Assembly: GCF_020535245.1 (NCBI RefSeq)
Contig: NZ_CP084910.1
Coordinates: 968,501 to 1,032,500 of the forward strand
DNA from: Asticcacaulis sp. AND118
GTDB lineage: Bacteria; Pseudomonadota; Alphaproteobacteria; Caulobacterales; Caulobacteraceae
DNA length: 64,000 nucleotides
Direction: 5' to 3'
Shown here: positions 1 through 64,000 of the stretch, one piece after another
How the letters are laid out: each line of letters starts with the position of its first letter
How positions within the stretch are numbered: position 1 is the first letter of the stretch
Made by a program: the position numbers and the translations under genes
Notes under the pieces: generated by a model
What the model saw: the letters and a program-made list of their open reading frames with translations, nothing else
Database searches by the model: none
Told to the model about the DNA's origin: nothing

Positions 1-480
1 ATCAAGCTCGACTCCAGCGACTCCATCCTGTCAATGGATGATATGCGCGTCGAATATTTCGCCTCGGCGCTCAGCCTGTCGGGTGGCGGTGAAGCCCTGC
101 TGTCGCGCTCGCTGATCGATTTCTCCGAGCACGGTGTGACCTCCAGTCTCAACCGTCTGCGCGTTATCGACAACAAGATCCTGTCGAACGAAATCGCCGT
201 CAATATCGAAGACGGCACGGGTTTCATTGGTGGCAACCAGATCGCCAAGATTCGCACGGCGGGTATTCTGGCGTCGTCGCGCGGCGAAATCCGCGCGGTG
301 GACAATCTGATCGATCCATCGGCGGAGGCCTGCCCGAAGCTGAAATGGGGCAATCTCGACCCGGCGCAGCGCACCTGCACCCCGTGGTACAAAGGCTCGG
401 AATTCGACATCCCGGCCGACGCCACGCGCCAGTACATGTTCGCCGACTACTGGCCGCGCTTGTTGGTTGCCTCGAAGTAG
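1..480 (+). CDS. C-terminal part of a right-handed beta-helix protein (5' end outside window)
   Basis: The frame is open from the first base and ends at TAG 478-480, so the gene starts before the window. The roughly 159 visible residues show short repeated turns of the kind N-K-I-L-S-N, G-N-Q-I and D-N-L-I-D, spaced about 20-25 residues apart. That spacing is typical of parallel beta-helix folds such as NosD or pectate-lyase-like proteins. A Cys pair and a W-Y-K-G segment lie near the C-terminus. No catalytic motif is visible, so the substrate is unknown. An extracytoplasmic polysaccharide-related role is only a guess. Confidence 0.6.
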   Translation: MKLDSSDSILSMDDMRVEYFASALSLSGGGEALLSRSLIDFSEHGVTSSLNRLRVIDNKILSNEIAVNIEDGTGFIGGNQIAKIRTAGILASSRGEIRAVDNLIDPSAEACPKLKWGNLDPAQRTCTPWYKGSEFDIPADATRQYMFADYWPRLLVASK

Positions 481-485
481 GGCTC

Positions 486-514
486 ACCGGATTATTACCG
501 ATATTTAATCCGGT
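486..514 (+). terminator. Possible hairpin after the beta-helix gene
   Basis: A 9-bp inverted repeat (ACCGGATTA at 486-494, TAATCCGGT at 506-514) with an 11-nt loop follows the stop codon. There is no T-run after it, so it could be an mRNA-end hairpin rather than an intrinsic terminator. Confidence 0.3.
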
Positions 515-595
515 CCCCGGCGGGCAGACTCGACACGTCGAAAAAAGCGGTCTCTAAAGACAACTTCTTTTCCGTTGTAACCATCGGGTTCTGCC

Positions 596-2683
596 ATGAA
601 GTCTCGTCTGCTTGCCTCGGCCGGTCTGGCCGCCGCGCTCCTTTTTCCCGCCCTTTCCGTTCACGCTCAAGACGGGCAGGCTCAAGAGAAGCAGCCGTTC
701 AGCTATAGCGACCTCATCTCGCTGGAACGCCTGTCCGGGCTGACGGTGAACAAGGCCGAGACGCACGCGGCGTTTCAGGTGCGCACGTTGAACGCCGACA
801 AGACCAAGGGCGTCACCACCCTGTGGCTGACCGATTTGAAAACCGGTACGTCCAGGGCCCTGACCGCGGCGTCGAAGGGCGGGGCGCTGTCGCCGCAGTG
901 GGGCGCGGATGGCGCGCTGTACTTCCTGTCGGCGCGTTCGGGCTCGATGCAGGTGTGGAAGACCGATATCAACGACGCCGAAGCCGTGCAGGTGACCAAG
1001 CTGTCGCTCGATGTCGGGTCATATAAGCTGTCTCCGGACGGCAAGGGCATGGTGGTGTCGCTGGCCATCGATGAATCCTGCAAAACCGAAGAAATCGACT
1101 GCACCCTGAAAACGCAGGCCGAAAAGAAGGCCGACAAATCGACCGGCGTCATCTACGATCGCCTGTTCGTTCGCCATTGGGACGCCTGGGCTGACGGTAC
1201 GCGCAACCATTTGTTCTATGTGCCGCTGACGGGTGAGACGGCGACATCCCTGACCGCCGGAGTCGATGGCGACGTGCCGTCCAAACCCTTTGGTGACGAG
1301 GCCGAATACAGTTTCTCGCCCGACGGCCGAAGTGTCTATTATTCGGTGCGCATCGCCGGCAAGGACGAGCCGCGTTCGACCAATTTCGACATCTACAAGG
1401 TCGATATTGCCAGCCCGACGACGCAAACCAACCTGACCGAGGCTAACAAGGCCTGGGACACCGGCGCCGAAGTGTCGCCGGACGGCAAGTGGCTGGCCTA
1501 TCGCGCGATGAAGCGCCCCGGCTTCGAAGCCGATCAGTTCGAAATCTTCGTACGCAACCTTGCCACGGGCGAGACAAAACAGATCGCCGCCGACTGGGAC
1601 CGCTCCGCCGACAGCCTGAAATGGGCGGCCGACGGCAAGAGCCTCTATGTTGTCGCGGGCGATGTCGGCAAGACGCCGCTGTTCCGCGTTGAAATCGCGT
1701 CGGGCAAGGTGACGCCGTTGTCCAAGGGCGGTCACATGGACGCCTTTGCGCCGCTGAAGGATCGCTTCGTCTTCCTCAAGAGCGGGATGGACTATCCGTC
1801 GCAACTGTTTGTGTCCAAGCCGAAAGCCAGGCTTATCGACGACGGCGCGACGAAGCTGACCTTCATCAATGACGCGGTGCTGCAAAACCGCGCCATGGGG
1901 GCCTTCGAGCAGTTTGCGTTCAAGGGCTGGAATGACGAGACCGTCCACGGCTACATCCTGAAACCCGCCAACTATGTCGAAGGCCAGAAATATCCGGTGG
2001 CCTTCCTGATCCACGGCGGACCGCAAGGTTCGTTCGGCGAAAGCTGGTCCTACCGCTGGAACCCGGAAACCTACGCCGGCGCAGGTTACGCCGTCATCAT
2101 GATCGATTTCCACGGCTCGACCGGCTACGGTCAGGCCTTCACCGACTCGATCAGCCAGCACTGGGGCGACCGTCCCTTAGAAGACCTGCAAAAGGGTTAT
2201 GCCTACGCCCTGTCCAAATACAGCTTCCTCGACAAGGATCGCGCCTGTGCGCTGGGGGCCTCTTACGGCGGCTTCATGATCAACTGGATCGCGTCGCAGT
2301 GGAAGGAACCGTGGAAGTGTCTGGTCAATCACGACGGTCTGTTCGACAACCGTTCCATGGGTTACGCGACCGAAGAGTTGTGGTTCTCGGAGTGGGAAAA
2401 CGGCGGCAATGTCTATGACAACCCAGCCAATTACGACCGGTTCAACCCGGCGCTCCATGCGAAGGACTGGTCGGTGCCGATGCTCGTCATCCATTCCGAC
2501 CTCGACTACCGCGTGATTCCGGAACAGGGGATCGGCACCTTCACGGCGCTGCAGATGAACGGCGTCAAGTCGAAGTTCCTGCGCTTCCCCGACGAGAACC
2601 ACTGGGTGCTCAAGCCGCAGAACTCGCTGAAATGGCATGACACCGTGTTTGACTGGCTCAACGAACACACGAAGGTGAAATGA
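596..2683 (+). CDS. S9 family prolyl oligopeptidase / acylaminoacyl-peptidase-like, secreted
   Basis: This 695-residue protein begins with a Sec signal peptide ending near residue 24 (VHAQ). A WD40-like beta-propeller (PD40-type repeats such as S-P-D-G-K) follows to about residue 420, and then an alpha/beta-hydrolase domain. The catalytic triad is visible: Ser556 in GASYGGF, Asp637 in HSDLDYRV and His669 in DENHWV. Length and order match the S9C group, which removes peptides or acyl-amino acids from short peptides, here in the periplasm. The next gene overlaps the stop by 4 bp (ATGA), so the two are probably co-translated. Confidence 0.93.
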   Translation: MKSRLLASAGLAAALLFPALSVHAQDGQAQEKQPFSYSDLISLERLSGLTVNKAETHAAFQVRTLNADKTKGVTTLWLTDLKTGTSRALTAASKGGALSPQWGADGALYFLSARSGSMQVWKTDINDAEAVQVTKLSLDVGSYKLSPDGKGMVVSLAIDESCKTEEIDCTLKTQAEKKADKSTGVIYDRLFVRHWDAWADGTRNHLFYVPLTGETATSLTAGVDGDVPSKPFGDEAEYSFSPDGRSVYYSVRIAGKDEPRSTNFDIYKVDIASPTTQTNLTEANKAWDTGAEVSPDGKWLAYRAMKRPGFEADQFEIFVRNLATGETKQIAADWDRSADSLKWAADGKSLYVVAGDVGKTPLFRVEIASGKVTPLSKGGHMDAFAPLKDRFVFLKSGMDYPSQLFVSKPKARLIDDGATKLTFINDAVLQNRAMGAFEQFAFKGWNDETVHGYILKPANYVEGQKYPVAFLIHGGPQGSFGESWSYRWNPETYAGAGYAVIMIDFHGSTGYGQAFTDSISQHWGDRPLEDLQKGYAYALSKYSFLDKDRACALGASYGGFMINWIASQWKEPWKCLVNHDGLFDNRSMGYATEELWFSEWENGGNVYDNPANYDRFNPALHAKDWSVPMLVIHSDLDYRVIPEQGIGTFTALQMNGVKSKFLRFPDENHWVLKPQNSLKWHDTVFDWLNEHTKVK

Positions 2684-3609
2684 TGCTGACGCGGCGGGGC
2701 ATTCTGGCGGGCGGGGCCGGTCTGTGCCTCGCCGGCTGTTCGGAAAAGGTCAATCAGGTGCTCGGTCTCGGCCAGCGCCTGATGGAGATACAGAAACGTC
2801 ACGGTGGCCGGGTAGGCGTCAGCGTCCGCACGGGCACCGCCACCGTGCAGGGCGATACGGCCGCAGACGGCAGCCTGAACATCAATTCCGGCGAACGCTT
2901 CGCCTTGTGCTCGACCTTCAAATGGGTGCTGGCGGCGGCGGTGCTCAAGGCCGTGGACGACGGCAGGCTGACCATCGCTCAGGAAATTCGTTACACGAAG
3001 GCCGACCTGATCGACCATGCGCCGGTGACGGAAATGCACGTTGCCAAGGGGCGCATGACGATCGGCGATCTGTGTTCGGCGGCCGTGGCCGTGTCCGACA
3101 ACACGGCGGCCAATCTGTTATTGCCGCTGATCGGCGGGCCCCCAGGCCTGACGCAATTCGTGCGTGGGCTGGGTGATGGCATGACGCGCCTGGACCGTAA
3201 CGAACCGGAACTGAATACCAATATCGAAGGTGACGAACGCGACACCACGACGCCGGACGCCATGAGCAGCCTGTTGCGCACGGTGTTTTCAGGCGATGCG
3301 CTTAGGCCGCAGAGCCTGTCTTTGTTGCGCGACTGGATGGTGGCAACGACCACCGGGCCGGATATGATACCTGCCGGCGTGCCGCAGGGCTGGACCGTCG
3401 GGCATAAGACGGGGCGCGGCGCCAATGGCGCGGTGAACGACGTGGCGGTCATCTGGCCGTCAGACAATAAGCCGCCGCTCTTCTTGTCGATCTATACGAC
3501 CGGCGGGACGCTGGACGACAAGGGCCGCAACCAAGTCATCGCCGATATTACACGCTTGGTGGTCGATGCCCTGGCCTTCGCCGAAAGCCTCGACAGCGAG
3601 AGCGCCTAA
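2680..3609 (+). CDS. bla: Class A beta-lactamase, lipoprotein-type signal
   Basis: The 309-residue protein has the class A serine beta-lactamase motifs: S78-T-F-K81, S139-D-N141, the omega-loop R-N-E175-P-E-L-N and K243-T-G. The N-terminus combines a twin-arginine-like TRRGIL with a lipobox LAGC (Cys20), so a membrane-anchored, possibly Tat-exported enzyme is likely. Cys77 precedes the active serine, but no matching Cys lies after KTG (the residues there are R and G), so the carbapenemase-type disulfide is absent. It overlaps the peptidase stop by 4 bp. The activity spectrum cannot be read from sequence. Confidence 0.93.
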   Translation: MMLTRRGILAGGAGLCLAGCSEKVNQVLGLGQRLMEIQKRHGGRVGVSVRTGTATVQGDTAADGSLNINSGERFALCSTFKWVLAAAVLKAVDDGRLTIAQEIRYTKADLIDHAPVTEMHVAKGRMTIGDLCSAAVAVSDNTAANLLLPLIGGPPGLTQFVRGLGDGMTRLDRNEPELNTNIEGDERDTTTPDAMSSLLRTVFSGDALRPQSLSLLRDWMVATTTGPDMIPAGVPQGWTVGHKTGRGANGAVNDVAVIWPSDNKPPLFLSIYTTGGTLDDKGRNQVIADITRLVVDALAFAESLDSESA

Positions 3610-3614
3610 TCCTG

Positions 3615-3674
3615 GAGCACCCAGTCTTCGAGCACCCAGCCTTCAAGCGTGAAGCCTTCGAGCGCCAAGTCTTG
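3615..3674. repeat. Four tandem copies of a degenerate 15-bp unit
   Basis: The 97-bp gap between bla and the glutaminase gene holds four consecutive 15-bp units, 3615-3629, 3630-3644, 3645-3659 and 3660-3674. Each is built on GAGCACCCAG(T/C)CTTC. The period is five codons, so any frame through it gives pentapeptide repeats. No start codon or ribosome site points to translation. Confidence 0.7.
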
Positions 3675-3706
3675 ACAGCCGCATCGCGGGTGGGCTTGAA
3701 AGGCCT

Positions 3707-4630
3707 ATGAAACACGAACTGTCCCTGCCCGAAGTCCTGTCGCAGATCGAAAAGACCGTGCGGCCGCAATTCGGCAAGGGGCGCGTGGCCGACTATATTC
3801 CCGAACTGGCCACGGTCGATCCGACGAAGTTCGGCATGGCGGTGCGCACCGTCGCCGGGCAGGAATACGTCGTTGGCGATGGCGACGAGCCCTTTTCGGC
3901 GCAGTCGATCACCAAGCTGTTCGCGCTCGGCATTGCGCTCAATCGCATCGGTGACGAGGTCTGGACCCGCGTCGGCAAAGAGCCGTCAGGCACGCCGTTC
4001 AACTACCTGTCGCAGCTTGAGCACGAAGCCGGGTTTCCACGCAATCCCTTCATCAATGCCGGGGCGCTGGCCGTGGTCGATATGCTGCTGAAAGGCACGC
4101 GGCGACCGGACCTGACCGTGCGCGACTATATGGGCTTCCTGTGTCAGAACGCCCTGACCGTCGATGAGGATGTGGCGCGCTCAGAGATCGACACGGCGCA
4201 TAAGAACCGCGCTATCGCCAATCTGATGAAGGGCGCGGGCACGCTGCACAACGAAGTCGAGACAGTTATCGAAGCCTATTGCCGTCAGTGCGCTATCACT
4301 CTTTCCTGTCGCGATCTGGCGCGGGCGGCCCTGCCTCTGGCAGCGGGCGGTTTCTCGCCGGTGATCGAGGAGACCGTATTCCCTGCGCGTCAGGCGCGGC
4401 GGCTCAATGCGCTTTTGCTGACCTGCGGCGTGTACGATTCCGTGGGGTCGTTTGCCTATCGCGTGGGTCTGCCGGCCAAGAGCGGAGTGGGCGGTGGCAT
4501 CGTCGCCATCGTCCCCGGTCAGGCCGCCATTGCCGTTTGGTCGCCGGAGCTGGACCGCCACGGCACGTCTGTGGTCGGCTTTGCGGCGCTGGAGGCCTTC
4601 AGCCAGATCACCAACTGCTCGGTTTTGTGA
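3707..4630 (+). CDS. glsA: Glutaminase (glutamine amidohydrolase)
   Basis: This 307-residue protein matches the length of bacterial glutaminases of the YbaS/YneH type, which convert glutamine to glutamate and ammonia in the cytosol. The catalytic S67-I-T-K70 lies in SAQSITKLFAL. The family segment NPFINAGALAVVD follows, and the C-terminal GVGGGIVA loop is present. It has no signal peptide. GAAAGG-like bases precede the ATG. The fold is related to serine beta-lactamases, and its neighbour is a beta-lactamase; the two are not close homologues. Confidence 0.93.
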   Translation: MKHELSLPEVLSQIEKTVRPQFGKGRVADYIPELATVDPTKFGMAVRTVAGQEYVVGDGDEPFSAQSITKLFALGIALNRIGDEVWTRVGKEPSGTPFNYLSQLEHEAGFPRNPFINAGALAVVDMLLKGTRRPDLTVRDYMGFLCQNALTVDEDVARSEIDTAHKNRAIANLMKGAGTLHNEVETVIEAYCRQCAITLSCRDLARAALPLAAGGFSPVIEETVFPARQARRLNALLLTCGVYDSVGSFAYRVGLPAKSGVGGGIVAIVPGQAAIAVWSPELDRHGTSVVGFAALEAFSQITNCSVL

Positions 4631-4701
4631 GGTGTGTTCTTACCTGCGGTTAACCGCTGCGTGTTAGGGTTGTGGCGAAACGCGCCATAAGGGGAAACGC
4701 C

Positions 4702-5631
4702 GTGCCCACACTCGCTGCCATCATCGCTTCCACGACCGTCAGCGGGTCCATCAGCGCCGAAGACACGCTGATCGTGCGGCGTCAGGTCTTTCCGGACGGC
4801 GTCGTCACGCCGGAAGAGGCCGAAAAGATCATGGCGCTCAATGCGCTGTGCCGCTTGCCGTCCTCGGAGTGGGTACAGTTTTATGTCGAAGCCATCAGCG
4901 ACTATGTGGTGCATCAGGCCATACCGGCGGGGTATGTCGATATGGGCAATGCGGAATGGCTGATGCGGCATATCGTGCGGGATGGCCGTGTCGACAGCCT
5001 GACCGAGTTGGAATTGCTGGTGAAGGTTATCGAGCTGGCGGCCTATGTGCCCGACAGTCTGAAACTCTATGTGCTGAAACAAGTGGAAAACGCCGTGTTG
5101 ACCGGCGAAGGGCCGACCCGTCAGGGAACGCTGGATCGCAACGGCATCAACGCTACCGAGGTCGAACTGCTGCGTCGTACCCTGTTCGCGCAGGCGGGCG
5201 AGGAGGCTATTACGGTCAGCCGTGCCGAGGCCGATATGCTATTCCGCCTCAAGGACGCAACACTCAAATCGGACAATGCGCCGGGCTGGGCCGATCTGTT
5301 CGTGCGGGCGGTGGGCAATCACCTCATGGCGCTGCGCAACACCGCGCCGTTCAACCGCGAAGAGCAGATGGCCGCCGACGCCTTTCTGGCCGAGACGGAT
5401 GTGCGCATCCACCGCTTTATCGGTCGCATGTTTGGCGTTGGCGCACAGACGACGCTGCCGGGGCGTCATATTGAGGCGGCGGAAACGCTGGATGCGCGCG
5501 TGGCGACGGATCAGGCGGTCACTCCGACTGAAAAGCGTTGGTTGGATGCCAGACTGGCCGACGATGCGGAGACGGATGAGTTGGAAGAGGCACTGATGCG
5601 CTTTATCGAACGCGAGACGGCGACGGCCTGA
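4702..5631 (+). CDS. Unknown cytosolic protein with two internal repeats
   Basis: I place the start at GTG 4702 because GGGGAAA lies 4-10 bases upstream; an in-frame GTG at 4672 lacks such a site. The 309-residue product has no signal or membrane segment. It contains a repeated module: residues 17-75 and 149-212 share the order I-x-A-x(4)-L-x-R-R-x(2)-F, then V-(T/S)-x-x-E-A-(E/D), then W-x-x-(F/L)-(Y/F)-V-x-A-(I/V). A shorter third copy lies near 262-305 (V-T-P-T-E). I do not recognise the family. The acidic loops faintly recall EF-hand-like modules, but no proper calcium loop is evident. Confidence 0.7.
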   Translation: MPTLAAIIASTTVSGSISAEDTLIVRRQVFPDGVVTPEEAEKIMALNALCRLPSSEWVQFYVEAISDYVVHQAIPAGYVDMGNAEWLMRHIVRDGRVDSLTELELLVKVIELAAYVPDSLKLYVLKQVENAVLTGEGPTRQGTLDRNGINATEVELLRRTLFAQAGEEAITVSRAEADMLFRLKDATLKSDNAPGWADLFVRAVGNHLMALRNTAPFNREEQMAADAFLAETDVRIHRFIGRMFGVGAQTTLPGRHIEAAETLDARVATDQAVTPTEKRWLDARLADDAETDELEEALMRFIERETATA

Positions 5632-5694
5632 ATGGATTGATCGGTGGTGCGGGTGGTGGTATAAGTTCCTACCTGTTCGCACCGGAGAACTATC

Positions 5695-5970
5695 GTGGCT
5701 GACGACAAACCTCGCGTGGAGAAGGTCAGTATTGCCCTGACCGCGGATATGGCTGCCATGGTGCGAGGCGCTGTCGATAGCGGGGAATATGCTTCGGCCA
5801 GCGAGGTGGTGCGTGAGGCCCTGCGCGACTGGAAATACAAGCAGCAGGAACGCGATCGCAAGATTGCCGAGTTGAAAGCGCTGATCGATGAAGGCGAGCG
5901 TAGCAGCCATACTGTATGGGAAGGCGCGGACGCCATTCTCGCCAAGGCAAGACAGCGGGCTGGGAAGTAA
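5695..5970 (+). CDS. parD: ParD/CopG-family antitoxin
   Basis: The 91-residue protein starts at GTG with GGAG upstream. Its N-terminal 45 residues (V-S-I-A-L-T, then G-E-Y-A-S-A-S-E-V-V-R-E-A-L) match the ribbon-helix-helix DNA-binding domain of ParD-type antitoxins. The basic, helical C-terminus would wrap the toxin. It is followed after 3 bp by a ParE-like gene, the normal antitoxin-toxin order, and probably autorepresses the pair from the short region before 5695. Confidence 0.88.
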   Translation: MADDKPRVEKVSIALTADMAAMVRGAVDSGEYASASEVVREALRDWKYKQQERDRKIAELKALIDEGERSSHTVWEGADAILAKARQRAGK

Positions 5971-5973
5971 TCC

Positions 5974-6273
5974 ATGCCTTTCCGCCTTGAGCGCACGGGT
6001 CGTTTTGAGGACGATCTGCTTGACATCTGGGATTACGTAGCCAGCGATAATTTACCGGCGGCAGACAAGGTTATCCGAGACATCGTTGGTCGCTTCGAGC
6101 CCTTGGCGACATTTCCGAAACTTGGCCGAGCGGTGCCGGAAATTTCAACAGAACATTATGTGCTGCTGCAAGGTAGCTACGTGATCGTCTATCGCGTGGA
6201 TGAAGAGGCGGGACGGGTGCTTTTGCTCCGTGTTATTCATGGCGCGCGGGATTGGTTAAGTCTGTTCGATTAA
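5974..6273 (+). CDS. parE: RelE/ParE-family toxin
   Basis: The 99-residue protein has the RelE/ParE fold signature: an N-terminal beta strand (FRLERTGRFEDDL), a helix with D-Y-V, the L-x-x-F-P-x-L-G-R segment, and the C-terminal strand V-L-L-L-R-V-I-H-G-A-R-D. ParE members poison DNA gyrase, whereas RelE members cut mRNA; the missing RelE basic catalytic set favours ParE. It is transcribed with the antitoxin at 5695. Its last 18 bp overlap the end of the convergent selO gene. Confidence 0.88.
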   Translation: MPFRLERTGRFEDDLLDIWDYVASDNLPAADKVIRDIVGRFEPLATFPKLGRAVPEISTEHYVLLQGSYVIVYRVDEEAGRVLLLRVIHGARDWLSLFD

Positions 6274-7689
6274 CCCCAGTGCCGTCCGATAGCGCTCGAT
6301 CTCTGCCAGCTTTTCATAAAACAGCGACCAGTCGTCGTTTTCGGCGATCGGCTTCCATAGCGCTTCGATCTCGTCGTAGAGCAGGGTCACCGGTTCGTTC
6401 TGTGCGAACAGCGGATGCGCCAGTTTTTCCGGTGCGGATGTGCTGTAGCCAGCGATCAGATGGCGGAACTCGGCGGCTTTCTGCTGAGCGTAGGCACCTG
6501 CGCGCGGGCCGTTCAGGGCGCGTGTTTGGCTAGCCTCCCCACCGAACCAGTCGAAGAAAAACCCCTCGAAACTGCCAGGTGTCTTCATCGCGCCAAGCCC
6601 GCGAAAAGCCGCCTGCATCAGCGGCGTGTCGTGCTCAATTCCCTGCGGTGTGATATTCAGTCGTCGGCAGAAGGTCTGGGCCATGGCTACCGAATAGCGG
6701 TCGGTAAAGGCGTTGAGGCTATCGATCAGAGGCTGACTGTCGCCGATCAGGCTCAGGCAGCGCGCCAGTTGCGTCAGGTTCCAGAACACGGCGTCCGGTT
6801 GCCGGGCATAGGCGTAAAGCCCGCCTTCGTCGAAATAGGCGGCGACAAAGCCCGGTTCGTAATGCGGCAGAAAGCGATAGGGGCCGTAGTCGAAGCTTTC
6901 GCCGGTCAGGCTCATATTGTCGGTATTCAGCACCCCGTGTACGAAGCCCGCGCACATCCACTGCGTGGTCAGTTCGGCGGTCTTCGTCACCACGGCGTCG
7001 AACAGAGTGTGGGTCAGGTCTGCGCCGTGCAGGTCGATCAGTTCGGGGTAATAGTTATCGGCGGCATAGCGCACCAGCGCCGTCATGGCCTCGGTTTCGT
7101 TGTGATAGGCCAGCCGCTCGAACGTGCCGAAGCGGATATGCGAATGCGATAGCCGCACCAGCACCGCTGCTCGGGTGGGGGAGGGCTCGTCATAGCGACG
7201 CAGCGACTCGCCCGTCTCGATCAGCGAAAAGCTCTTCGACGTATTGACGCCCAGCGCCTCCAACAGGGCGGTGGCCAGCACCTCACGTACGCCGCCCTTC
7301 AGCGTCAGCCGTCCGTCGCCGCCGCGCGACCATGGGGTGGTGCCGGAGCCCTTAGTGCCGAGATCAAGCAAGCGGTTGCGGTCATCCTGCATCTGCGCGA
7401 ACAGAAAGCCGCGGCCGTCGCCGAGGTCGGGATTGTAGTGGCGGAACTGATGCCCGTGATAGCGCAGGGCCAGAGGTCCGGTCTGGTTGCCGGGCAGGGG
7501 CGTGAACCGGCCGAAATGCGCGATCCATTCGTCGTCGCTCAAATCCGCAAGTCCCACCGAACCTGCCGCGCGCTCATTGCGGTAGCGCAAAACCGTCTGC
7601 GGGAAGTCGGCGGCGGCCACGCGGTCGAACAGCACAAGCCCGGAGTTTTCAAGGCGTGCATCGGGGCGATAATCGGCGGAAATCGGCAT
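6256..7689 (-). CDS. selO: SelO/YdiU protein adenylyltransferase
   Basis: The 477-residue product has the family length and its pseudokinase-type motifs: LRYHGHQF, D-L-G-D-G-R, K113-G-S-G-T-T-P-W-S-R-G-G-D-G-R, H-G-V-L-N-T-D-N and D-Y-G. SelO proteins transfer AMP from ATP to Ser, Thr or Tyr of target proteins and are linked to redox stress. No in-frame TGA is present, so this is a non-selenocysteine form, as usual in bacteria. It is divergent from nhaA, and its 3' end overlaps parE by 18 bp on the other strand. Confidence 0.95.
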   Translation of the reverse strand: MPISADYRPDARLENSGLVLFDRVAAADFPQTVLRYRNERAAGSVGLADLSDDEWIAHFGRFTPLPGNQTGPLALRYHGHQFRHYNPDLGDGRGFLFAQMQDDRNRLLDLGTKGSGTTPWSRGGDGRLTLKGGVREVLATALLEALGVNTSKSFSLIETGESLRRYDEPSPTRAAVLVRLSHSHIRFGTFERLAYHNETEAMTALVRYAADNYYPELIDLHGADLTHTLFDAVVTKTAELTTQWMCAGFVHGVLNTDNMSLTGESFDYGPYRFLPHYEPGFVAAYFDEGGLYAYARQPDAVFWNLTQLARCLSLIGDSQPLIDSLNAFTDRYSVAMAQTFCRRLNITPQGIEHDTPLMQAAFRGLGAMKTPGSFEGFFFDWFGGEASQTRALNGPRAGAYAQQKAAEFRHLIAGYSTSAPEKLAHPLFAQNEPVTLLYDEIEALWKPIAENDDWSLFYEKLAEIERYRTALGLIEQT

Positions 7690-7837
7690 GATATGAACCG
7701 GTTTTACTTGGGTCGGGGGCTCCGGTTTGCTACGGTTCTCATCAATAGTCGATTCAAAACGTCACTATTCTGACTGTCCGGAACGGACTTAACCCTCGCG
7801 CGGTCCTTTAGCCGCGCCCGCGGAAAGGAGACCGCCG

Positions 7838-9019
7838 ATGAAGTTCACCCTCGAATTTCTCAAGACCGAAGCCGGGGCCGGCTTTATCCTCGGCCTGTCG
7901 GCCCTGATCGCCGTCATCTGGGCCAATTCGCCCTGGGCGGCGGTCTATTTCGACTTCATCAACGCTCATATCCCGGTGCAGGTCGGTGCCTTTGTCGAAG
8001 ACAAGTCGATCCTGAAATGGACCAAGGAGGGGCTGATGGCGGTTTTCTTCTTCGTGGTCGGTCTGGAGATCAAGTACGAGATAGTCCGGGGCGAGTTGTC
8101 GAATCCGAAGAAGCTGGCCCTGCCGGTGCTGGGGGCCATCGGCGGCATGGCCGCGCCGGCTCTGGTCTATGTCGCCCTGAACGCAGGTCTGCACGGCGGC
8201 GACCTGCGCGGCTGGTCCGTGCCGATGGCGACCGATATCGCCTTTGCGCTGGCGGTTTTTGCGCTGGTCGGCAGGGGTTTGCCCGACAGTCTGCGCGTCT
8301 TTCTGCTGACGCTCGCCATTGTCGATGACCTGGGGGCCGTTATGGTCATCGGTCTGTTCTATTCATCGGGCATCGACCCGCTGCTGTGCCTGTGGATTGC
8401 CGGTCTGCTGGTCGTTATGGGTGTGGCGAAATACGTGCTGCGAAGCCATGCCCGCGGTCTCAAGGCCGTCTATCTGGTGCTGTTTGTCGCCACCTGGGCG
8501 CTCAGCCTGAAGGCCGGACTGGCGACGTCGCTCACGGCGGTGGCCGCGGCTTTCATGGTGACGCTCGATGCGCCCGCACGCGGCGAAGAAAGCCTGCTCA
8601 AGACGATCATGCACGACCTGCATATGCCGGTGTCCTACGGCATTGTGCCCTTCTTCGCTTTCGTCGCGTCTGGGTTTTCCTTCGCGGGGATGAGTTTCGC
8701 TTCGCTGGCCGACCCGCGTATGCTGGGTGTGGCTATGGGTCTCTTCGTCGGCAAACAGATCGGTGTCTTCGGTCTGGTGTGGCTGGCCATCCGCCTGAAG
8801 ATCGCCCGGGCGCCGGAAAACAGCGGCTGGGCTGCGCTTTACGGTGTCAGTCTCCTGTGCGGAATCGGCTTCACCATGAGCCTGTTTCTGGGGGCGCTGG
8901 CCTTTGCTGACCATGCGGAAAGTGCCCAAAATGCCATAAAGCTCGGCGTAATTACGGGATCGTTACTTTCGGCCTGTGCAGGCGCAATAGTTCTGTCACG
9001 TCGTCGCGCCGGAAGTTGA
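7838..9019 (+). CDS. nhaA: Na+/H+ antiporter NhaA
   Basis: The 393-residue inner-membrane protein has about twelve membrane segments and the core NhaA motifs. Asp133 lies in M-A-T-D-I-A-F-A, and the ion-binding pair Asp163-Asp164 in A-I-V-D-D-L-G-A; the numbering equals that of E. coli NhaA. It exports Na+ or Li+ in exchange for protons at alkaline pH. GGAAAGGAG precedes the ATG. A strong terminator follows at 9080-9118, so it is a single-gene unit. Confidence 0.96.
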   Translation: MKFTLEFLKTEAGAGFILGLSALIAVIWANSPWAAVYFDFINAHIPVQVGAFVEDKSILKWTKEGLMAVFFFVVGLEIKYEIVRGELSNPKKLALPVLGAIGGMAAPALVYVALNAGLHGGDLRGWSVPMATDIAFALAVFALVGRGLPDSLRVFLLTLAIVDDLGAVMVIGLFYSSGIDPLLCLWIAGLLVVMGVAKYVLRSHARGLKAVYLVLFVATWALSLKAGLATSLTAVAAAFMVTLDAPARGEESLLKTIMHDLHMPVSYGIVPFFAFVASGFSFAGMSFASLADPRMLGVAMGLFVGKQIGVFGLVWLAIRLKIARAPENSGWAALYGVSLLCGIGFTMSLFLGALAFADHAESAQNAIKLGVITGSLLSACAGAIVLSRRRAGS

Positions 9020-9079
9020 CGTTTGCGTAATGGTCAATATTTACAAGACTTTTTAGTTCCTGTGGTGCTTCTGCTAACG

Positions 9080-9118
9080 CCGCGTAAGCCTTGAATTCCA
9101 AGGCTTACGCGGTTTTTT
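9080..9118 (+). terminator. Rho-independent terminator of nhaA
   Basis: A perfect 14-bp stem (9080-9093 with 9099-9112), a 5-nt loop and six T residues form a strong intrinsic terminator. The rest of the 307-bp gap before the receptor gene holds only a small hairpin around 9282-9297 (CCTTCA-ATAA-TGAAGG) in the receptor leader. I see no other gene there. Confidence 0.9.
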
Positions 9119-9326
9119 CATGTGCGGTTGCGAGATGAATTTGAAATTGTCTTTGCTCGAACTTGTGTCATATCATCGGCGGCAGCAGTCCGTTCAAAGT
9201 AAACCTTTGGGCGAGTCTGCGTAAAACAACGTCAAAAGACAAAACTGGCAAATACAGGGACCGCCGTTTACCTAACGACAACCTTCAATAATGAAGGTGG
9301 CGGCCTGCTTGACCTAGGGGAAACAC

Positions 9327-11882
9327 ATGCGCGTAAAGGCACACACACACAACCGCTTCTCCCTCAACCGCACGCTGATGGTAACCTGTTCCGGTATGGT
9401 CATGGCGCTCGGTGCGGCATCGGCCATGGCTCAGGAGGCTCCGGCGGCAGTCGAGGAAGAGCCTCAGGTCATCACCGTCACGGCTCAGAAGCGCGAGCAG
9501 TCGCTGCAGGACGTGCCCATCGTCGTCACCACCCTGTCGGCGAAACTGCTGCAGGACGCCGGCGTGAAGGACATCAAGGACATGCAGGTCCTGACGCCGG
9601 GCCTGACCGTCACCTCGACGCAGAACGAAACCCTGACCACCGCCCGCATCCGCGGCGTCGGCACGGTCGGCGACAACCCCGGCATGGAATCCTCGGTCGG
9701 CGTGGTCATCGACGGCGTCTATCGCCCGCGCAACGGCGTCGGCTTCGGCGATCTAGGTGAAATCGGCCGCATCGAAGTGCTGAAAGGGCCGCAGGGCACC
9801 CTGTTCGGCAAGAACACCTCGGCCGGCGTCATCAACATCATCACCAAGGAACCGTCCTTCGTCTTCGGCATGGACGGCGAAGCCACCGTGTCGAACTTCG
9901 ACGGCAAGGGCGTGTCGGCCTCGATCACCGGCCCGCTGTCGGAAGACCTCGTCGCCGGACGTCTGTACGTGGCCAAGCGCGAGCGCGGTGGCTATTACGA
10001 CGTCAATACCGGCATCGGTCCGCGCACCCTTAAGGAGGACGCCGACCAGAACTTCTACACCGTGCGCGGCCAATTGCTGTTCACGCCAGGCGCGCACAAG
10101 ATCCGCGTCATTGCCGACTATTCGAAGCGCGATGAAAACTGCTGCGCCGTGGTGCAGACGCGCACCGGCCCGACGGGGGCCATCCTCAACACACTGGCCG
10201 GCGGCAATGGCGTGATGACCAGCGCCGATCCGGAACAGCGTCTGGCCTATTCCAACCGCAACACGACGCAGAAGATCACCGACGGCGGTGTGTCGGTCGA
10301 AGCCAATATCAAGCTCGACTGGCTCGACTCGACGCTGACCTCGGTCACGGGGGTGCGCAAGTGGAAGAACAGCAACGGGCAGGATCTCGACTATTCCGGC
10401 GCCGACATCCTCTATCGCCGCGACAACGGCGACTTCAAGGCCGACTTTGACACCTTCTCGCAGGAATTGCGTCTGGCCGGCGGCGGTGAAAAGCTGAACT
10501 GGCTGGTCGGCGCCTTTTATGCCGACGAAGACCTGAAGCGCACCGACTCCTACGTCTACGGTTCGCAGTACGAGACCTACCTGTCGATCCTGCTGGCTCA
10601 GGCCCTGGGTCTGCCGACCACGACGCCGACAGTTTCGCTTCTGACCGGTCGCGCGGCGGGCACCTCCTATGCGGCGGGGCAGGGTGCGCTCGACTACTAC
10701 ACCCAGGAGTCCAAGTCGCTCGCCCTGTTCACCAATAACGGCTACAAGTTCACCGACAAGTTTGAGGTCACTATGGGCCTGCGTTACACGCAGGAGACCA
10801 AGAAGATGACCGCTATCTACACCAATTCAGATGGTGGCGTCGGCTGTGCTTCGGCCATCTCGCGTTCGGGTGTGATGGGCAATGCGCCGGTCGGCGCGTG
10901 GGCGACCATACCGGCGGCGGCGCGTCCGACCGTGGTCGGCAACATGTGTACCTTCTGGGGCAATGCCGCCTTCAACAACCGTCGCGTCGCCAACGAAGTG
11001 ACCGAAAAAGAGTGGTCGGGCACGCTGAAAGGCGCTTATCGCTTCAACGAAAACGTCATGGCCTACGCCTCGTTCGCGCGCGGCTATAAGGGCGGCGGTT
11101 ACAATCTCGACCGTGCCCAGACGGGTATCACGCCCGACGCCAACCTCTACTTCAAGCCCGAAACGGTGGATTCGTACGAACTGGGCCTGAAGACCTCGAT
11201 GTTCAACAATCGCTTCCTGTTCAACATCACCGCCTTCGATCAGACCTATCAGGACTTCCAGCTCAATACCTTCCTCGGCACGGCCTTCGTGGTCGAATCG
11301 ATTCCGGAACTGAAGTCGAAGGGCGTCGACGCCGACATCTACTGGTCGACGCCGATCCGCGGCCTGTCGGTGCAGGGCGGCATTGCCTATGCCGACACCA
11401 AGTATGGGGATTTCAAGGCGTCCGACCTCTCGAACGCTTCGCGCTTCCCGCAACTGTCGCTGTTGCCGGGGGCGCGCATGTCCTTCGCGCCGGAATGGAC
11501 GGGCTCGCTGGCCGTCACCTGGTCGGGCAATATCGCTGAGAACCTGCGCGCGTCGGGTAATATCGCCGCCAAGTACTCATCTGAATACAATACCGGCTCC
11601 GACCTGATCCCGTTCAAGGCGCAGGACGGCTACACCCTGCTCAACGCCCGCTTCGGTATCGGTGCGCCGGATCAGGCCTGGACGCTGGAAATCTGGGGTC
11701 AGAACCTGACCGACGAAACCTACAAGCAGGTCGTGATCAACGCCCCGCTGCAGGGCAACGGCTTCCAGACGACGGTGCAGCCCAACGGCACCTATTACAA
11801 TCAGGCGCTCGACACCAATACCTATGACGCCTTCATGGGCCAGCCGCGCACCTACGGCGTGACCTTGCGCGTAAAATACTGA
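9327..11882 (+). CDS. TonB-dependent outer-membrane receptor
   Basis: The 851-residue protein has a long signal peptide (cleavage near A-M-A-Q, residue 36) and a TonB-box-like I-T-V-T-A-Q. The plug domain contains D-V-P-I, R-I-R-G-V-G and V-L-K-G-P-Q-G-T-L-F-G-K-N. A 22-strand barrel with the final aromatic residue (V-K-Y) completes it. Members of this group import siderophores, vitamins or oligosaccharides using TonB energy. No co-transcribed gene names the substrate. It has its own terminator and a roughly 200-bp leader with no recognised riboswitch. Confidence 0.95.
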   Translation: MRVKAHTHNRFSLNRTLMVTCSGMVMALGAASAMAQEAPAAVEEEPQVITVTAQKREQSLQDVPIVVTTLSAKLLQDAGVKDIKDMQVLTPGLTVTSTQNETLTTARIRGVGTVGDNPGMESSVGVVIDGVYRPRNGVGFGDLGEIGRIEVLKGPQGTLFGKNTSAGVINIITKEPSFVFGMDGEATVSNFDGKGVSASITGPLSEDLVAGRLYVAKRERGGYYDVNTGIGPRTLKEDADQNFYTVRGQLLFTPGAHKIRVIADYSKRDENCCAVVQTRTGPTGAILNTLAGGNGVMTSADPEQRLAYSNRNTTQKITDGGVSVEANIKLDWLDSTLTSVTGVRKWKNSNGQDLDYSGADILYRRDNGDFKADFDTFSQELRLAGGGEKLNWLVGAFYADEDLKRTDSYVYGSQYETYLSILLAQALGLPTTTPTVSLLTGRAAGTSYAAGQGALDYYTQESKSLALFTNNGYKFTDKFEVTMGLRYTQETKKMTAIYTNSDGGVGCASAISRSGVMGNAPVGAWATIPAAARPTVVGNMCTFWGNAAFNNRRVANEVTEKEWSGTLKGAYRFNENVMAYASFARGYKGGGYNLDRAQTGITPDANLYFKPETVDSYELGLKTSMFNNRFLFNITAFDQTYQDFQLNTFLGTAFVVESIPELKSKGVDADIYWSTPIRGLSVQGGIAYADTKYGDFKASDLSNASRFPQLSLLPGARMSFAPEWTGSLAVTWSGNIAENLRASGNIAAKYSSEYNTGSDLIPFKAQDGYTLLNARFGIGAPDQAWTLEIWGQNLTDETYKQVVINAPLQGNGFQTTVQPNGTYYNQALDTNTYDAFMGQPRTYGVTLRVKY

Positions 11883-11906
11883 TCCGGCTCATCCGGTCAG
11901 GAAACG

Positions 11907-11945
11907 ATAAGGCCCCGGTGTTTTCACCGGGGTCTTATTTTTTTT
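11907..11945 (+). terminator. Terminator of the TonB receptor gene
   Basis: A 14-bp stem with one G-T pair (11907-11920 with 11925-11938), a TTTT loop and a long T-run form an intrinsic terminator 24 bp after the stop. Confidence 0.9.
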
Positions 11946-12122
11946 GGAGCTATTTGGTGTCGCCAAACAGGCTCGATATCTGGTTTGTCGCATTTTCTGA
12001 CCCTCAACCGCTATCCACTTGAGCGAAAAATGCGCTCTCATGCGCCGTATTTTCACCCTCTTGTGGGATGCAATCTGTCGAAGAAACACCTATATTCCGT
12101 CCATAGCCACAGGAGACCGATT

Positions 12123-12407
12123 ATGGCCGAGAAAGCCCCTGCCGAAGCCATTGCCGAGAAGACCACCCGCTCGATCACCGACGCGCTGGAATATCTCGAA
12201 GACAAGCTGAAGGTGTCCCAGGACACCCGTGAAAAGATCAACGGCACGATCGACCGCCTGCAGGTCATCCTCGAAGAAGCCCGTGACGAAGCGGAGGACA
12301 AGACCAAGGTCGTCCGTCGTCAGATTCGCCGTCATCCGGGCACTTCAGTGGCCATCGCTGCCGCTGCCGGGGTCGTGATCGGCCTGCTGCTGACGCGCCG
12401 CGACTAA
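12123..12407 (+). CDS. DUF883/ElaB-YqjD-type membrane-anchored protein
   Basis: I take ATG 12123 (AGGAGA seven bases upstream) rather than in-frame starts further up. The 94-residue product is a charged helix (residues 10-65, many E, K and R) followed by R-R-Q-I-R-R-H-P-G and one C-terminal membrane segment ending L-L-L-T-R-R-D. That is the layout of ElaB/YqjD proteins, which sit in the inner membrane. E. coli YqjD binds stationary-phase ribosomes, so a stress or stationary-phase role is plausible. A terminator follows directly. Confidence 0.85.
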   Translation: MAEKAPAEAIAEKTTRSITDALEYLEDKLKVSQDTREKINGTIDRLQVILEEARDEAEDKTKVVRRQIRRHPGTSVAIAAAAGVVIGLLLTRRD

Positions 12408-12430
12408 GCGGGTCCCTGGCCCGTAAAAGA

Positions 12431-12464
12431 ACCGCGCCGTTTCTATCGAAGCGGCGCGGTTTTT
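12431..12464 (+). terminator. Terminator after the DUF883 gene
   Basis: The inverted repeat 12431-12443 with 12448-12460 (one G-T pair, 4-nt loop) is followed by TTTT. It separates the DUF883 gene from the broken small gene that starts at 12482. Confidence 0.85.
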
Positions 12465-12545
12465 CGTGAAAGGGGGAGGGAGTGCTTTATCTGCTTTTTG
12501 CGGCGATCGGCCTGATCGGGCTCGGCTACTGCGCTTTTCAGCTCT

Positions 12546-12584
12546 AGAGCGAGATGATTTAAAGTGGAAACATCATCTCGCTCT
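12546..12584. repeat. 39-bp palindromic repeat
   Basis: A perfect 13-bp inverted repeat (AGAGCGAGATGAT at 12546-12558 with its complement at 12572-12584) encloses a 13-nt loop. It is adjacent to the 44-bp palindrome at 12601, so the two form a composite element inside the broken small gene. Confidence 0.75.
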
Positions 12585-12600
12585 CAGTTTTTGAGTGGTC

Positions 12601-12644
12601 GCGCAATTTTTCCGAAAAGTGGTGCCCACTTTATCGGATTGCGC
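12601..12644. repeat. 44-bp palindrome, copy 1 (most diverged)
   Basis: The ends are GCGCAAT and ATTGCGC, and the core carries CCGAAAAGTGG opposite CCACTTTATCGG. The length (44 bp), GCGC ends and AAAAGTG core recur at 19392, 54376 and 56793. Confidence 0.7.
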
Positions 12645-12835
12645 TCTATTGCAGCCTACGCCACGGTGAAACGCGCGGGCGGGGGTTCGGCCCGCTGTGG
12701 AACGACGAGCCCCCGCTGGACCGTAAGGCCGATCGTCGCGACTTCTGGATCGCTTTGGCCACCGGTGCGGCTATGCTTGTCATCGCAACCCCGTTGGTCG
12801 CCAAACGGGTTTCCATCGGAGTCATGTCGCTTTGA

Positions 12836-14647
12836 CTACATGCGGTACTGACCCGTTTCGATATGGGTCATGCATTCCGCCGTCAGCGGCTTATAGCCCG
12901 TATCGTCCATCTTCATCACATACAGCGGGTCGGTGACCTTCGCCGGATCGAAGCCGGCCTGCACGAGGTCCATCTTCTTGTATTTGAAGGTGCCCGTGGT
13001 CTCGGCGTTCTGCAGCAGACGGACGAAGCGCGGGCGGGCGAAGACGGGCAGGTGGGTGTTGACGTGCTGAGCGAAGGCCTCGATCGAGAAACCCTCGCCG
13101 GTGATCAGCGACACCATGCCGGCCTTGCCGTCGTAGTGAGGCACGGGGACGCCGTAGACGATGGCCTCATCTACGCCTTCGGCGCGGGCGCAGCATTCGC
13201 CGACCTCTGAGGTCGAGACGTTTTCGCCCTTGAAGCGGAAAGTGTCGCCGATGCGGTCCACAAAATAGATGTAGCCGTCGCGGTCCATCTTCATCAGGTC
13301 GCCGGAACGGAACCAGGCATCCCCTTTTTTGAAGACATCGTGCAGCACCTTCTTCTCGGAGGCCGCCTTGTCGGCATAGCCGGTGTAGAAGTGTCGGGCG
13401 TCGGCGCCGATGGCCCCGATGGCTTCGCCGACCTCGCCGGGCTTGCACTCGATGCACAAGCCGTCCGGGCCGCGCACGGGGGCTTCGGCCTCGACGTCGA
13501 ACTGCACCAAACGGATATTGAAGGCATTGCGCAGATAGGACGGCGCGCGGCCGATGGCCCCGGCCTGACCGTCAAAATTGAACAGCGAGACATTGCCTTC
13601 GGTCGAGCCGTAGAATTCGATGATCACCGGCACCTTGAAACGCGTCTTGAACTCGGTCCATACTTCCGGGCGCATGCCGTTGCCGAAGGCGACCTTGAGC
13701 CTGTGCTTTGTTTCATCGTCCGGATCGGGCGAGATCGGCGCATTGACCAGATAGCGGCACAGTTCGCCGATATAGACGATGTGGGTGCAGTTGAGGCTGC
13801 GCACGTCATGCCAGAAGGCCGAGGCCGAAAACCGCCGCTTGATGACCATCGAACCGCCGTTGAGCAGGGCCGCGCCGACGCCGCACAGGCCGCCGGTCGA
13901 ATGGTACAGCGGCAGAGCATTATACAGGCGATCCTCGTCCGTCATGTGCGATACGCCGCGGAAGGCCTTCATATAGAGCTGGGCGCGGGCGTGGGTGATC
14001 TTGGCCGCCTTGGGCAGGCCCGTCGTGCCGGAGGTGTAGATATAGAGGGCCGGGTCATGGGCGATGAGCCCCTGACGAATCCTGCGGTCCGGGCGCACGG
14101 AACTGGCGCCCTTGAGCGCCTGACTCAGCGAATGATGGTGCGAGGTTTCCTCGGTCTGGGCGAGGTCGAGCACGAAGACCTCCTGACGGCGGGTCAGGGT
14201 CGGCTCGATCTCGGCGAAGGCGGGCAGGGTGGCCGGGTCGACGATGTTGAGGCTGGCCGTCGAAATATTGATGCAATGGGCCAGCCCCTGACCGGTCAGG
14301 GCGTTGTTGATCAGGGCGGTGATGACGCCGATCTTGCTCAGCCCGTACCAGATGGGGACATATTCCAGCCGGTTGGGCAGGAACAGCGCGACCGTGTCGC
14401 CGGGTTTCAGCCCGCGCGACAGGCCCCAGTTGGCCACGCGGTTGGCCAGCACATCCATTTCGGCATAGGTGAGGGTCTTGTCCTCGAACAGCAGGGCGAT
14501 GCGCGCCGCATGGCGGTCCACCGAGGCTTCGAGGTCGTCGCAAACCAGCACAGGGGACTTCGAGTCCACCTCGCGGATATGGCGCAGAAGCCTGAGCAAC
14601 CGCTTGAGAAAGATGAATTCGCGCCTGGCCCTGTCGATCAGGTTCAT
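12836..14647 (-). CDS. FATP-type long/very-long-chain acyl-CoA synthetase
   Basis: The 603-residue enzyme of the AMP-binding superfamily has the P-loop-like Y-I-Y-T-S-G-T-T-G-L-P-K (202-213), the adenylate motif E-F-Y-G-S-T-E-G, and the C-terminal D-R-I-G-D-T-F-R-F-K-G-E-N motif. These last two are the forms seen in fatty-acid-transport-protein-like synthetases. It would activate fatty acids with ATP and CoA on entry, feeding beta-oxidation (compare the genes at 60148 and 61388). It is a single gene on this strand, and its stop abuts the broken small gene at 12835. Confidence 0.9.
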   Translation of the reverse strand: MNLIDRARREFIFLKRLLRLLRHIREVDSKSPVLVCDDLEASVDRHAARIALLFEDKTLTYAEMDVLANRVANWGLSRGLKPGDTVALFLPNRLEYVPIWYGLSKIGVITALINNALTGQGLAHCINISTASLNIVDPATLPAFAEIEPTLTRRQEVFVLDLAQTEETSHHHSLSQALKGASSVRPDRRIRQGLIAHDPALYIYTSGTTGLPKAAKITHARAQLYMKAFRGVSHMTDEDRLYNALPLYHSTGGLCGVGAALLNGGSMVIKRRFSASAFWHDVRSLNCTHIVYIGELCRYLVNAPISPDPDDETKHRLKVAFGNGMRPEVWTEFKTRFKVPVIIEFYGSTEGNVSLFNFDGQAGAIGRAPSYLRNAFNIRLVQFDVEAEAPVRGPDGLCIECKPGEVGEAIGAIGADARHFYTGYADKAASEKKVLHDVFKKGDAWFRSGDLMKMDRDGYIYFVDRIGDTFRFKGENVSTSEVGECCARAEGVDEAIVYGVPVPHYDGKAGMVSLITGEGFSIEAFAQHVNTHLPVFARPRFVRLLQNAETTGTFKYKKMDLVQAGFDPAKVTDPLYVMKMDDTGYKPLTAECMTHIETGQYRM

Positions 14648-14811
14648 GGAACGTCTCCGAATACCCTGTGCCTCGTGGCGTCTATGGTTACGCCTTAAGG
14701 TTCAACATATCGCGGAATGATACTTTCGCCAGTATAAAATTGACGTGAACGGAAAGTATTTTCCGTTACCGCTAGGGAAGTCGGGCGGGATTTCTCCCGC
14801 CCCGTAAGGGG

Positions 14812-15315
14812 TTAGCGCTTGAGCACCATGATCGTCACATCGGCGGTCTTGTTGTCGATCAGGCGTACTTCATAGGCGCCGGGCTGGAGGTCGAAATCGA
14901 CGATCTTGCGCACGCCGGAGCAGTCCGGGCCGTGGCCGTGCTTCGACGATTTCAGCGTCTCGCCGTCCTTGACCACATCGATCCAGACGCCTGTCCCCGC
15001 CGCGATGCCGTAGGTGCGGGCCTGAACTACGGTGAAGGTCAAGGTGCCGCTATAGGTCGGAGTGGCCGGCGGCGTGGCGCGGGCGCGCTTATAGGCGACG
15101 CGGGTGGAATCGAGCAGGGTCACCTTGACGGGCTTGCCGATGCTGAGCGCCGGCGCGCCGGCGGTGTCAGCGGTCGCCTTGACCGGGGCGGCGTGCAGCC
15201 AGTGGGTGAAGGGGCCGCTCAGGACCGGTTCAGCCGGGCAGGCGGGCTTGGCCTCTTCGGCGAAAGCAGGAGCCGCGGTCAGGAGCAGAGCAGCGGAGAC
15301 GAGGAGGGCGCGCAT
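14812..15315 (-). CDS. Secreted protein of unknown function
   Basis: I place the start at ATG 15315 (AAAGGTG upstream), giving 167 residues that begin with a clear signal peptide, M-R-A-L-L-V-S-A-A-L-L-L-T-A-A-P-A-F-A. The mature part is a small, probably beta-rich domain with three Cys. It contains P-F-T-H-W-L-H, a K-H-G-H-G-P-D-C-S-G segment and a final strand V-R-L-I-D. It looks like a periplasmic binding or adhesion-type domain. I do not recognise the family. A 14749-14768 palindrome (AACGGAAA-GTAT-TTTCCGTT) lies downstream, towards the acyl-CoA synthetase gene. Confidence 0.7.
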   Translation of the reverse strand: MRALLVSAALLLTAAPAFAEEAKPACPAEPVLSGPFTHWLHAAPVKATADTAGAPALSIGKPVKVTLLDSTRVAYKRARATPPATPTYSGTLTFTVVQARTYGIAAGTGVWIDVVKDGETLKSSKHGHGPDCSGVRKIVDFDLQPGAYEVRLIDNKTADVTIMVLKR

Positions 15316-15517
15316 GAAACACCTTTGGAAAGCCATAATTGCCGCCGACTTTAAGATCGGAATTACGGCGGGGGGAAGACGTGCGGGGAATGATTTAGGT
15401 CTGTAAGAGCGAAGGACGTGCGCATTGTCGGGCTTTTGATGTGCTCGACCGGGCGGCGTGTCGAATACTTAGGCGCGGGTCGTTAGGCTCCTGATATCAA
15501 CGCAAAGGAGATACGAC

Positions 15518-15751
15518 ATGAACCGCAATCGCATCGAAGGCAACTGGGAGCAGGTCAAGGGTCACGTCCAGAAGGCGTGGGGCAAGCTGACCAATGACGA
15601 TCTCGACCAGATCGAAGGCGACCGCAAGCTGCTGGCCGGCAAGATTCAGGAACGCTACGGCATCGCGCAGGACGAGGTGGAACTCCAGGTCCGTCGCTGG
15701 AACGATGAAAGCAACGAGACGGTGGATTCGGTCATTCCCGACCGCCGCTAA
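15518..15751 (+). CDS. CsbD-family stress protein
   Basis: The 77-residue hydrophilic protein starts M-N-R-N-R-I-E-G-N-W-E-Q-V-K-G, continues K-A-W-G-K-L-T-N-D-D-L and ends with the Y-G-x-x-x-D-E-V-E helix. That is the CsbD pattern of small general-stress proteins in bacteria. AAAGGAG lies upstream. The molecular function of the family is unknown. It faces a HisKA_2-type sensor kinase, the class that controls the alphaproteobacterial general stress response, which fits but does not prove shared regulation. Confidence 0.9.
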   Translation: MNRNRIEGNWEQVKGHVQKAWGKLTNDDLDQIEGDRKLLAGKIQERYGIAQDEVELQVRRWNDESNETVDSVIPDRR

Positions 15752-15771
15752 GCGGGTCTGATCCGGCTATA

Positions 15772-15804
15772 AACGCCTCCCGACTTGGTTCGGGAGGCGT
15801 TTTG
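15772..15804. terminator. Bidirectional terminator between csbD-like gene and kinase
   Basis: A perfect 12-bp stem (15772-15783 with 15790-15801) with a 6-nt loop is flanked by T-rich bases on the plus strand and A-rich bases on the other side. It can end both convergent transcripts. Confidence 0.85.
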
Positions 15805-16821
15805 TTATGCAGGACGCGCGAAGGTCAGGCAGGTCTTCAAACCGCGGTCGCTGGTGAAGGCCACCTCGCCTTTAAGCGTCCGGGCGAAGCTGTGCAGGAT
15901 ACGCATGCCGAGACTTTTGGAAGCCGACAGGTCGAAGCCGTCGGGCAGGCCGGGACCGTCATCGCGGATCGACAGGATGAACACCTCAGGCCGGCTGTCG
16001 TCGAGCCGGATATTGACCATGCCATGACCGCCAGAGAAGGCGTGTTTAAGCGAATTGGTCAACACCTCCACCACGAACAGCGACAAGGTCATCACCTGTT
16101 CGGCGGGCAGGGTGACGTCAGGGGCCTCGACCTCCAGCCGAATGCGACCATCGCGTGTTTGCAGCACGTCTTCGGCAATGTCGCGCAGAAGCATTCTCAG
16201 CGGTACATTGGCATTGTCCGGGTCGTACAGCTTGCGATGGATCCGCGACAATGTTTCCAGTCTCATGCGCGCATCGATCAAGGCGTCAGCGGCTTCGCGG
16301 TTGCCCTCCAGCTTTTTCGATTGCAGGGTCAGCATGCTGGCCACGAAGGCGAGATTGTTGGCGATACGGTGTTGAAGCTCGGCATAAAGCGTCTTCTGAT
16401 GGATCAGAAGTGACGCATTGGTGTTGCGTTCATTTGAGAGCCGATCGCGGGCCAGACGCATGCCGTGGATGATGGCGATATCGACGCTCGCCACGACGAT
16501 GAAAAAGCTTAGTGCGACGACAACAGGGCCGTTCACGGCAAAGCTGAAGGCCGGGGGTATGAAAAAATACCAGGCGGCCAGGGTGCTGAGGGTGGCGCAG
16601 ATTATACCGGGCCAGAGGCCAACCAGCCAGGCGGTCAACATGACGGCGGGGAAGAAGGTGAGGAAGGGAAAGCCCGGCGGCAGCGCCTTATCGCTGATGA
16701 AGCGGAGGAGCACGGCGATCAGAAAGAAGACCAGGGCCATACCGTAGCGGAACGCCCCTTCGCCTTCACGTTGCCGAAACCAGCGTGTCGTTTGTGTAAA
16801 GAAGCCCTCAACGCTCTGCAT
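15805..16821 (-). CDS. Membrane sensor histidine kinase, HisKA_2/HWE type
   Basis: This 338-residue kinase has four membrane segments (residues about 26-120) of the KdpD-like DUF4118 kind. The HisKA_2 box L-Q-H151-R-I-A-N-N-L-A-F carries the phosphorylated His. The ATPase domain has V-V-E-V-L-T-N-S-L-K-H-A-F, D-D-G-P-G-L-P and S-L-G-M-R-I-L. Such kinases typically act in stress or light signalling to PhyR-like regulators in Alphaproteobacteria. No response regulator is adjacent. It is convergent with the csbD-like gene. Confidence 0.92.
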   Translation of the reverse strand: MQSVEGFFTQTTRWFRQREGEGAFRYGMALVFFLIAVLLRFISDKALPPGFPFLTFFPAVMLTAWLVGLWPGIICATLSTLAAWYFFIPPAFSFAVNGPVVVALSFFIVVASVDIAIIHGMRLARDRLSNERNTNASLLIHQKTLYAELQHRIANNLAFVASMLTLQSKKLEGNREAADALIDARMRLETLSRIHRKLYDPDNANVPLRMLLRDIAEDVLQTRDGRIRLEVEAPDVTLPAEQVMTLSLFVVEVLTNSLKHAFSGGHGMVNIRLDDSRPEVFILSIRDDGPGLPDGFDLSASKSLGMRILHSFARTLKGEVAFTSDRGLKTCLTFARPA

Positions 16822-16922
16822 ATAGCCGTTATTTCGACGGTTTCCCTAGGCGTCAAGCCACTTGTGCACGTAACCTCAGACCCCCATGCGATTTTTATTT
16901 TTGTTTATGTTAATGTTTTCCG

Positions 16923-17936
16923 ATGGAGTTTCATCTGACGGCTGGCGAAGCCTGGTACAAGCTGACGCGGGCGGCCGCTGAGGCGCAGGTTTCCATCGAT
17001 TTCGAGCAGTATATCGTCCATGACGACGAGATGGGCCGCGCCTTTCTCGACCTCCTGGCGCGCAAGGCCTCCGAAGGGGTGCGGGTGCGCTGCCTGCTGG
17101 ACGGTTTCGGCAGCCATGACCTGCAACGCTCATCGGCGGTGACGGCGCTGCGCGAGGCCGGGGCGCAGGTGATCTTCTTCAACATGCTGAAATGGTGGCA
17201 CGCGGTCATGCCGTGGCGCTGGTTCCCGCGCACCCATGTGAAGACTTTGCACGTCGACGGGCGGTTGAGCCTACTGGGCTCGATGGGTCTGGCCGAATAT
17301 ATGCGGCCGTGGCGCGACACGCAGGTCGTGTTGTCGCCCGCCGTGTCACGTGTGGCCCAGAATGACTTCCACCGCGTATGGACCGAACGCACGGCAGGTC
17401 GAGCGGGGCGGCTTGAGCCGGTCGTCATGGGGCTCAGCACCTACGCCGCCCAGTGCCCGATGCAGAAGACAGGGCAAATCGAGACCCTGCTGCTGGCGGC
17501 CGTCGATGCCGCACACACCCATATCCGGCTGGCTACGCCCTACTTCTTCCCGCCGAAATCGTTGCGCAAGGCTTTGCAGGCCGCGCAAAGGCGCGGGGTG
17601 CAGATAACCCTGATGCTGTCAGGGAAAACCGATGTCAAATTCGCCGACTTCCTGACGCGACGGTTGAAGCTCTACTGGCGAAAACTGGGGTTTGAGGTGC
17701 TGATGTTTCAGGGCCGCACCCTGCACGCCAAATACGCGGTGATCGACGACGACTGGGCGACGGTGGGGAGTTGCAATTTCGACGTCCTCAGTCTGGGGCT
17801 CAATCGCGAGGCCAATGTGGTGCTGCGCGATCCGGCGGTGGTGGCCGCGATAGCGGCGCAGTTCGAGACGGATCGCCTGTCGTGCCTGCCCCTGACAGAG
17901 GTTGCGGTCGAACCGGAAGCCTTGGAGGTCGCATGA
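16923..17936 (+). CDS. Phospholipase D-family cardiolipin synthase-like protein
   Basis: The 337-residue protein has two complete HKD motifs: H105-V-K107-T-L-H-V-D112 and H268-A-K270-Y-A-V-I-D275. Each is followed by the G-S-M or G-S-C-N-F pattern. It lacks N-terminal membrane segments, which resembles ClsB/YbhO-type cardiolipin synthases rather than ClsA. It would condense phosphatidylglycerol with another phospholipid. Its stop overlaps the next start (ATGA), so it is coupled to an endonuclease/exonuclease/phosphatase-fold gene, the arrangement seen for E. coli ybhO-ybhP. Confidence 0.88.
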   Translation: MEFHLTAGEAWYKLTRAAAEAQVSIDFEQYIVHDDEMGRAFLDLLARKASEGVRVRCLLDGFGSHDLQRSSAVTALREAGAQVIFFNMLKWWHAVMPWRWFPRTHVKTLHVDGRLSLLGSMGLAEYMRPWRDTQVVLSPAVSRVAQNDFHRVWTERTAGRAGRLEPVVMGLSTYAAQCPMQKTGQIETLLLAAVDAAHTHIRLATPYFFPPKSLRKALQAAQRRGVQITLMLSGKTDVKFADFLTRRLKLYWRKLGFEVLMFQGRTLHAKYAVIDDDWATVGSCNFDVLSLGLNREANVVLRDPAVVAAIAAQFETDRLSCLPLTEVAVEPEALEVA

Positions 17937-18679
17937 AAATTCTTTTTTCGAACCTCGGCTATGCGACGGGCATTTCCGGCAGCCTGTTCCACCACGTCAC
18001 CCGTGTGCACCGCCACGTCTATCAGTCGCCCGCCGCGCAGCAGGCCGTGCTGTCGCAGTTCCGGCAGATCATTGATGCGGCCCAGCCGGACCTGTGCTGT
18101 CTGGTCGAACTGGATCAGGGATCGGCGCATTCGGGTGGCTTCAATCAGCTTCAGGCCCTGACCTGTCATGACTACCGCGTCTTCGACATCGCCGGGAAAT
18201 ACGGCCCGGACAGCCACCTGACGCACCTGCCGTTCCATCACGGCAAGAGTAACGCCTTCATCGCGCGACAGCCCGTCGATTTCGACTATCTCTACTTCAC
18301 GGACGGCTCGAAGCGGCTGGTGCATCGCATCCGGTTACGCGATGGGCTGACCCTCTTTTTCACCCACTTCTCATTGCAACGCGCGGTGCGCGAAAAACAG
18401 TTTTCCCAGATGCGCGGCTGGATCGAGGAGGCCGGCGGCGATGCGATGATTCTGGCCGATTTCAATATCTTCAACGGACCGGAGGAACTGGCGTCGCTGA
18501 CCGGTGACGGGGCGATGGTGCTGTTGAATGCGCCGGACACGCCGACCTTCCGCTTTCATCGCTGGCGACATCTGCTCGATCTGTGCGTCTGCTCGCGCGG
18601 ACTGGCCGAGCGGTGGCAGATGAGCGTCATTCCTCAGCCCTTTTCGGACCACGCGGCGCTGCTGGTGGAAGAAGTGTGA
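17933..18679 (+). CDS. Endonuclease/exonuclease/phosphatase (EEP) superfamily protein, YbhP-like
   Basis: I start at ATG 17933, overlapping the previous stop by 4 bp, giving 248 residues. EEP-fold signatures are visible: N-term N-L-G-Y, D-L-C-C-L-V-E-L-D (metal Glu), F-F-T-H-F-S-L, I-L-A-D-F-N (Asp/Asn pair) and the C-terminal S-D-H-A-A-L. These make up the Mg-dependent phosphodiesterase active site. Coupling to a phospholipase D-type gene suggests a phospholipid or head-group substrate rather than DNA, but this is inference. Confidence 0.82.
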   Translation: MKILFSNLGYATGISGSLFHHVTRVHRHVYQSPAAQQAVLSQFRQIIDAAQPDLCCLVELDQGSAHSGGFNQLQALTCHDYRVFDIAGKYGPDSHLTHLPFHHGKSNAFIARQPVDFDYLYFTDGSKRLVHRIRLRDGLTLFFTHFSLQRAVREKQFSQMRGWIEEAGGDAMILADFNIFNGPEELASLTGDGAMVLLNAPDTPTFRFHRWRHLLDLCVCSRGLAERWQMSVIPQPFSDHAALLVEEV

Positions 18680-18680
18680 G

Positions 18681-18826
18681 AACCACGGAAAGCACAGAAA
18701 GCACGGAAAGGGCGTCGAGGGAGCAGCGCGAAGCGCCATATAATCTGCCCTCACCGTTATAGAGAAAAAGGCCCTTCGGGCATAATCGGTGCCACAGCCT
18801 TTCCGTGCTTTCTGTTTTCCGTGGTT
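18681..18826. repeat. Long imperfect inverted repeat filling a convergent gap
   Basis: The arm 18681-18711 (starting AACCACGGAAAG) and the arm 18798-18826 are complementary apart from a 2-nt insertion in the left arm. They enclose an 86-nt loop. The left arm begins just after the EEP stop, and the right arm covers the MFS stop codon. A roughly 29-bp stem would form in either transcript and may end or stabilise both mRNAs. Confidence 0.75.
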
Positions 18827-20030
18827 AAACCTCTTTCTTTGCCGCGCGCTCCGCGGCGATCATTAACCCCAGCGCCGCGACCGAACCGATCACCACCGCG
18901 GGGCCGAGCGCGGCCCAGCCCCACGCCCCGGCAATCGCGGCCAGCAGAGGCGGGCCGATCAGCGAACCGCCTGCGCCAAACTGCGTCAGCACGCCGTTAG
19001 CGGCGGCGACGTTCAGACCGGGGCTCATATGCGGCAGGCGGGCGAAGACGAGACTCGATCCAATCCCGGACACGGCGTTGAGCGCGACGATCAGCACGGC
19101 CAGCCATAGCGGATGGCCGCCGATGAAGATCAGGCAGGCCAGACCGGCAGGGATCAGCAGTCCGGCGAACAGGGCGATCCAGCGCGCGCGCTCGCCGCGT
19201 TGCAGCGCCTGCGCCGCCGCCCAGGCCCCGCCCAGGGTCGCCGCCGAGGCGATGCCGGTGACGGTGGCGGCCAGAGACGGCGACTGGCCCTGCTCGGTCA
19301 GGAACAGCGGGAACATGGCGATCAGCCCGACGAACAGGGTCGTGTAGAAGCCGAACCCGGCGCACATCAGCCAGACCGGGAGAGGCGGCAAGCGCATCCC
19401 GAAAAGTGCGAAACGGTGTTCGGACTCAGATGCGCGACCTTGAGAATCGGATTGCGCCTTGGTTGGCGGTTCGACGGCCGGGGTGCGCGCGGCGGCGAAC
19501 AGGGCCAGGCCGGCCAGCAGCGCCCACACTATCAGCACACTCCGCCAGCCGGTAAAGAGCAGCATGACGCCGCTCAGTCCCATGCCGATGGCGAAGCCCG
19601 CCGGGACGAAGGTGCTCCATAGGGTCAGGGCCGCCCCCTGATCCTGCGGCCTTGCGACCGTGGCGATCAGGGATGGGGCGGCGATGACGACCAACAGATA
19701 ACCGCCGCTTTCAATCAGGCGCGCCGCGAACAAGGTCCATACGCCGGGGATCAATGCGCCGCCCAGCCCGCCGACGGTCAGCAAGCCCATGCCGTAAAGC
19801 AGGGCCTTGCGGCTGCCCAGCCGGGCGATGAGCAGGCCGGCGATGATGCCGAGGCTGGCCCCGCCGGTCTCGATCAGCGAGACGAGCCACCCGGCTTCGA
19901 CGCGCGACAAGCCGAGGTCGTCAGAGATGACGGGGCTTAAAGAAGCGAACTTGCCCAGTGCGGCGGCCGCCAGAACGCCGGTAAACCACAGCAGGAAGAT
20001 GGGACGCCAATGGGAGTCAATGCGGATCAT
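18825..20030 (-). CDS. MFS transporter (CynX/NimT-like)
   Basis: The 401-residue protein has twelve membrane segments and the MFS loop 2-3 motif G-x-L-I-A-R-L-G-S-R-K-A. The cytoplasmic loop between helices 6 and 7 is extended. Residues about 199-213 of that loop are encoded by a 44-bp palindrome (19392-19435). The overall pattern resembles the CynX/NimT drug or anion exporter branch, but the substrate is unknown. The upstream gene on the same strand is a small XRE regulator, 134 bp away, which may control it. Confidence 0.85.
   Translation of the reverse strand: MIRIDSHWRPIFLLWFTGVLAAAALGKFASLSPVISDDLGLSRVEAGWLVSLIETGGASLGIIAGLLIARLGSRKALLYGMGLLTVGGLGGALIPGVWTLFAARLIESGGYLLVVIAAPSLIATVARPQDQGAALTLWSTFVPAGFAIGMGLSGVMLLFTGWRSVLIVWALLAGLALFAAARTPAVEPPTKAQSDSQGRASESEHRFALFGMRLPPLPVWLMCAGFGFYTTLFVGLIAMFPLFLTEQGQSPSLAATVTGIASAATLGGAWAAAQALQRGERARWIALFAGLLIPAGLACLIFIGGHPLWLAVLIVALNAVSGIGSSLVFARLPHMSPGLNVAAANGVLTQFGAGGSLIGPPLLAAIAGAWGWAALGPAVVIGSVAALGLMIAAERAAKKEV
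19392..19435. repeat. 44-bp palindrome, copy 2, inside the MFS coding region
   Basis: The ends are GCGCAT and ATGCGC, with an AAAAGTGCG core. It aligns over its full length with the copy at 56793 (roughly three quarters of positions equal by eye). A further GCGCAATCCGAT-like block, shared with copy 1, lies just beyond it at 19446-19457 on the other strand. It is read in frame in the MFS central loop. Confidence 0.75.
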
Positions 20031-20139
20031 GGACTGTCGATACGGTCGGGCGCGCGTCCGATCAACGCATATTTTATGCGGAATTTTTCAGCTCAGACGC
20101 CGCAGGGCTCCTCGCAAGCTTGGGCGGCCGGTCAGCCTT

Positions 20140-20162
20140 GCCAAGTCTCTTTGAGACTTGGC
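20140..20162 (-). terminator. Hairpin after the XRE gene
   Basis: A perfect 10-bp stem (20140-20149 with 20153-20162) with a TTT loop sits directly after the XRE stop codon. No T-run follows on the minus strand, so termination is uncertain. Confidence 0.4.
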
Positions 20163-20163
20163 G

Positions 20164-20688
20164 CTATAGCGTCGTCACCAGGCGCGCCGCCCGCCCGTCG
20201 GAAAGCAAAAGGCGTTCCCAGATAAGGCGGCTTTTGACGATGGGAATGACCGGGTGGTTGTTGGGGCCGGTATCGACCTCTATGCGCCCGATATGTCCGT
20301 CGCGCCAGCCGATCGTGTCCAGAGACGCCTCCGCCGCCAGAATTTCGGGCGTGGCGTAGCGGATCAGAGGCTTGCCCAGAAAAGCGCCCGGTTCGGCGCG
20401 CCAGAAACCTTCTCGCGACGCCGACACCGCCAGCAGATCGTGCGTGCGGTCGTCGATCAGGTGCTGGCTGAGGTGCGAACTTTCGACCAGCCGTCTGAGG
20501 ATGGCGTCCTGACCCGAGTCAGCCAGCAGCGTCTGGGCCCGGCGCCATTGGTCCTCCGGCAGGGGCAGGACGCCGCTCTCCCAGCGCGACACCGTGGTCT
20601 GCGTCACGCCCATCAGCTCGGCCAGATGGCTTTGCTTGAGGCCTTTCAGCAGACGCAGACGGCGTAGGGGCGAGTGGAGACGGGACAT
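20164..20688 (-). CDS. XRE-family transcriptional regulator
   Basis: I use ATG 20688, which leaves a short gap after the SDR gene; an upstream in-frame ATG at 20751 would overlap that gene. The 174-residue protein starts with a Cro/C1-type helix-turn-helix: residues 8-45, L-R-L-L-K-G-L-K-Q-S-H-L-A-E-L-M-G-V, then T-T-V-S-R-W-E-S-G. The C-terminal part (H-D-L-L-A-V-S-A-S-R-E-G-F-W) resembles a small PAS/LuxR-ligand-type sensing region but has no clear match. It may regulate the MFS gene downstream. Confidence 0.8.
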   Translation of the reverse strand: MSRLHSPLRRLRLLKGLKQSHLAELMGVTQTTVSRWESGVLPLPEDQWRRAQTLLADSGQDAILRRLVESSHLSQHLIDDRTHDLLAVSASREGFWRAEPGAFLGKPLIRYATPEILAAEASLDTIGWRDGHIGRIEVDTGPNNHPVIPIVKSRLIWERLLLSDGRAARLVTTL

Positions 20689-20719
20689 GGCCCAAGTGTG
20701 ACAGGGGCGGGACTTGAAT

Positions 20720-21703
20720 TCAATACCCGCCGATGACCGGCAGGACTTCACCGGTAATGTAGCTGGAGCAGTGGTTGGAGGCCAGAAACACGTAGGCGGG
20801 GGCCAGTTCCTCCGGTTGGGCGGGACGCTTCATCGGGGTTTGCGAACCGAACTGTTCGACCTCTTTCGACGGCTTTTCCGCCGGGTTGAGCGGCGTCCAG
20901 ACGGGGCCGGGAGCGACGGCATTGACGCGGATGCTCCTGGCCAGCAACTGCCCCGACAGGGCGCGGGTGAAGGCGTGGATGCCGCCCTTGGTCATCGAAT
21001 AGTCGACGATGGATTTTGAGCCGTCTATGCCGGTGATCGAGCCGGAATTGACGATCGATCCGCCCGCCTTCATGTGACGCAATACGGCCTGCGTCATATA
21101 GACATAGCCGTACAGATTGGTCTTCAGCGTCGTATCGAGATGCTCGGCGCTGATGTTCTCGAACTCCATCTCGTGCATCTGAAACGCGGCATTGTTGACC
21201 AGTATGTCGAGCCGCCCGAAGGCCTGCGCCGTCTCCTCAGCAGCGGCGAAACAGAAGTCGCGATTGGTGACATCGCCGGAAAACAGCAGGGCCTTGCGCC
21301 CCTCGGCCTCGACCAAGGCTTTGGTCTTTTCGGCGTCTTCGTGCTCGTTGAGGTAGATGATGGCGACGTCCGCGCCTTCACGGGCGAACAGCACCGCCAC
21401 GGCGCGCCCGATGCCGGAATCGCCGCCGGTGATGAGGGCCACCTTGTCCTTCAACTTATCGGAACCTTTGTAATAGGGCGCGTCGTAGAGCGGCTGAAGC
21501 TCCAGATCAGCCTCTATGCCCGGCTTGTCCAGCGTCTGATCGGGCAGGGGCGGTACAGGATACGGCCGCGCCCCGGTCTGCGGCACGGCGTCCTCGTCCG
21601 GGGCTTTTTGTTCCTGACCGACGCTGTGCTGAATGGCGCGATGGCGTTCGGCGGTCTGCTCGGCTTCGTCGGCGAATTGAGTAAAGCGTTCATCGAGGGT
21701 CAT
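20720..21703 (-). CDS. SDR-family oxidoreductase (YghA/GSP39-like)
   Basis: The 327-residue protein has the extended, Pro-rich N-terminus of the YghA/general-stress-protein-39 branch. The NAD(P) motif T-G-G-D-S-G-I-G (92-99), N-N-A-A, and catalytic Ser222, Tyr235 and Lys239 (Y-S-M-T-K) follow. It ends with I-T-G-E-V-L-P-V-I-G-G-Y. Such enzymes reduce aldehydes or ketones and are often stress-induced. It precedes the XRE gene on the same strand by about 31 bp. Confidence 0.9.
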   Translation of the reverse strand: MTLDERFTQFADEAEQTAERHRAIQHSVGQEQKAPDEDAVPQTGARPYPVPPLPDQTLDKPGIEADLELQPLYDAPYYKGSDKLKDKVALITGGDSGIGRAVAVLFAREGADVAIIYLNEHEDAEKTKALVEAEGRKALLFSGDVTNRDFCFAAAEETAQAFGRLDILVNNAAFQMHEMEFENISAEHLDTTLKTNLYGYVYMTQAVLRHMKAGGSIVNSGSITGIDGSKSIVDYSMTKGGIHAFTRALSGQLLARSIRVNAVAPGPVWTPLNPAEKPSKEVEQFGSQTPMKRPAQPEELAPAYVFLASNHCSSYITGEVLPVIGGY

Positions 21704-21782
21704 GTTCCACTCCGGTGGCTGGACCCGCCCGCTCTCCCTATGCCCCGCCGGGCCGTCAAAAAGCGATGCCCCTACGTCGGCA

Positions 21783-22544
21783 TTACATCGACATCCCGTT
21801 CAAAGCGGCCAATCCCATCCACAGCGCCATGGCCACCATCATCACATTCTCGGTCAGCGAGACGAAGCCCAGCGCCACATTGCTGTCGCCGCCGACGCAG
21901 GCGCATTTCAGCTCACGCTTGTCGATATAGACGGCCTTGAACACCGACACCGCTCCAATGGTCCCGATAAACAATGCCACCGGCACCGACAGCCAGGTCA
22001 AGGCGCCCGCGGCCATCAGCACGCCTGCGCCACCTTCAGCGAACGGATAGACATAGCCATAAGGCACCCAGCGTTTGGCTAGGAGGTCGTAATTCAGGAA
22101 CATGGTCGAGAACGTCTCGACATTCTGGAGCTTCAGCATCGACAGGGCGACCATGCTGAAGGCGATGAACCATTCCGCCGCGTGACCGGTGAAGGGAGTG
22201 CCGAACGCTGCATAGGACACGGCCAAAGCCAGCAGGGCCGTCATGGCGAAGACGGCGACAACCGGCGTGTAGGTCGGTTTTTTCGGATCGGGGACGCGCT
22301 GCCCGAAATGCCGGCGCAGATCGTCATAACCGCCGACACGCTCGCCGCCGATGAAGATCTGCGGTGTGGTCTTGACGTCGTGCTGGGCCTTGAAGGCGTC
22401 GGTCTGTTCGCGCGTCCTCAGCCAGTGGTCTTCGACCGCAAAGCCTTTGGATTTCAGTAAGTGCAGCGCCTTCAAGCCGTAGGGACAGGTGTGCGTCGGC
22501 ATGACCATGCGATAGAGCGTGGCGATTTTGGGCTGATCTGTCAT
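21783..22544 (-). CDS. Glutaredoxin domain fused to a MauE/DoxX-like membrane domain
   Basis: ATG 22544 has AAGGAGGG upstream, giving 253 residues. Residues 5-80 form a glutaredoxin fold with C20-P-Y-G and the T-T-P-Q-I-F-I-G-G-E cis-Pro region. Four to five membrane helices of the MauE/DoxX type follow, with a Cys pair in E-L-K-C-A-C-V-G-G facing the membrane surface. The layout suggests a membrane thiol-relay enzyme. A mer-like dyad (22574-22592) and a merR remnant lie upstream on the other strand, hinting at metal or redox control. Confidence 0.8.
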   Translation of the reverse strand: MTDQPKIATLYRMVMPTHTCPYGLKALHLLKSKGFAVEDHWLRTREQTDAFKAQHDVKTTPQIFIGGERVGGYDDLRRHFGQRVPDPKKPTYTPVVAVFAMTALLALAVSYAAFGTPFTGHAAEWFIAFSMVALSMLKLQNVETFSTMFLNYDLLAKRWVPYGYVYPFAEGGAGVLMAAGALTWLSVPVALFIGTIGAVSVFKAVYIDKRELKCACVGGDSNVALGFVSLTENVMMVAMALWMGLAALNGMSM

Positions 22545-22573
22545 CGTGCCCTCCTTTTGCTGGTCTCTATAGA

Positions 22574-22592
22574 TTCCGTACCATGGTGCGAA
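22574..22592. promoter_or_regulatory. MerR-type operator-like dyad
   Basis: TTCCGTAC-CATG-GTGCGAA resembles the mer operator (CCGTAC-N4-GTACGG) with two deviations. It lies between the start of the glutaredoxin-MauE gene and the merR-like remnant, the usual place for a MerR-family site. No purified promoter elements can be assigned with certainty. Confidence 0.4.
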
Positions 22593-22601
22593 CTTGCCCC
22601 T

Positions 22602-22727
22602 ATGGATGCGATGAGAATCCGGACGCTGGTGCGCAAGCGTGGTGTGAGTGTCGAAACGGTGCCCTACTATCAAAGGCACCGTTTGCGGGATCGGCGCTGG
22701 AAAAATGGCCCATACTGGCGCGCATAG
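22602..22727 (+). pseudogene. Remnant of a MerR-family regulator (DNA-binding part only)
   Basis: The 41-residue frame contains R-I-R-T-L-V-R-K-R-G-V-S-V-E-T-V-P-Y-Y-Q-R, which matches the MerR winged-helix start (G-V-S-V-E-T-I-R-Y-Y-E-R), and then W-K-N-G-P-Y-W-R-A in place of N-G-Y-R-R-Y. It stops there, without the dimer helix or metal site. The sequence turns AT-rich within about 60 bp of the stop. The divergent position to the glutaredoxin-MauE gene is typical for a MerR regulator and its target. Confidence 0.6.
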
Positions 22728-22739
22728 TCGCGGCCCATG

Positions 22740-23785
22740 CCTGATCCCGACGGCGCTTGAAGTATAGAAAGGGAGGGGGTTGAAGACCTCGTAACAGTGT
22801 AAATTTAAGAGAATGTCAAAAATTTTCTTCAAAGATGGAAAATTATTCGATTTGGCAGTAAATCTATCCAATGAACCTCAGTCTATATGTAAGTCTTGAT
22901 CTGGGAAACCCAATGGTTTGTTGGGAGGTCGCTATAGGCCGTTTACGATCGGTATGTGATAAGCCAAAGAGTGAAGGATGTATCTCTCTATGGCAGTATA
23001 GCCTTTTAAAGCGATATGCTGAAAAAGGTTTGCACAGTAGGTTTATCGATGAGCTGAGACTTGAGGAGGTAAGGTTGAATCATTACTCAAATCAAGTTTC
23101 AAGGATGAGTGGTTTGTTCTTTTTTGAGGATGAAGAAACCTCAGGAGTGGCGGTCAATCGTTGGAAATTAAGCAATAATAATAGAGTTACGGAGGGCGTA
23201 AATATCTCGGCTAGTAAAATATCTAAATTGGACTCTGAATGGATAACTCAGTGCTTAGGTAATGAAAGTGGTTCAGATTGGATGCATTCTTATTGGCGGG
23301 GCGAAGTTTACGGAATTAAACCTTTAACTGAGATTTTGGTTTCTGGAATAGGCGTGATAGAATCAGGAACAATAAGAGAAAAGGCATATCGTTGGTTTTA
23401 TAATAAAGAACCGAGTATAACGTCGTTGTTAAGTGCCTCAATGATTTGTTTTTATTATGGTGTAGAAGATGCGGGCGAATGTGCGCCGATGATATTTCGA
23501 AATGAAAATGGCATTAAAGGATCATTCGTAATAAAGACGAAATCAATATTAAATGCTGATGTCCCCTCGCTTCGAGAAAGGTTCAAATCTGAAGGATTTT
23601 CAGTGCCGATTCATCCTTTGGGGGATGTTATGAAAATGCCTGACATGGGAGGATTTGACATTCGATTTGAAGACTCCGAAATAATAAATATTTTTGAAAA
23701 TATTCATAAATAGTTTGTATATTACATACGTATTTTGTTCGAATATTTTATGAAATTAGATATTATACTTGTTAAGCGGGTTTGG
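22740..23785. other. AT-rich island of probable foreign origin
   Basis: Base composition drops sharply from the GC-rich surroundings to an AT-rich stretch with rare codons such as ATA, TTA and AGA. It begins just after the merR remnant and ends near the thiC downstream region. I found no integrase, transposase, tRNA or clear flanking direct repeat. It carries one long gene. Confidence 0.7.
22871..23713 (+). CDS. Unknown AT-rich gene, weakly DUF2441/ART-like
   Basis: The 280-residue product has no signal peptide or membrane segment and uses codons unlike its neighbours. Residues about 65-90 (E-E-V-R, then S-R-M-S-G-L-F-F-F-E-D-E) and Y-W-R-G-E followed by P-L-T-E-I-L-V-S-G-I-G-V-I faintly recall DUF2441-type proteins with an ADP-ribosyltransferase-like fold. 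I hold this loosely. The ATG has no good ribosome site. A 28-codon frame at 22813 with AAGAGA upstream runs into it in another frame, so the true start or an early frameshift is unresolved. Possible effector or defence gene by context only. Confidence 0.6.
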   Translation: MNLSLYVSLDLGNPMVCWEVAIGRLRSVCDKPKSEGCISLWQYSLLKRYAEKGLHSRFIDELRLEEVRLNHYSNQVSRMSGLFFFEDEETSGVAVNRWKLSNNNRVTEGVNISASKISKLDSEWITQCLGNESGSDWMHSYWRGEVYGIKPLTEILVSGIGVIESGTIREKAYRWFYNKEPSITSLLSASMICFYYGVEDAGECAPMIFRNENGIKGSFVIKTKSILNADVPSLRERFKSEGFSVPIHPLGDVMKMPDMGGFDIRFEDSEIINIFENIHK

Positions 23786-23808
23786 GGCAACTGGCACGAA
23801 GGCCTTCT

Positions 23809-23883
23809 TCTTGAAAGCCCCTCCGCCTCGACGCGCTTCGCTTGCGCGGCACCTCCCCCGCTTTCGCAGGGGAGGAGGGCGTA
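23809..23883. repeat. Partial intergenic palindromic element
   Basis: A C-rich/G-rich stretch (CCCCTCCGCCTCG, then CTCCCCCGCTTTCGCAGGGGAGG) resembles one end of the longer mosaic repeats at 33727, 41536, 43737, 57243 and 58910. It sits between the AT-rich island and the thiC stop. Confidence 0.45.
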
Positions 23884-23887
23884 GGGA

Positions 23888-25852
<1,965 letters not shown>

Positions 25853-25855
25853 TTA

Positions 25856-25980
25856 CTCACTCCCTTCGCCGGCATGACCCGGATCAGGTTCGGCGGTTTT
25901 AGGGCGCGGCTCTTTCTTGTGAGGGAAAGAATGGGCACCCGGTCTCAGCCCGCACAAACCTGCGGACACTCCGGTGAACG
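25856..25980 (-). promoter_or_regulatory. TPP (THI-box) riboswitch of thiC
   Basis: Read on the minus strand, the leader contains GGAGTG, GCTGAGACCGGGTGCCC, then GAACCTGATCCGGGTCAT and GCCGGCGAAGGGAGTGAG. These are the conserved sensor blocks of the TPP riboswitch in the correct order. About 115 nt separate it from the thiC start, room for an expression platform that hides the ribosome site. Confidence 0.95.
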
Positions 25981-26121
25981 AAGCCTGGAATTTAGAGGAA
26001 GGCGCGCAGGGGAGCAAGGGGAATGTCACATTGCTGAGGGTCTTACCCTCTTTACCCATTGGTAAACTTCCGGGCGCAAACTTATCCACAGAAGGGTCGT
26101 TCAGAACCCGGAGGAAGTCGC

Positions 26122-26610
26122 ATGACCGGACGCGAAACTCTACGCACCGTGTCGGAGCAGGAACTGCACATGAAGGTCGGTGCCTATGATGAGTTGCGCC
26201 ACCCGCATGGCTATGTCTATCCGAAAGAACGCCATCATTGGTACTGGTTCGCCGGGATAGGCGCGTCGGCAGTTGTGGTCGGAGCCGTCTTCTGGGGCTA
26301 TGCGCTCTATGAACGCGGGGCGGCTCCGGTGTGTGCTTCAAGCCTTGTCGATCGATCCGTCGCGCCGGGCGGCAGTCTGATGGCCGAAATCAGGCAGGTG
26401 TCCTGCCTCGGTGGCGCGCCGGACCTTCGGCTTGTGGTGCATGAGGCGGGCGATAGTGCCGAAACGCCCGCCGTTTCGGCCTTTGAGGCCGGGACCGAGG
26501 TGCAGTTACGCTGGCTGTCCGACGGCGAACTGGCCGTCGCCAAGCAGGGCGGGCGGGTGTGGTTCTTCAAGACCCACTGGAAAAAGGTGCGCGTACATCT
26601 GGCGCAGTAG
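26122..26610 (+). CDS. Single-span membrane protein of unknown function
   Basis: ATG 26122 follows GGAGGA at 26110, giving 162 residues. A charged cytoplasmic start (H-P-H-G-Y-V-Y-P-K-E-R-H-H) is followed by one membrane helix (residues about 40-62, W-F-A-G-I-G-A-S-A-V-V-V-G). The C-terminal domain is probably periplasmic, with two Cys and a beta-rich R-W-L-S-D-G-E ending. I do not recognise it. It is convergent with the lipoprotein at 26613, leaving a 2-bp gap. Confidence 0.65.
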   Translation: MTGRETLRTVSEQELHMKVGAYDELRHPHGYVYPKERHHWYWFAGIGASAVVVGAVFWGYALYERGAAPVCASSLVDRSVAPGGSLMAEIRQVSCLGGAPDLRLVVHEAGDSAETPAVSAFEAGTEVQLRWLSDGELAVAKQGGRVWFFKTHWKKVRVHLAQ

Positions 26611-26612
26611 CG

Positions 26613-27332
26613 CTACTCGGTAAAAAAGTCTTTGAGAGGCTGACTTTCGAACGTCGGCAAGGGTCTGTTGCCGGGTTTAGGGTCATCGGCGTGCACAATC
26701 CAGCGCGTTGCCCTCAATGTCCAATCTGCGACGCCAACGCGCTCAGCCGTCGCGTCGAAGTGCCATACCCTGGGTTCACCTTCCTTATACGCCGGATAGT
26801 GTTCGCAGCTCACGCTCAGGCTGGTGGCGCTGATCCATTTGACCGGTCGGCACGAGGGTTGAAAGACAATAGCCTCTTCGCCCCCAAGCCAGTCCTTGAT
26901 GGACAGTGTGGACGAACCGTTCATTTCGTCCATCTCCTCCGACCCGGTGGCGATGAAGCGTCCGTCGGGGGCGGCTTTGGCGTTATATCCCCACAGCGGG
27001 AAGTCCTTGCCCGCCTTGTCAATGACCACTTCGTTGCCGCCTTCGCCGTGCTCAAATTTCAGCAGTGCAAAGTCCGCCAGCGTGGTGGCCGGGCGATCCT
27101 GAAGGCGGATGGGGCCTATGAAGCGCCAGATTTCGCAGGTGTCGAATCCCCCACAATCTTTGGGATTGCTTTTGCGGCGGCCTATGACCTGCCCGTTATG
27201 GAACAGGGTCAGTTCGTCGCCCTTCTGCACCACCAGAGGTGCGGCCTTATCCAGTGCGGGCCCGGTGGTGCTGCACCCGGCCAGCAGCAAGGCGACCGAT
27301 ACACCCCCCAGCCATTTCTCAAAAGATCGCAT
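26613..27332 (-). CDS. Lipoprotein of unknown function
   Basis: ATG 27332 lies after GGGGGAGG, giving 239 residues. The signal ends in a lipobox L-L-L-A-G-C (Cys at about 19), so it is lipid-anchored in the envelope. The mature part is probably a beta-propeller-like or beta-rich domain with repeated W and aromatic strands (E-I-W-R-F-I-G, E-P-R-V-W-H-F-D-A) and two Cys pairs. No family is recognised. The Lol retention residues after Cys (S-T) favour the outer membrane. Confidence 0.7.
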   Translation of the reverse strand: MRSFEKWLGGVSVALLLAGCSTTGPALDKAAPLVVQKGDELTLFHNGQVIGRRKSNPKDCGGFDTCEIWRFIGPIRLQDRPATTLADFALLKFEHGEGGNEVVIDKAGKDFPLWGYNAKAAPDGRFIATGSEEMDEMNGSSTLSIKDWLGGEEAIVFQPSCRPVKWISATSLSVSCEHYPAYKEGEPRVWHFDATAERVGVADWTLRATRWIVHADDPKPGNRPLPTFESQPLKDFFTE

Positions 27333-27479
27333 CTTAACCTCCCCCAATGCACCCTCATTTTGGGAGCGACGTCAACAAAGTCAATTGCAAACGATATTAC
27401 GAGGGCGGCTGAGTGATTTGGGTCTTCCTTTTGCGCCCGCGCACGCTACATCTTCCGGGTCAGTCACAGGAGGTCACCC

Positions 27480-28316
27480 ATGTTCGGCAATGCGTCCGTT
27501 CCCACCACCCACCACCGTCAGGCCGGCGTCGCCGACGATATCGATTTCGAGATCAAGGGGCAGGAGCTGCAATTCGTCGAGATCGAGCTTGATCCGGGCG
27601 AAAGCGCCATCGCCGAAGCGGGGGGCATGGTGTGGAAGGACGCTTCGGTCGGCATGGCCACGGTGTTCGGCGACGGTTCGGGGCAACAGAAGGGCATCAT
27701 GGGCGCGCTTCTGGGCGCGGGCAAGCGCCTGATCACCGGCGAAAGCCTGTTCACCACCGTCTTCACGCACAATGGCCACGGCAAGGCGCGGGTGGCGTTC
27801 TCGGCGCCGGTGCCGGGCTCGATCATCCCCCTCAAGCTGTCGGATGTCGGCGGGCGGCTGATCTGTCAGAAGGACTCCTTCCTGGCCGCCGCCAAGGGCG
27901 TGTCGCTGGGCATCGCGTTCCAGCGCAAGGTGATGACCGGCCTGTTCGGGGGCGAAGGTTTCATCATGCAGAAGCTGGAAGGCGACGGTTGGGTTTTCGT
28001 GCAGTTCGGCGGCGCGGTGATCGAGCGCACCCTGGCTCCCGGCGAGCAGCTTCACATCGACACGGGCTGCGTGGCGGCCTTTACCGACACGGTCGATTTC
28101 GATCTGGTGCAGGCCGGCGGCGTCAAGTCGATGATCTTCGGCGGCGAAGGCGTCTTCTTCGCGCAACTGACCGGGCCAGGCAAGGTGTGGATTCAGTCGC
28201 TGCCCTTCTCGCGTCTGGCTGGCCGGGTGCTGGCGGCGGCTCAGGGTGCAGGCCCGAACCGCGGCGAAGGTTCGGTGCTGGGCGGGCTAGGCGACCTGAT
28301 CGGCGGTAATAACTAA
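27480..28316 (+). CDS. TIGR00266/AIM24-family protein
   Basis: The 278-residue protein has the family hallmarks: G-Q-E-L-Q-F-V-E-I-E-L-D-P-G-E, A-E-A-G-G-M-V-W, G-E-S-L-F-T-T-V-F, P-G-S-I-I-P-L, L-A-P-G-E-Q-L-H-I-D-T-G-C-V-A-A-F and W-I-Q-S-L-P-F-S-R-L. The fold is a double beta-helix related to tryptophan RNA-binding attenuator-like proteins. Function is not established in bacteria. AGGAGG precedes the ATG. Its last 4 bp overlap the convergent frameshifted lipoprotein gene. Confidence 0.9.
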   Translation: MFGNASVPTTHHRQAGVADDIDFEIKGQELQFVEIELDPGESAIAEAGGMVWKDASVGMATVFGDGSGQQKGIMGALLGAGKRLITGESLFTTVFTHNGHGKARVAFSAPVPGSIIPLKLSDVGGRLICQKDSFLAAAKGVSLGIAFQRKVMTGLFGGEGFIMQKLEGDGWVFVQFGGAVIERTLAPGEQLHIDTGCVAAFTDTVDFDLVQAGGVKSMIFGGEGVFFAQLTGPGKVWIQSLPFSRLAGRVLAAAQGAGPNRGEGSVLGGLGDLIGGNN

Positions 28317-29118
28317 TCCTGTTGAGCCTCAGGCGTATCGCCGGGGGCTTTTTCAGAAGGCTTTTGGGGGCGCGTGGCGGGTACATAGAGACCGGTCACG
28401 CGGTCGATGATGAAGCCTGTCTCGTTGATGCGTCCGCCGTAGGCCGCGCAGGGATCGGTGGCCGTCGTGTATTTGCGTTGCGCCGGCAAGGGCTCAGGCG
28501 ACATGACGCGCGCGGCGTCGTCTCCGAAGGGTTCGGCGAATTGCAGCGCGTCGCCCAGACGCGACAGGGACGGCGAGTCCGTGCCCAGCGCCTGCGCCTG
28601 ACGCGCCCAGACGATGGCGGCGACCTGACGCTCCTTCACCTTCATCTCGGCCTCGGCCCCCAGACCGCCCAGCGTACCGGGCAGGCGCACGCCTAGCGGC
28701 CCCGGAATGAAGAAGTTGGCCACCGCCGCCGCCCCTGAGCCTGCCGTGCCGGTCGGCTCGAACCAGATGACCGCTGAATGGACCTCGGCATCGCTCTGCG
28801 CCGGGTCGCCGACCATCTCGTAGCGTTCGGCCAGTTCAAAACACAGTTGCGCCTCGACCTCAGTCAGCACGAGGGTTTTTTCGTTGTCTTTCAGGATGTA
28901 ACGCGTCGTTTCGCCGGTCGCCAGCCGCGTGGGGTGCAGATAGACGCGTTTGACCTGGTTGAGCGCCGTTGTGTCGCGGTATTCGCGGGTGGTGGTGCGG
29001 CCCGCTTGCCGGGTTTGAGCTGGTCGGTCGAGGACAGGCTCGACACGTCGCTGGTGGGCGCGCCCGCGCAGGCCGTCAGGCTGAGAGCAGTAGCAAGGAG
29101 GGCGAGGGCGCGCAGCAT
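28313..29118 (-). pseudogene. Lipoprotein gene with a single frameshift
   Basis: ATG 29118 starts a lipoprotein signal (M-L-R-A-L-A-L-L, then L-S-L-T-A-C) that reads well to L-K-P-G. The frame then continues into a poor Arg/Pro/Ser-rich tail. From about 29005 a different frame carries the evident continuation (T-T-T-R-E-Y-R-D-T-T-A-L-N-Q-V-K-R-V-Y-L) and stays open to the stop at 28313. A one-base loss near 29001-29015 explains both parts. Neither half has other defects, so the change is recent or an assembly error. The repaired product would be a lipoprotein of about 267 residues of unknown function. Confidence 0.65.
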
Positions 29119-29199
29119 GTCAGGTTCCTTTATGTGATGGCAAAGATACGAGCAGGTATCGCTGCCGGATTGCAATGGGGAAATGCACAGGGGAGATAG

Positions 29200-30012
29200 A
29201 TGGCCATAGGGTGTGCGATTGCGTCGATGCCGTCCTCATGCCATGAAGCCCGGATGGAACTGGAAAATCGTACGGCCACGCCGCTTAACTTTATCGTCCT
29301 GCTGGCTGTGTTCGGGGCGGCAGGGCTGGTGCTCTGGATGCGTCCCGAAGTGGCGGGCATCGCCACCTTCGGCTTTGCGCTGGTGGGCTGGATCGTCGGC
29401 CTGTGCCTGCATGAGTTCGGTCATGCGGCCTCGGCGGCGGCGTTCGGTGATTATTCGGTCAGGCAGCGCGGTTATCTGACGCTCGACCCGGTCGTCTATA
29501 TCAACGGGCCGAACAGCATCGTCCTGCCTGTGCTGATCCTCGTGCTGGGGGGCATCGCCTTGCCGGGGGCGGCGGTGATGATGCGCCCCGACCTGATCCG
29601 TCACCGCTGGCAGTCGTCGCTGATCTCGCTGGCCGGACCGATTATGAGCCTCGTCTTCGCATTGATGACCTATACGGCCGGTCAGATGGCGATAAGCAAT
29701 GGCGCGCCGGAGGTGTTTGCTCAGGCCCTGACCCTGCTGGCCTTCTTCAACCTGATGGCGTTCGTGCTCAACCTGCTGCCCGTTCCGGGCTTCGACGGCT
29801 TCGGCGTCATCACGCCATTATTGCCGCAGCCTCTGCGCGGTATGGCCGAGCAGTTAGAGCGGATGCCGTGGATCAGTCTGCTGGCGTTGGTGGTCATCTT
29901 CTTCTTCGGCTTCCCATACATCTTTGCCCTGCTGCGTATCGTGGCCGGCGTGCTCGGGTTGGACCTGAGCGGAGCGCAACCGGCTCTGGAGCGGTTCCGT
30001 TTCTGGGGTTAA
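29200..30012 (+). CDS. M50-type (site-2 protease-like) membrane metallopeptidase
   Basis: The 270-residue protein has about six membrane segments, the zinc motif H71-E-F-G-H75 and the partner N-L-L-P-V-P-G-F-D199-G. Together these define the site-2 protease fold. Members cut substrates within or near the membrane, often to release sigma or transcription factors. It lacks a PDZ domain, so it belongs to the short, Rip-like or YwhC-like group. GGGGAG precedes ATG 29200; ATG 29254 is an alternative start. Confidence 0.88.
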   Translation: MAIGCAIASMPSSCHEARMELENRTATPLNFIVLLAVFGAAGLVLWMRPEVAGIATFGFALVGWIVGLCLHEFGHAASAAAFGDYSVRQRGYLTLDPVVYINGPNSIVLPVLILVLGGIALPGAAVMMRPDLIRHRWQSSLISLAGPIMSLVFALMTYTAGQMAISNGAPEVFAQALTLLAFFNLMAFVLNLLPVPGFDGFGVITPLLPQPLRGMAEQLERMPWISLLALVVIFFFGFPYIFALLRIVAGVLGLDLSGAQPALERFRFWG

Positions 30013-31214
30013 AACTCAAAAAGATCGGCATCCGGATCCCTGCGCCCGGTCAGTTCGGCGGCCAGCAACTCCGCCGCCAGCCGCGAGAAGGTGATGCCGT
30101 TGCCGCCATAGGCGAGGATGGCGTAGAGATTGGCCTTGCCCGGCACGGCGCCTATGGTCGGCAGGCCGGTCACCGACGCGCCGAACGACCCGCACCAGGC
30201 GCGGTCGGCGCGCGGATCGACGTGCGGGAACAGCTTTTTCAGCTTCTCCTCCAGCCGCCTGGTCTTCTGCGGCAAAAGCGCGTCGCGGCTGTCTTCGTCG
30301 GAAAACTCTTCGTCCTCTCCACCGCAGATGATGCGCCCGTCCGGTGTGGCGCGCACGTAAAGGTAGGGATCGGCGGCCTCCCAGATCATGGCGCGGTCCG
30401 GCCATAGCTTGTCCGGCTGCGGTTTGGTTGCCAGCGCCCAGGTCGAATGCAGGCTGTGCTTGCGGCCGCGGATGGCGGCGGGGGTCTCGTAACCGGTGGC
30501 GTAGATGGCGTGGCGGGCGCGTACGGTTGGCCCTTGCGCCGTTAGAATCTCCACGCCGTCGCGGTGCGTTTCGATATCCGCGACATCGACCTGGGACAGG
30601 ATTTCCGCGTCGCGCGCCATAGCCGCACGCAGGAAGCCGCCGGCCATACGCAGCGGGTTGGCGGTGAGATTGCCGACACTGAGGAGCGCTGCCTCACGGT
30701 CGATGCCGTAGCGGTCCCGCAATTCGCCGCGGGTCAGATAGTCGGCGGGTAGGCCAGCGGTGCGGCGGCGCTCGCCCTCCTGTTTCAATCCGCCGGCATC
30801 GAGGACATTGCCGCTGAGGTAGAGGGTCGGGCGCGGGCTTTGGCCGCATTTGATACCCAGCAGGGCCATGCGCGCGCTGAGGCTGTCGAGCGCCAGCTTC
30901 GACCGCCGCCACGCCCGGATGGCCTTGTCCGCCCCGATCTGCTGCGACAGCCGACCGAGCGGCTGATCGATTTCGGATTGCAGCAGGGCGGTCGAGGCCG
31001 CTGTCGAGCCCATCAGCGGGCGCCGCCGATCGAGCAGTAATACCCTGAAGCCTTCGGCGCTGAGCGCTTCGGCGGCCATGGCGCCGGTGACGCCGGCGCC
31101 GATGATGGCGATGTCGCAGGTGCGGTCGCGCGTCAGGGCGCGGGTGGGCAGGCGGGGGCGGGGATAGGCCAGCCAGACGGGCTCGCCGGTGCGCAGATCT
31201 CTGTGGGGTGTCAT
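30009..31214 (-). CDS. FAD-dependent DAO-family amine/amino-acid oxidoreductase
   Basis: The 401-residue protein has the FAD dinucleotide motif I-A-I-I-G-A-G-V-T-G (about 35-44). The C-terminal G-L-P-T-I-G and Y-G-G-N-G-I-T-F-S signatures of the D-amino-acid-oxidase/GlpD superfamily are also present. It resembles the PuuB-type enzyme at 32435 in domain plan but is clearly distinct in sequence. It may oxidise an amine, betaine or amino acid. It is on the same strand as the MCP-Cache gene and the puu genes. Confidence 0.85.
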   Translation of the reverse strand: MTPHRDLRTGEPVWLAYPRPRLPTRALTRDRTCDIAIIGAGVTGAMAAEALSAEGFRVLLLDRRRPLMGSTAASTALLQSEIDQPLGRLSQQIGADKAIRAWRRSKLALDSLSARMALLGIKCGQSPRPTLYLSGNVLDAGGLKQEGERRRTAGLPADYLTRGELRDRYGIDREAALLSVGNLTANPLRMAGGFLRAAMARDAEILSQVDVADIETHRDGVEILTAQGPTVRARHAIYATGYETPAAIRGRKHSLHSTWALATKPQPDKLWPDRAMIWEAADPYLYVRATPDGRIICGGEDEEFSDEDSRDALLPQKTRRLEEKLKKLFPHVDPRADRAWCGSFGASVTGLPTIGAVPGKANLYAILAYGGNGITFSRLAAELLAAELTGRRDPDADLFEF

Positions 31215-31258
31215 GCGCCGATCCTGAGGCCGGAGGGCATCAGGGATCGATAGGGCTT

Positions 31259-32308
31259 CTAGCCTTCCTGAACAATGACACCATACCAGCCGAGGCCTTC
31301 ATAGGTCTCGTAACCGGGCGTGCGGTGGAAGGCCACCAGTCGGTCGGCGCGGTCGGTGTAGTGGCCGAAGGCGCGGCCTTTTGTATCCAGCGGGACGCGT
31401 TCGCTCAGGGTGCCGCGTCCGTCGGAGGACGCAATAATCAGGCCCTGCGCGTCGGTGAGCAGGACGCGGGTGCGCTTCTTTTCCTCGTCGGACAGGCGCA
31501 CGCCCTTGACGATGGTTTCGGCCTGAGGCTGCCAGTCGAAATGCACCCCCAGGACGCCGATGAGTTCGCCGTCGGCCTGTCCGCCGACGCGCACACCGGT
31601 GGCGTAGGAGGCAACCTGCGCGCCCTTCAGCAGCGGTTCGGTGGTGATGTCGGCGACGGCGAAGTCGTTGCCGCTGTGCAGGCCCAGCGCCTTCTGGAAC
31701 CAGTCGCGCGAGGCAACATTCTGACCGGTTGCGCCGAAGCGGTCCGGACGGCCATTGGCGATAACATTGCCGTTCAGATCGCACAGCCACAGGTCGATAT
31801 AGACCGTATAGGCGTCGAGAATGACGCCCAGACGCGACGAGGCATAGGCGCAGCCGTCCTGTGTCGGATTGGAGGCGGCTTCCCACACGGCGGAATCGGT
31901 GGCCCACCAGCGCACGTCGCAGGTACGCTCATAGAGGTTGCGGTCGATCAGTTCGATGGCGTTGAGCGCCAGATCCGTCAGGCGCGCGCCCTGCGCCTGC
32001 AGCGCCATGTCGCGGGTCAGCTTTTCCAGCGCCTCGATCTCGCCGCCCAGTTCGGAAGCGAGCGACAGGGAGAGGCCCTCGACCTGGGTTGAGATATTGC
32101 GCACTTCGTCGGCGACGACGCCGAAGCCCGCCCCCATCTCACCGGCGCGGCGCGCTTCTATCAGGGCGTTGAGCGCGAGGATGCGCAGGGTGTTGGTCAC
32201 CTGACGGATGTCGCGAACCTTGTGCCGCGTCAGGTCGCGCGCCCGCTCTGTGCGCGCGATGATGTCATTGACCGATACCTGTTCCCCGATGGTCGAGAGC
32301 GCGTCCAC
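31259..32308 (-). CDS. Soluble chemotaxis-type signalling protein with C-terminal Cache domain
   Basis: This 349-residue protein reverses the usual order. Residues about 20-115 are an MCP signalling helix pair with the tip I-L-A-L-N-A-L-I-E-A-R-R-A-G-E and G-F-G-V-V-A-D-E-V-R. Residues about 125-340 are a Cache-type sensor (W-F-Q-K-A-L, then G-V-L-G-V-H-F-D-W). No membrane segment or signal peptide is visible, so the sensor appears cytosolic, which is rare for Cache. It lies between an amine oxidase gene and puuB, so an amine or polyamine ligand is conceivable. Confidence 0.82.
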   Translation of the reverse strand: MDALSTIGEQVSVNDIIARTERARDLTRHKVRDIRQVTNTLRILALNALIEARRAGEMGAGFGVVADEVRNISTQVEGLSLSLASELGGEIEALEKLTRDMALQAQGARLTDLALNAIELIDRNLYERTCDVRWWATDSAVWEAASNPTQDGCAYASSRLGVILDAYTVYIDLWLCDLNGNVIANGRPDRFGATGQNVASRDWFQKALGLHSGNDFAVADITTEPLLKGAQVASYATGVRVGGQADGELIGVLGVHFDWQPQAETIVKGVRLSDEEKKRTRVLLTDAQGLIIASSDGRGTLSERVPLDTKGRAFGHYTDRADRLVAFHRTPGYETYEGLGWYGVIVQEG

Positions 32309-32434
32309 GAATCATCCCCTGCTACCGCTGTCAGGCGAAGAGGGAACAGGCGTTTGACGATGGTTGCAAGCCCAACCATCGCCGCAACGCACAATTTCCG
32401 TGTATACAATGTGGTTTTTGAGATTGAATAGGTG

Positions 32435-33718
32435 CTAAAGCCTGTCCCTGAGGGCGTACCAGCTCAGTCCGGCAATCATGGCGGGTGTGCGTAACCACTT
32501 ACCACCCGGAAAGGGTGGGGTTTTCAGTTGCGATAACAGCGCGGCATCGCGATCATTGCCCATGACGGCGCGGGCCAGAAGGGTGCCGAAATAGGGGGCC
32601 AACACCACCCCCTGACCGCTGTAGCCGGCGCTGACCCAGACGTCCGGCGTGAGCAGGCGCACAAAAGGCGCGCGGCTGAGCGTGATGGCGAGCGTCCCCC
32701 CCCAGCCATGGGTGATCTCGATGGTTTCAAGCTGCGGATAGACCTTCAGCATGTTGCGGCGGACAAAGGCGCGGATGTCCTTGGGGAACCACGGCGTGTA
32801 GTTTTCGCCGCCGCCGAACAGCAGGCGATTGTCCGGCGTCTTGCGCCAGTAATTGACCACGAAGCGCGAGTCTGCCGCGGCAAAACCGTGCGGCAGGATG
32901 AGGTCATCAGGCAGGGGCGCGGTGGTCAGGATGAAGTTGTTGATCGGCAGCACATGCGCATCGACCTGCGCATCCAGCCCCGGCATATAGCCATTGCCGC
33001 AGATCAGCAGCTTGCGCGCCCGCAGGCGGCCGTTTTTCAGGTGTAGTGTCACGCCGTTGGCGGTGGTTTCGTAGCGCGTGACGCGGCTGCGTTCATAAAG
33101 CGTCGCACCGGCTGTCATCGCGGCTCGGGCCAGACCCAGAGCCAGCTTGAGCGGGTGCAGGTGGCCGCCGCCAGCGTCGAACAGGCCGCCGTGATAGACG
33201 TCGGTGCCGAGTTCGCCGGTAACTTCGGCCTTATCCATGAAGCGCAGCTTGTTATAGCCATAGCGCTGGGAGACGAAGTCAGCATAGGCGCGGTCCTCGT
33301 CGGCGAAACGCGGGCGGTGCCAGGCGTGGATCAGACCGTGACGCAACTCGCAGTCGATGCCGTGCGTGTCGATCAGGCCATGCAGGTGCGTCTTGGCGGT
33401 TTCGGCCATCTCCCACAGTTCGCGCGCCGCATCAGCCCCCAGTTGGCTTTCCAGGGTTTGCGGATCGACGCGCTGACCGGTGTGCAATTGCCCGCCATTG
33501 CGCCCGGACGCGCCAGAGCCGATTTCCGCCCCTTCGAGCAGGGTGACGGAGACGCCTTTGCGGGCTAGTTCGAGCGCCGCGCCTAAGCCCGTATAGCCCC
33601 CGCCGATAATCGCCACGTCGGTGTCGACCTCGCCCTGAAACGCGGGCAGGTTCAGCCGCCCGACCGTATCGGCGTACCAGGAGCCTTCGGGATGTCCGGT
33701 GTTGCGGGCGGTGGTCAT
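32435..33718 (-). CDS. puuB: Gamma-glutamylputrescine oxidase-like FAD enzyme
   Basis: The 427-residue protein has the PuuB layout: N-terminal W-Y-A-D-T, FAD motif D-V-A-I-I-G-G-G-Y-T-G-L, E-I-G-S-G-A-S-G-R-N-G-G-Q, and C-terminal A-G-Y-S-G-Q-G-V-V-L-A-P-Y. It would oxidise gamma-glutamylputrescine to the aldehyde with release of peroxide. The PuuA-type synthetase lies upstream on the same strand, separated only by a mosaic palindromic repeat. The specificity rests on this pairing and on family likeness. Confidence 0.85.
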   Translation of the reverse strand: MTTARNTGHPEGSWYADTVGRLNLPAFQGEVDTDVAIIGGGYTGLGAALELARKGVSVTLLEGAEIGSGASGRNGGQLHTGQRVDPQTLESQLGADAARELWEMAETAKTHLHGLIDTHGIDCELRHGLIHAWHRPRFADEDRAYADFVSQRYGYNKLRFMDKAEVTGELGTDVYHGGLFDAGGGHLHPLKLALGLARAAMTAGATLYERSRVTRYETTANGVTLHLKNGRLRARKLLICGNGYMPGLDAQVDAHVLPINNFILTTAPLPDDLILPHGFAAADSRFVVNYWRKTPDNRLLFGGGENYTPWFPKDIRAFVRRNMLKVYPQLETIEITHGWGGTLAITLSRAPFVRLLTPDVWVSAGYSGQGVVLAPYFGTLLARAVMGNDRDAALLSQLKTPPFPGGKWLRTPAMIAGLSWYALRDRL

Positions 33719-33726
33719 TCGGTACT

Positions 33727-33860
33727 CCCCCTCTCCCCGTTTACGGGGAGAGGGTCGGGGTGAGGGGCATGACTAACGAGGCAACGCGCAAGGCGATAAG
33801 TCGGTTCGCCCCTCATCCGACGTTTCGCGCCACCTTCTCCCCGCATGCGGGGAGAAGGAC
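33727..33860. repeat. Mosaic palindromic element R1 (between puuA and puuB)
   Basis: It starts with CCCTCTCCCCG-TTTA-CGGGGAGAGGG and ends with CTTCTCCCCGCATGCGGGGAGAAG. The middle shares GGGGTGAGGGGC and CCCCTCATCCGACG-type blocks with R2-R5. Both end hairpins could form in the puuA-puuB transcript. Confidence 0.8.
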
Positions 33861-33865
33861 AGTGG

Positions 33866-35269
33866 CTACACATTCAACAACAGGAACTCGCGTTCCCACG
33901 GGCTGATGGTGCGCATGAAGGTCTCGTACTCGTAATGCTTGACGCGGGCATAGGCGGTGACGAAGGCCGGGCTGAGGATGGCGTTCAGGGCTTCCGACCG
34001 TTCCAGCTTGATCACCGACTGGATCAGCGAATAGGGCAGTTCCGCCGACGGGTCGTTCGACACGTCGGTATCTACAGGAGCCGTGGGTTTCAGGCCTTCG
34101 ACCATGCCCAGATAGCCGCAGGCCAGAACCGCCGCGATGGCCAGGTACGGATTGGCGTCCGACGAGGGCAGGCGGTTTTCCAGACGCCGGTTGTCGGCGT
34201 CGGACGGCGGCACGCGCAGGCCCGCCGTGCGATTATCGAAGCCCCAGTGCGTATTGACCGGTGCACCCGACCCCTTGGACAGGCGGCGGTAGGAGTTGAC
34301 ATAGGGGGCCAGCAACGACACGGCGGCGGGCATGTATTTCTGCTGACCGGCGATGAAGCTGAAGAACAGTTCGGTCGGCTCGCCCGTCTTGGGATCGGAA
34401 AAGAGATTGCGGCCGGTCCTGGGATCGACGATCGACTGGTGGATGTGCATGGCCGAGCCCGGCTCCAGCGCCATCGGCTTGGCCATGAAGGTGGCGTAGA
34501 TGTCGTGCTCCAGCGCCGTTTCCTTGATTGTGCGCTTGAACATGAAGACCTGATCGGCCAGCTCCAGCGGATCGCCGTGGCGCAGGTTGATCTCCATCTG
34601 GGCCACGCCCGATTCGTGGATCAGGGTGTCGATCTCAAGCCCCTGCGCCTCCGAATATTCGTACATGTCCTCGAACAGGCCATCGAACTCGTTGACCGCC
34701 GAAATCGAATAGCCCTGACGGCCGGTTTCCGGACGGCCCGAGCGGCCCACAGGCGGTTTCAGCGCATAGTCGGGGTCGATATTCTTTTCGACGAGGTAGA
34801 ATTCCAGTTCCGGCGCGATGACCGGGTTCCAGCCTTTTTCATGATAGAGGCTCATCACACGGCGCAGCACCTGGCGCGGGCTTTCCTCGACCGGACGGCC
34901 GTCGGGATGGAAGGCGTCATGGATGATCTGCGCCGTCGGGTCGGTCGCCCACGGCACAGCGGCCAGGGTGCGAAAATCCGGACGCAGGAAGATGTCGGTG
35001 TCGGACTGCACCGTGCCGACAATGCCTTCCAGATCGGGGAAGTCGCCGGTGATGGTCTGATAGAAGATCGACAGCGGCAGGTTCATGGTCTGGGCCGTCA
35101 GGAACTTGCGCACCGGCATGATCTTGCCGCGCGCTACCCCGGCGAGATCGGGGACCATGCACTCGATCTCCTCGATATTCTGCTCGGCCAGCCAGCCGGC
35201 GGCTTCGGAGACGTCAGCGGCCCCGCGCTTGGAAAAGCCGGTCTGCGGACGTTTGGACTTCGATTTCAT
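33866..35269 (-). CDS. puuA: Gamma-glutamylputrescine synthetase-like glutamine synthetase
   Basis: The 467-residue protein is a glutamine-synthetase-fold ligase with N-terminal I-E-C-M-V-P-D-L-A-G-V-A-R-G-K. The active-site segments E-L-E-F-Y-L-V, M-E-I-N-L-R-H-G-D, G-S-A-M-H-I-H-Q-S, and N-T-H-W-G-F-D-N-R-T-A-G-L-R-V-P are all present. PuuA joins glutamate to putrescine with ATP, the first step of the Puu route. The adjacent puuB-type gene supports this over a general glutamine synthetase. The other Puu genes (puuC, puuD) are not in the window. Confidence 0.88.
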   Translation of the reverse strand: MKSKSKRPQTGFSKRGAADVSEAAGWLAEQNIEEIECMVPDLAGVARGKIMPVRKFLTAQTMNLPLSIFYQTITGDFPDLEGIVGTVQSDTDIFLRPDFRTLAAVPWATDPTAQIIHDAFHPDGRPVEESPRQVLRRVMSLYHEKGWNPVIAPELEFYLVEKNIDPDYALKPPVGRSGRPETGRQGYSISAVNEFDGLFEDMYEYSEAQGLEIDTLIHESGVAQMEINLRHGDPLELADQVFMFKRTIKETALEHDIYATFMAKPMALEPGSAMHIHQSIVDPRTGRNLFSDPKTGEPTELFFSFIAGQQKYMPAAVSLLAPYVNSYRRLSKGSGAPVNTHWGFDNRTAGLRVPPSDADNRRLENRLPSSDANPYLAIAAVLACGYLGMVEGLKPTAPVDTDVSNDPSAELPYSLIQSVIKLERSEALNAILSPAFVTAYARVKHYEYETFMRTISPWEREFLLLNV

Positions 35270-35451
35270 GGTTCACACTTCAGGAATGGATTTTTGATCC
35301 GGCGCCGGGTTGGCTAGGGCGGATGATGACGCGGGTCGCGCGGGTTTGGCAACCCTGCATCTGGCCCGCCTCCGGCCTTATCTAAATTGTGATCACAATT
35401 TCCGGCGTTTGTCGAGCCACGGAGCCGGTTCTTCTGACCAAGGATGGCAAT

Positions 35452-36594
35452 ATGAACTTCGATATCCGCGACGGGTTTACCGGCCTGCCGATCTGGGTCG
35501 GCGTAACCGCCGTCGCCATGACCGCTTTCGCGGCAGCTTTCGGGGTCGCGTTTATGATCATGTTGTTCGCCAAATGGCGCTCCAAACGGCACCTGACGGC
35601 GCTCTATCGCTTCGACGTCAACCGCCTGAAAAAGCCGCTTTATACGGTGTGGCCGTTGCTGGCGGCGGCCATCGCGGTGCGGGTGGTCTGGCCCGACGTG
35701 GTGCATGTCGAAGCCTTCGGCACCGCGACCAAGTTCCTGACCATATTGCTTATCTACTGGCTGGCCCTGTGCGCCATCGAAATTGTAACGGCCAGTGTGT
35801 CGCGCCGTTACGACATCACGGTAAAGGACAATCTGAAGGCCCGTCGGGTCCATACGCAGATCACCCTGGTGCGGCGACTGGCGACCTTCCTGCTGGCCGT
35901 GCTGACCCTGGCGGCCACCTTCCTGCTGTTCGATGAACTGCGCGGTTTGGGCGTCAGTCTGCTGGCCTCGGCCGGTGTGGCCGGCATCGTCATCGGCTTC
36001 GCCGCGCAGAAGACGCTCGGCAACCTGCTGGCCGGCATTCAGATCGCGCTGACCCAGCCGATCCGGCTGGAGGACGCCGTGGTGGTCGAAGGCGAATGGG
36101 GCTGGATCGAGGAGATCACCCTGACCTATGTGGTGGTGCGCATCTGGGATCTGCGGCGGCTGGTCCTGCCGATTAGCTACTTCATCGAAAAGCCGTTCCA
36201 GAACTGGACGCGCACCTCGGCCAGCATCATCGGCACGGTGGAACTTTATGCCGACTACAGCCTGCCCGTCGAGCCGCTGCGGGCGCACCTGCTGGAACTG
36301 CTGGACAAGACCGACCTGTGGGACAAGCAGGTGCAGGTGGTGCAACTGACCGAAACCTATCCCGACGTGGTGAAGATCCGCATTCTGGTCAGCGCCGCCG
36401 ATTCGCCCACCGCCTTCGACCTGCGTTGCTACGTGCGCGAAAACATGGTGGCCTTTATCACCGCCCGCTATCCGCAGTGCCTGCCCAAGACGCGGGCTCT
36501 GGTCGAAGAGGGTGGCGAAACGCGGCGCAAACCGCTAAAGCCCGGCATCAGCGATCCTGCCGACTCCGCCGCTGCCGTGACGAATGCTGTTTGA
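35452..36594 (+). CDS. MscS-family mechanosensitive channel
   Basis: ATG 35452 (AAGGA upstream) is preferred over in-frame ATG 35389. The 380-residue protein has about four membrane helices and a pore helix region A-S-A-G-V-A-G-I-V-I-G-F-A-A-Q-K-T-L-G-N-L-L-A-G. The beta domain follows with D-A-V-V-V-E-G-E-W-G and the R-R-L-V-L-P-I-S-Y-F segment. It would open on membrane stretch to release solutes. Its 3' end overlaps the methyltransferase start by 11 bp, so the two are likely co-transcribed. Confidence 0.9.
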   Translation: MNFDIRDGFTGLPIWVGVTAVAMTAFAAAFGVAFMIMLFAKWRSKRHLTALYRFDVNRLKKPLYTVWPLLAAAIAVRVVWPDVVHVEAFGTATKFLTILLIYWLALCAIEIVTASVSRRYDITVKDNLKARRVHTQITLVRRLATFLLAVLTLAATFLLFDELRGLGVSLLASAGVAGIVIGFAAQKTLGNLLAGIQIALTQPIRLEDAVVVEGEWGWIEEITLTYVVVRIWDLRRLVLPISYFIEKPFQNWTRTSASIIGTVELYADYSLPVEPLRAHLLELLDKTDLWDKQVQVVQLTETYPDVVKIRILVSAADSPTAFDLRCYVRENMVAFITARYPQCLPKTRALVEEGGETRRKPLKPGISDPADSAAAVTNAV

Positions 36595-37345
36595 GATAAC
36601 CGACCCCGACGATCCCCGCCTTGAGCTGTACCGCGATGTGAAGGACCGTGATCTGACCGGTCGTAGTGGTCTGTTTATGGCCGAGGGCAAGGTGGTGCTG
36701 GAACGGCTGTTTACCTCGCCCGTGGCCGATACGGTCAGCGTTCTGACCACACCGGAGAGGATGGGCGGTTTGGCGTCATTGCCCGATGTGCCGGTCTATG
36801 TGGCGCCGCAAAAGCTGATGGATCAGGTGGCCGGTTTTCCCATCCATCGCGGCTATCTGGCGCTGGGACGATACGCACCGCGCGAGACGCTGGAAGAGCG
36901 GGTGAGCGGCGCGAGAGTGCGCGTGCTGGCCCTGCACGGCATCGCCAACACCGACAATATGGGCGGGCTGATGCGCAATGCGGCGGCCTTCGGCGTCGAT
37001 GCGGTGCTGCTCGATACAAGCTGCTGCGATCCCTTGTACCGTAAGGCCATCCGCGTCAGTGTCGGCGGCGTGCTGGAAGTGCCGCACTATCGCACCGACG
37101 ATATGGTCGGGACATTGCAGCGGCTGGGACTGACGCCCTATGCGCTGAGCCCGTCCGGCGCGCAGACCCTGGAAAAGGTGGCGCCCGCCGCACGGTCCGC
37201 CGTGCTGATGGGCGCCGAAGGGCCGGGTCTTCCGCCGGAGGTCATGGCCGCCTGCCAGACCGTGCGCATCGACATGCACGGCGGTTTTGACAGCCTCAAT
37301 GTGGCGACCACCAGCGGGATCGTGCTGTATCGTTTCAGCGCCTGA
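36584..37345 (+). CDS. SPOUT (TrmH/SpoU) RNA methyltransferase
   Basis: The 253-residue protein has the SPOUT signatures N-T-D-N-M-G-G-L-M-R-N-A-A-A-F-G-V-D-A, the central S-V-G-G-V-L-E-V-P, and V-L-M-G-A-E-G-P-G-L followed by S-L-N-V-A-T. It methylates a ribose 2'-OH in rRNA or tRNA using S-adenosylmethionine. The exact RNA target is not decidable here. It starts inside the MscS gene and overlaps the convergent membrane-protein gene by 11 bp. Confidence 0.9.
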   Translation: MLFEITDPDDPRLELYRDVKDRDLTGRSGLFMAEGKVVLERLFTSPVADTVSVLTTPERMGGLASLPDVPVYVAPQKLMDQVAGFPIHRGYLALGRYAPRETLEERVSGARVRVLALHGIANTDNMGGLMRNAAAFGVDAVLLDTSCCDPLYRKAIRVSVGGVLEVPHYRTDDMVGTLQRLGLTPYALSPSGAQTLEKVAPAARSAVLMGAEGPGLPPEVMAACQTVRIDMHGGFDSLNVATTSGIVLYRFSA

Positions 37346-38882
37346 CCATCGCCGGAAGTTGCGGATTGTCGCGTATGAGAGCCGCGGCTACGGCGCGAGG
37401 ATCGTCGTACAGCCAGACCGAAGTGCCGGGACAGTCGAGACGTTGCGACGGCGCGCCGAAGCGCTTTTGGATCGCGGCCTGGTCGAGATCCTTCATGACG
37501 ATGAAGTCGAACCGCGCCGGGCCGCCGTCGGCGTCGTGCAGATACCAGTAGGGGTCGTTACCCCAGACATAGGGGCGGCCATCGGGGCTGATCTGCTCGA
37601 CGCGCAGGCGGAAATCGCTGGAGACGGCGATCGGGCGGGCCACCCAGAAGTCGGCCAGACCGCGCCGCAGATCGTGGGTTTGCGCCAGACGCGACAGGCA
37701 GGCCTCGGTCGGGTCGCGCCAGTTAAGGGCCGGGATGCCGCTGCCGTGGGCGGCGCTGCCGGCGGCGAGACCGCTCAGGGCGGAAGCCAGTACAATCCCC
37801 TGACCCATGCGCTGCAGGCCATACAGGGCCGCGCCCGACAGGAAGATCAACGGCCACATGAACATCGGCAGCAGATAGCGCGATGCGCCCTGACCGCCGT
37901 AGTAGAGGACGAAAAACATGACCGGCAGGCCCATGGCCGCAGCGATATAGATCATCTGCCGCCGCCGCTCGCCCTGTGTGCGGATCGCGGCGGCAATGAC
38001 GCCGATGAGCACGATCAGACCCCCCAGATAGTAGAGATTGAACGGCACAGGCGCGAGCAGATCGGTGCGCAGCAAGGTCAGAGCCTCCGAGACGGAGGTC
38101 AGGGTCAGGCCCGGTGCGCCTTGCGAAAAGAAGAAGGTCGAGGCCCAGACGCCGCACAGGCCCATGATCATCAGTCCGGCATAGTCTTTCTCGCGCCAGA
38201 CCGAGGCCATGAAGGCGCGGGCGCTTGTGGCGTCGAGCCGCGTCAGCGCCGCCAGCCCCAGCGGCGCGACGGCATAGAGCAGGAACAGGGCGTCGGACAA
38301 GCTGGTCAGGCCGATAACGACGGCCAGTAGTCCGATCTGCGGCGTCAGGGGGCGATTGAGCCGATGGAACAACCACAGCGACACGGCCAGCGGGCCGGAG
38401 TGATTGACCGGCAGCAGCAGCGCGCCATAGGGGCCGTCCATGCCGGGAAGCTGCCCCAGAATGAAGGTCACACCGGTAAAGACCAGCGCGAAACCGAGCG
38501 CCGCGGTCGCTAAATTGCGGTCGGGCCATAAGGCCTGAATGGCGCGCGCTGCGGCGTAGGTCAGGCCGGCAAAGGCGATCAGCGCATAGGCGAACAGGCT
38601 CATCCGCGCATCGCCGAACAGCAGGGCCAGCGGATGATAGACGGCCTGATCCGGGAAGAAGCTAAGGATGCGCGCCTGCTGGAAGCCGAAATAACCGCCG
38701 GACCGCGCCAGACTGTTTTCGTACAGGGCCACCGGGAGGAGAATATCGGAATTGTACAGGCTGTGGACCTGCGCGGCGTTGAGGACGACATAGGCCACCA
38801 GCCCGAACCCCAGACATAGAAGACCGAGGACGCGCATAAGCGTCCGCAGGTCAGGACGGGGCAGGGTGGGAAAACGGGCCAT
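37335..38882 (-). CDS. Multi-span membrane protein, glycosyltransferase-like (unknown)
   Basis: I choose ATG 38882 (GAAGGTG upstream; 515 residues) over the in-frame ATG at 38936. About ten membrane helices are followed by a soluble C-terminal part of roughly 110 residues (W-G-N-D-P-Y-W-Y-L-H-D, F-D-F-I-V-M-K-D-L-D). The layout resembles GT-C-type or wall-teichoic/arabinose transfer proteins, but I see no clear catalytic D-D or D-x-E loop. Treat as unknown. It is monocistronic and divergent from the alpha-galactosidase gene. Confidence 0.7.
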   Translation of the reverse strand: MARFPTLPRPDLRTLMRVLGLLCLGFGLVAYVVLNAAQVHSLYNSDILLPVALYENSLARSGGYFGFQQARILSFFPDQAVYHPLALLFGDARMSLFAYALIAFAGLTYAAARAIQALWPDRNLATAALGFALVFTGVTFILGQLPGMDGPYGALLLPVNHSGPLAVSLWLFHRLNRPLTPQIGLLAVVIGLTSLSDALFLLYAVAPLGLAALTRLDATSARAFMASVWREKDYAGLMIMGLCGVWASTFFFSQGAPGLTLTSVSEALTLLRTDLLAPVPFNLYYLGGLIVLIGVIAAAIRTQGERRRQMIYIAAAMGLPVMFFVLYYGGQGASRYLLPMFMWPLIFLSGAALYGLQRMGQGIVLASALSGLAAGSAAHGSGIPALNWRDPTEACLSRLAQTHDLRRGLADFWVARPIAVSSDFRLRVEQISPDGRPYVWGNDPYWYLHDADGGPARFDFIVMKDLDQAAIQKRFGAPSQRLDCPGTSVWLYDDPRAVAAALIRDNPQLPAMVRR

Positions 38883-39008
38883 GCGGCACCTTCGCGGGCG
38901 CGGGATAAAAATGCACTCCGGAAAGATTTGCCGCACAATGGCGTGACGTGGCTTGATTAATGAAATTTGATATATTTAATGGCTTCCAAAATATACAGGG
39001 AGACGACA

Positions 39009-40208
39009 ATGAAGACGATGCTGGCGATCGCTGTAGGGGCGTGGCTTGGACTGTGGGGTGCCGGGGCTCAGGCGCACGAGACGCTGAAGTTGGATGCCCC
39101 CAAGCCCGATCTTTTGGCCGCGCCGCCGATAGGGTGGAATTCGTGGAACAAATACGCCTGCAATATCAATGAAGACATCGTGCGCAAGCAGGCCGACGCC
39201 ATGGCCGCTTCGGGGCTGAAAGATGCCGGTTATCAGTATATCGTCATCGATGATTGCTGGCAGAAAAGCCGTGACGCCGACGGCAATATTCAGGTCGATC
39301 TGGAACGCTTCCCGTCAGGTATGAAGGCGCTGATCGATTATGTGCACGCCAGGGGTTTGAAGTTCGGCCTCTATTCCGACGCCGGGGCCCTGACCTGCGG
39401 CGGGCGGCCGGGCAGCGCGGGGCATGAGTTTCAGGACGCCCGGCAATACGCGAAATGGGGCGTCGACTACCTGAAATACGACTGGTGCTATACCGGCACG
39501 CGCGACGCCGAAGCCGCCTATACGATCATGGCCAAGGCGCTCAGGGAATCGGGCCGCGATATCGTGCTGTCGATTTGCGAATGGGGCGACAATTATCCGC
39601 AACGCTGGGCCGCGCCGCTGGGCCACCTGTGGCGCACCACGGGCGATATCTACGACGCCTGGGAGGGCAAGAGGGGCTATTCGCTGGGCATGGTCAACAT
39701 CCTCGACAAGCAGGTGGACCTGTGGCGCTATTCCGGTCCCAACCGCTGGAACGACCCCGACATGCTGGAGGTCGGCAATGGTGGCATGACGACGACCGAG
39801 TACGAGGCGCATTTCTCGCTGTGGGCCATGCTGGCTGCGCCGCTGATCGCGGGTAACGACCTGTCGAACATGGACGCCGAGACCTTGCGCATCCTGACCA
39901 ACAAAGACGTTATCGCCGTCGATCAGGACCCGCTGGGGCAGCAGGCGAAGCGCATATGGAAAGAGGGCGATCTCGAAATCTGGGCCCGCCCGCTGAAAGG
40001 CGGCGATCAGGCCGTGGTGTTGTTCAACCGCGGTGCGGCCCCGGCGGAGATGAGCGTGAGTTGGGAACAACTCAACCTGCCGGCCGGACTGAGGGTGCAG
40101 GTGACGGACCTGTGGTCGAAGACCGTGACCAGGAACGTCAAGGCGCGCTTCGGCGCTACGGTCGCCGCGCATGGGGTTATCATGGTGCGTCTGCGTCCCC
40201 AGGTCTGA
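39009..40208 (+). CDS. GH27 alpha-galactosidase, secreted
   Basis: ATG 39009 follows AGGGAG, giving 399 residues with a signal peptide (cleavage near A-Q-A-H). GH27 hallmarks are P-P-I-G-W-N-S-W-N, Y-I-V-I-D-D-C-W, the nucleophile Asp158 in Y-L-K-Y-D-W-C and the acid/base Asp in R-W-N-D-P-D-M-L-E-V-G. A C-terminal beta domain completes it. It would release galactose from alpha-galactosides in the periplasm or outside. The galactonate operon at 57-60 kb can use the product after oxidation. Confidence 0.94.
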   Translation: MKTMLAIAVGAWLGLWGAGAQAHETLKLDAPKPDLLAAPPIGWNSWNKYACNINEDIVRKQADAMAASGLKDAGYQYIVIDDCWQKSRDADGNIQVDLERFPSGMKALIDYVHARGLKFGLYSDAGALTCGGRPGSAGHEFQDARQYAKWGVDYLKYDWCYTGTRDAEAAYTIMAKALRESGRDIVLSICEWGDNYPQRWAAPLGHLWRTTGDIYDAWEGKRGYSLGMVNILDKQVDLWRYSGPNRWNDPDMLEVGNGGMTTTEYEAHFSLWAMLAAPLIAGNDLSNMDAETLRILTNKDVIAVDQDPLGQQAKRIWKEGDLEIWARPLKGGDQAVVLFNRGAAPAEMSVSWEQLNLPAGLRVQVTDLWSKTVTRNVKARFGATVAAHGVIMVRLRPQV

Positions 40209-40372
40209 GGCGGACAACACCGAGAAGGCTGGGCCGTGGCGAGAGATCGTCACGGCCTTTTGTCTTCACGCATTCGTGGAAAAGCGTAGCTTGACTGACG
40301 TAAGGGCAGGGCGCGTAGCCTTGTCTCAAATGCAACGAAATGTTGCCGATAAAATAAACAGGGAAACGGACC

Positions 40373-41533
40373 ATGCACGCAACGGCCATTGTCGGCTGGG
40401 GCCATACGCCGTTCGGACGGCTGGACCTGTCGCTTGAAGCGCTCATTCAGACAGTGGCGCGTGAGGCGCTGAGCGATGCTGGGATCGGTGGAGGCGAGGT
40501 CGATGCGGTGTTTCTGGGGCTGTATAATGCCGGTCTGACGCCCGATGGTTTTTGCGCCTCTATGGTTTTGGGGGCCGATGAAGGCCTGCGCTACAAACCG
40601 GCCACGCGGCTGGAAAACGCCTGTGCGTCGGGATCGGCGGCGCTCTATGCGGCGATGGACGCCATAGCTTCGGGCCGCATCGACACGGCGCTGGTGGTCG
40701 GGGCCGAGAAGATGACCGGTCTCGATGGGGCCGGGGTGACCAAGGCGCTCGGGGCGGCCAGCTATCAGGCCGAGGAAGCTGGTCTGTCGTTTCCGGATAT
40801 CTTCGCCCGATTTGCCCGTGCCTATGCGGCAGAGTACGGTGATCCGACCCTAGCCATGGCGCATATCGCCGCCAAGAACCACGCGGCCGCCATGCACAAT
40901 CCGCTGGCGCAATTGAAAAAACCGCTGTCGGTCGAATTTTGCGCCACGGTGTCGGACAAGAACCCGCTGATTTCCGATCCGTTGAAGATGACCGATTGTT
41001 CGCTGGTGTCGGACGGGGCCGCCGCGATTGTGCTTACTCGCGCCGACCGGGCCAAAGGTTTCCGGCGCGCCGTAGGGTTCCGCGCCGCTGTGCACGTCAA
41101 CGATTTGCTGCCCCTGTCGGCCAAAAGCCTTACCGATTTCACCGGCCCGCGTCTGGCCTTCGAGCGCGCCTATGCGCAGGCGGGGGTTTCGGTGTCCGAC
41201 ATATCCTTCGCCGAGGTCCACGACTGTTTCACCATTGCTGAACTGCTGGTGGCCGAGGCCATGGGGCTGGCGGCAAAGGGGCAGGGGGTGGAGTTCGTCA
41301 TTGCCGGCGGCACGGGGCGGCAGGGTCTGTGCCCGACCAACATGTCCGGTGGATTGAAGGCCAAGGGGCATCCGGTCGGGGCCACCGGCGTGTCCATGCA
41401 CGTGATTGCCGCGCGGCAACTGACCGGTGAGGCCGGTGAGATGCAACTGCCTGATCCCAGGCTGGGGCTGGCCTTCAATATGGGCGGCGGCGCGGTGGCG
41501 AACTATGTGAGTATTCTTGAGCGTCTAAACTGA
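40373..41533 (+). CDS. Thiolase-family acyl-CoA acetyltransferase (SCP-x-like)
   Basis: The 386-residue protein is of the short SCP-x/non-specific-lipid-transfer-type thiolase group. Cys84 in E-N-A-C-A-S-G-S is the acyl-binding Cys, followed by E-V-H-D-C-F and G-G-L-K-A-K-G-H-P-V-G-A-T-G. Such enzymes cleave or condense 3-ketoacyl-CoA, and some lack the second Cys activity. It is followed by a mosaic repeat and then the prpBCD genes on the same strand, so a role near propionyl-CoA metabolism is possible. Confidence 0.87.
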   Translation: MHATAIVGWGHTPFGRLDLSLEALIQTVAREALSDAGIGGGEVDAVFLGLYNAGLTPDGFCASMVLGADEGLRYKPATRLENACASGSAALYAAMDAIASGRIDTALVVGAEKMTGLDGAGVTKALGAASYQAEEAGLSFPDIFARFARAYAAEYGDPTLAMAHIAAKNHAAAMHNPLAQLKKPLSVEFCATVSDKNPLISDPLKMTDCSLVSDGAAAIVLTRADRAKGFRRAVGFRAAVHVNDLLPLSAKSLTDFTGPRLAFERAYAQAGVSVSDISFAEVHDCFTIAELLVAEAMGLAAKGQGVEFVIAGGTGRQGLCPTNMSGGLKAKGHPVGATGVSMHVIAARQLTGEAGEMQLPDPRLGLAFNMGGGAVANYVSILERLN

Positions 41534-41535
41534 TA

Positions 41536-41644
41536 ACCCCCTCTCCCTTGAGGGAGAGGGCTGGGGTGAGGGGGGTGCCCTAAACTCTGAATTAATACCC
41601 CCTCACCCGGCGCAACGCGCCACCCTCTCCCTCAAGGGAGAGGG
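41536..41644. repeat. Mosaic palindromic element R2 (before prpB)
   Basis: It opens with CCCTCTCCCTTGAGGGAGAGGG and closes with CCCTCTCCCTCAAGGGAGAGGG, with inner GGGGTGAGGGG and CCCCTCACCCGGCGCAACGC blocks. The outer hairpins are inverted copies of each other, so the whole unit can also fold on itself. Confidence 0.85.
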
Positions 41645-41662
41645 GAAAGATCAGAGGTTTGA

Positions 41663-42541
41663 ATGACATCACCCGGTGCGAAATTTCGAGACGCGCTCAA
41701 AGCCGAACAACCGCTTCAGGTTATCGGCACGATCAATGCCAACCACGCGCTGCTGGCCAAACGGGCAGGTTATCGCGCCCTCTACCTCTCTGGTGGTGGC
41801 GTGGCGGCGGGGTCGCTGGGGATGCCCGACCTCGGCATCAGCGGGCTGGAGGACGTGCTGATCGACGTCAGGCGCATCACCGATGTCTGCGACCTGCCGC
41901 TGCTGGTCGATATCGACACCGGCTTCGGCCCCTCTGCCTTCAATATCGAGCGCACGGTCAAGGCCCTGATCAAGGCCGGGGCCGCCGCCTGCCACATCGA
42001 GGATCAGGTGGGCGCGAAGCGCTGCGGCCACCGGCCGGGCAAGGAAATCGTCTCCACGGATGAGATGGTTGATCGGGTGAAGGCGGCGGCCAACGCCAAG
42101 ACCGACCCGGACTTTTTCCTGATCGCGCGCACCGACGCCATTGCCGTGGACGGGGTCGATGCCGCCATCGAGCGCGCCATCCGTTGCGTCGAGGCCGGGG
42201 CCGACGGCATATTTGCCGAGGCGGCTTACGACCTCGACACCTATCGCAAGTTTACCGCCGCGGTGAAGGCCCCGGTGCTGGCCAATATCACCGAGTTCGG
42301 CCAGACGCCGCTGTTCACGCGTGAGGAACTGGCCGCCGCCGGGGTGGCCATCCAGCTCTATCCGCTGTCGGCCTTCCGCGCCATGAACAAGGCGGCCGAA
42401 GCCGTCTACGAAGCCATCCGCCGTGACGGCCATCAGAAGAACGTGCTCGACCTGATGCAGACTCGCGACGAACTGTATCAGCGCATCGACTACTACGCCT
42501 ACGAAGATCGCCTCGACGCGATGTTCAATAAAAACAAATGA
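41663..42541 (+). CDS. prpB: Methylisocitrate lyase PrpB
   Basis: The 292-residue protein has the isocitrate-lyase-superfamily active loop K-R-C121-G-H-R-P-G-K-E-I-V, the metal site V-D-I-D-T-G-F-G, and F-L-I-A-R-T-D-A. It splits 2-methylisocitrate into pyruvate and succinate, the last step of the methylcitrate cycle. Length and motif match PrpB. Its last bases meet the prpC leader; prpC starts 18 bp later. Confidence 0.93.
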
Positions 42542-42558
42542 TAATCGGAGGAACGGCC

Positions 42559-43734
42559 ATGAATGCAGTGACGGAACTGCCGAAAGGCGATGCAGCGACG
42601 GCCTTCAAACCCAAGAAGTCTGTCGCACTTTCGGGAATGTCGGCGGGTAATACCGCGCTATGCACGGTCGGGCGGACGGGCAACGATCTGGCCTATCGCG
42701 GCTATGATATTCTCGATCTGGCGAACGGTTGCGAGTTCGAGGAGGTGGCGTGGCTGCTGGTGCACGGCGCCCTGCCCAATGCTTCGGAACTGGCGGCGTA
42801 CAAGACCAAGCTGCGCGCCTTGCGCGGTCTGCCCGTCAGTCTGAAATCGGTACTGGAGAATATTCCGCCTTCGGCGCACCCGATGGATGTGATGCGCACC
42901 GGTGTATCGCTGCTGGGCTGTCTGGCACCGGAAAAGGACGACCACAATGCCCCTTCGGCGCGCGACATCGCCGATAAGCTGATGGCGTCTCTGGGGTCGA
43001 TGCTGCTCTACTGGTATCACTACAGCCACAATGGCAAGCGCATCGAGGTCGAGACGGACGACGATTCCATCGGCGGGCATTTCCTGCATCTATTGCACGG
43101 TGAAAAACCCCGCGAAAGCTGGGTCAGGGCCATGCACATCTCGCTGATCCTCTATGCCGAGCATGAGTTCAATGCCTCGACCTTCGCCGGGCGGGTCATC
43201 GCCGGGACGGGCTCGGACATGTATTCGTGTATCGCCGGGGCCATCGGCGCGCTGCGCGGACCCAAGCACGGCGGGGCCAACGAGGTCGCCTTCGAAATCC
43301 AGAAGCGCTACGCCACGCCGGATGAGGCGGAGGCCGACATCCGCGCCCGCGTCGAGCGCAAGGAGGTCGTGATCGGTTTCGGCCACCCGGTCTATACGGT
43401 GTCCGACCCCCGCAATGCCGTGATCAAGCGCGTTGCCTGCGATCTGAGCACCGAGCAGAACTCTCTGAAGATGTACGCCATTGCCGAGCGGCTGGAGCGC
43501 GTCATGTGGGAGGTCAAAAAGATGTTCCCCAATCTCGACTGGTTCTCCGCGGTTTCCTATCACCGCATGGGTGTGCCGACGGCGATGTTCACGCCGCTGT
43601 TCGCCATTGCGCGCACCGCCGGCTGGTCGGCGCACGTCATCGAACAGCGCATCGACGGCAAGATCATCCGGCCCAGTGCGAACTATACCGGCCCGGAGGA
43701 TCGGGCCTTCGTGAAGATCGAAGAACGCATCTGA
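42559..43734 (+). CDS. prpC: 2-methylcitrate synthase PrpC
   Basis: ATG 42559 follows CGGAGGA. The 391-residue citrate-synthase-fold enzyme has catalytic His237 (P-K-H-G-G-A-N) and His276 (G-F-G-H-P-V-Y), plus the N-L-D-W-F-S-A-V segment that positions the Asp. The substrate-specific E-H-E-F-N-A-S stretch is typical of 2-methylcitrate synthases. It joins propionyl-CoA with oxaloacetate. It sits between prpB and prpD, which supports the assignment over citrate synthase. Confidence 0.93.
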
Positions 43735-43736
43735 TC

Positions 43737-43840
43737 CCTTCTCCCTTGAGGGAGAAGGTGCCGCGAAGCGGCGGATGAGAGGGAGCCGTGCCCTCCGACC
43801 TTCCCCCTCACCCCAGCCCTCTCCCTCAAGGGAGAGGGGG
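43737..43840. repeat. Mosaic palindromic element R3 (between prpC and prpD)
   Basis: Opening hairpin CTTCTCCCTTGAGGGAGAAG, middle GCGAAGCGGCGGATGAGAGG and CCCCTCACCCCAGC, closing hairpin CCCTCTCCCTCAAGGGAGAGGG. It ends 12 bp before the prpD start, and GGGAGAGGGG could serve as part of the ribosome site. Confidence 0.85.
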
Positions 43841-43852
43841 CAAGAGGTAAAC

Positions 43853-45304
43853 ATGTCCACCCATATTCCCAACATCCGTCCCGAACCCGACAGCGTCTTC
43901 GCCGATATCGCGGACTACGTGCTGAACTATAATATCCATTCCGATCTCGCCTATGAGACGGCGCGTAACTGCCTGATCGACACGCTGGGCTGCGGGATGG
44001 AGGCGCTCGACTATCCCGCCTGCACCAAGCTGCTGGGGCCCATTGTGCCGGGCACGCAGGTGCCCAATGGCGCGAAGGTGCCGGGGACGCAGTTTCAGCT
44101 CGACCCCATTCAGGCCGCCTTCAATATCGGGGCAATGATCCGCTGGCTCGACTTCAACGACACCTGGCTGGCGGCGGAGTGGGGGCATCCGTCGGACAAT
44201 CTGGGCGGCATCCTCGCCGTCACCGACTGGATGTCGCGCAACCGCGTCGCCGCGGGGAAAAAACCACTGACCATGCGCGAAGTGCTGACCGCCATGATCA
44301 AGGCGCACGAGATTCAGGGCGTGCTGGCGCTCGACAACAGTTTCAATCGCGTCGGTCTCGATCACGTCATCCTCGTCAAGGTCGCCTCGACGGCGGTGGT
44401 GGCCGGGCTGTTGGGTTTGACGCGCGACGAAATCATCGACGCCGTGTCGCTGGCCTTTGTCGACGGGCAGAGCCTGCGCACCTATCGCCACGCCCCCAAT
44501 ACGGGCTCGCGCAAGTCGTGGGCGGCAGGCGACGCCACCAGCCGCGCCGTGCGTCTGGCCCTGATGGTGCAGAAGGGCGAGATGGGCTACCCCTCGGCCC
44601 TGACCGCACCGGTCTGGGGCTTTTACGACGTGTCGTTCAAAGGCCGGCCCTTCAGCTTCCAGCGCCCCTACGGCAGCTATGTGATGGAGCACGTGCTGTT
44701 CAAGATCAGCTATCCGGCGGAGTTCCATTCGCAGACGGCGGTCGAGGCGGCCATGCGCATTCATCAGGAACTCAAGTTACGCGGCCTGAGCGACGAACAT
44801 ATCGCCCGCATCGATGTGCGCACTCACGAAGCCTGCGTGCGCATTATCGACAAGACCGGTCCGCTGCATAATCCCGCCGACCGCGACCACTGCATCCAGT
44901 ACATGATGGCGGTGCCGATCCTGTTCGGGCGGCTGACGGCGGCGGATTACGAGGACGAGGTGGCGCATGATGTGCGCATCGACGCCCTGCGCGACAAGAT
45001 TTTCTGCGCCGAAGACCCGCAGTTCACCAAAGACTATCACGACCCGGACAAGCGTTCGATCGCCAATGCCGTAACCGTGACGCTGACCGACGGTACGGTG
45101 TGGGACGAGTTCGTTGTCGAATACCCTATCGGCCACAAGCGCCGTCGCGCCGAGGGCATACCCCTGCTGGAGTCCAAGTTCCGCACCAATCTCAATCGCC
45201 GCTTCCCGAAAAAACAGCAGCAGGCGATCCTCGAACTCAGCCTCGATCAGCAGGCGCTGGAGGCCATGCCGGTTCACGAGTATGTCGATATGTACGTGAT
45301 CTGA
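43853..45304 (+). CDS. prpD: 2-methylcitrate dehydratase PrpD
   Basis: ATG 43853 gives 483 residues, the usual PrpD length. Family segments are visible: [36 protein letters not shown], and [10 protein letters not shown]. It dehydrates 2-methylcitrate to 2-methyl-cis-aconitate, an iron-sulfur-independent step. In this window it completes the prpBCD set. A PrpR-type activator and a dedicated propionyl-CoA ligase are not present. Confidence 0.93.
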
Positions 45305-45369
45305 GCGTGTAATTGCATTCTTACGTTGCCGATCGCATCCTGTCTCTCTTCACAGAAGGCAGGAACGTG

Positions 45370-45825
45370 ATGTCAAAAAGCACTGAAAAGGCACATAAAA
45401 AGGGCTGGTTCGTTAGTTTCGCTCAGGGCGCGGCCGTAGCGACGGGCAGCGCCTGGGCCTTCGGGCTGGCGGTCGGGGTGGTGATCGTGTGGATCGTCAC
45501 CGGTCCGCTGTTCAAGTTCTCGGATACCTGGCAACTGGTCATCAATACCGGCACGACCATCGTCACGTTTTTGATGGTGTTTCTGATTCAGAACACCCAG
45601 AATCGCGACGCCAAGATCATGCAGCTCAAGCTGGACGAACTGATCCGCGCGGCGACCAAGGCCCATACGGCCTATATCGACATGGAAAACATGAGCGAGA
45701 AGGAACTGGCCGCGCTGCAGAAGCACTATGAAGACCTGGCGAAGAAAGCGCGCGACGAGGGCGACCACAAGGCTGCCGAAGCGCATGACAAGGCCGGTTC
45801 CAAGGCGGCGAAGCTGCTTTCCTGA
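45370..45825 (+). CDS. Low-affinity iron permease family membrane protein
   Basis: The 151-residue protein has two membrane helices (about 26-46 and 55-75). They are joined and followed by the family motif [23 protein letters not shown]-x-K-L-D-E-L-I. A charged helical tail ([10 protein letters not shown]) ends it. The family is named after a yeast iron transporter, but its bacterial role is unproven. The start is ATG 45370 with GTG 45367 as an alternative. A perfect 13-bp terminator follows. Confidence 0.87.
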
Positions 45826-45830
45826 TACAG

Positions 45831-45865
45831 AAAAGCGCCACCCTTTGGCGGGTGGCGCTTTTGCG
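45831..45865. terminator. Bidirectional terminator between convergent genes
   Basis: A perfect 13-bp stem (45831-45843 with 45850-45862), loop TTTGGC, with T residues at the 3' end and A residues at the 5' end. It can stop both the iron-permease-like transcript and the DUF4142 transcript. Confidence 0.9.
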
Positions 45866-45880
45866 ATCCCTGGACGCGGA

Positions 45881-46468
45881 TCAATACTTGTCGTCGAGCT
45901 TCTGGATCTCGGTCTTGTGCATCTGAAGCGCCGGCAGGGTCTTGGTGGCGAAGTCCTTCACCGGACCGGCCTGACCGTCCTTCGCTTCTTTTTCGAACAG
46001 GTCGATCGTCTTGTCGTGCGCCTTTTGCTGGGCGTCGATATATTTACCGTCGAAGTCTTCGGCGGAGGCATTTTTCAGGTCGTCGAGCATGGCCTGATGT
46101 TCGGAATCGAGACCTTCGGTCGGCGGGGTCAGGCCCGCAGCGGTGATGGCGGCCTTCAGCTCGGTGGCCGCCTTGGTGTGGTCGGTGACCATCTTTTGCG
46201 CGAAGGCTTTCAGATCAGCCTTCTTGGTGCGCTCGATGGCCAGCTTGCTCGACTCAATCTCGAACACGCCGGCAACAGTGGCGCGGCCCGCGAAGTCGAC
46301 ATTTTCCGATGCGCTGGAAGACACGCTCTCGAAGACGCTTGAAGAGCTTTCCGAAGCGCTTTCGGCGGATTCTTCGGCGGCCTGTTCCTGAGGCGAACCA
46401 CAGGCGGCCAGCGGCAGGATCAGAACGCCGGCAAGTGCGGCAGTAGCAAGGGCTTTGTGCGAAAACAT
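45881..46468 (-). CDS. DUF4142-family lipoprotein
   Basis: ATG 46468 follows GGAGAG, giving 195 residues. The signal ends in the lipobox L-P-L-A-A-C. A Ser/Glu-rich linker leads to a four-helix DUF4142 domain (F-A-G-R-A-T-V-A-G-V-F-E-I-E-S-S-K-L-A, then F-A-Q-K-M-V-T-D-H-T-K-A). The fold resembles ferritin-like helical bundles, but metal ligands are not clearly conserved. Function is unknown; members are often envelope-stress related. Confidence 0.88.
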   Translation of the reverse strand: MFSHKALATAALAGVLILPLAACGSPQEQAAEESAESASESSSSVFESVSSSASENVDFAGRATVAGVFEIESSKLAIERTKKADLKAFAQKMVTDHTKAATELKAAITAAGLTPPTEGLDSEHQAMLDDLKNASAEDFDGKYIDAQQKAHDKTIDLFEKEAKDGQAGPVKDFATKTLPALQMHKTEIQKLDDKY

Positions 46469-46665
46469 CAGTCTCTCCAATGTGATAACGGAACTGTGAT
46501 GGATCAGGACCGTATCAGCGTGGTTGTAAGAAGGTTGCGCCGCTTTTGGCGATGTACATGAAAAAGCCATAAAGCGACGTCAGCCGCGCGGGCGTATTGT
46601 CGCGCCGGATGCTTTATGGTTAGCTTGGTTTCTCATTTGCAGATTCCCGCAGCGACAGGCGCCCA

Positions 46666-48237
46666 ATGGTTACTGGCGGCACCCCTTCCGGCGAACCGGC
46701 CTACGCCGGTATTGTCTCCGATGCACAGCACCGCAGCGCGCTGCTGGCGGCGATTGTCGAGTCCTCGGACGATGCCATCATCTCCAAGTCGCTGGACGGG
46801 ATAATCACCACCTGGAACGCCTCGGCTGAGCGCATCTTTGGCTACAGCGCTGCGGAGGCCGTCGGGCGGCATATCACCCTGATCATTCCGCCCGAAAAGC
46901 TGGATGAGGAGCATCTGATCATCGGCCGCGTGAGGGCCGGCGAGCGGGTGGAGCATTTCGAAACGGTGCGGCGCGCCAAGTCCGGCGCGCTGGTGGATAT
47001 CTCCCTGACCGTGTCTCCGGTGCGCGACGACAGGGGCGGCATCATCGGCGCTTCAAAGATCGCCCGTGACATCACACGACAAAAAGCCATCGAGACGCAA
47101 CTGGTCGGCGCCAATCGTCGGCGCGACGAATTCATGGCCAATATGAGCCACGAACTGCGCACGCCGATGAATGCCGTCATCGGTCTGGCGCACATATTGA
47201 GTCTGTCGGCCAATCTGTCGCCGCGCGAGCAGCAATACGTCACGGTCCTCAAACAAAGCGGCGAGAACCTCCTGAGTCTGATCAACAATCTGCTCGACGT
47301 GTCCAAGATCGAGGCCGGGGCCGTAGAACTAGAAACGCGCGACTTCAACCTGCCGGAACTGATCGAGAAGACTCTGGCCGCGCCACGCGCCAAGGCCGAA
47401 GAAAAGAACATGGTGCTTAGCGCCTCCTTCGGAGCGCAGGTGCGGGAATATTATCGTGGCGATCCGCTGCGCCTGCAGCAGATACTGGCCAATCTGCTCA
47501 GCAATGCCGTCAAGTTCACCGACATCGGCAGCGTCGACCTGCGTATCTCGGTCGTGCGTGAAGAACCCGGCGGCGCGGTGCTGCGCTTCGAAGTCATCGA
47601 TACCGGCATCGGCATCCCAGAAGACAAGCTGGGCCTCATCTTCGAAAAGTTTACCCAGGGTGACGCCTCCATGACCCGCCGTTACGGTGGGACGGGGTTG
47701 GGGCTGTCGATCGGGCGCGCCATCGTCGAGCGTATGGGCGGCACGCTGACGGTGACCAGCACGCCGGGTCAAGGCTCGACCTTCACGGCGGAACTGCCGC
47801 TCATGCACGACCCTATGCGCACGAAGACCGTCAGGACGGGCGAGGGGCCCCCGCAGGGCCACCGGAATGTGCTGATCGTCGAAGATTATGAGCCGAATGT
47901 GATGGTGGTGGCGACGCTGCTGGAGCAGATGGGCCTCGACTATGATGTGGCGCGCACGGGCGCCGAGGCGTTGCGCTATGCCGAGGTCAGCGCCTATGAC
48001 CTGATCCTGATGGATGTGCAGATGCCCGGCATGGACGGGTTCGAGAGCACGCGGCGCATCCGTCAGATGGAGAATACGCGGGCGCTTTCGGCCACGCCGG
48101 TGGTGGCCATGACGGCGCACGTGCTCGATTCCGACCGTCGCCGTTGTTTCGAGGCCGGCATGACGGGCTTTATCCCCAAACCGTTCGAACCGGAAACCTT
48201 CATGCAGGTAGTAGGTGAAGCCATGGCGGCGGGCTGA
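46666..48237 (+). CDS. PAS-containing hybrid histidine kinase/response regulator
   Basis: The 523-residue protein has a PAS domain (about 25-140, W-N-A-S-A-E-R-I-F-G-Y), then HisKA with His162 in M-S-H-E-L-R-T-P-M-N. The ATPase domain carries N281, D-T-G-I-G-I-P and G-T-G-L-G-L-S. The receiver domain has phospho-acceptor Asp450 (L-I-L-M-D-V-Q-M-P-G-M-D-G). No membrane segment is visible, so it senses inside the cell. The Hpt protein at 51931 is a candidate phosphorelay partner on grounds of closeness only. Confidence 0.93.
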   Translation: MVTGGTPSGEPAYAGIVSDAQHRSALLAAIVESSDDAIISKSLDGIITTWNASAERIFGYSAAEAVGRHITLIIPPEKLDEEHLIIGRVRAGERVEHFETVRRAKSGALVDISLTVSPVRDDRGGIIGASKIARDITRQKAIETQLVGANRRRDEFMANMSHELRTPMNAVIGLAHILSLSANLSPREQQYVTVLKQSGENLLSLINNLLDVSKIEAGAVELETRDFNLPELIEKTLAAPRAKAEEKNMVLSASFGAQVREYYRGDPLRLQQILANLLSNAVKFTDIGSVDLRISVVREEPGGAVLRFEVIDTGIGIPEDKLGLIFEKFTQGDASMTRRYGGTGLGLSIGRAIVERMGGTLTVTSTPGQGSTFTAELPLMHDPMRTKTVRTGEGPPQGHRNVLIVEDYEPNVMVVATLLEQMGLDYDVARTGAEALRYAEVSAYDLILMDVQMPGMDGFESTRRIRQMENTRALSATPVVAMTAHVLDSDRRRCFEAGMTGFIPKPFEPETFMQVVGEAMAAG

Positions 48238-48294
48238 AAAGCGAGGCCTTTCCGACCGTCCACAGGGTTTGTGCGCAAAAAGCCAAATTAGCGC

Positions 48295-48322
48295 TTGCAA
48301 GGGCGAAAAAAATTCGTATGTT
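48295..48322 (+). promoter_or_regulatory. Likely promoter of tRNA-Lys
   Basis: TTGCAA (48295-48300), a 16-bp spacer and TATGTT (48317-48322) lie 55 bp before the tRNA, a plausible housekeeping sigma promoter. There is no gene between it and the tRNA. Confidence 0.45.
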
Positions 48323-48376
48323 CCGCCCCTCACCGCCGGGGTTTACCAACGCCCTTCTGCGAATGCGGTGAAAAGT

Positions 48377-48452
<76 letters not shown>

Positions 48453-48673
48453 TTTTCTCATCCGCCAGCGTCCGGCGAGATTGAAAAAATCCTTAAAATA
48501 TAATAGGTTATCGGTTTGCTCGTCCGAGATCACACGGTGGTGTCCACCGTTATCTCGCGATTGAAGCGCCGCTTTTCCGGGCAAGACCGGTTGCCGGCTA
48601 TTTGGCAGTATCCTGTCTCGGGCCTTATCCTTGCCGTTCAAAGCTTTATGTTAGCTTTGGCCTCGATGGGAAA

Positions 48674-48750
48674 TGGCGCACCCGACAGGATTCGAACCTG
48701 TGACCTACGGTTTAGGAAACCGGCGCTCTATCCTGCTGAGCTACGGGTGC
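48674..48750 (-). tRNA. tRNA-Arg (CCT)
   Basis: A 77-nt cloverleaf on the minus strand: acceptor GCACCCG with CGGGTGC, D arm GCTC-AGCAGGATA-GAGC, anticodon loop TTCCTAA (anticodon CCT), T arm ACAGG-TTCGAAT-CCTGT and encoded CCA. The first anticodon-stem pair is C-T. The 221 bp between this and tRNA-Lys contain no gene that I can see. Confidence 0.95.
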
Positions 48751-48972
48751 GTCGGGGTGAACCTAAAGGATGCCGCGCAGAGGCTCAACACCCGGCTCCG
48801 ACTTTTTTGCGCGAAGCGACCGGTCTTTGTTGAAAACAGACATCCGCCTTCGGGCGTGTGCGAAAACGCGATGGCGGCGAAAAATCCACCCTTGATTGTT
48901 CTGGTTTGCTAATTTCGAAAACGGCTTTAGGTTAGATTCCAGTAGGGAGTAACACCCAGTAAGGAGTAGCGT

Positions 48973-49383
48973 ATGCCTGATATTCACCCCGTAGATGTTT
49001 ATGTTGGCGCCATGATCCGTAAGCGCCGGAAAGAATTGGGCCTGTCGCAACAGGGCCTCGCCGAAGCGCTCGGCATCACCTTTCAGCAGGTGCAGAAATA
49101 CGAGAGCGGTTTCAACCGCATCAGCGCTTCGAAACTGTTTCAGACTTCGCGAACCTTGAAGGTGCCGATTACCTATTTCTATGAAGGCAAGCCGGAGGTC
49201 GGCGTCGAAGCCGCCAGCCCTTCCGAACAGACAGTGACGGCCTTTGCCATCTCGGCCGAGGGCATCGAACTGGCGCAATATTACCCAAAACTGTCGAAAA
49301 TCAGCCGCCGCAGTATCAATGCCGTGGTCCGGGCGATGCTGCACGATCAGGACGCGCGAAGCGGCGCTGACGCTCAAGACTGA
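48973..49383 (+). CDS. XRE-family transcriptional regulator
   Basis: The 136-residue protein has an N-terminal Cro/C1-type HTH: residues 8-65, V-G-A-M-I-R-K-R-R-K-E-L-G-L-S-Q-Q-G-L-A, then Q-V-Q-K-Y-E-S-G-F-N-R-I-S. The F-Q-Q-V-Q-K-Y-E-x-G form is typical of the alphaproteobacterial single-HTH regulators linked to cell-cycle and morphogenesis control. A short helical tail follows. AAGGAG precedes the ATG. Its last 68 bp overlap the convergent membrane-protein gene. Confidence 0.88.
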   Translation: MPDIHPVDVYVGAMIRKRRKELGLSQQGLAEALGITFQQVQKYESGFNRISASKLFQTSRTLKVPITYFYEGKPEVGVEAASPSEQTVTAFAISAEGIELAQYYPKLSKISRRSINAVVRAMLHDQDARSGADAQD

Positions 49384-49789
49384 TCATGCCGGCCATCAGG
49401 GCGAAGACCAGGGCATAGCCGCCCCAGAAGCTGTTGGCGGTTATGTAGACGAACAGGCTGAGGTCCTGGCTCAACAGCGAGGCGAAGTGCCCCAGCACGG
49501 CCAGCAGCATGAAGGCGGTGATGAAGGCCGTCCAGAATCGGCGCGACCACAGAGAAAGGATGAAAAAGCCGATCAGGGTCAGGGTATCGACGGTGGCGAT
49601 GCCGGGGTCGAAGCCCGGTCGCGGCGTTTGCACGATCGGCGACAGAATCCAGGTGAACCAGATGAGAAGGGCGCCGTAGCGTTCCGGCCATTGGCCGCGC
49701 CACAGCGCCCATATCCCTACGGTGACGGCCAGCACCGTCGATGTCTTCATCCAGATAAAACTGACGAGGCGTAGCGTTTCGGGGTCCAT
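49316..49789 (-). CDS. Small multi-span membrane protein (unknown)
   Basis: The 157-residue product has four membrane helices (about 15-28, 38-55, 62-82 and 85-130), with conserved-looking W-T-W-I-L-S-P and P-G-F-D-P-G loops. The C-terminal tail is basic (R-Q-R-R-F-A-R-P) and lies over the XRE gene's 3' end. I do not recognise a family. Codon use in the membrane part fits a real gene; the last 20 codons could be less constrained. Confidence 0.65.
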   Translation of the reverse strand: MDPETLRLVSFIWMKTSTVLAVTVGIWALWRGQWPERYGALLIWFTWILSPIVQTPRPGFDPGIATVDTLTLIGFFILSLWSRRFWTAFITAFMLLAVLGHFASLLSQDLSLFVYITANSFWGGYALVFALMAGMISLERQRRFARPDRAASPGPRH

Positions 49790-49800
49790 GCTCCCTTATA

Positions 49801-50175
49801 TCAACCGGCCTGACGGATGTCATGGGCTGCCGTGATCGGCACCACATCGGCGTGGCCCTTCTGAGGGGGAGTTTCAGGGAACTTCTCGGTTTCTCCGCCG
49901 CCGGCGGTGGTGGCGTAGCCCATCTTGGCCGAGATGTCGAAGAGGCCGCCGTGGGCGCGAACGATGGTTTTGCGAGCCGTCTGAAGCCCTTTGAGCGTTT
50001 CGACCAGATCGTCCATCACCTCGACGCCTTCGACCATCGAGATGCGGGCGTCCATGCGGGCCTGCGCCAAGCTGCTGGTCAGGTTGGCCACCGATATGAC
50101 GGCGCGTTCGATCTGGGCCTCGGCGTCATGCAGGCACAGGGTTTGGGTGCGGATAATCTCAGCTCGCTTTTTCAT
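49801..50175 (-). CDS. Small helical protein of unknown function
   Basis: The 124-residue product is hydrophilic and helical: coiled-coil-like residues 10-85, A-Q-I-E-R-A-V-I-S-V-A, A-R-M-D-A-R-I-S-M-V, L-V-E-T-L-K-G-L-Q-T-A-R-K. A flexible Pro/Gly-rich tail ends it. No signal or membrane segment is visible. It lies between the small membrane protein and the LuxR-type gene, on the same strand as both. Function unknown. Confidence 0.6.
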   Translation of the reverse strand: MKKRAEIIRTQTLCLHDAEAQIERAVISVANLTSSLAQARMDARISMVEGVEVMDDLVETLKGLQTARKTIVRAHGGLFDISAKMGYATTAGGGETEKFPETPPQKGHADVVPITAAHDIRQAG

Positions 50176-50243
50176 TTGGTCGTCGCTCCGTAGTCATTGC
50201 CGCTAGAGTCATGGCCGCAAGTGGCCGCCCCGCCGGCCGGCGG

Positions 50244-51092
50244 TCATACGGCGCGACGAAAGATCTGTTCCATGGCCTCCAGCGTCCCCAGAAGCAGGAA
50301 CAGGAAGCCGCCGAAAATGAATGCCGCCGTCAGCGCGATCAGGAGGATGACCCCGATCCAGGCCAGCGGTCCCGACGCCTTCAGCCGGGTTTTAAATCGT
50401 TGCCACCCTCCGAGGTCAGCCAGGCCGTCGCCGAGACCACGGTCAGGGCCGAATGCTCCGCCCCGAATTTCAGCGCCATGGCCCGCACGCTGTCCACCGT
50501 ATCCGTAACTTCCGGGAACTTCGCCGGATGGGACAGCGTATTCCACGCCGATTCCAGATCCCGCCATTCCATGCTCAGATACTCGCCCGGTTCCTGTGGC
50601 GCTGCTTCGAGCAGACAGGAGGTGAGGGCCATCACCAGGGTCGTCAGCGCCTGCGGTTCCGCCGTTTTGGCCAGCGTCCGGACCATTGTCAGAAGTCCCG
50701 GAAGGAGGTGCCTGTATTCCGGATCGGCTAGGGTCGCCCAGGCTGTCTCCAGCTCTTTCCAGGTCATGATCAGCTTGTCGCTGTTGAGGAGATGCGTATT
50801 CATGAACCCAGCTTGCCGCATCCGCCCGGGGTGTGGGTATAGCCCTTGGTGGGGGTCCCCCTTCGGGGGGGAGGCCGATCTCCGCCTCATAGGCTGTAAG
50901 GAGAAGCGCGGCGTCGCGGCTGCTGGCGACGCCGAGGCGGCGGCGCGCCTCTTCGGTATGCGTCTTGACCGTATGTTCGCTGATTTTCAGCAGGCGCGCG
51001 ATCTCCTTGCCGCGCTGATGTCTGGCGATGAGGCGCAGGATTTCCTTCTGCCGCTCGGAAAGCAAAACAATCTTGTCGTCGGTCACGCTCAC
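50244..51092 (-). CDS. LuxR-type HTH regulator with C-terminal membrane segment
   Basis: The open frame of 282 residues starts with a LuxR-type helix-turn-helix (about 10-70, S-E-R-Q-K-E-I-L-R-L-I-A, then K-E-I-A-R-L-L-K-I-S-E-H-T-V-K-T-H). It ends with a membrane helix (P-L-A-W-I-G-V-I-L-L-I-A-L-T-A-A-F-I-F). Both ends show normal GC-rich codon use. The middle, about residues 78-225, is Gly/Pro/Ser-rich and is overlaid by a better-looking reading frame at 50381-50803. HTH-linker-membrane proteins of this plan occur in Alphaproteobacteria. The central part of this translation may not be the natural product. Confidence 0.6.
   Translation of the reverse strand: MSVTDDKIVLLSERQKEILRLIARHQRGKEIARLLKISEHTVKTHTEEARRRLGVASSRDAALLLTAYEAEIGLPPEGGPPPRAIPTPRADAASWVHEYASPQQRQADHDLERAGDSLGDPSRSGIQAPPSGTSDNGPDAGQNGGTAGADDPGDGPHLLSARSSATGTGRVSEHGMAGSGIGVEYAVPSGEVPGSYGYGGQRAGHGAEIRGGAFGPDRGLGDGLADLGGWQRFKTRLKASGPLAWIGVILLIALTAAFIFGGFLFLLLGTLEAMEQIFRRAV
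50381..50803 (-). CDS. Nested out-of-frame coding region with internal duplication
   Basis: This 140-codon frame lies wholly inside the LuxR-type gene, on the same strand and in another frame. Residues 13-65 and 78-131 are repeats: M-T-W-K-E-L-E-T-A-W-A-T-L and M-E-W-R-D-L-E-S-A-W-N-T-L. Matching codons differ mostly at third positions (GAG/GAA, GCC/GCG, ACC/ACG, CTA/CTG), which shows protein-level selection in this frame. ATG 50803 has no strong ribosome site. The frame ends at TGA beside a T-TTA-AAA slip site that leads into the membrane-helix frame. Confidence 0.55.
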   Translation of the reverse strand: MNTHLLNSDKLIMTWKELETAWATLADPEYRHLLPGLLTMVRTLAKTAEPQALTTLVMALTSCLLEAAPQEPGEYLSMEWRDLESAWNTLSHPAKFPEVTDTVDSVRAMALKFGAEHSALTVVSATAWLTSEGGNDLKPG

Positions 51093-51240
51093 GCTGAACT
51101 CCCTGCCTTCTGCCCGACTGAGGAGGTTAACGGGAATTTACCAAACCTACAACTTTTCGCCGCGTTTCCGCCGAAAACGCACGGGTTTTGTGCGTCTTGC
51201 AGGCGATTTCGTTTGCACGGCACATCGAATGCTTATGACG

Positions 51241-51487
51241 CAAGGCGTATAGTGAAAGCGCCGCACATGGTCGTTGATCCAGATCCACCTGCAACGGTCT
51301 AAACGCGGCCCGAAGGCCCTGGTCTCTCTACGGGGCCTTCGTGCTTTCCGGACCCTCCCCACATCGCGCGCTTACACACTTCGGGCTATGGTCCGGGCAT
51401 CGCACGAAGCTGTGGGTCATCCCCCCACCTGTCCAACAGCCTTCGCGATATCAAAGGCCCCGGGCAGAGAGACCGGGGCCTTTTCAT
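51241..51487 (+). ncRNA. Candidate structured RNA with terminator
   Basis: The 510-bp gap between the LuxR-type gene and the 83-residue gene has no convincing gene. It does contain stem-forming segments. GAAGGCCC at 51312 pairs with GGGCCTTC at 51333. CCGGACC near 51348 can pair with GGTCCGG near 51402. A terminator-like hairpin closes the region at 51453-51483. A small RNA or leader that ends there is plausible, but I do not recognise a family. Confidence 0.35.
51453..51487 (+). terminator. Intrinsic terminator of the intergenic transcript
   Basis: An 11-bp perfect stem AAAGGCCCCGG with its complement (51453-51463, 51473-51483) and a 9-nt loop is followed by T-rich bases. It ends whatever is transcribed from the intergenic region before 51603. 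Confidence 0.75.
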
Positions 51488-51602
51488 TTCACCCCTTACG
51501 TGTGACGCGCCGAATTGCATCGTTCTCCGAAATCGGTTATGTAGCGGCGACAGTTTCATATCCGGCGCTTACAAGCCGGTTTCAGAGAGTAAAGCGTAGA
51601 TC

Positions 51603-51854
51603 ATGAGCGGTTACCGCCACCATGCGGCCCTTGACGAGCTGGTCCGGTTCAACGACCGCCTTCGTGCCGAAGTCTGTTCACTATGTCAGGACGCCACGTC
51701 CGAAGCCTGCACGCGGGCCTGGGAGCGTGCCCTGCTCGACCACGCCCAGATTGCGAAGCAACTGATCAGCGAATGCCGGATGGCCAATGTCCATTCTGTG
51801 TTTCTGGATGGCATGGAATCGTCGCTGCGTCTGGTGCAGGCGGGCCTGTCCTGA
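51603..51854 (+). CDS. Small protein of unknown function
   Basis: An 83-residue hydrophilic, helical product (L-D-E-L-V-R-F-N-D-R-L-R-A-E-V, then C-T-R-A-W-E-R-A-L-L-D-H-A-Q-I-A-K) with three Cys. Upstream AGAGTAAAG is a weak ribosome site. It lies 76 bp before the Hpt gene on the same strand and may share its transcript. I do not recognise it. Confidence 0.55.
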   Translation: MSGYRHHAALDELVRFNDRLRAEVCSLCQDATSEACTRAWERALLDHAQIAKQLISECRMANVHSVFLDGMESSLRLVQAGLS

Positions 51855-51930
51855 CAACGCCCGGGATGGCTTGCCATCCTTGACGAACCGCGCCACTGTG
51901 CCGCCCGTTTGCAGCCAAAGGGTTGATGTC

Positions 51931-52284
51931 ATGGCGTTTCGCGATCTGTCCGGCGCAGTCGATTTCAAACATCTGGAAGACTATACGCTGAACGACACGG
52001 GCATCATCGAAGAGGTGCTGCGCCTGTTCCAGCAGCAGGCCGAGCTATGGTCGCCTTTGCTCGATGCCGGCCATGCGGGCTGGCGCGATGCCGCCCATAC
52101 GTTGAAAGGCGCGGCTGCCGGGATCGGCGCCAATGCCCTGTCTGCCGCCGCCGAAGCGGCCGAGCGTGGCGATGAGGCCGGAGCCCAGGGGCGTCTGGAA
52201 AAGGTACGCGACGCGCTCGATGCCGCCCTGATGGATGTGGCGGCCTATCTGCATGGACTTGAGCTAAACCGTCTAAAGAGCTGA
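51931..52284 (+). CDS. Hpt-domain phosphotransfer protein
   Basis: ATG 51931 follows AAAGGG, giving 117 residues. The helical Hpt domain carries the phosphorylated His56 in A-A-H-T-L-K-G-A-A-A-G-I-G-A. The rest matches the four-helix bundle (L-R-L-F-Q-Q-Q-A-E-L-W, A-L-S-A-A-A-E-A-A-E-R-G). It would relay phosphate from a hybrid kinase, perhaps the one at 46666, to a receiver protein. No response regulator is next to it. Confidence 0.88.
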   Translation: MAFRDLSGAVDFKHLEDYTLNDTGIIEEVLRLFQQQAELWSPLLDAGHAGWRDAAHTLKGAAAGIGANALSAAAEAAERGDEAGAQGRLEKVRDALDAALMDVAAYLHGLELNRLKS

Positions 52285-52360
52285 AATCGCTTGTCGGGGC
52301 GGGTTCTGGCCGTTAAACGCGCCTCACTTGCATAGACTGCACCGACCCAAGGCACATACC

Positions 52361-52687
52361 ATGAGCGACGACGAACTCCATATCCTGTGCACCGACCGAG
52401 ACGGCGTGCAGCACACCCTGCCGGCCATCCAAGGCTGGCGGATCATGGAGATCATCCGCGACAACGGTCTGCCCATCAAGGCCGAGTGCGGCGGCGCGCT
52501 GGAATGCGCCACCTGCCACGTCTATGTCGACAGCCAGTGGTGGGACAAGCTGATCGAGAAGACCGACGAGGAAGAGGAAAAGCTGGACGAAGCCTTCCTC
52601 GTGAAGCGCCATTCGCGTCTGTCGTGCCAGATCCTGATGCGCGACGACCTCAACGGCCTCGAAGTGACGCTGGCGCCTGAGGGTTGA
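52361..52687 (+). CDS. 2Fe-2S ferredoxin (adrenodoxin type)
   Basis: The 108-residue protein has the vertebrate/ISC-type 2Fe-2S ligands Cys43, Cys49, Cys52 (A-E-C-G-G-A-L-E-C-A-T-C-H-V) and Cys89 (R-L-S-C-Q-I). An acidic segment E-E-E-E-K-L-D is the usual docking patch for reductases and P450s. It would carry electrons for a hydroxylase or for cluster assembly; no isc genes are adjacent. Confidence 0.93.
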   Translation: MSDDELHILCTDRDGVQHTLPAIQGWRIMEIIRDNGLPIKAECGGALECATCHVYVDSQWWDKLIEKTDEEEEKLDEAFLVKRHSRLSCQILMRDDLNGLEVTLAPEG

Positions 52688-52782
52688 TCCGGGGCTAACG
52701 CCGGTAGGCCAAGCACTTCTGGCATTACCGGGGCAAATCGGGTATCGAGGGCGTTAACTACCCGCTTTCAAAGGTTCCCCGC

Positions 52783-53799
52783 ATGAAGACCCTTCGCTCC
52801 CTGCTGATCACCGGCGTGGCCCTGCTGTCCGCCACCTCCGCGTTCGCCTGGGGACCGACCGGACACCGTATGGTCGGCGAAGAGGCCGCGCGTGCGCTGC
52901 CGGCCTATATGCCTGAATTCCTGCGCAGCGCTCAGGGCGTCGGCGATATCGGCTTCTATTCCAACGAGCCGGACGCCTGGAAGGGGTCGGGCAAGGTCCA
53001 CGATTTCGAACGCGACTCGGCACACTTCATCGATCTCGATGACGAAGGCAAGACGCTGGCCGGCGTGAAGCTTCAGGAGGTGCCGCAATCGCGTTCGGAC
53101 TTCGACGCCCTGCTGCGTTCCAAGAACGTCATGCCGTGGAAGTCGGGTTATCTGAATTATGCACTGGTCGACGCCTGGCAGCAGGTGGTCAAGGACTTCG
53201 CCTACTGGCGCGGCATGACCTATATGGAAGCCCGCGAAACCGATCCGAAGCGTAAGGCGTGGCTCAAAGAAGCCATCCGCCGCCGCGAATCCCTAACGCT
53301 GCGCGATATTGGCATCCTGTCACACTATGTCGGCGACGCCTCTCAGCCGCTGCACCTGTCGATCCACTATAACGGCTGGGGTAAGGAATATCCCAACCCG
53401 CAGAACTTCACGCTGGAGCCGATCCACGGCCCGCTGGAAAGCGCCTTCATCAGCGCCAACATCAATAATGACGACGTGCGCGGCGCCATGTCGATCGGCG
53501 AGGCCTGCACCGGCGTAGCGGAACGCTGCTTCGACGCCAAGCTGGACCGCAACTGGAAATACGTCACGCCGCTGTACGAACTGTACAAGGCCGGCGGTTT
53601 CAACGAAGGCGACGCGCGCGGTAAGGGCTTTATGATCGGTCGTCTGGGGCAGGGGGCTTCGGACCTGCGTGACGTGCTCACCGACGCCTGGCGCGAATCG
53701 AAGACCATGGGCTTCGGCTATCCGGCCGTGACCTATGAAGATCTTCTGGCCGGTCGCGGCGATGCGTGGAAGGCCCTGCGCGGCGAAGACGACAAGTAG
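52783..53799 (+). CDS. S1/P1-type zinc nuclease, secreted
   Basis: The 338-residue protein has a signal peptide that leaves Trp23 as the mature N-terminus (A-F-A-W-G-P-T-G-H-R). In S1/P1 nucleases this Trp N-terminus is itself a zinc ligand. Further ligands are in D-F-E-R-D-S-A-H-F-I-D and L-S-H-Y-V-G-D-A-S-Q-P-L-H. It would degrade single-stranded DNA or RNA outside the cytoplasm, perhaps for phosphate. The Nudix gene starts right after its stop codon, so the two are probably co-transcribed. Confidence 0.9.
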   Translation: MKTLRSLLITGVALLSATSAFAWGPTGHRMVGEEAARALPAYMPEFLRSAQGVGDIGFYSNEPDAWKGSGKVHDFERDSAHFIDLDDEGKTLAGVKLQEVPQSRSDFDALLRSKNVMPWKSGYLNYALVDAWQQVVKDFAYWRGMTYMEARETDPKRKAWLKEAIRRRESLTLRDIGILSHYVGDASQPLHLSIHYNGWGKEYPNPQNFTLEPIHGPLESAFISANINNDDVRGAMSIGEACTGVAERCFDAKLDRNWKYVTPLYELYKAGGFNEGDARGKGFMIGRLGQGASDLRDVLTDAWRESKTMGFGYPAVTYEDLLAGRGDAWKALRGEDDK

Positions 53800-54243
53800 A
53801 TGTCCGTCACGGCGCTCAATGCCTACGGCATACAGGTGCCGGGCCTGATCTATCTGGCCCGCACCGCCGCCTACGCCATCCTTCTGCGCGACGGGCGGAT
53901 GGCGGTGATGCGTCAGAACGGCAAGCTGGACCTGCCCGGTGGTGGCATCGAGGGCGACGAGACGCCTGAAGAGGCTGTGGTGCGCGAATGCCGCGAAGAG
54001 GCGGGGTTCGAGGTTGTGGTCGGGGCCTTTGTCGGCGAGGTCTTGCAGTACTTTGTCAATACCGACGGCAAGCCCTACGCCAATCACGCGCGTATCTACC
54101 TGGCCGAGATCGTGGCCGAGCGTCCCGAAACCAAGATCGAGGACGACCACGAGACGGAGTGGCTGACGCCGACCGAAGCCTTGCTGGGGCTCGAAAAAGA
54201 CGGTTACGCCGCCGTGGTGCTCCAATGGCTGCGGACGATTTAA
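53800..54243 (+). CDS. Nudix hydrolase
   Basis: The 147-residue protein has a perfect Nudix box (residues 48-70): G-G-I-E-G-D-E, then T-P-E-E-A-V-V-R-E-C-R-E-E-A-G-F. It hydrolyses a nucleoside diphosphate linked to another group; the substrate is unknown. The start codon abuts the nuclease stop with no gap, suggesting coupling. Together the two could handle nucleotide salvage. Confidence 0.92.
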   Translation: MSVTALNAYGIQVPGLIYLARTAAYAILLRDGRMAVMRQNGKLDLPGGGIEGDETPEEAVVRECREEAGFEVVVGAFVGEVLQYFVNTDGKPYANHARIYLAEIVAERPETKIEDDHETEWLTPTEALLGLEKDGYAAVVLQWLRTI

Positions 54244-54375
54244 TCGTTCTGAATGTTGGAATAATCTGTGGATTATAATCCATTTGATTGAATGATTGAG
54301 GCGGCATACACAGTATGTCCGCACTGATACCTTTCCCGCAGTCGGCGCGGTGCGAGCCCTGTATTTTACTTTTCC

Positions 54376-54419
54376 GCGCTTTTTAATCCAAAAAGTGCGT
54401 CCCCCTTTTCCCAAAGCGC
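54376..54419. repeat. 44-bp palindrome, copy 4, directly before a LysR start
   Basis: It has GCGCTTT and AAAGCGC ends and an AAAAAGTGCG core, 44 bp in all. It ends 5 bp before ATG 54425, where a ribosome site is expected. Confidence 0.7.
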
Positions 54420-54424
54420 TCCGG

Positions 54425-55264
54425 ATGACTCTCGAACAGCTTCGTATCTTCATCGCCGTCGCCGAGCGCGAGCACCTGACCCGTGCGGCGGAGGCCCTGC
54501 CGTTGTCGCCTTCGGCGGTTTCGGCGGCCATTGCGGCGCTGGAAGGGCGTTATGGCGTCAAGCTGTTTGATCGTATCGGTCGCCGGCTGGCCCTGACCGA
54601 GGCCGGGCGGTTGTTCCTCATCGAGGCGCGGCGCGTGCTGGCTCAGGCGCGCGAGGCGGAAACCGTTCTGCACGAGGTGGCCGGGGCCCAGCGCGGGCTT
54701 TTGTGCCTCAGCACCAGCCAGACCGTCGGCAACTACTGGATCGCCTCGCGGCTGGCGCGGTTTCGCGACGATTTCCCCGGCGTCGAGGTGCGGCTGCATA
54801 TCGGCAATACCGAACAGGCGGCGGCTCTGGTCCTGAGCGGCGAGGCCGATATGGGGCTGGTCGAGGGCCGTGTCGACGATCCGCGCCTGTTCGTGACGCC
54901 GCTCGAAGGCGACCGGGTGGTCATGGTGACCCCGCCGGGCACGGACGAGACGCCGCAGCGTTTCGTGGCGCGGGAAAAAGGGTCCGGCACGCGGGCCATT
55001 CTCGATGAGGTGCTGCGGGCGCAGGGCTTAAGCGAAGAGGCCATCGTCCTGACCTTGCCGTCTAACGAAGCCGTGCGCGCCGCCGTCGAGGCCGGGAGCG
55101 GGGCGGCGGTCCTGTCGTGGCTGGTGGTCGAAGGCGCGGTTGCCGCCGGGCGGTTGGCCGCGCGGGAGATAGATGTGCCGGTGCGCCCCTTTCACCTGAT
55201 CCGGCTGAAAGAACGCAGCGAAGGGCGCGCGGCGGCAGCGTTTAAAACGATCTGCGCAGGATGA
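54425..55264 (+). CDS. LysR-family transcriptional regulator
   Basis: ATG 54425 gives 279 residues. The N-terminal HTH (M-T-L-E-Q-L-R-I-F-I-A-V-A-E, A-A-E-A-L-P-L-S-P-S-A-V-S-A-A-I) and the co-inducer domain (L-S-T-S-Q-T-V-G-N-Y, G-E-A-D-M-G-L-V-E-G) are standard. The usual divergent target gene is missing: the upstream neighbour, Nudix, is on the same strand. The 44-bp palindrome sits where a ribosome site would be. Its 3' end overlaps the convergent GNAT gene by 23 bp. Confidence 0.9.
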   Translation: MTLEQLRIFIAVAEREHLTRAAEALPLSPSAVSAAIAALEGRYGVKLFDRIGRRLALTEAGRLFLIEARRVLAQAREAETVLHEVAGAQRGLLCLSTSQTVGNYWIASRLARFRDDFPGVEVRLHIGNTEQAAALVLSGEADMGLVEGRVDDPRLFVTPLEGDRVVMVTPPGTDETPQRFVAREKGSGTRAILDEVLRAQGLSEEAIVLTLPSNEAVRAAVEAGSGAAVLSWLVVEGAVAAGRLAAREIDVPVRPFHLIRLKERSEGRAAAAFKTICAG

Positions 55265-55760
55265 ACTCAAAATCGGTCGTGCCGCCGACCTTGAAGCCGT
55301 AATCGCCGACGCGCTTGAAGCCGTAGCTGCCGTAAAGCTTCTGTGCGCGGTGGTTCTCGCTCCACACGCCGATCCATTGCGGGGCGTCGCCGTAGCGGGC
55401 CTTGAGGAAGGCCAGCCCGATCTCCAGCAACTGTTTGCCGAGGCCGGCCCCCTGTGCGTCGTGATGCACGTAAAGGCGCTTGATTTCCCCCTGGGTTTCC
55501 GGACGGGCGTCCATGTGCGGCAGACTGACCGGTCCGACCTGAATATAGGCGACAGCGCGGCCCATATCGTTGCGTACGATACGCCAGAACTGGTCTTCGC
55601 CGTCGATCTCTTCGGCCAGTACGTCGGGGGCGTAGGCCTTGTCGAGATAGGCGTTGAGGTCGGCGGCCGGATAGAGGTGGCCGAAAGTATGGATAAAGGT
55701 GTCGCGCGCCAGCCTGGACAGGTCGGGCAGGTCGGCGCTCTGAACGTGGTGAATCAACAT
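55242..55760 (-). CDS. GNAT-family N-acetyltransferase
   Basis: I use ATG 55760 (172 residues) because an in-frame start at 55817 would enter the neighbouring gene. The GNAT acetyl-CoA site R-L-Y-V-H-H-D-A-Q-G-A-G-L-G-K-Q-L-L is clear. The C-terminal G-S-Y-G-F-K-R-V-G-D-Y motif is typical of ribosomal-protein or small-molecule acetylases. No ribosome site precedes the ATG, but TATAAC lies about 10 bp upstream, which would fit a leaderless message. Confidence 0.87.
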   Translation of the reverse strand: MLIHHVQSADLPDLSRLARDTFIHTFGHLYPAADLNAYLDKAYAPDVLAEEIDGEDQFWRIVRNDMGRAVAYIQVGPVSLPHMDARPETQGEIKRLYVHHDAQGAGLGKQLLEIGLAFLKARYGDAPQWIGVWSENHRAQKLYGSYGFKRVGDYGFKVGGTTDFEFILRRSF

Positions 55761-55816
55761 AGTCGCGTTATAGAACGGACGGGCGGCGGAGGCTACTCCA
55801 CCGCTCGTCCGTGCCA

Positions 55817-56665
55817 TTACGCTTTCAATGCCGCCGTCAGCACTTCGCGGGGGGTCTTCGGGGCCCGACCGGTCAGGGTCTTGACCGCATCGGCGGCGCC
55901 GTCGAGCTGACCGGCGCGGATGGCGGCTTCGGCTGAGGTCAGCATGTCGGCGACGAAGTCGGGCAGGCCCGCGGCCTTGAGGCCACCGGCATATTGTTCG
56001 TCGGTGACGGGGACGATGCGCACGGCTTTGCCGGTGGCGTCATTGGCGATGGCGACGACTTCGCCATAGGTCAGGGCGTCCGGACCGGTGACGGTGTAGG
56101 TGCCGCCGGGGGCGTCGCTGAGCGCGGCGACGGCGGCGCGGGCGGCGTCTTCACGCGCCACATAGGCTACGCGGCCTTCGGGGGCTGAGGTATAGAACTG
56201 ACCGGTTTCCAGCGCGTGCGGCAGGCTCATCAGCAGGTTTTCGATGTACCAGTTGTTGCGCAGGATCGTATGGGCGATGCCCGAAGCCTTGATGGCCTGC
56301 TCGGTGCCGTAGTGATCGGGGGCGAAGGTGATCTTGTTGCCCGGCTCCGGATTGGGCAGCGAGGTATAGACGATGTGCTGAACGCCGGCGGCCTTGGCGG
56401 CTTCGACGGCGGCGGTGTGCTGCTTCAGCCGCAGGCCCGGCATGGCGAGGGCGTCGGTCGAGATGATCAGCACGCGGTCCACGCCCTTGAAGGCCTCGGT
56501 CAGGGTTTCCGGCTTGTCGAAATCGGCGGCGCGGGTGGCGAATTTGGTGTTCAGTTTCGACGGATCGCGCGAGGCGGCGATGACGGCGTGCGGGCTATTT
56601 TCGAGCGCTTTGAGCACGAGCTGACCGAGCTGTCCGGAAGCGCCGGTGACGAGGATGGTGGACAT
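55817..56665 (-). CDS. NmrA/QorB-type NAD(P)H:quinone oxidoreductase
   Basis: The 282-residue protein has the Rossmann motif T-G-A-S-G-Q-L-G (7-14) and the NmrA-like T-I-L-R-N-N-W-Y-I-E-N. These are features of QorB-type quinone reductases that clear reactive quinones. It is divergent from the HxlR regulator at 56773, the normal partner layout. A TCTCA-AAA-TGAGA palindrome lies between them. Confidence 0.9.
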   Translation of the reverse strand: MSTILVTGASGQLGQLVLKALENSPHAVIAASRDPSKLNTKFATRAADFDKPETLTEAFKGVDRVLIISTDALAMPGLRLKQHTAAVEAAKAAGVQHIVYTSLPNPEPGNKITFAPDHYGTEQAIKASGIAHTILRNNWYIENLLMSLPHALETGQFYTSAPEGRVAYVAREDAARAAVAALSDAPGGTYTVTGPDALTYGEVVAIANDATGKAVRIVPVTDEQYAGGLKAAGLPDFVADMLTSAEAAIRAGQLDGAADAVKTLTGRAPKTPREVLTAALKA

Positions 56666-56698
56666 GGATGTTCCCTTTCGCTATATATTTCGCATTAG

Positions 56699-56711
56699 TC
56701 TCAAAATGAGA
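56699..56711. promoter_or_regulatory. Probable HxlR operator
   Basis: TCTCA-AAA-TGAGA is a perfect palindrome between the qorB-like and HxlR starts. Such dyads are bound by HxlR/QorR-type regulators that sense quinones or diamide. Confidence 0.5.
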
Positions 56712-56772
56712 TCATGTGCAAAATAGGAACCTTTGCGCGCCTGTAAAGACGGCACTATTTCGGGAGATAGGG

Positions 56773-57240
56773 ATGAAAAGGGAACTATTGGAGCGCAGCC
56801 CAAAAAGTGGGGACCGGTTTTGGGAATCGGCTGCGCGACCCCTCAGCGTTGAGCAAGGAGAGGCTGACATCGCCGAAAGCGTGCTCAATGCCGGGTTCGA
56901 TATGTCGAACTGCCCGGTGCGCGACGTGATGGACCATATCGGCGGCAAGTGGTCGAGCCTGATGCTGCTGGTGCTGTCGACCAGGCCGCATCGTTTCGGA
57001 GAGTTGAAACGCGCCGTGCCGGATATTTCGCAGCGTATGCTGACTCAGACCCTGCGCGATCTGCAGCGCGACGGCTATATCAGCCGCCATGTCTTCGCCA
57101 CCGTGCCGCCCAGCGTGGAATACCGTCTGACGCCTCTGGGGGAATCGATCATGCCGCCCCTGACGGCATTGGTGGCGTGGGCGGTGGATAATCACGCCCG
57201 TATCGCCGAAGCGCGCAGGGCGTTTGATCAAGCAGTGTAA
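56773..57240 (+). CDS. HxlR-family transcriptional regulator with repeat-derived N-terminus
   Basis: ATG 56773 has GGGAG upstream, giving 155 residues; GTG 56716 is an alternative. The core is standard HxlR: N-C-P-V-R-D-V-M-D-H-I-G-G-K-W, L-S-T-R-P-H-R-F-G-E-L, and R-M-L-T-Q-T-L-R-D-L. Usual members begin just before C-P-V, but here about 45 extra residues precede it. Residues 7-22 of those are encoded by the 44-bp palindrome at 56793. The Cys of N-C-P-V may be the redox sensor for the divergent quinone reductase. Confidence 0.88.
   Translation: MKRELLERSPKSGDRFWESAARPLSVEQGEADIAESVLNAGFDMSNCPVRDVMDHIGGKWSSLMLLVLSTRPHRFGELKRAVPDISQRMLTQTLRDLQRDGYISRHVFATVPPSVEYRLTPLGESIMPPLTALVAWAVDNHARIAEARRAFDQAV
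56793..56836. repeat. 44-bp palindrome, copy 3, inside the HxlR coding region
   Basis: Ends GCGCAGCC and GGCTGCGC, core CCCAAAAAGTGGGGACCGG with TTTTGGG. It aligns end to end with the copy at 19392. It is read in frame as part of the HxlR N-terminal extension. Confidence 0.75.
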
Positions 57241-57242
57241 TT

Positions 57243-57349
57243 CCTTCGCCCCCGCGGGGAGAAGGTGGCGCGAAGCGTCGGATGAGGGGGCCTTGTTTGC
57301 GGAAATTCCCCCTCACCCCAACCCTCTCCCCGCAGGGGAGAGGGGGAAG
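57243..57349. repeat. Mosaic palindromic element R4
   Basis: It opens with CTTCGCCCCCGCGGGGAGAAG, contains GCGCGAAGCGTCGGATGAGG and CCCCTCACCCCAACC, and closes with CCCTCTCCCCGCAGGGGAGAGGG. It lies between the HxlR stop and the dgoA stop, so it separates convergent genes. Confidence 0.85.
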
Positions 57350-57351
57350 CT

Positions 57352-57990
57352 TTAAGCCTTAAGCGCGGTCCAGGCATCGACAAAGGCCGTGGCCTTGGCG
57401 TGGACGATTTCCGGCGTGTCGCCGGGCTTGTAGACGCTGGAGCCGATGCCGAAACCGGCGGCACCGGCGGCGATAAAGTCCTTCATATTGCCGGGCTCGA
57501 CGCCGCCGACCGGGAAGACCGGCAGGGTGCGCGGCAGGACGGCCTTGACCGCCTTCAGGCCCTTGGTGCCGGCCAGTTCGGCGGGAAACAGCTTCAGCGC
57601 GTCCGCGCCCGCGTCGATGGCGGCGAAGGCCTCGGTCGGGGTGAAGAAGGCGGGGAATGAGATCAGGCCCAGCGCCTTGGCGAAGCGGATGACCTCAGGG
57701 TTGGCGTTCGGCGAAATACAGATCTGGCCGCCGACATCGTACAGCTTTTGCACCTCATCGAGCTTGAGCACCGTGCCGGCGCCGACAATGGCCCTGTCGC
57801 CCAGATGCGCGGCCAGCTTCTCGATCGAGATGAAGGGTTGCGGCGAGTTGAGCGGCACCTCGACCACCTTGAAGCCGGCGCTGATCAGGGCGTCGCCGAC
57901 GGCGATGGCTTCTTCAGGGCCGATGCCGCGCAGGATGGCGACCAGCGGCAGGGTGGCAAGGGTTTCCTGCCAGCGTTGGGTAAGAGTCAT
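57352..57990 (-). CDS. dgoA: 2-dehydro-3-deoxy-6-phosphogalactonate aldolase
   Basis: The 212-residue class I aldolase of the KDPG/KDPGal family has the Schiff-base Lys133 in A-L-K-L-F-P-A-E, Glu44 in V-V-E-V-P-L-N-S-P and V-G-A-G-T-V. It splits the phosphorylated ketodeoxy acid into pyruvate and glyceraldehyde 3-phosphate. The DgoK gene overlaps its start by 4 bp, which favours the galactonate enzyme over the KDPG aldolase of the Entner-Doudoroff route. Confidence 0.9.
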   Translation of the reverse strand: MTLTQRWQETLATLPLVAILRGIGPEEAIAVGDALISAGFKVVEVPLNSPQPFISIEKLAAHLGDRAIVGAGTVLKLDEVQKLYDVGGQICISPNANPEVIRFAKALGLISFPAFFTPTEAFAAIDAGADALKLFPAELAGTKGLKAVKAVLPRTLPVFPVGGVEPGNMKDFIAAGAAGFGIGSSVYKPGDTPEIVHAKATAFVDAWTALKA

Positions 57991-58895
57991 TTGGAACTCC
58001 GGAGCTTGTGGATGGCCCAGAGGCCGGATTCAGAGGCGGCATTGCCGTCGAAGCGCGTCACGTCGGTGAAGCCGGCGAAGTCCAGCGCCTTTTCGTACAG
58101 ATCGACCAGCGCGCCGTCGCCGACGAGGCGCACGGGGCTCTTGCCGTGGCGCTCCAGCTCGGCGACGATTTCCGCACCGATGAGGATGCCCGACAGGTAG
58201 GTCGCCAGATGCTCCGGCGCGATATTGTTGAACAGGGCCTCGGTGCGCACCGAGAAGATGACCGACAGGAAGGCGCGGTTATACATGCCGCGCTCGACGC
58301 CCTTGAGGAAGGCGGCTTCGTTATCGGTGCTGTTTTCCATCAAAAGGCCGAGGATCGAATGGGCCTTGAGCACCTGAAACATTTCGCCGGTCATGTGGGT
58401 CGAGAAGGACTCGACCTTGCCGCCGCGTACCAGCGCCCACTTGGAATGGGTGCCGGGCAGGACGAAGAAGCCGTCCGTCTGATCGGATTCGAGGATGCCG
58501 AAGATCTGGGTTTCTTCGCCACGCATGACGTTGAGCAGGCCCGTGCCGGGGCTTTCGGCAAACAGGCCGGGGACGATGGCGACGTCCAGCTCGGAGGGGG
58601 CCTTGACGAGGCCGTCGGCAAGGGTTTGCAGGCTGGCCGGGCAGGCGGCGTAGGGCGCTTCGACCCAGCCTTGGCGCGAGCCGACCATGCCGGACAGCAG
58701 GAAGGGCAGGTGCTCGAGACCGGCGAAGTCGTCCTTCAGGACGCTGAGGAGCGCCTGCTCAAAGCTCAGCACGCCAAGGTTTTTCAGGCCGATATTGGCG
58801 GCGTGACGGGCGATGACCTTGCCCGCTTCGTCATAGAGGAACAGGCGGAAATTGGTGGTGCCCCAGTCGGCGGCGATCAGCGAAGGTGTGGTCAT
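57987..58895 (-). CDS. dgoK: 2-dehydro-3-deoxygalactonokinase
   Basis: The 302-residue sugar kinase has the ASKHA-type N-terminus L-I-A-A-D-W-G-T-T-N-F-R-L-F-L, the P-G-T-H-S-K-W segment and the phosphate-binding G-D-G-A-L region. It phosphorylates 2-dehydro-3-deoxygalactonate with ATP. The overlap with dgoA and the lactonase upstream define a De Ley-Doudoroff operon. A mosaic repeat separates it from the lactonase gene. Confidence 0.9.
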   Translation of the reverse strand: MTTPSLIAADWGTTNFRLFLYDEAGKVIARHAANIGLKNLGVLSFEQALLSVLKDDFAGLEHLPFLLSGMVGSRQGWVEAPYAACPASLQTLADGLVKAPSELDVAIVPGLFAESPGTGLLNVMRGEETQIFGILESDQTDGFFVLPGTHSKWALVRGGKVESFSTHMTGEMFQVLKAHSILGLLMENSTDNEAAFLKGVERGMYNRAFLSVIFSVRTEALFNNIAPEHLATYLSGILIGAEIVAELERHGKSPVRLVGDGALVDLYEKALDFAGFTDVTRFDGNAASESGLWAIHKLRSSK

Positions 58896-58909
58896 GATTT
58901 GGCTCTTTT

Positions 58910-59022
58910 CCCCCTCTCCCTTGAGGGAGAGGGTGCCGCGATAGCGGCGGGTGAGGGGGAAGGAGGGGGTTCCCCCTCATCCGACCCGCAAGCGGGCCAC
59001 CTTCTCCCTCAAGGGAGAAGGA
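58910..59022. repeat. Mosaic palindromic element R5 (between lactonase and dgoK)
   Basis: Opening hairpin CCCTCTCCCTTGAGGGAGAGGG, inner GCCGCGATAGCGGCGGGTGAGG and CCCCTCATCCGACCCGC, closing hairpin CTTCTCCCTCAAGGGAGAAG. It lies inside an operon, like R1 and R3. Confidence 0.85.
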
Positions 59023-59031
59023 CAGTCTGTC

Positions 59032-59898
59032 CTACCCCTTGAACTTTTGCGGTTCAAGGCCAGTGTGGCCCCGCAGCCATTCACTTGGGATTTCAAACAA
59101 AGTCCCGGCTTCACGATCGTCCGGCATGTCCACCGCGGCGGACGTGACGAAGACACGATCCAGCGCCTCGCCCGCAAAGCAGACATTGGTGATCTGCCTG
59201 GCGGGCATGTCGATGGAGAAGTCGAGCGCGCCTTCCGGGGTAAAGCGGCTGACTTTACCGCCGCCCCAGTGGGCGATCCAGATGCCGCCTTGCGCATCCG
59301 TCGTCATGCCGTCGGGCGAGCCCCACGCATCGGGAAAGTGGACGAACAGGCGTTTGTTGACCGCCTCGCCGTCCACGATGTCGAAGACAAAGACGTCGTT
59401 TTCGCCCGAATCGGTGTGGTAGATTTTCGAGTGATCGGGCGAAAAAGTCGGACCGTTGGCCACCTGATAAGGCCCGTCGATCTCGACATGGCTGAGGTCG
59501 GTATCGAGGCGATAGAGCGCGCCGGACTTCTGCGTCTGAGGTTTGTGCATCGATCCCGCCCAGATACGGCCTTTGTCGTCGGCGGCCGCGTCGTTGAGGC
59601 GGTTGCCCGGTTCGTGCGGGAAAGGATTGGCGATGTGCTTGAGGATAAACGGCTCAAGGCTCAGTTCGTGGAAGCCGCTCATCAGACCGGCGATGAAACC
59701 GCCCTTTTCGCGCTCGATGACCCAGCCGATATGATCGGGCAGATACCAGGTCTTCGCCGAACTGTCGGCCAGATAATAGGCATGCAGGCGGTTGCCGAGA
59801 ATATCGACCCAGTAGACGCATCCGTCGCGCTTCGACCACAACAGGCCTTCGCCCAGAGCCGCGCCCGGTTTCGAGCGGCGAATGATAGCATCGGTCAT
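59032..59898 (-). CDS. SMP-30/gluconolactonase-family sugar lactonase
   Basis: The 288-residue six-blade beta-propeller has SMP-30 hallmarks: L-G-E-G-L-L-W (metal Glu), R-L-N-D-A-A-A-D, N-G-P-T-F-S-P-D and a final D-G-M-T-T-D. It would open galactono- (or arabino-/fucono-) lactone to the acid. Being first in the operon with dgoK and dgoA makes galactonolactone the likely substrate. An ATACAAAAC-N15-GTTTTGTAT dyad precedes it. Confidence 0.87.
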   Translation of the reverse strand: MTDAIIRRSKPGAALGEGLLWSKRDGCVYWVDILGNRLHAYYLADSSAKTWYLPDHIGWVIEREKGGFIAGLMSGFHELSLEPFILKHIANPFPHEPGNRLNDAAADDKGRIWAGSMHKPQTQKSGALYRLDTDLSHVEIDGPYQVANGPTFSPDHSKIYHTDSGENDVFVFDIVDGEAVNKRLFVHFPDAWGSPDGMTTDAQGGIWIAHWGGGKVSRFTPEGALDFSIDMPARQITNVCFAGEALDRVFVTSAAVDMPDDREAGTLFEIPSEWLRGHTGLEPQKFKG

Positions 59899-59941
59899 CG
59901 GTTTCCTCCGGTTCTTATAAGCGCCTTTCTTTTGTCCGACT

Positions 59942-59974
59942 ATACAAAACCATGCAAGTCGTCAAGTTTTGTAT
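59942..59974 (-). promoter_or_regulatory. Operator-like inverted repeat of the dgo operon
   Basis: ATACAAAAC (59942-59950) and GTTTTGTAT (59966-59974) form a perfect 9-bp inverted repeat with a 15-nt spacer, 44 bp before the lactonase start. This fits a GntR- or LacI-type repressor site responding to a galactonate-pathway intermediate. The regulator gene is not in the window. Confidence 0.55.
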
Positions 59975-60147
59975 GATAAATAAGTCGTGCCGCATCGCTG
60001 TGCCGCAGGTGCTGTCGCCAAGGGAATAATGGTCAGAAAAATCAGCCCTATAGCTAGAAATCCCGGAAATGTGACCTTACGTCTATCTTGACGTTTGCGT
60101 AAAGAGTGCGCAATTAGTGCGCAACCGATAATTCTAGGAGGACGTCC

Positions 60148-61365
60148 ATGCCCAACCTGAGCCCAGGAGCCTATATCTACGACGCGGTGCGCACGCCGCG
60201 CGGCAAAGGCAAGAAGGATGGCAGCCTGCATGAAATCACCGCTCTGGACCTGTCGCGGCAGGTGCTCAGGGGTCTGAAGGATCGCAACGGCCTCGATACG
60301 GCGCTGGTCGATGACGTGGCCTTCGGCTGCGTGACTCCGGTCGGCGAGCAGGGCGGCGACATCGCCCGCGCGGCGGTGCTGGCGGCGGGCTATGCCGAGA
60401 CGACCGGCGGGATTCAGGTCAATCGCTTCTGCGCCTCGGGCCTTGAGGCCATCAATATTGCGGCAGGTAAGGTCATTTCCGGCGAAGCCACCATGGCCAT
60501 CGGCGGCGGCGTCGAAGCCATGAGCCGCGTGCCGATGGGCTCGGACGGCGGGGCGTGGGCCATCGACGTCAATGCGGCCTTCCCGACCTATTTCGTGCCG
60601 CAGGGCGTTTCGGCGGACATGATCGCCACCAAGTGGGGTTTTTCGCGCGCCGATGTCGACGCCTATGCGGTCGAATCCCACAAACGCTCTGCGCAGTCCT
60701 GGGCCGAAGCCCGCTTCAAAAAGTCGATCCTGCCGGTGAAGGATCAGATGGGCGTCACCCGTCTCGATCACGACGAAACCATCCGCCCCAATACCGACAT
60801 GCAGACGCTCGGCAGTCTCAACCCGTCCTTCGCCATGATGGGCGAAATGGCTTTCGACGCCGTGATCAATCAGCGCTATCCGGAAATCGAGCGCGTCAAT
60901 CACGTCCACACGCCGGGTAACTCCTCGGCCATTGTCGATGGCGCGGCCGCGGTGCTGATCGGCTCGGCCGAAGCGGCGTCGCTGTCGGGCCTCAAGCCGC
61001 GCGCCCGCATCAAGGGCATGGCCTCGATCGGCTCCGAGCCGTCGATCATGCTGACCGGCCCGTCCTACGCCACGGAAAAGGTGCTGAAAAAGCTCGGCAT
61101 GAGCGTGTCGGACATCGACCTTTACGAACTGAACGAAGCCTTCGCCTCGGTCGTCCTGCGCTACATGCAGGCGCTCGATATTCCGCACGACAAGATCAAT
61201 GTCTGCGGCGGCGCCATCGCCATGGGGCATCCGCTGGGGGCGACCGGTGCGATGATCCTCGGCACGGTGCTCGATGAGCTGGAGCGCACGGGCAAGGGCA
61301 CGGCGCTGGTCACTCTGTGCGTCGGCGGTGGCATGGCCACGGCCACGGTCATCGAGCGCATTTAA
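60148..61365 (+). CDS. Acetyl-CoA C-acyltransferase (3-ketoacyl-CoA thiolase)
   Basis: The 405-residue thiolase has the acyl Cys95 in N-R-F-C-A-S-G, N-E-A-F-A, the C-terminal catalytic His in G-H-P-L-G-A-T-G, and the final C-V-G-G-G. It performs the last step of beta-oxidation, releasing acetyl-CoA. GGAGGA lies upstream. The multifunctional hydratase/dehydrogenase starts 22 bp later, the standard fatty-acid-oxidation pair. Confidence 0.94.
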
Positions 61366-61387
61366 GAACAGGGCAGGGAGAGACACA

Positions 61388-63625
61388 ATGGAATGCTTCA
61401 AAACCGAACTCGACGCCGACGGCATCCTGCTCTGCACCTTCGACGTGCCCGGCAAGACGATGAACACCTTCACCAAGCAGGCGCTGGCCGACCTTTTGTC
61501 GATCGCCGAGCGCGCCAAGGCCGAGGCCGATATCAAGGGCGTGGTGATCACCTCAGGCAAGACGACCGGTTTCTGCGCCGGCGCGGACCTTGAGGAAATG
61601 CTGGGTGGCGCGTGGGAGGCGAAATCCGACCCGAATGATCCCGAAGGCGCGCTGAAGGCCGGCTTTACCGCTGCCTTTGAGATGAACCGCGTCTATCGCG
61701 CGCTGGAAACCTGCGGCAAACCGGTGGCCGTAGCTCTGAACGGTCTGGCGCTGGGCGGCGGTCTGGAACTGGCGCTCGCCTGCCACTATCGCGTGCTCAA
61801 TGACGGGCCGAAAACCCAGGTCGGCCTGCCGGAAATCAAGATCGGCCTTTTCCCCGGCGGCGGCGGTTCGCAGCGCCTGACACGCCTGATCGGCGCGCAG
61901 GCCGCGCTGATGGCCATGTCGGAAGGCAAGAGCTTCAAGCCGAAGGACGCGCTGGCCGCCGGCATCGTGCACGAGGTCGTGCCGGTCGGTCAGGAGGTCG
62001 AGGCGGCCAAAAACTGGATCAAGACCACTTTAGAAAAAGGGGGGGGCGCTCCGTACGCCCTGTGGGACAAGAAGGAGTATAAGCTGCCCGGTGGCGGGCC
62101 CTACCATCCGGCGGGCGCGCAGATCTTCATCATGGCCAATGCCCTGCTGCGCAAGCAGTCCTATGGCAATTATCCCGCCGTGGTGAACCTGATGCGCGCC
62201 GTCTACGAAGGGCTGCAACTGCCGTTCGACAGCGCCATCAAGGTCGAGAGCCGCTACTTCGTCAACACCCTGCAAACCCCGCAGGCCAAGGCGATGATCC
62301 GCACCTTCTTCTTCTCCATGCAGCAACTGGGCAAGGGCTCCGGCCGTCCGGCGGGCGTGCCGAAGACCGACCCCAAGCAGGTGGCCGTGCTCGGCGCGGG
62401 CATGATGGGCGCGGGTATCGCCTACGTTTCAGCGCAGGCGGGGATCAAGGTCATCCTGATCGACCGCGATCAGGCCTCCGCCGACAAGGGCAAGGCGCAC
62501 TGCGAAGGGCTGGTTAAAAAGGCCGTGTCGCGCGGCAAGCTGACCCCGGAAAAGGCGCAGAGATTGCTGGACCTGATCGTGCCCACGCCGGACTATACGC
62601 AGATTGCCGGTTCCGATCTGGTGGTCGAAGCCGTGTTTGAAAACACCGAACTGAAGGAGAAGGTTACCAAGGACGCCGAGGCCCAGCTCTATACGGGCGA
62701 TAAGGCCGAAACGGCGATCTTCGGCACCAATACATCGACCATCCCCATCTCGCTGCTGGCCAAGGCCTCGGTCGATGCGTCCAAATTCATCGGCATCCAC
62801 TTCTTCTCGCCGGTCGACAAGATGATGCTGGTCGAGATCATCCGCGGCAAGGAGACCTCGGACGAGACGCTGGCCAAGGCGATCGATTACGTGCTGAAGA
62901 TCCGCAAGACGCCGATCGTCGTCAACGATGCGCGCTTCTTCTACGCCAACCGCTGCTTCATCCCGTTCACCGCCGAAGGCCTGCACCTGTGGGCCGAAGG
63001 CTATGCCCCGGCCCTGATCGACAATGTCGGTCGCGCCACGGGGATGCCGCGCGGGCCGCTGGAGATGATGGACGACGTGGCGCTTGACCTGCTGGTCAAG
63101 ATCACCTCCGAAACCGCCAAGGCCATGGGCGACGCCTATGTGCCCATCCCCGGCGAAAAGGAGGTGGCGCAGATGGTCGCCGATGGGCGTCTGGGCCGCA
63201 AGAACAACAAGGGCTTCTACGACTATCCGGAAGCCGGCGGCACCAAGACCCTGTGGCCGGGCCTGTCTGAGAAGTTCACCGTCACAGTGGACGACTCGAC
63301 TCCGGAACTGGTCGAGGAAATCCGCAAGCGCCTGCTGTATATTCAGGCAGTGACGGCGGCGCGCTGCTTCGAGGAGGGCGTCATTACCGATCCGCGCGAA
63401 GCCGATGTCGGTTCAATCCTCGGCTGGGGCTTCGCGCCGTGGTCGGGCGGGATCGTCTCGCTGATCGACGCCATCGGAACGGCCAGGTTCGTCGAGGAAC
63501 TGGATGCGCTGGCGGCCAAGCACGGCGACCGCTTCGCTCCGCCGCAACTGTTGCGCGACATGGCCGCGAAGGGCGAGACCTTCTACGGACGCTTCGGCAA
63601 GACCGACGAGGCGAAGGCGGCTTAA
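61388..63625 (+). CDS. Enoyl-CoA hydratase/3-hydroxyacyl-CoA dehydrogenase (FadB/FadJ-like)
   Basis: ATG 61388 gives 745 residues; an in-frame start at 61274 would lie inside the thiolase gene. The N-terminal crotonase domain has G-F-C-A-G-A-D-L and G-G-G-L-E-L-A-L-A-C with the two catalytic Glu (E-I-K-I-G-L-F-P). From about residue 332 the dehydrogenase begins with V-A-V-L-G-A-G-M-M-G-A-G, then H-F-F-S-P-V-D. It forms the beta-oxidation complex with the thiolase. Confidence 0.95.
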   Translation: MECFKTELDADGILLCTFDVPGKTMNTFTKQALADLLSIAERAKAEADIKGVVITSGKTTGFCAGADLEEMLGGAWEAKSDPNDPEGALKAGFTAAFEMNRVYRALETCGKPVAVALNGLALGGGLELALACHYRVLNDGPKTQVGLPEIKIGLFPGGGGSQRLTRLIGAQAALMAMSEGKSFKPKDALAAGIVHEVVPVGQEVEAAKNWIKTTLEKGGGAPYALWDKKEYKLPGGGPYHPAGAQIFIMANALLRKQSYGNYPAVVNLMRAVYEGLQLPFDSAIKVESRYFVNTLQTPQAKAMIRTFFFSMQQLGKGSGRPAGVPKTDPKQVAVLGAGMMGAGIAYVSAQAGIKVILIDRDQASADKGKAHCEGLVKKAVSRGKLTPEKAQRLLDLIVPTPDYTQIAGSDLVVEAVFENTELKEKVTKDAEAQLYTGDKAETAIFGTNTSTIPISLLAKASVDASKFIGIHFFSPVDKMMLVEIIRGKETSDETLAKAIDYVLKIRKTPIVVNDARFFYANRCFIPFTAEGLHLWAEGYAPALIDNVGRATGMPRGPLEMMDDVALDLLVKITSETAKAMGDAYVPIPGEKEVAQMVADGRLGRKNNKGFYDYPEAGGTKTLWPGLSEKFTVTVDDSTPELVEEIRKRLLYIQAVTAARCFEEGVITDPREADVGSILGWGFAPWSGGIVSLIDAIGTARFVEELDALAAKHGDRFAPPQLLRDMAAKGETFYGRFGKTDEAKAA

Positions 63626-63646
63626 ACCACCTCAGGCAGAACATTG

Positions 63647-63676
63647 AAAGAGGGGGTCATTTTGGCTCCCTCTTTT
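63647..63676 (+). terminator. Possible terminator after the beta-oxidation operon
   Basis: AAAGAGGG (63647-63654) pairs with CCCTCTTT (63668-63675), extended by two pairs, with a 9-nt loop. Only a few T residues follow. Confidence 0.45.
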
Positions 63677-63693
63677 GGTTTGGGTGAGACGCA

Positions 63694-64000
63694 TTGAAAC
63701 ATCTGGTAATTTTTCTGCACGGTGTAGGCTCGTGTGGCGCGGACATGATCGGTCTGGGGCGGCACTGGGCTGAAGTCCTGCCGGATACGGCGTTTGCGGC
63801 ACCTGATGGACCCGATCCTTTCGACATGTATGCGCAGGCCAGCGGACGTCAGTGGTTTTCGGTCAAGAGCGTGACGGTGGAGAACCGTGCGCAACGCCTT
63901 GTCGAGGCGCGTGAGGCCTTCGATGCGACCCTGCGGCACATTATGACAGAACGGGGCATAGATGATCCGGCACGGGTGGCGCTGGTCGGGTTTTCGCAAG
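63694..64000 (+). CDS. Carboxylesterase/phospholipase-like alpha/beta hydrolase (3' end outside window)
   Basis: A frame opening at TTG 63694 (in-frame stop just before it) runs to the window edge with 102 complete codons. It reads K-H-L-V-I-F-L-H-G-V-G-S, then A-A-P-D-G-P-D-P, and ends in V-A-L-V-G-F-S-Q. The first block is the oxyanion loop, and G-F-S-Q is the start of the nucleophile elbow G-F-S-Q-G of YpfH-type esterases. The last base begins the next codon. Confidence 0.75.
   Translation, partial: MKHLVIFLHGVGSCGADMIGLGRHWAEVLPDTAFAAPDGPDPFDMYAQASGRQWFSVKSVTVENRAQRLVEAREAFDATLRHIMTERGIDDPARVALVGFSQ

Follow-up and report, generated by a model that had tools for sequence, protein, structure and literature searches.

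A likely overprinted gene pair in Caulobacteraceae: a small protein encoded out of frame within the disordered linker of a LuxR-type membrane regulator

Two real genes very likely share a single locus in the genome of Asticcacaulis sp. AND118: a regulator gene, F0, and a shorter gene, ORF2, which is nested within it in the +1 frame and would be started separately, the two forming a conserved overprinted pair. The locus lies in what we refer to as the window, i.e. the whole 64,000-nt stretch of DNA that was analysed. ORF2 (positions 50381..50803 of the window, minus strand) falls entirely within the coding sequence of F0 (50244..51092, minus strand) and is read in a different frame, such that the two genes constitute a nested, out-of-frame pair.

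Results

F0 runs as one uninterrupted frame of 282 codons from a GTG start at position 51092, and its predicted layout is a LuxR-type HTH domain, followed by a disordered linker and then by a C-terminal membrane helix. The HTH domain (F0 residues 11-64; 50901..51062, minus strand) matches the GerE/LuxR family of Pfam (PF00196) with 49.7 bits against a curated cut-off of 23.5, which makes F0 a clear member of that family. Sigma70_r4_2 is just over its threshold too (26.0 against 25.7); the Pfam matches to F0 with E values up to 1 comprise five HTH-type families and one weak match at the C-terminus, and all 25 of the NCBIfam families listed scored under their cut-offs. About 10 residues lie between the start and the HTH domain, and neither an autoinducer-binding domain nor a receiver domain was found at the N-terminus with Pfam or NCBIfam; we rejected the reading of F0 as a quorum-sensing LuxR protein or a NarL-type response regulator for want of such a domain. 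In the AlphaFold prediction for the window's F0, made together with ten relatives, the HTH domain is ordered, and residues 83-224 (50421..50846, minus strand), the Gly/Pro/Ser/Arg-rich linker that carries ORF2, have pLDDT values that are nearly all below 50. Residues 242-281 (50250..50369, minus strand) form a hydrophobic C-terminal helix in the AlphaFold model that is predicted to span the membrane. The first-pass annotation of this DNA had read both ends of the 282-codon frame, an HTH and a membrane helix, as coding and the middle as filler, and both the Pfam score and the low linker pLDDT bear this out. Thus, F0 shares its HTH domain with the GerE/LuxR regulators but differs from them in the long, disordered linker that leads to its C-terminal membrane helix, and in lacking any receiver or autoinducer domain that we could find. 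Of 25 genomes in the genus, including the one that the window comes from, 24 have a match to F0 with E ≤ 0.001, and several of these matches are to the HTH part only. The source genome of the window (4.05 Mb, four contigs) also has a shorter HTH-membrane paralogue, on its second contig (L002; G000:C2:887471-888031). Upstream of the host gene, at 51310-51480, two GC-rich palindromic stretches are visible by eye.

ORF2 starts with ATG and encodes 140 aa arranged as two copies of a three-helix domain, at 50600..50767 and 50405..50572 (both minus strand), which match the family profile with E values of 4.5e-18 and 4.4e-20, respectively; these two matches are not independent of the profile, since both halves of the window's ORF2 are among its 50 rows. 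Within the window's genome, the ORF2 profile has two matches, both at the window locus. In an ungapped register with an offset of 65 residues, the two repeats share 27% identity over 56 residues; they differ at 31, 24 and 37 first, second and third codon positions, and 7 of their 15 identical residues use different codons. The initial description of this region, as an out-of-frame ORF encoding two repeats whose matching codons differ mainly at third positions, survives in part: the frame is open and both halves match the family profile, but the third-position bias is weak, because third-position differences only slightly outnumber those at first positions. A one-domain relative of ORF2, modelled by AlphaFold (with 12 other sequences), has a pLDDT of 84.9 and helices at residues 16-26, 29-49 and 51-66, and on this model the ORF2 product looks like a folded protein of three helices. 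We found neither a known family nor a convincing fold relative for ORF2. The best Pfam matches were TetR_C_21 (0.0024; weak, 13 of 50 members) and DUF2917 (0.0044), neither of which is meaningful; the best value was 0.027 in NCBIfam, searched with the 25 rows of profile A1 and the whole window ORF2, and 0.042 in PHROGs, searched with the 25 rows of A1. The window's ORF2 had no match in phage records, nor could a relative be confirmed among viral contigs. Two genera show peculiarities of their own. In genus g20 (L163-L176), ORF2 is longer, at about 110 aa, and an N-terminal stretch similar to ALRLRREIDDFEARWP recurs; several copies follow strong Shine-Dalgarno sites. In genus g13 (L084-L093 and L106-L128), many ORF2 genes terminate in Met-Thr-stop, and these ends overlap a motif (such as D-L-T-P) that recurs in the host frame just 5' of the membrane helix.

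Our survey of relatives used the window's ORF2 as a query, profile A1, which consists of 25 ORF2 domains, and a broader profile, A3. The window's ORF2 matched 19 of the 25 genomes of the genus (its own included), mostly at F0 loci; three of the 25 gave no ORF2 match, and genome G006 was matched solely at a standalone copy (L100). Among 390 genomes of the family, A1 matched 67 and A3 matched 235, the latter in 10 of 22 genera. At the order level, A3 matched 52 of 398 genomes, 50 of them Caulobacteraceae, and at the class level it matched two of 385, both inside the family. For a first round of loci, we required an ORF2 match and an upstream HTH on the same strand, and kept the best such pair for each locus, whether nested or not. 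In 128 of 128 such loci, duplicates included, ORF2 lies +1 inside an open HTH frame. Setting aside 31 duplicate sequences left 97 distinct loci, among which 34 representatives have less than 70% ORF2 identity to each other; in all 97, hydropathy reaches at least 1.6 within the last 70 residues of F0. A second sample, of 31 rows, was chosen for further genera and includes the window; in 26 of these rows, ORF2 is nested +1 in a continuous HTH-to-membrane frame, and every one of the 10 ORF2-bearing genera has at least one nested locus. This recurrence of the +1 arrangement favours a true overprinted gene, which was among the readings offered at first pass. The comparison of orthologues agrees: the ORF2 frame is conserved, +1 in a continuous host frame, and the HTH domain and ORF2 share one frame only in L199.

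The few departures from this geometry take several forms. In L198, L199 and L212, the frame breaks between the HTH and the linker, and the linker-to-helix frame is open with ORF2 +1 to it; these breaks reflect either a real change or an assembly error. No HTH is present in the available stretch for L204 and L213, and ORF2 occurs without an HTH in L100 and L103 (the latter being the same place as L043). The arrangement is also found on plasmids: ORF2 is nested +1 on NZ_AP018829.1 of A. excentricus M6 (locus L021), and the HTH and ORF2 matches on a plasmid of Asticcacaulis sp. DW145 are +1 to each other (18710, 18978).

We estimated omega by simple counts, with no model, in 19 independent close pairs that use 38 of the 97 loci. 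For ORF2 in the overlap, omega is approximately 0.13, with 213 synonymous and 68 nonsynonymous changes in single-change codons, and ORF2 differences across the same pairs number 86, 54 and 236 at first, second and third codon positions. For F0, omega is approximately 0.05 in the HTH domain and approximately 0.22 past the ORF2 stop, in the membrane helix. In the overlap, F0 has an omega of approximately 3.8 and the third frame one of 2.3; the F0 value is inflated, since silent sites of F0 are second positions of ORF2. By these counts, the ORF2 frame is under purifying selection at the protein level, and selection switches frame along the DNA, from the host in the HTH domain, to ORF2 in the middle, and back to the host in the membrane helix. 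The sequence comparison thereby confirms that the out-of-frame ORF is more than a chance occurrence, and represents a conserved protein family under purifying selection.

A different constraint is seen in the host frame. A T at the third position of an ORF2 codon creates a stop codon in F0 if the next ORF2 codon starts with AA, AG or GA. Among the 34 representatives, T occurs at 0 of 483 of these forbidden places (its use with the same amino acids elsewhere predicts 78.0) and at 244 of 1626 free third positions; across all 97 loci, it occurs at 0 of 1305 forbidden places, against 185.5 expected. When ORF2 was reshuffled synonymously, using a codon usage that is itself depleted, F0 remained open with a probability of 0.03-0.38 per locus, for a product of approximately 1e-28; kinship among the loci means that this product and the expected counts overstate independence, but the contrast is still large. 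F0 has a stop in the overlap in none of the 97 loci, whereas the third frame has one in all 97. Openness alone is not rare in the DNA of the overlap, because two antisense frames are often open (stop-free in 58 and 54 of the 97 loci), and hence it is the comparison between frames that is telling. We found no residue-level constraint on F0 across the overlap, whether by omega or by hydropathy, the latter being that of the reshuffled sequences (mean z 0.25). Selection on the host frame through the overlap is thus apparent for the absence of stops and not for the identity of residues, suggesting that the F0 linker is kept open rather than kept the same.

It might be argued that ORF2 is the sole gene in the middle of the locus, and that codon usage by itself accounts for the open host frame. 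The lack of residue-level constraint on F0 would fit with this, as would a hydropathy that ORF2 alone predicts and the frequent openness of some antisense frames. We nonetheless consider this explanation improbable: T is missing from precisely those third positions at which it would stop F0 while occurring at others, the flanking HTH domain and membrane helix are conserved in the host frame, and the frame equivalent to F0 is interrupted by stops in two of the standalone ORF2 copies, L100 and L204 (in two others, L103 and L213, it has none over ORF2).

Another explanation, slightly less probable again, is that programmed frameshifting or phase variation generates a single fused HTH-repeat-membrane protein, with the host linker not normally translated through. 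Two slip sites had been put forward in support of such a fusion, a C7 run (50865..50871, minus strand) and a TTTAAAA heptamer (50390..50396, minus strand). Both are present and suitably placed in the window; in addition, C or G runs of at least 5 lie between the HTH and ORF2 in many representatives, and the relative L199 reads the HTH and ORF2 in one frame. The sites are not conserved in relatives, however, and we judge them to be incidental. Of the 34 representatives, one, the window's own locus, has a slip-like heptamer within its last seven ORF2 codons, and three have at least 7 consecutive C between the HTH and the ORF2 core; no slippery site is conserved at the frame junctions of these representatives, the upstream C/G runs varying in length and place. 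Moreover, the host frame is free of stops in all 97 loci even though its residues drift, a property that would be needless in a frame that is skipped. Lastly, there are +1-frame stops only a few codons upstream of the ORF2 ATG in four relatives (3 codons in L045 and L048, 4 in L015 and 6 in L007), such that a shift occurring farther upstream could not reach ORF2 in these loci. The idea of frameshifting or phase variation was therefore abandoned.

ORF2 seems to have its own start, which would be served by a ribosome-binding site in some genera and perhaps by a leaderless mRNA in Asticcacaulis. For the 34 representatives, the mean Shine-Dalgarno energy is -4.6 kcal/mol at the best ORF2 ATG, -3.0 for the linker background and -5.5 at the best host start, and outside Asticcacaulis the best candidate ORF2 start has an energy of -6.9 kcal/mol or lower in 16 of 24 loci that we chose from three genera; these values are the best among several candidate starts per locus, and the limit of -6.9 was fixed after the energies of the 34 representatives had been seen. 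In Asticcacaulis, where we assigned the ORF2 ATGs ourselves, in most loci by a constant distance to the conserved core, the majority of energies at ORF2 starts are weak, L014 (-8.4) being among the exceptions, and the base right after the assigned ATG is A in 25 of 25 loci. The ORF2 ATG overlaps a host-frame His codon (CAT), and in the window a later in-frame ATG, at ORF2 residue 13, could yield a shorter product.

We ranked the conservation of 75 upstream columns (-75 to -1) in 18 of the 25 Asticcacaulis loci, correcting for codon position in F0. A-11 (16 of 18 loci) and T-7 (13 of 18) ranked highest, although columns -36, -37 and -33 nearly match them, perhaps owing to F0 residues. We take A-11 and T-7 to be the key bases of a -10 element, if transcription begins at the ORF2 ATG. 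In the window, they mark a candidate -10 element, CAAGCT (50810..50815, minus strand), on the assumption that the first base of a leaderless mRNA is that of the ATG. T-12 of the -10 element is not conserved in Asticcacaulis, and an E. coli-type promoter scan of 50200-51400 found no promoter. The starts of the host gene and of the downstream gene DsA in the same loci lack A-11/T-7 and are enriched for G between -8 and -14. The A-11/T-7 pattern hints that ORF2 in Asticcacaulis is expressed from a leaderless internal transcript. In Caulobacter crescentus, 375 leaderless mRNAs have been described, and 75.4% of coding genes have no Shine-Dalgarno site (PMC4117421), figures that make either route to ORF2 translation plausible. 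The counterpart for ORF2 is the A-11/T-7 pattern, a feature of the sequence.

More remote still is the possibility that ORF2 goes unexpressed, as a relic, or is conserved for other reasons, as an RNA element. Some upstream nucleotides are conserved as well, but the differences between ORF2 copies are concentrated at third codon positions, the predicted protein folds with good confidence, and candidate ribosome-binding sites precede ORF2 in other genera. The suggestion that two assembly errors split one true frame can be dismissed almost entirely, frame breaks in L198, L199 and L212 notwithstanding, given that the identical +1 geometry recurs in 97 distinct loci from many assemblies, and also on the A. 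excentricus M6 and Asticcacaulis sp. DW145 plasmids.

Two further genes lie downstream of the overprinted pair on the same strand. DsA (49801..50175, minus strand) encodes 124 aa, with no family match of weight in Pfam or NCBIfam; DsB (49316..49789, minus strand) encodes 157 aa, likewise belongs to no known family, is hydrophobic, and is probably a multi-pass membrane protein. Of the 97 distinct nested loci, 89 have DsA downstream in the same orientation and 94 have DsB, with both present in 86, DsB alone in eight and DsA alone in three. Five short-linker host paralogues have no ORF2 (L018, L019, L024, L028 and L031); DsB is nearby in all five, and DsA in one. We infer from this distribution that the core consists of the tethered HTH protein and DsB, with ORF2 and DsA as common additions, and that together they may form a membrane-linked regulatory module. 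Separately, we note a plus-strand gene of the XRE-like HTH type (48973-49383) that runs into the 3' end of DsB; in A. excentricus M6 and L105, too, the cluster has HTH regulator genes nearby.

Discussion

We propose that F0 would produce a membrane-tethered one-component regulator, with a LuxR-type HTH domain, a flexible linker and a C-terminal membrane helix, and that ORF2, in the +1 frame within the linker, would use a start codon of its own to produce a small, soluble protein with three helices. Selection would act on the amino acids of ORF2 and, in the F0 linker, only on the absence of stops; a stop-free linker would keep the HTH domain and the membrane helix on one polypeptide, and the composition of that linker would be a by-product of ORF2. 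The nested geometry, the two constraints, the start region and the three-gene neighbourhood are features of the sequences themselves, and we infer that both frames are translated, with ORF2 expressed separately, and that a single membrane-linked regulatory module unites the action of ORF2 with that of the regulator, DsA and DsB. A fuller account, which we put forward tentatively and regard as rather unlikely to be right in every part, is that ORF2 was born by overprinting within the linker, has been nested since the common ancestor of the genera, regulates its host or the module, and in Asticcacaulis is leaderless, being transcribed from a host-internal promoter at its ATG.

The Rz/Rz1 genes of phage lambda provide one point of comparison, since a small gene is nested +1 in another and both are functional, encoding lysis proteins. 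ORF2 shares the +1 nesting, but Rz/Rz1 is a phage lysis pair, and the window's ORF2 has no match in phage records. Nested genes are a known kind in bacteria also: the comS gene of Bacillus subtilis lies out of frame, on the same strand, inside the larger srfA gene (PMC12350097), and thus resembles ORF2 in being nested within a larger coding gene on the same strand. The function of the host is different, however; srfA serves surfactin synthesis, whereas F0 would be a one-component regulator, with ORF2 filling its disordered linker. Similarly, the alternative-frame genes olg1 and olg2 of Pseudomonas aeruginosa have been reported to be translated and under purifying selection (PMC12350097), but these are single long overlapping genes of 957 and 1728 nt, whereas ORF2 is a compact family nested in 10 genera. 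The F0/ORF2 pair stands apart in its conservation across the family, in a host frame of which, within the disordered linker, only the openness appears to be maintained, and in the possibility of an internal start without a leader. We found no earlier report of the F0/ORF2 overprinted pair in the literature that we searched.

Nested genes in bacteria have been deemed rare anomalies, and many annotation tools discard them (PMC12350097). Indeed, in the PLSDB gene table, which is incomplete, the Asticcacaulis sp. DW145 plasmid has ORF2 (WP_338736634.1) and not the host frame, and the A. excentricus M6 plasmid has the host frame (WP_126424278.1) and not ORF2. These two plasmids in an incomplete table point to an annotation blind spot, with the small protein listed for one and the regulator for the other. 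Across the family, the locus amounts to a natural experiment with many sequences, such that dual coding becomes testable and not just arguable. It also suggests a simple route to overprinting, in which the host would yield the residue identity of its linker and retain only an open frame.
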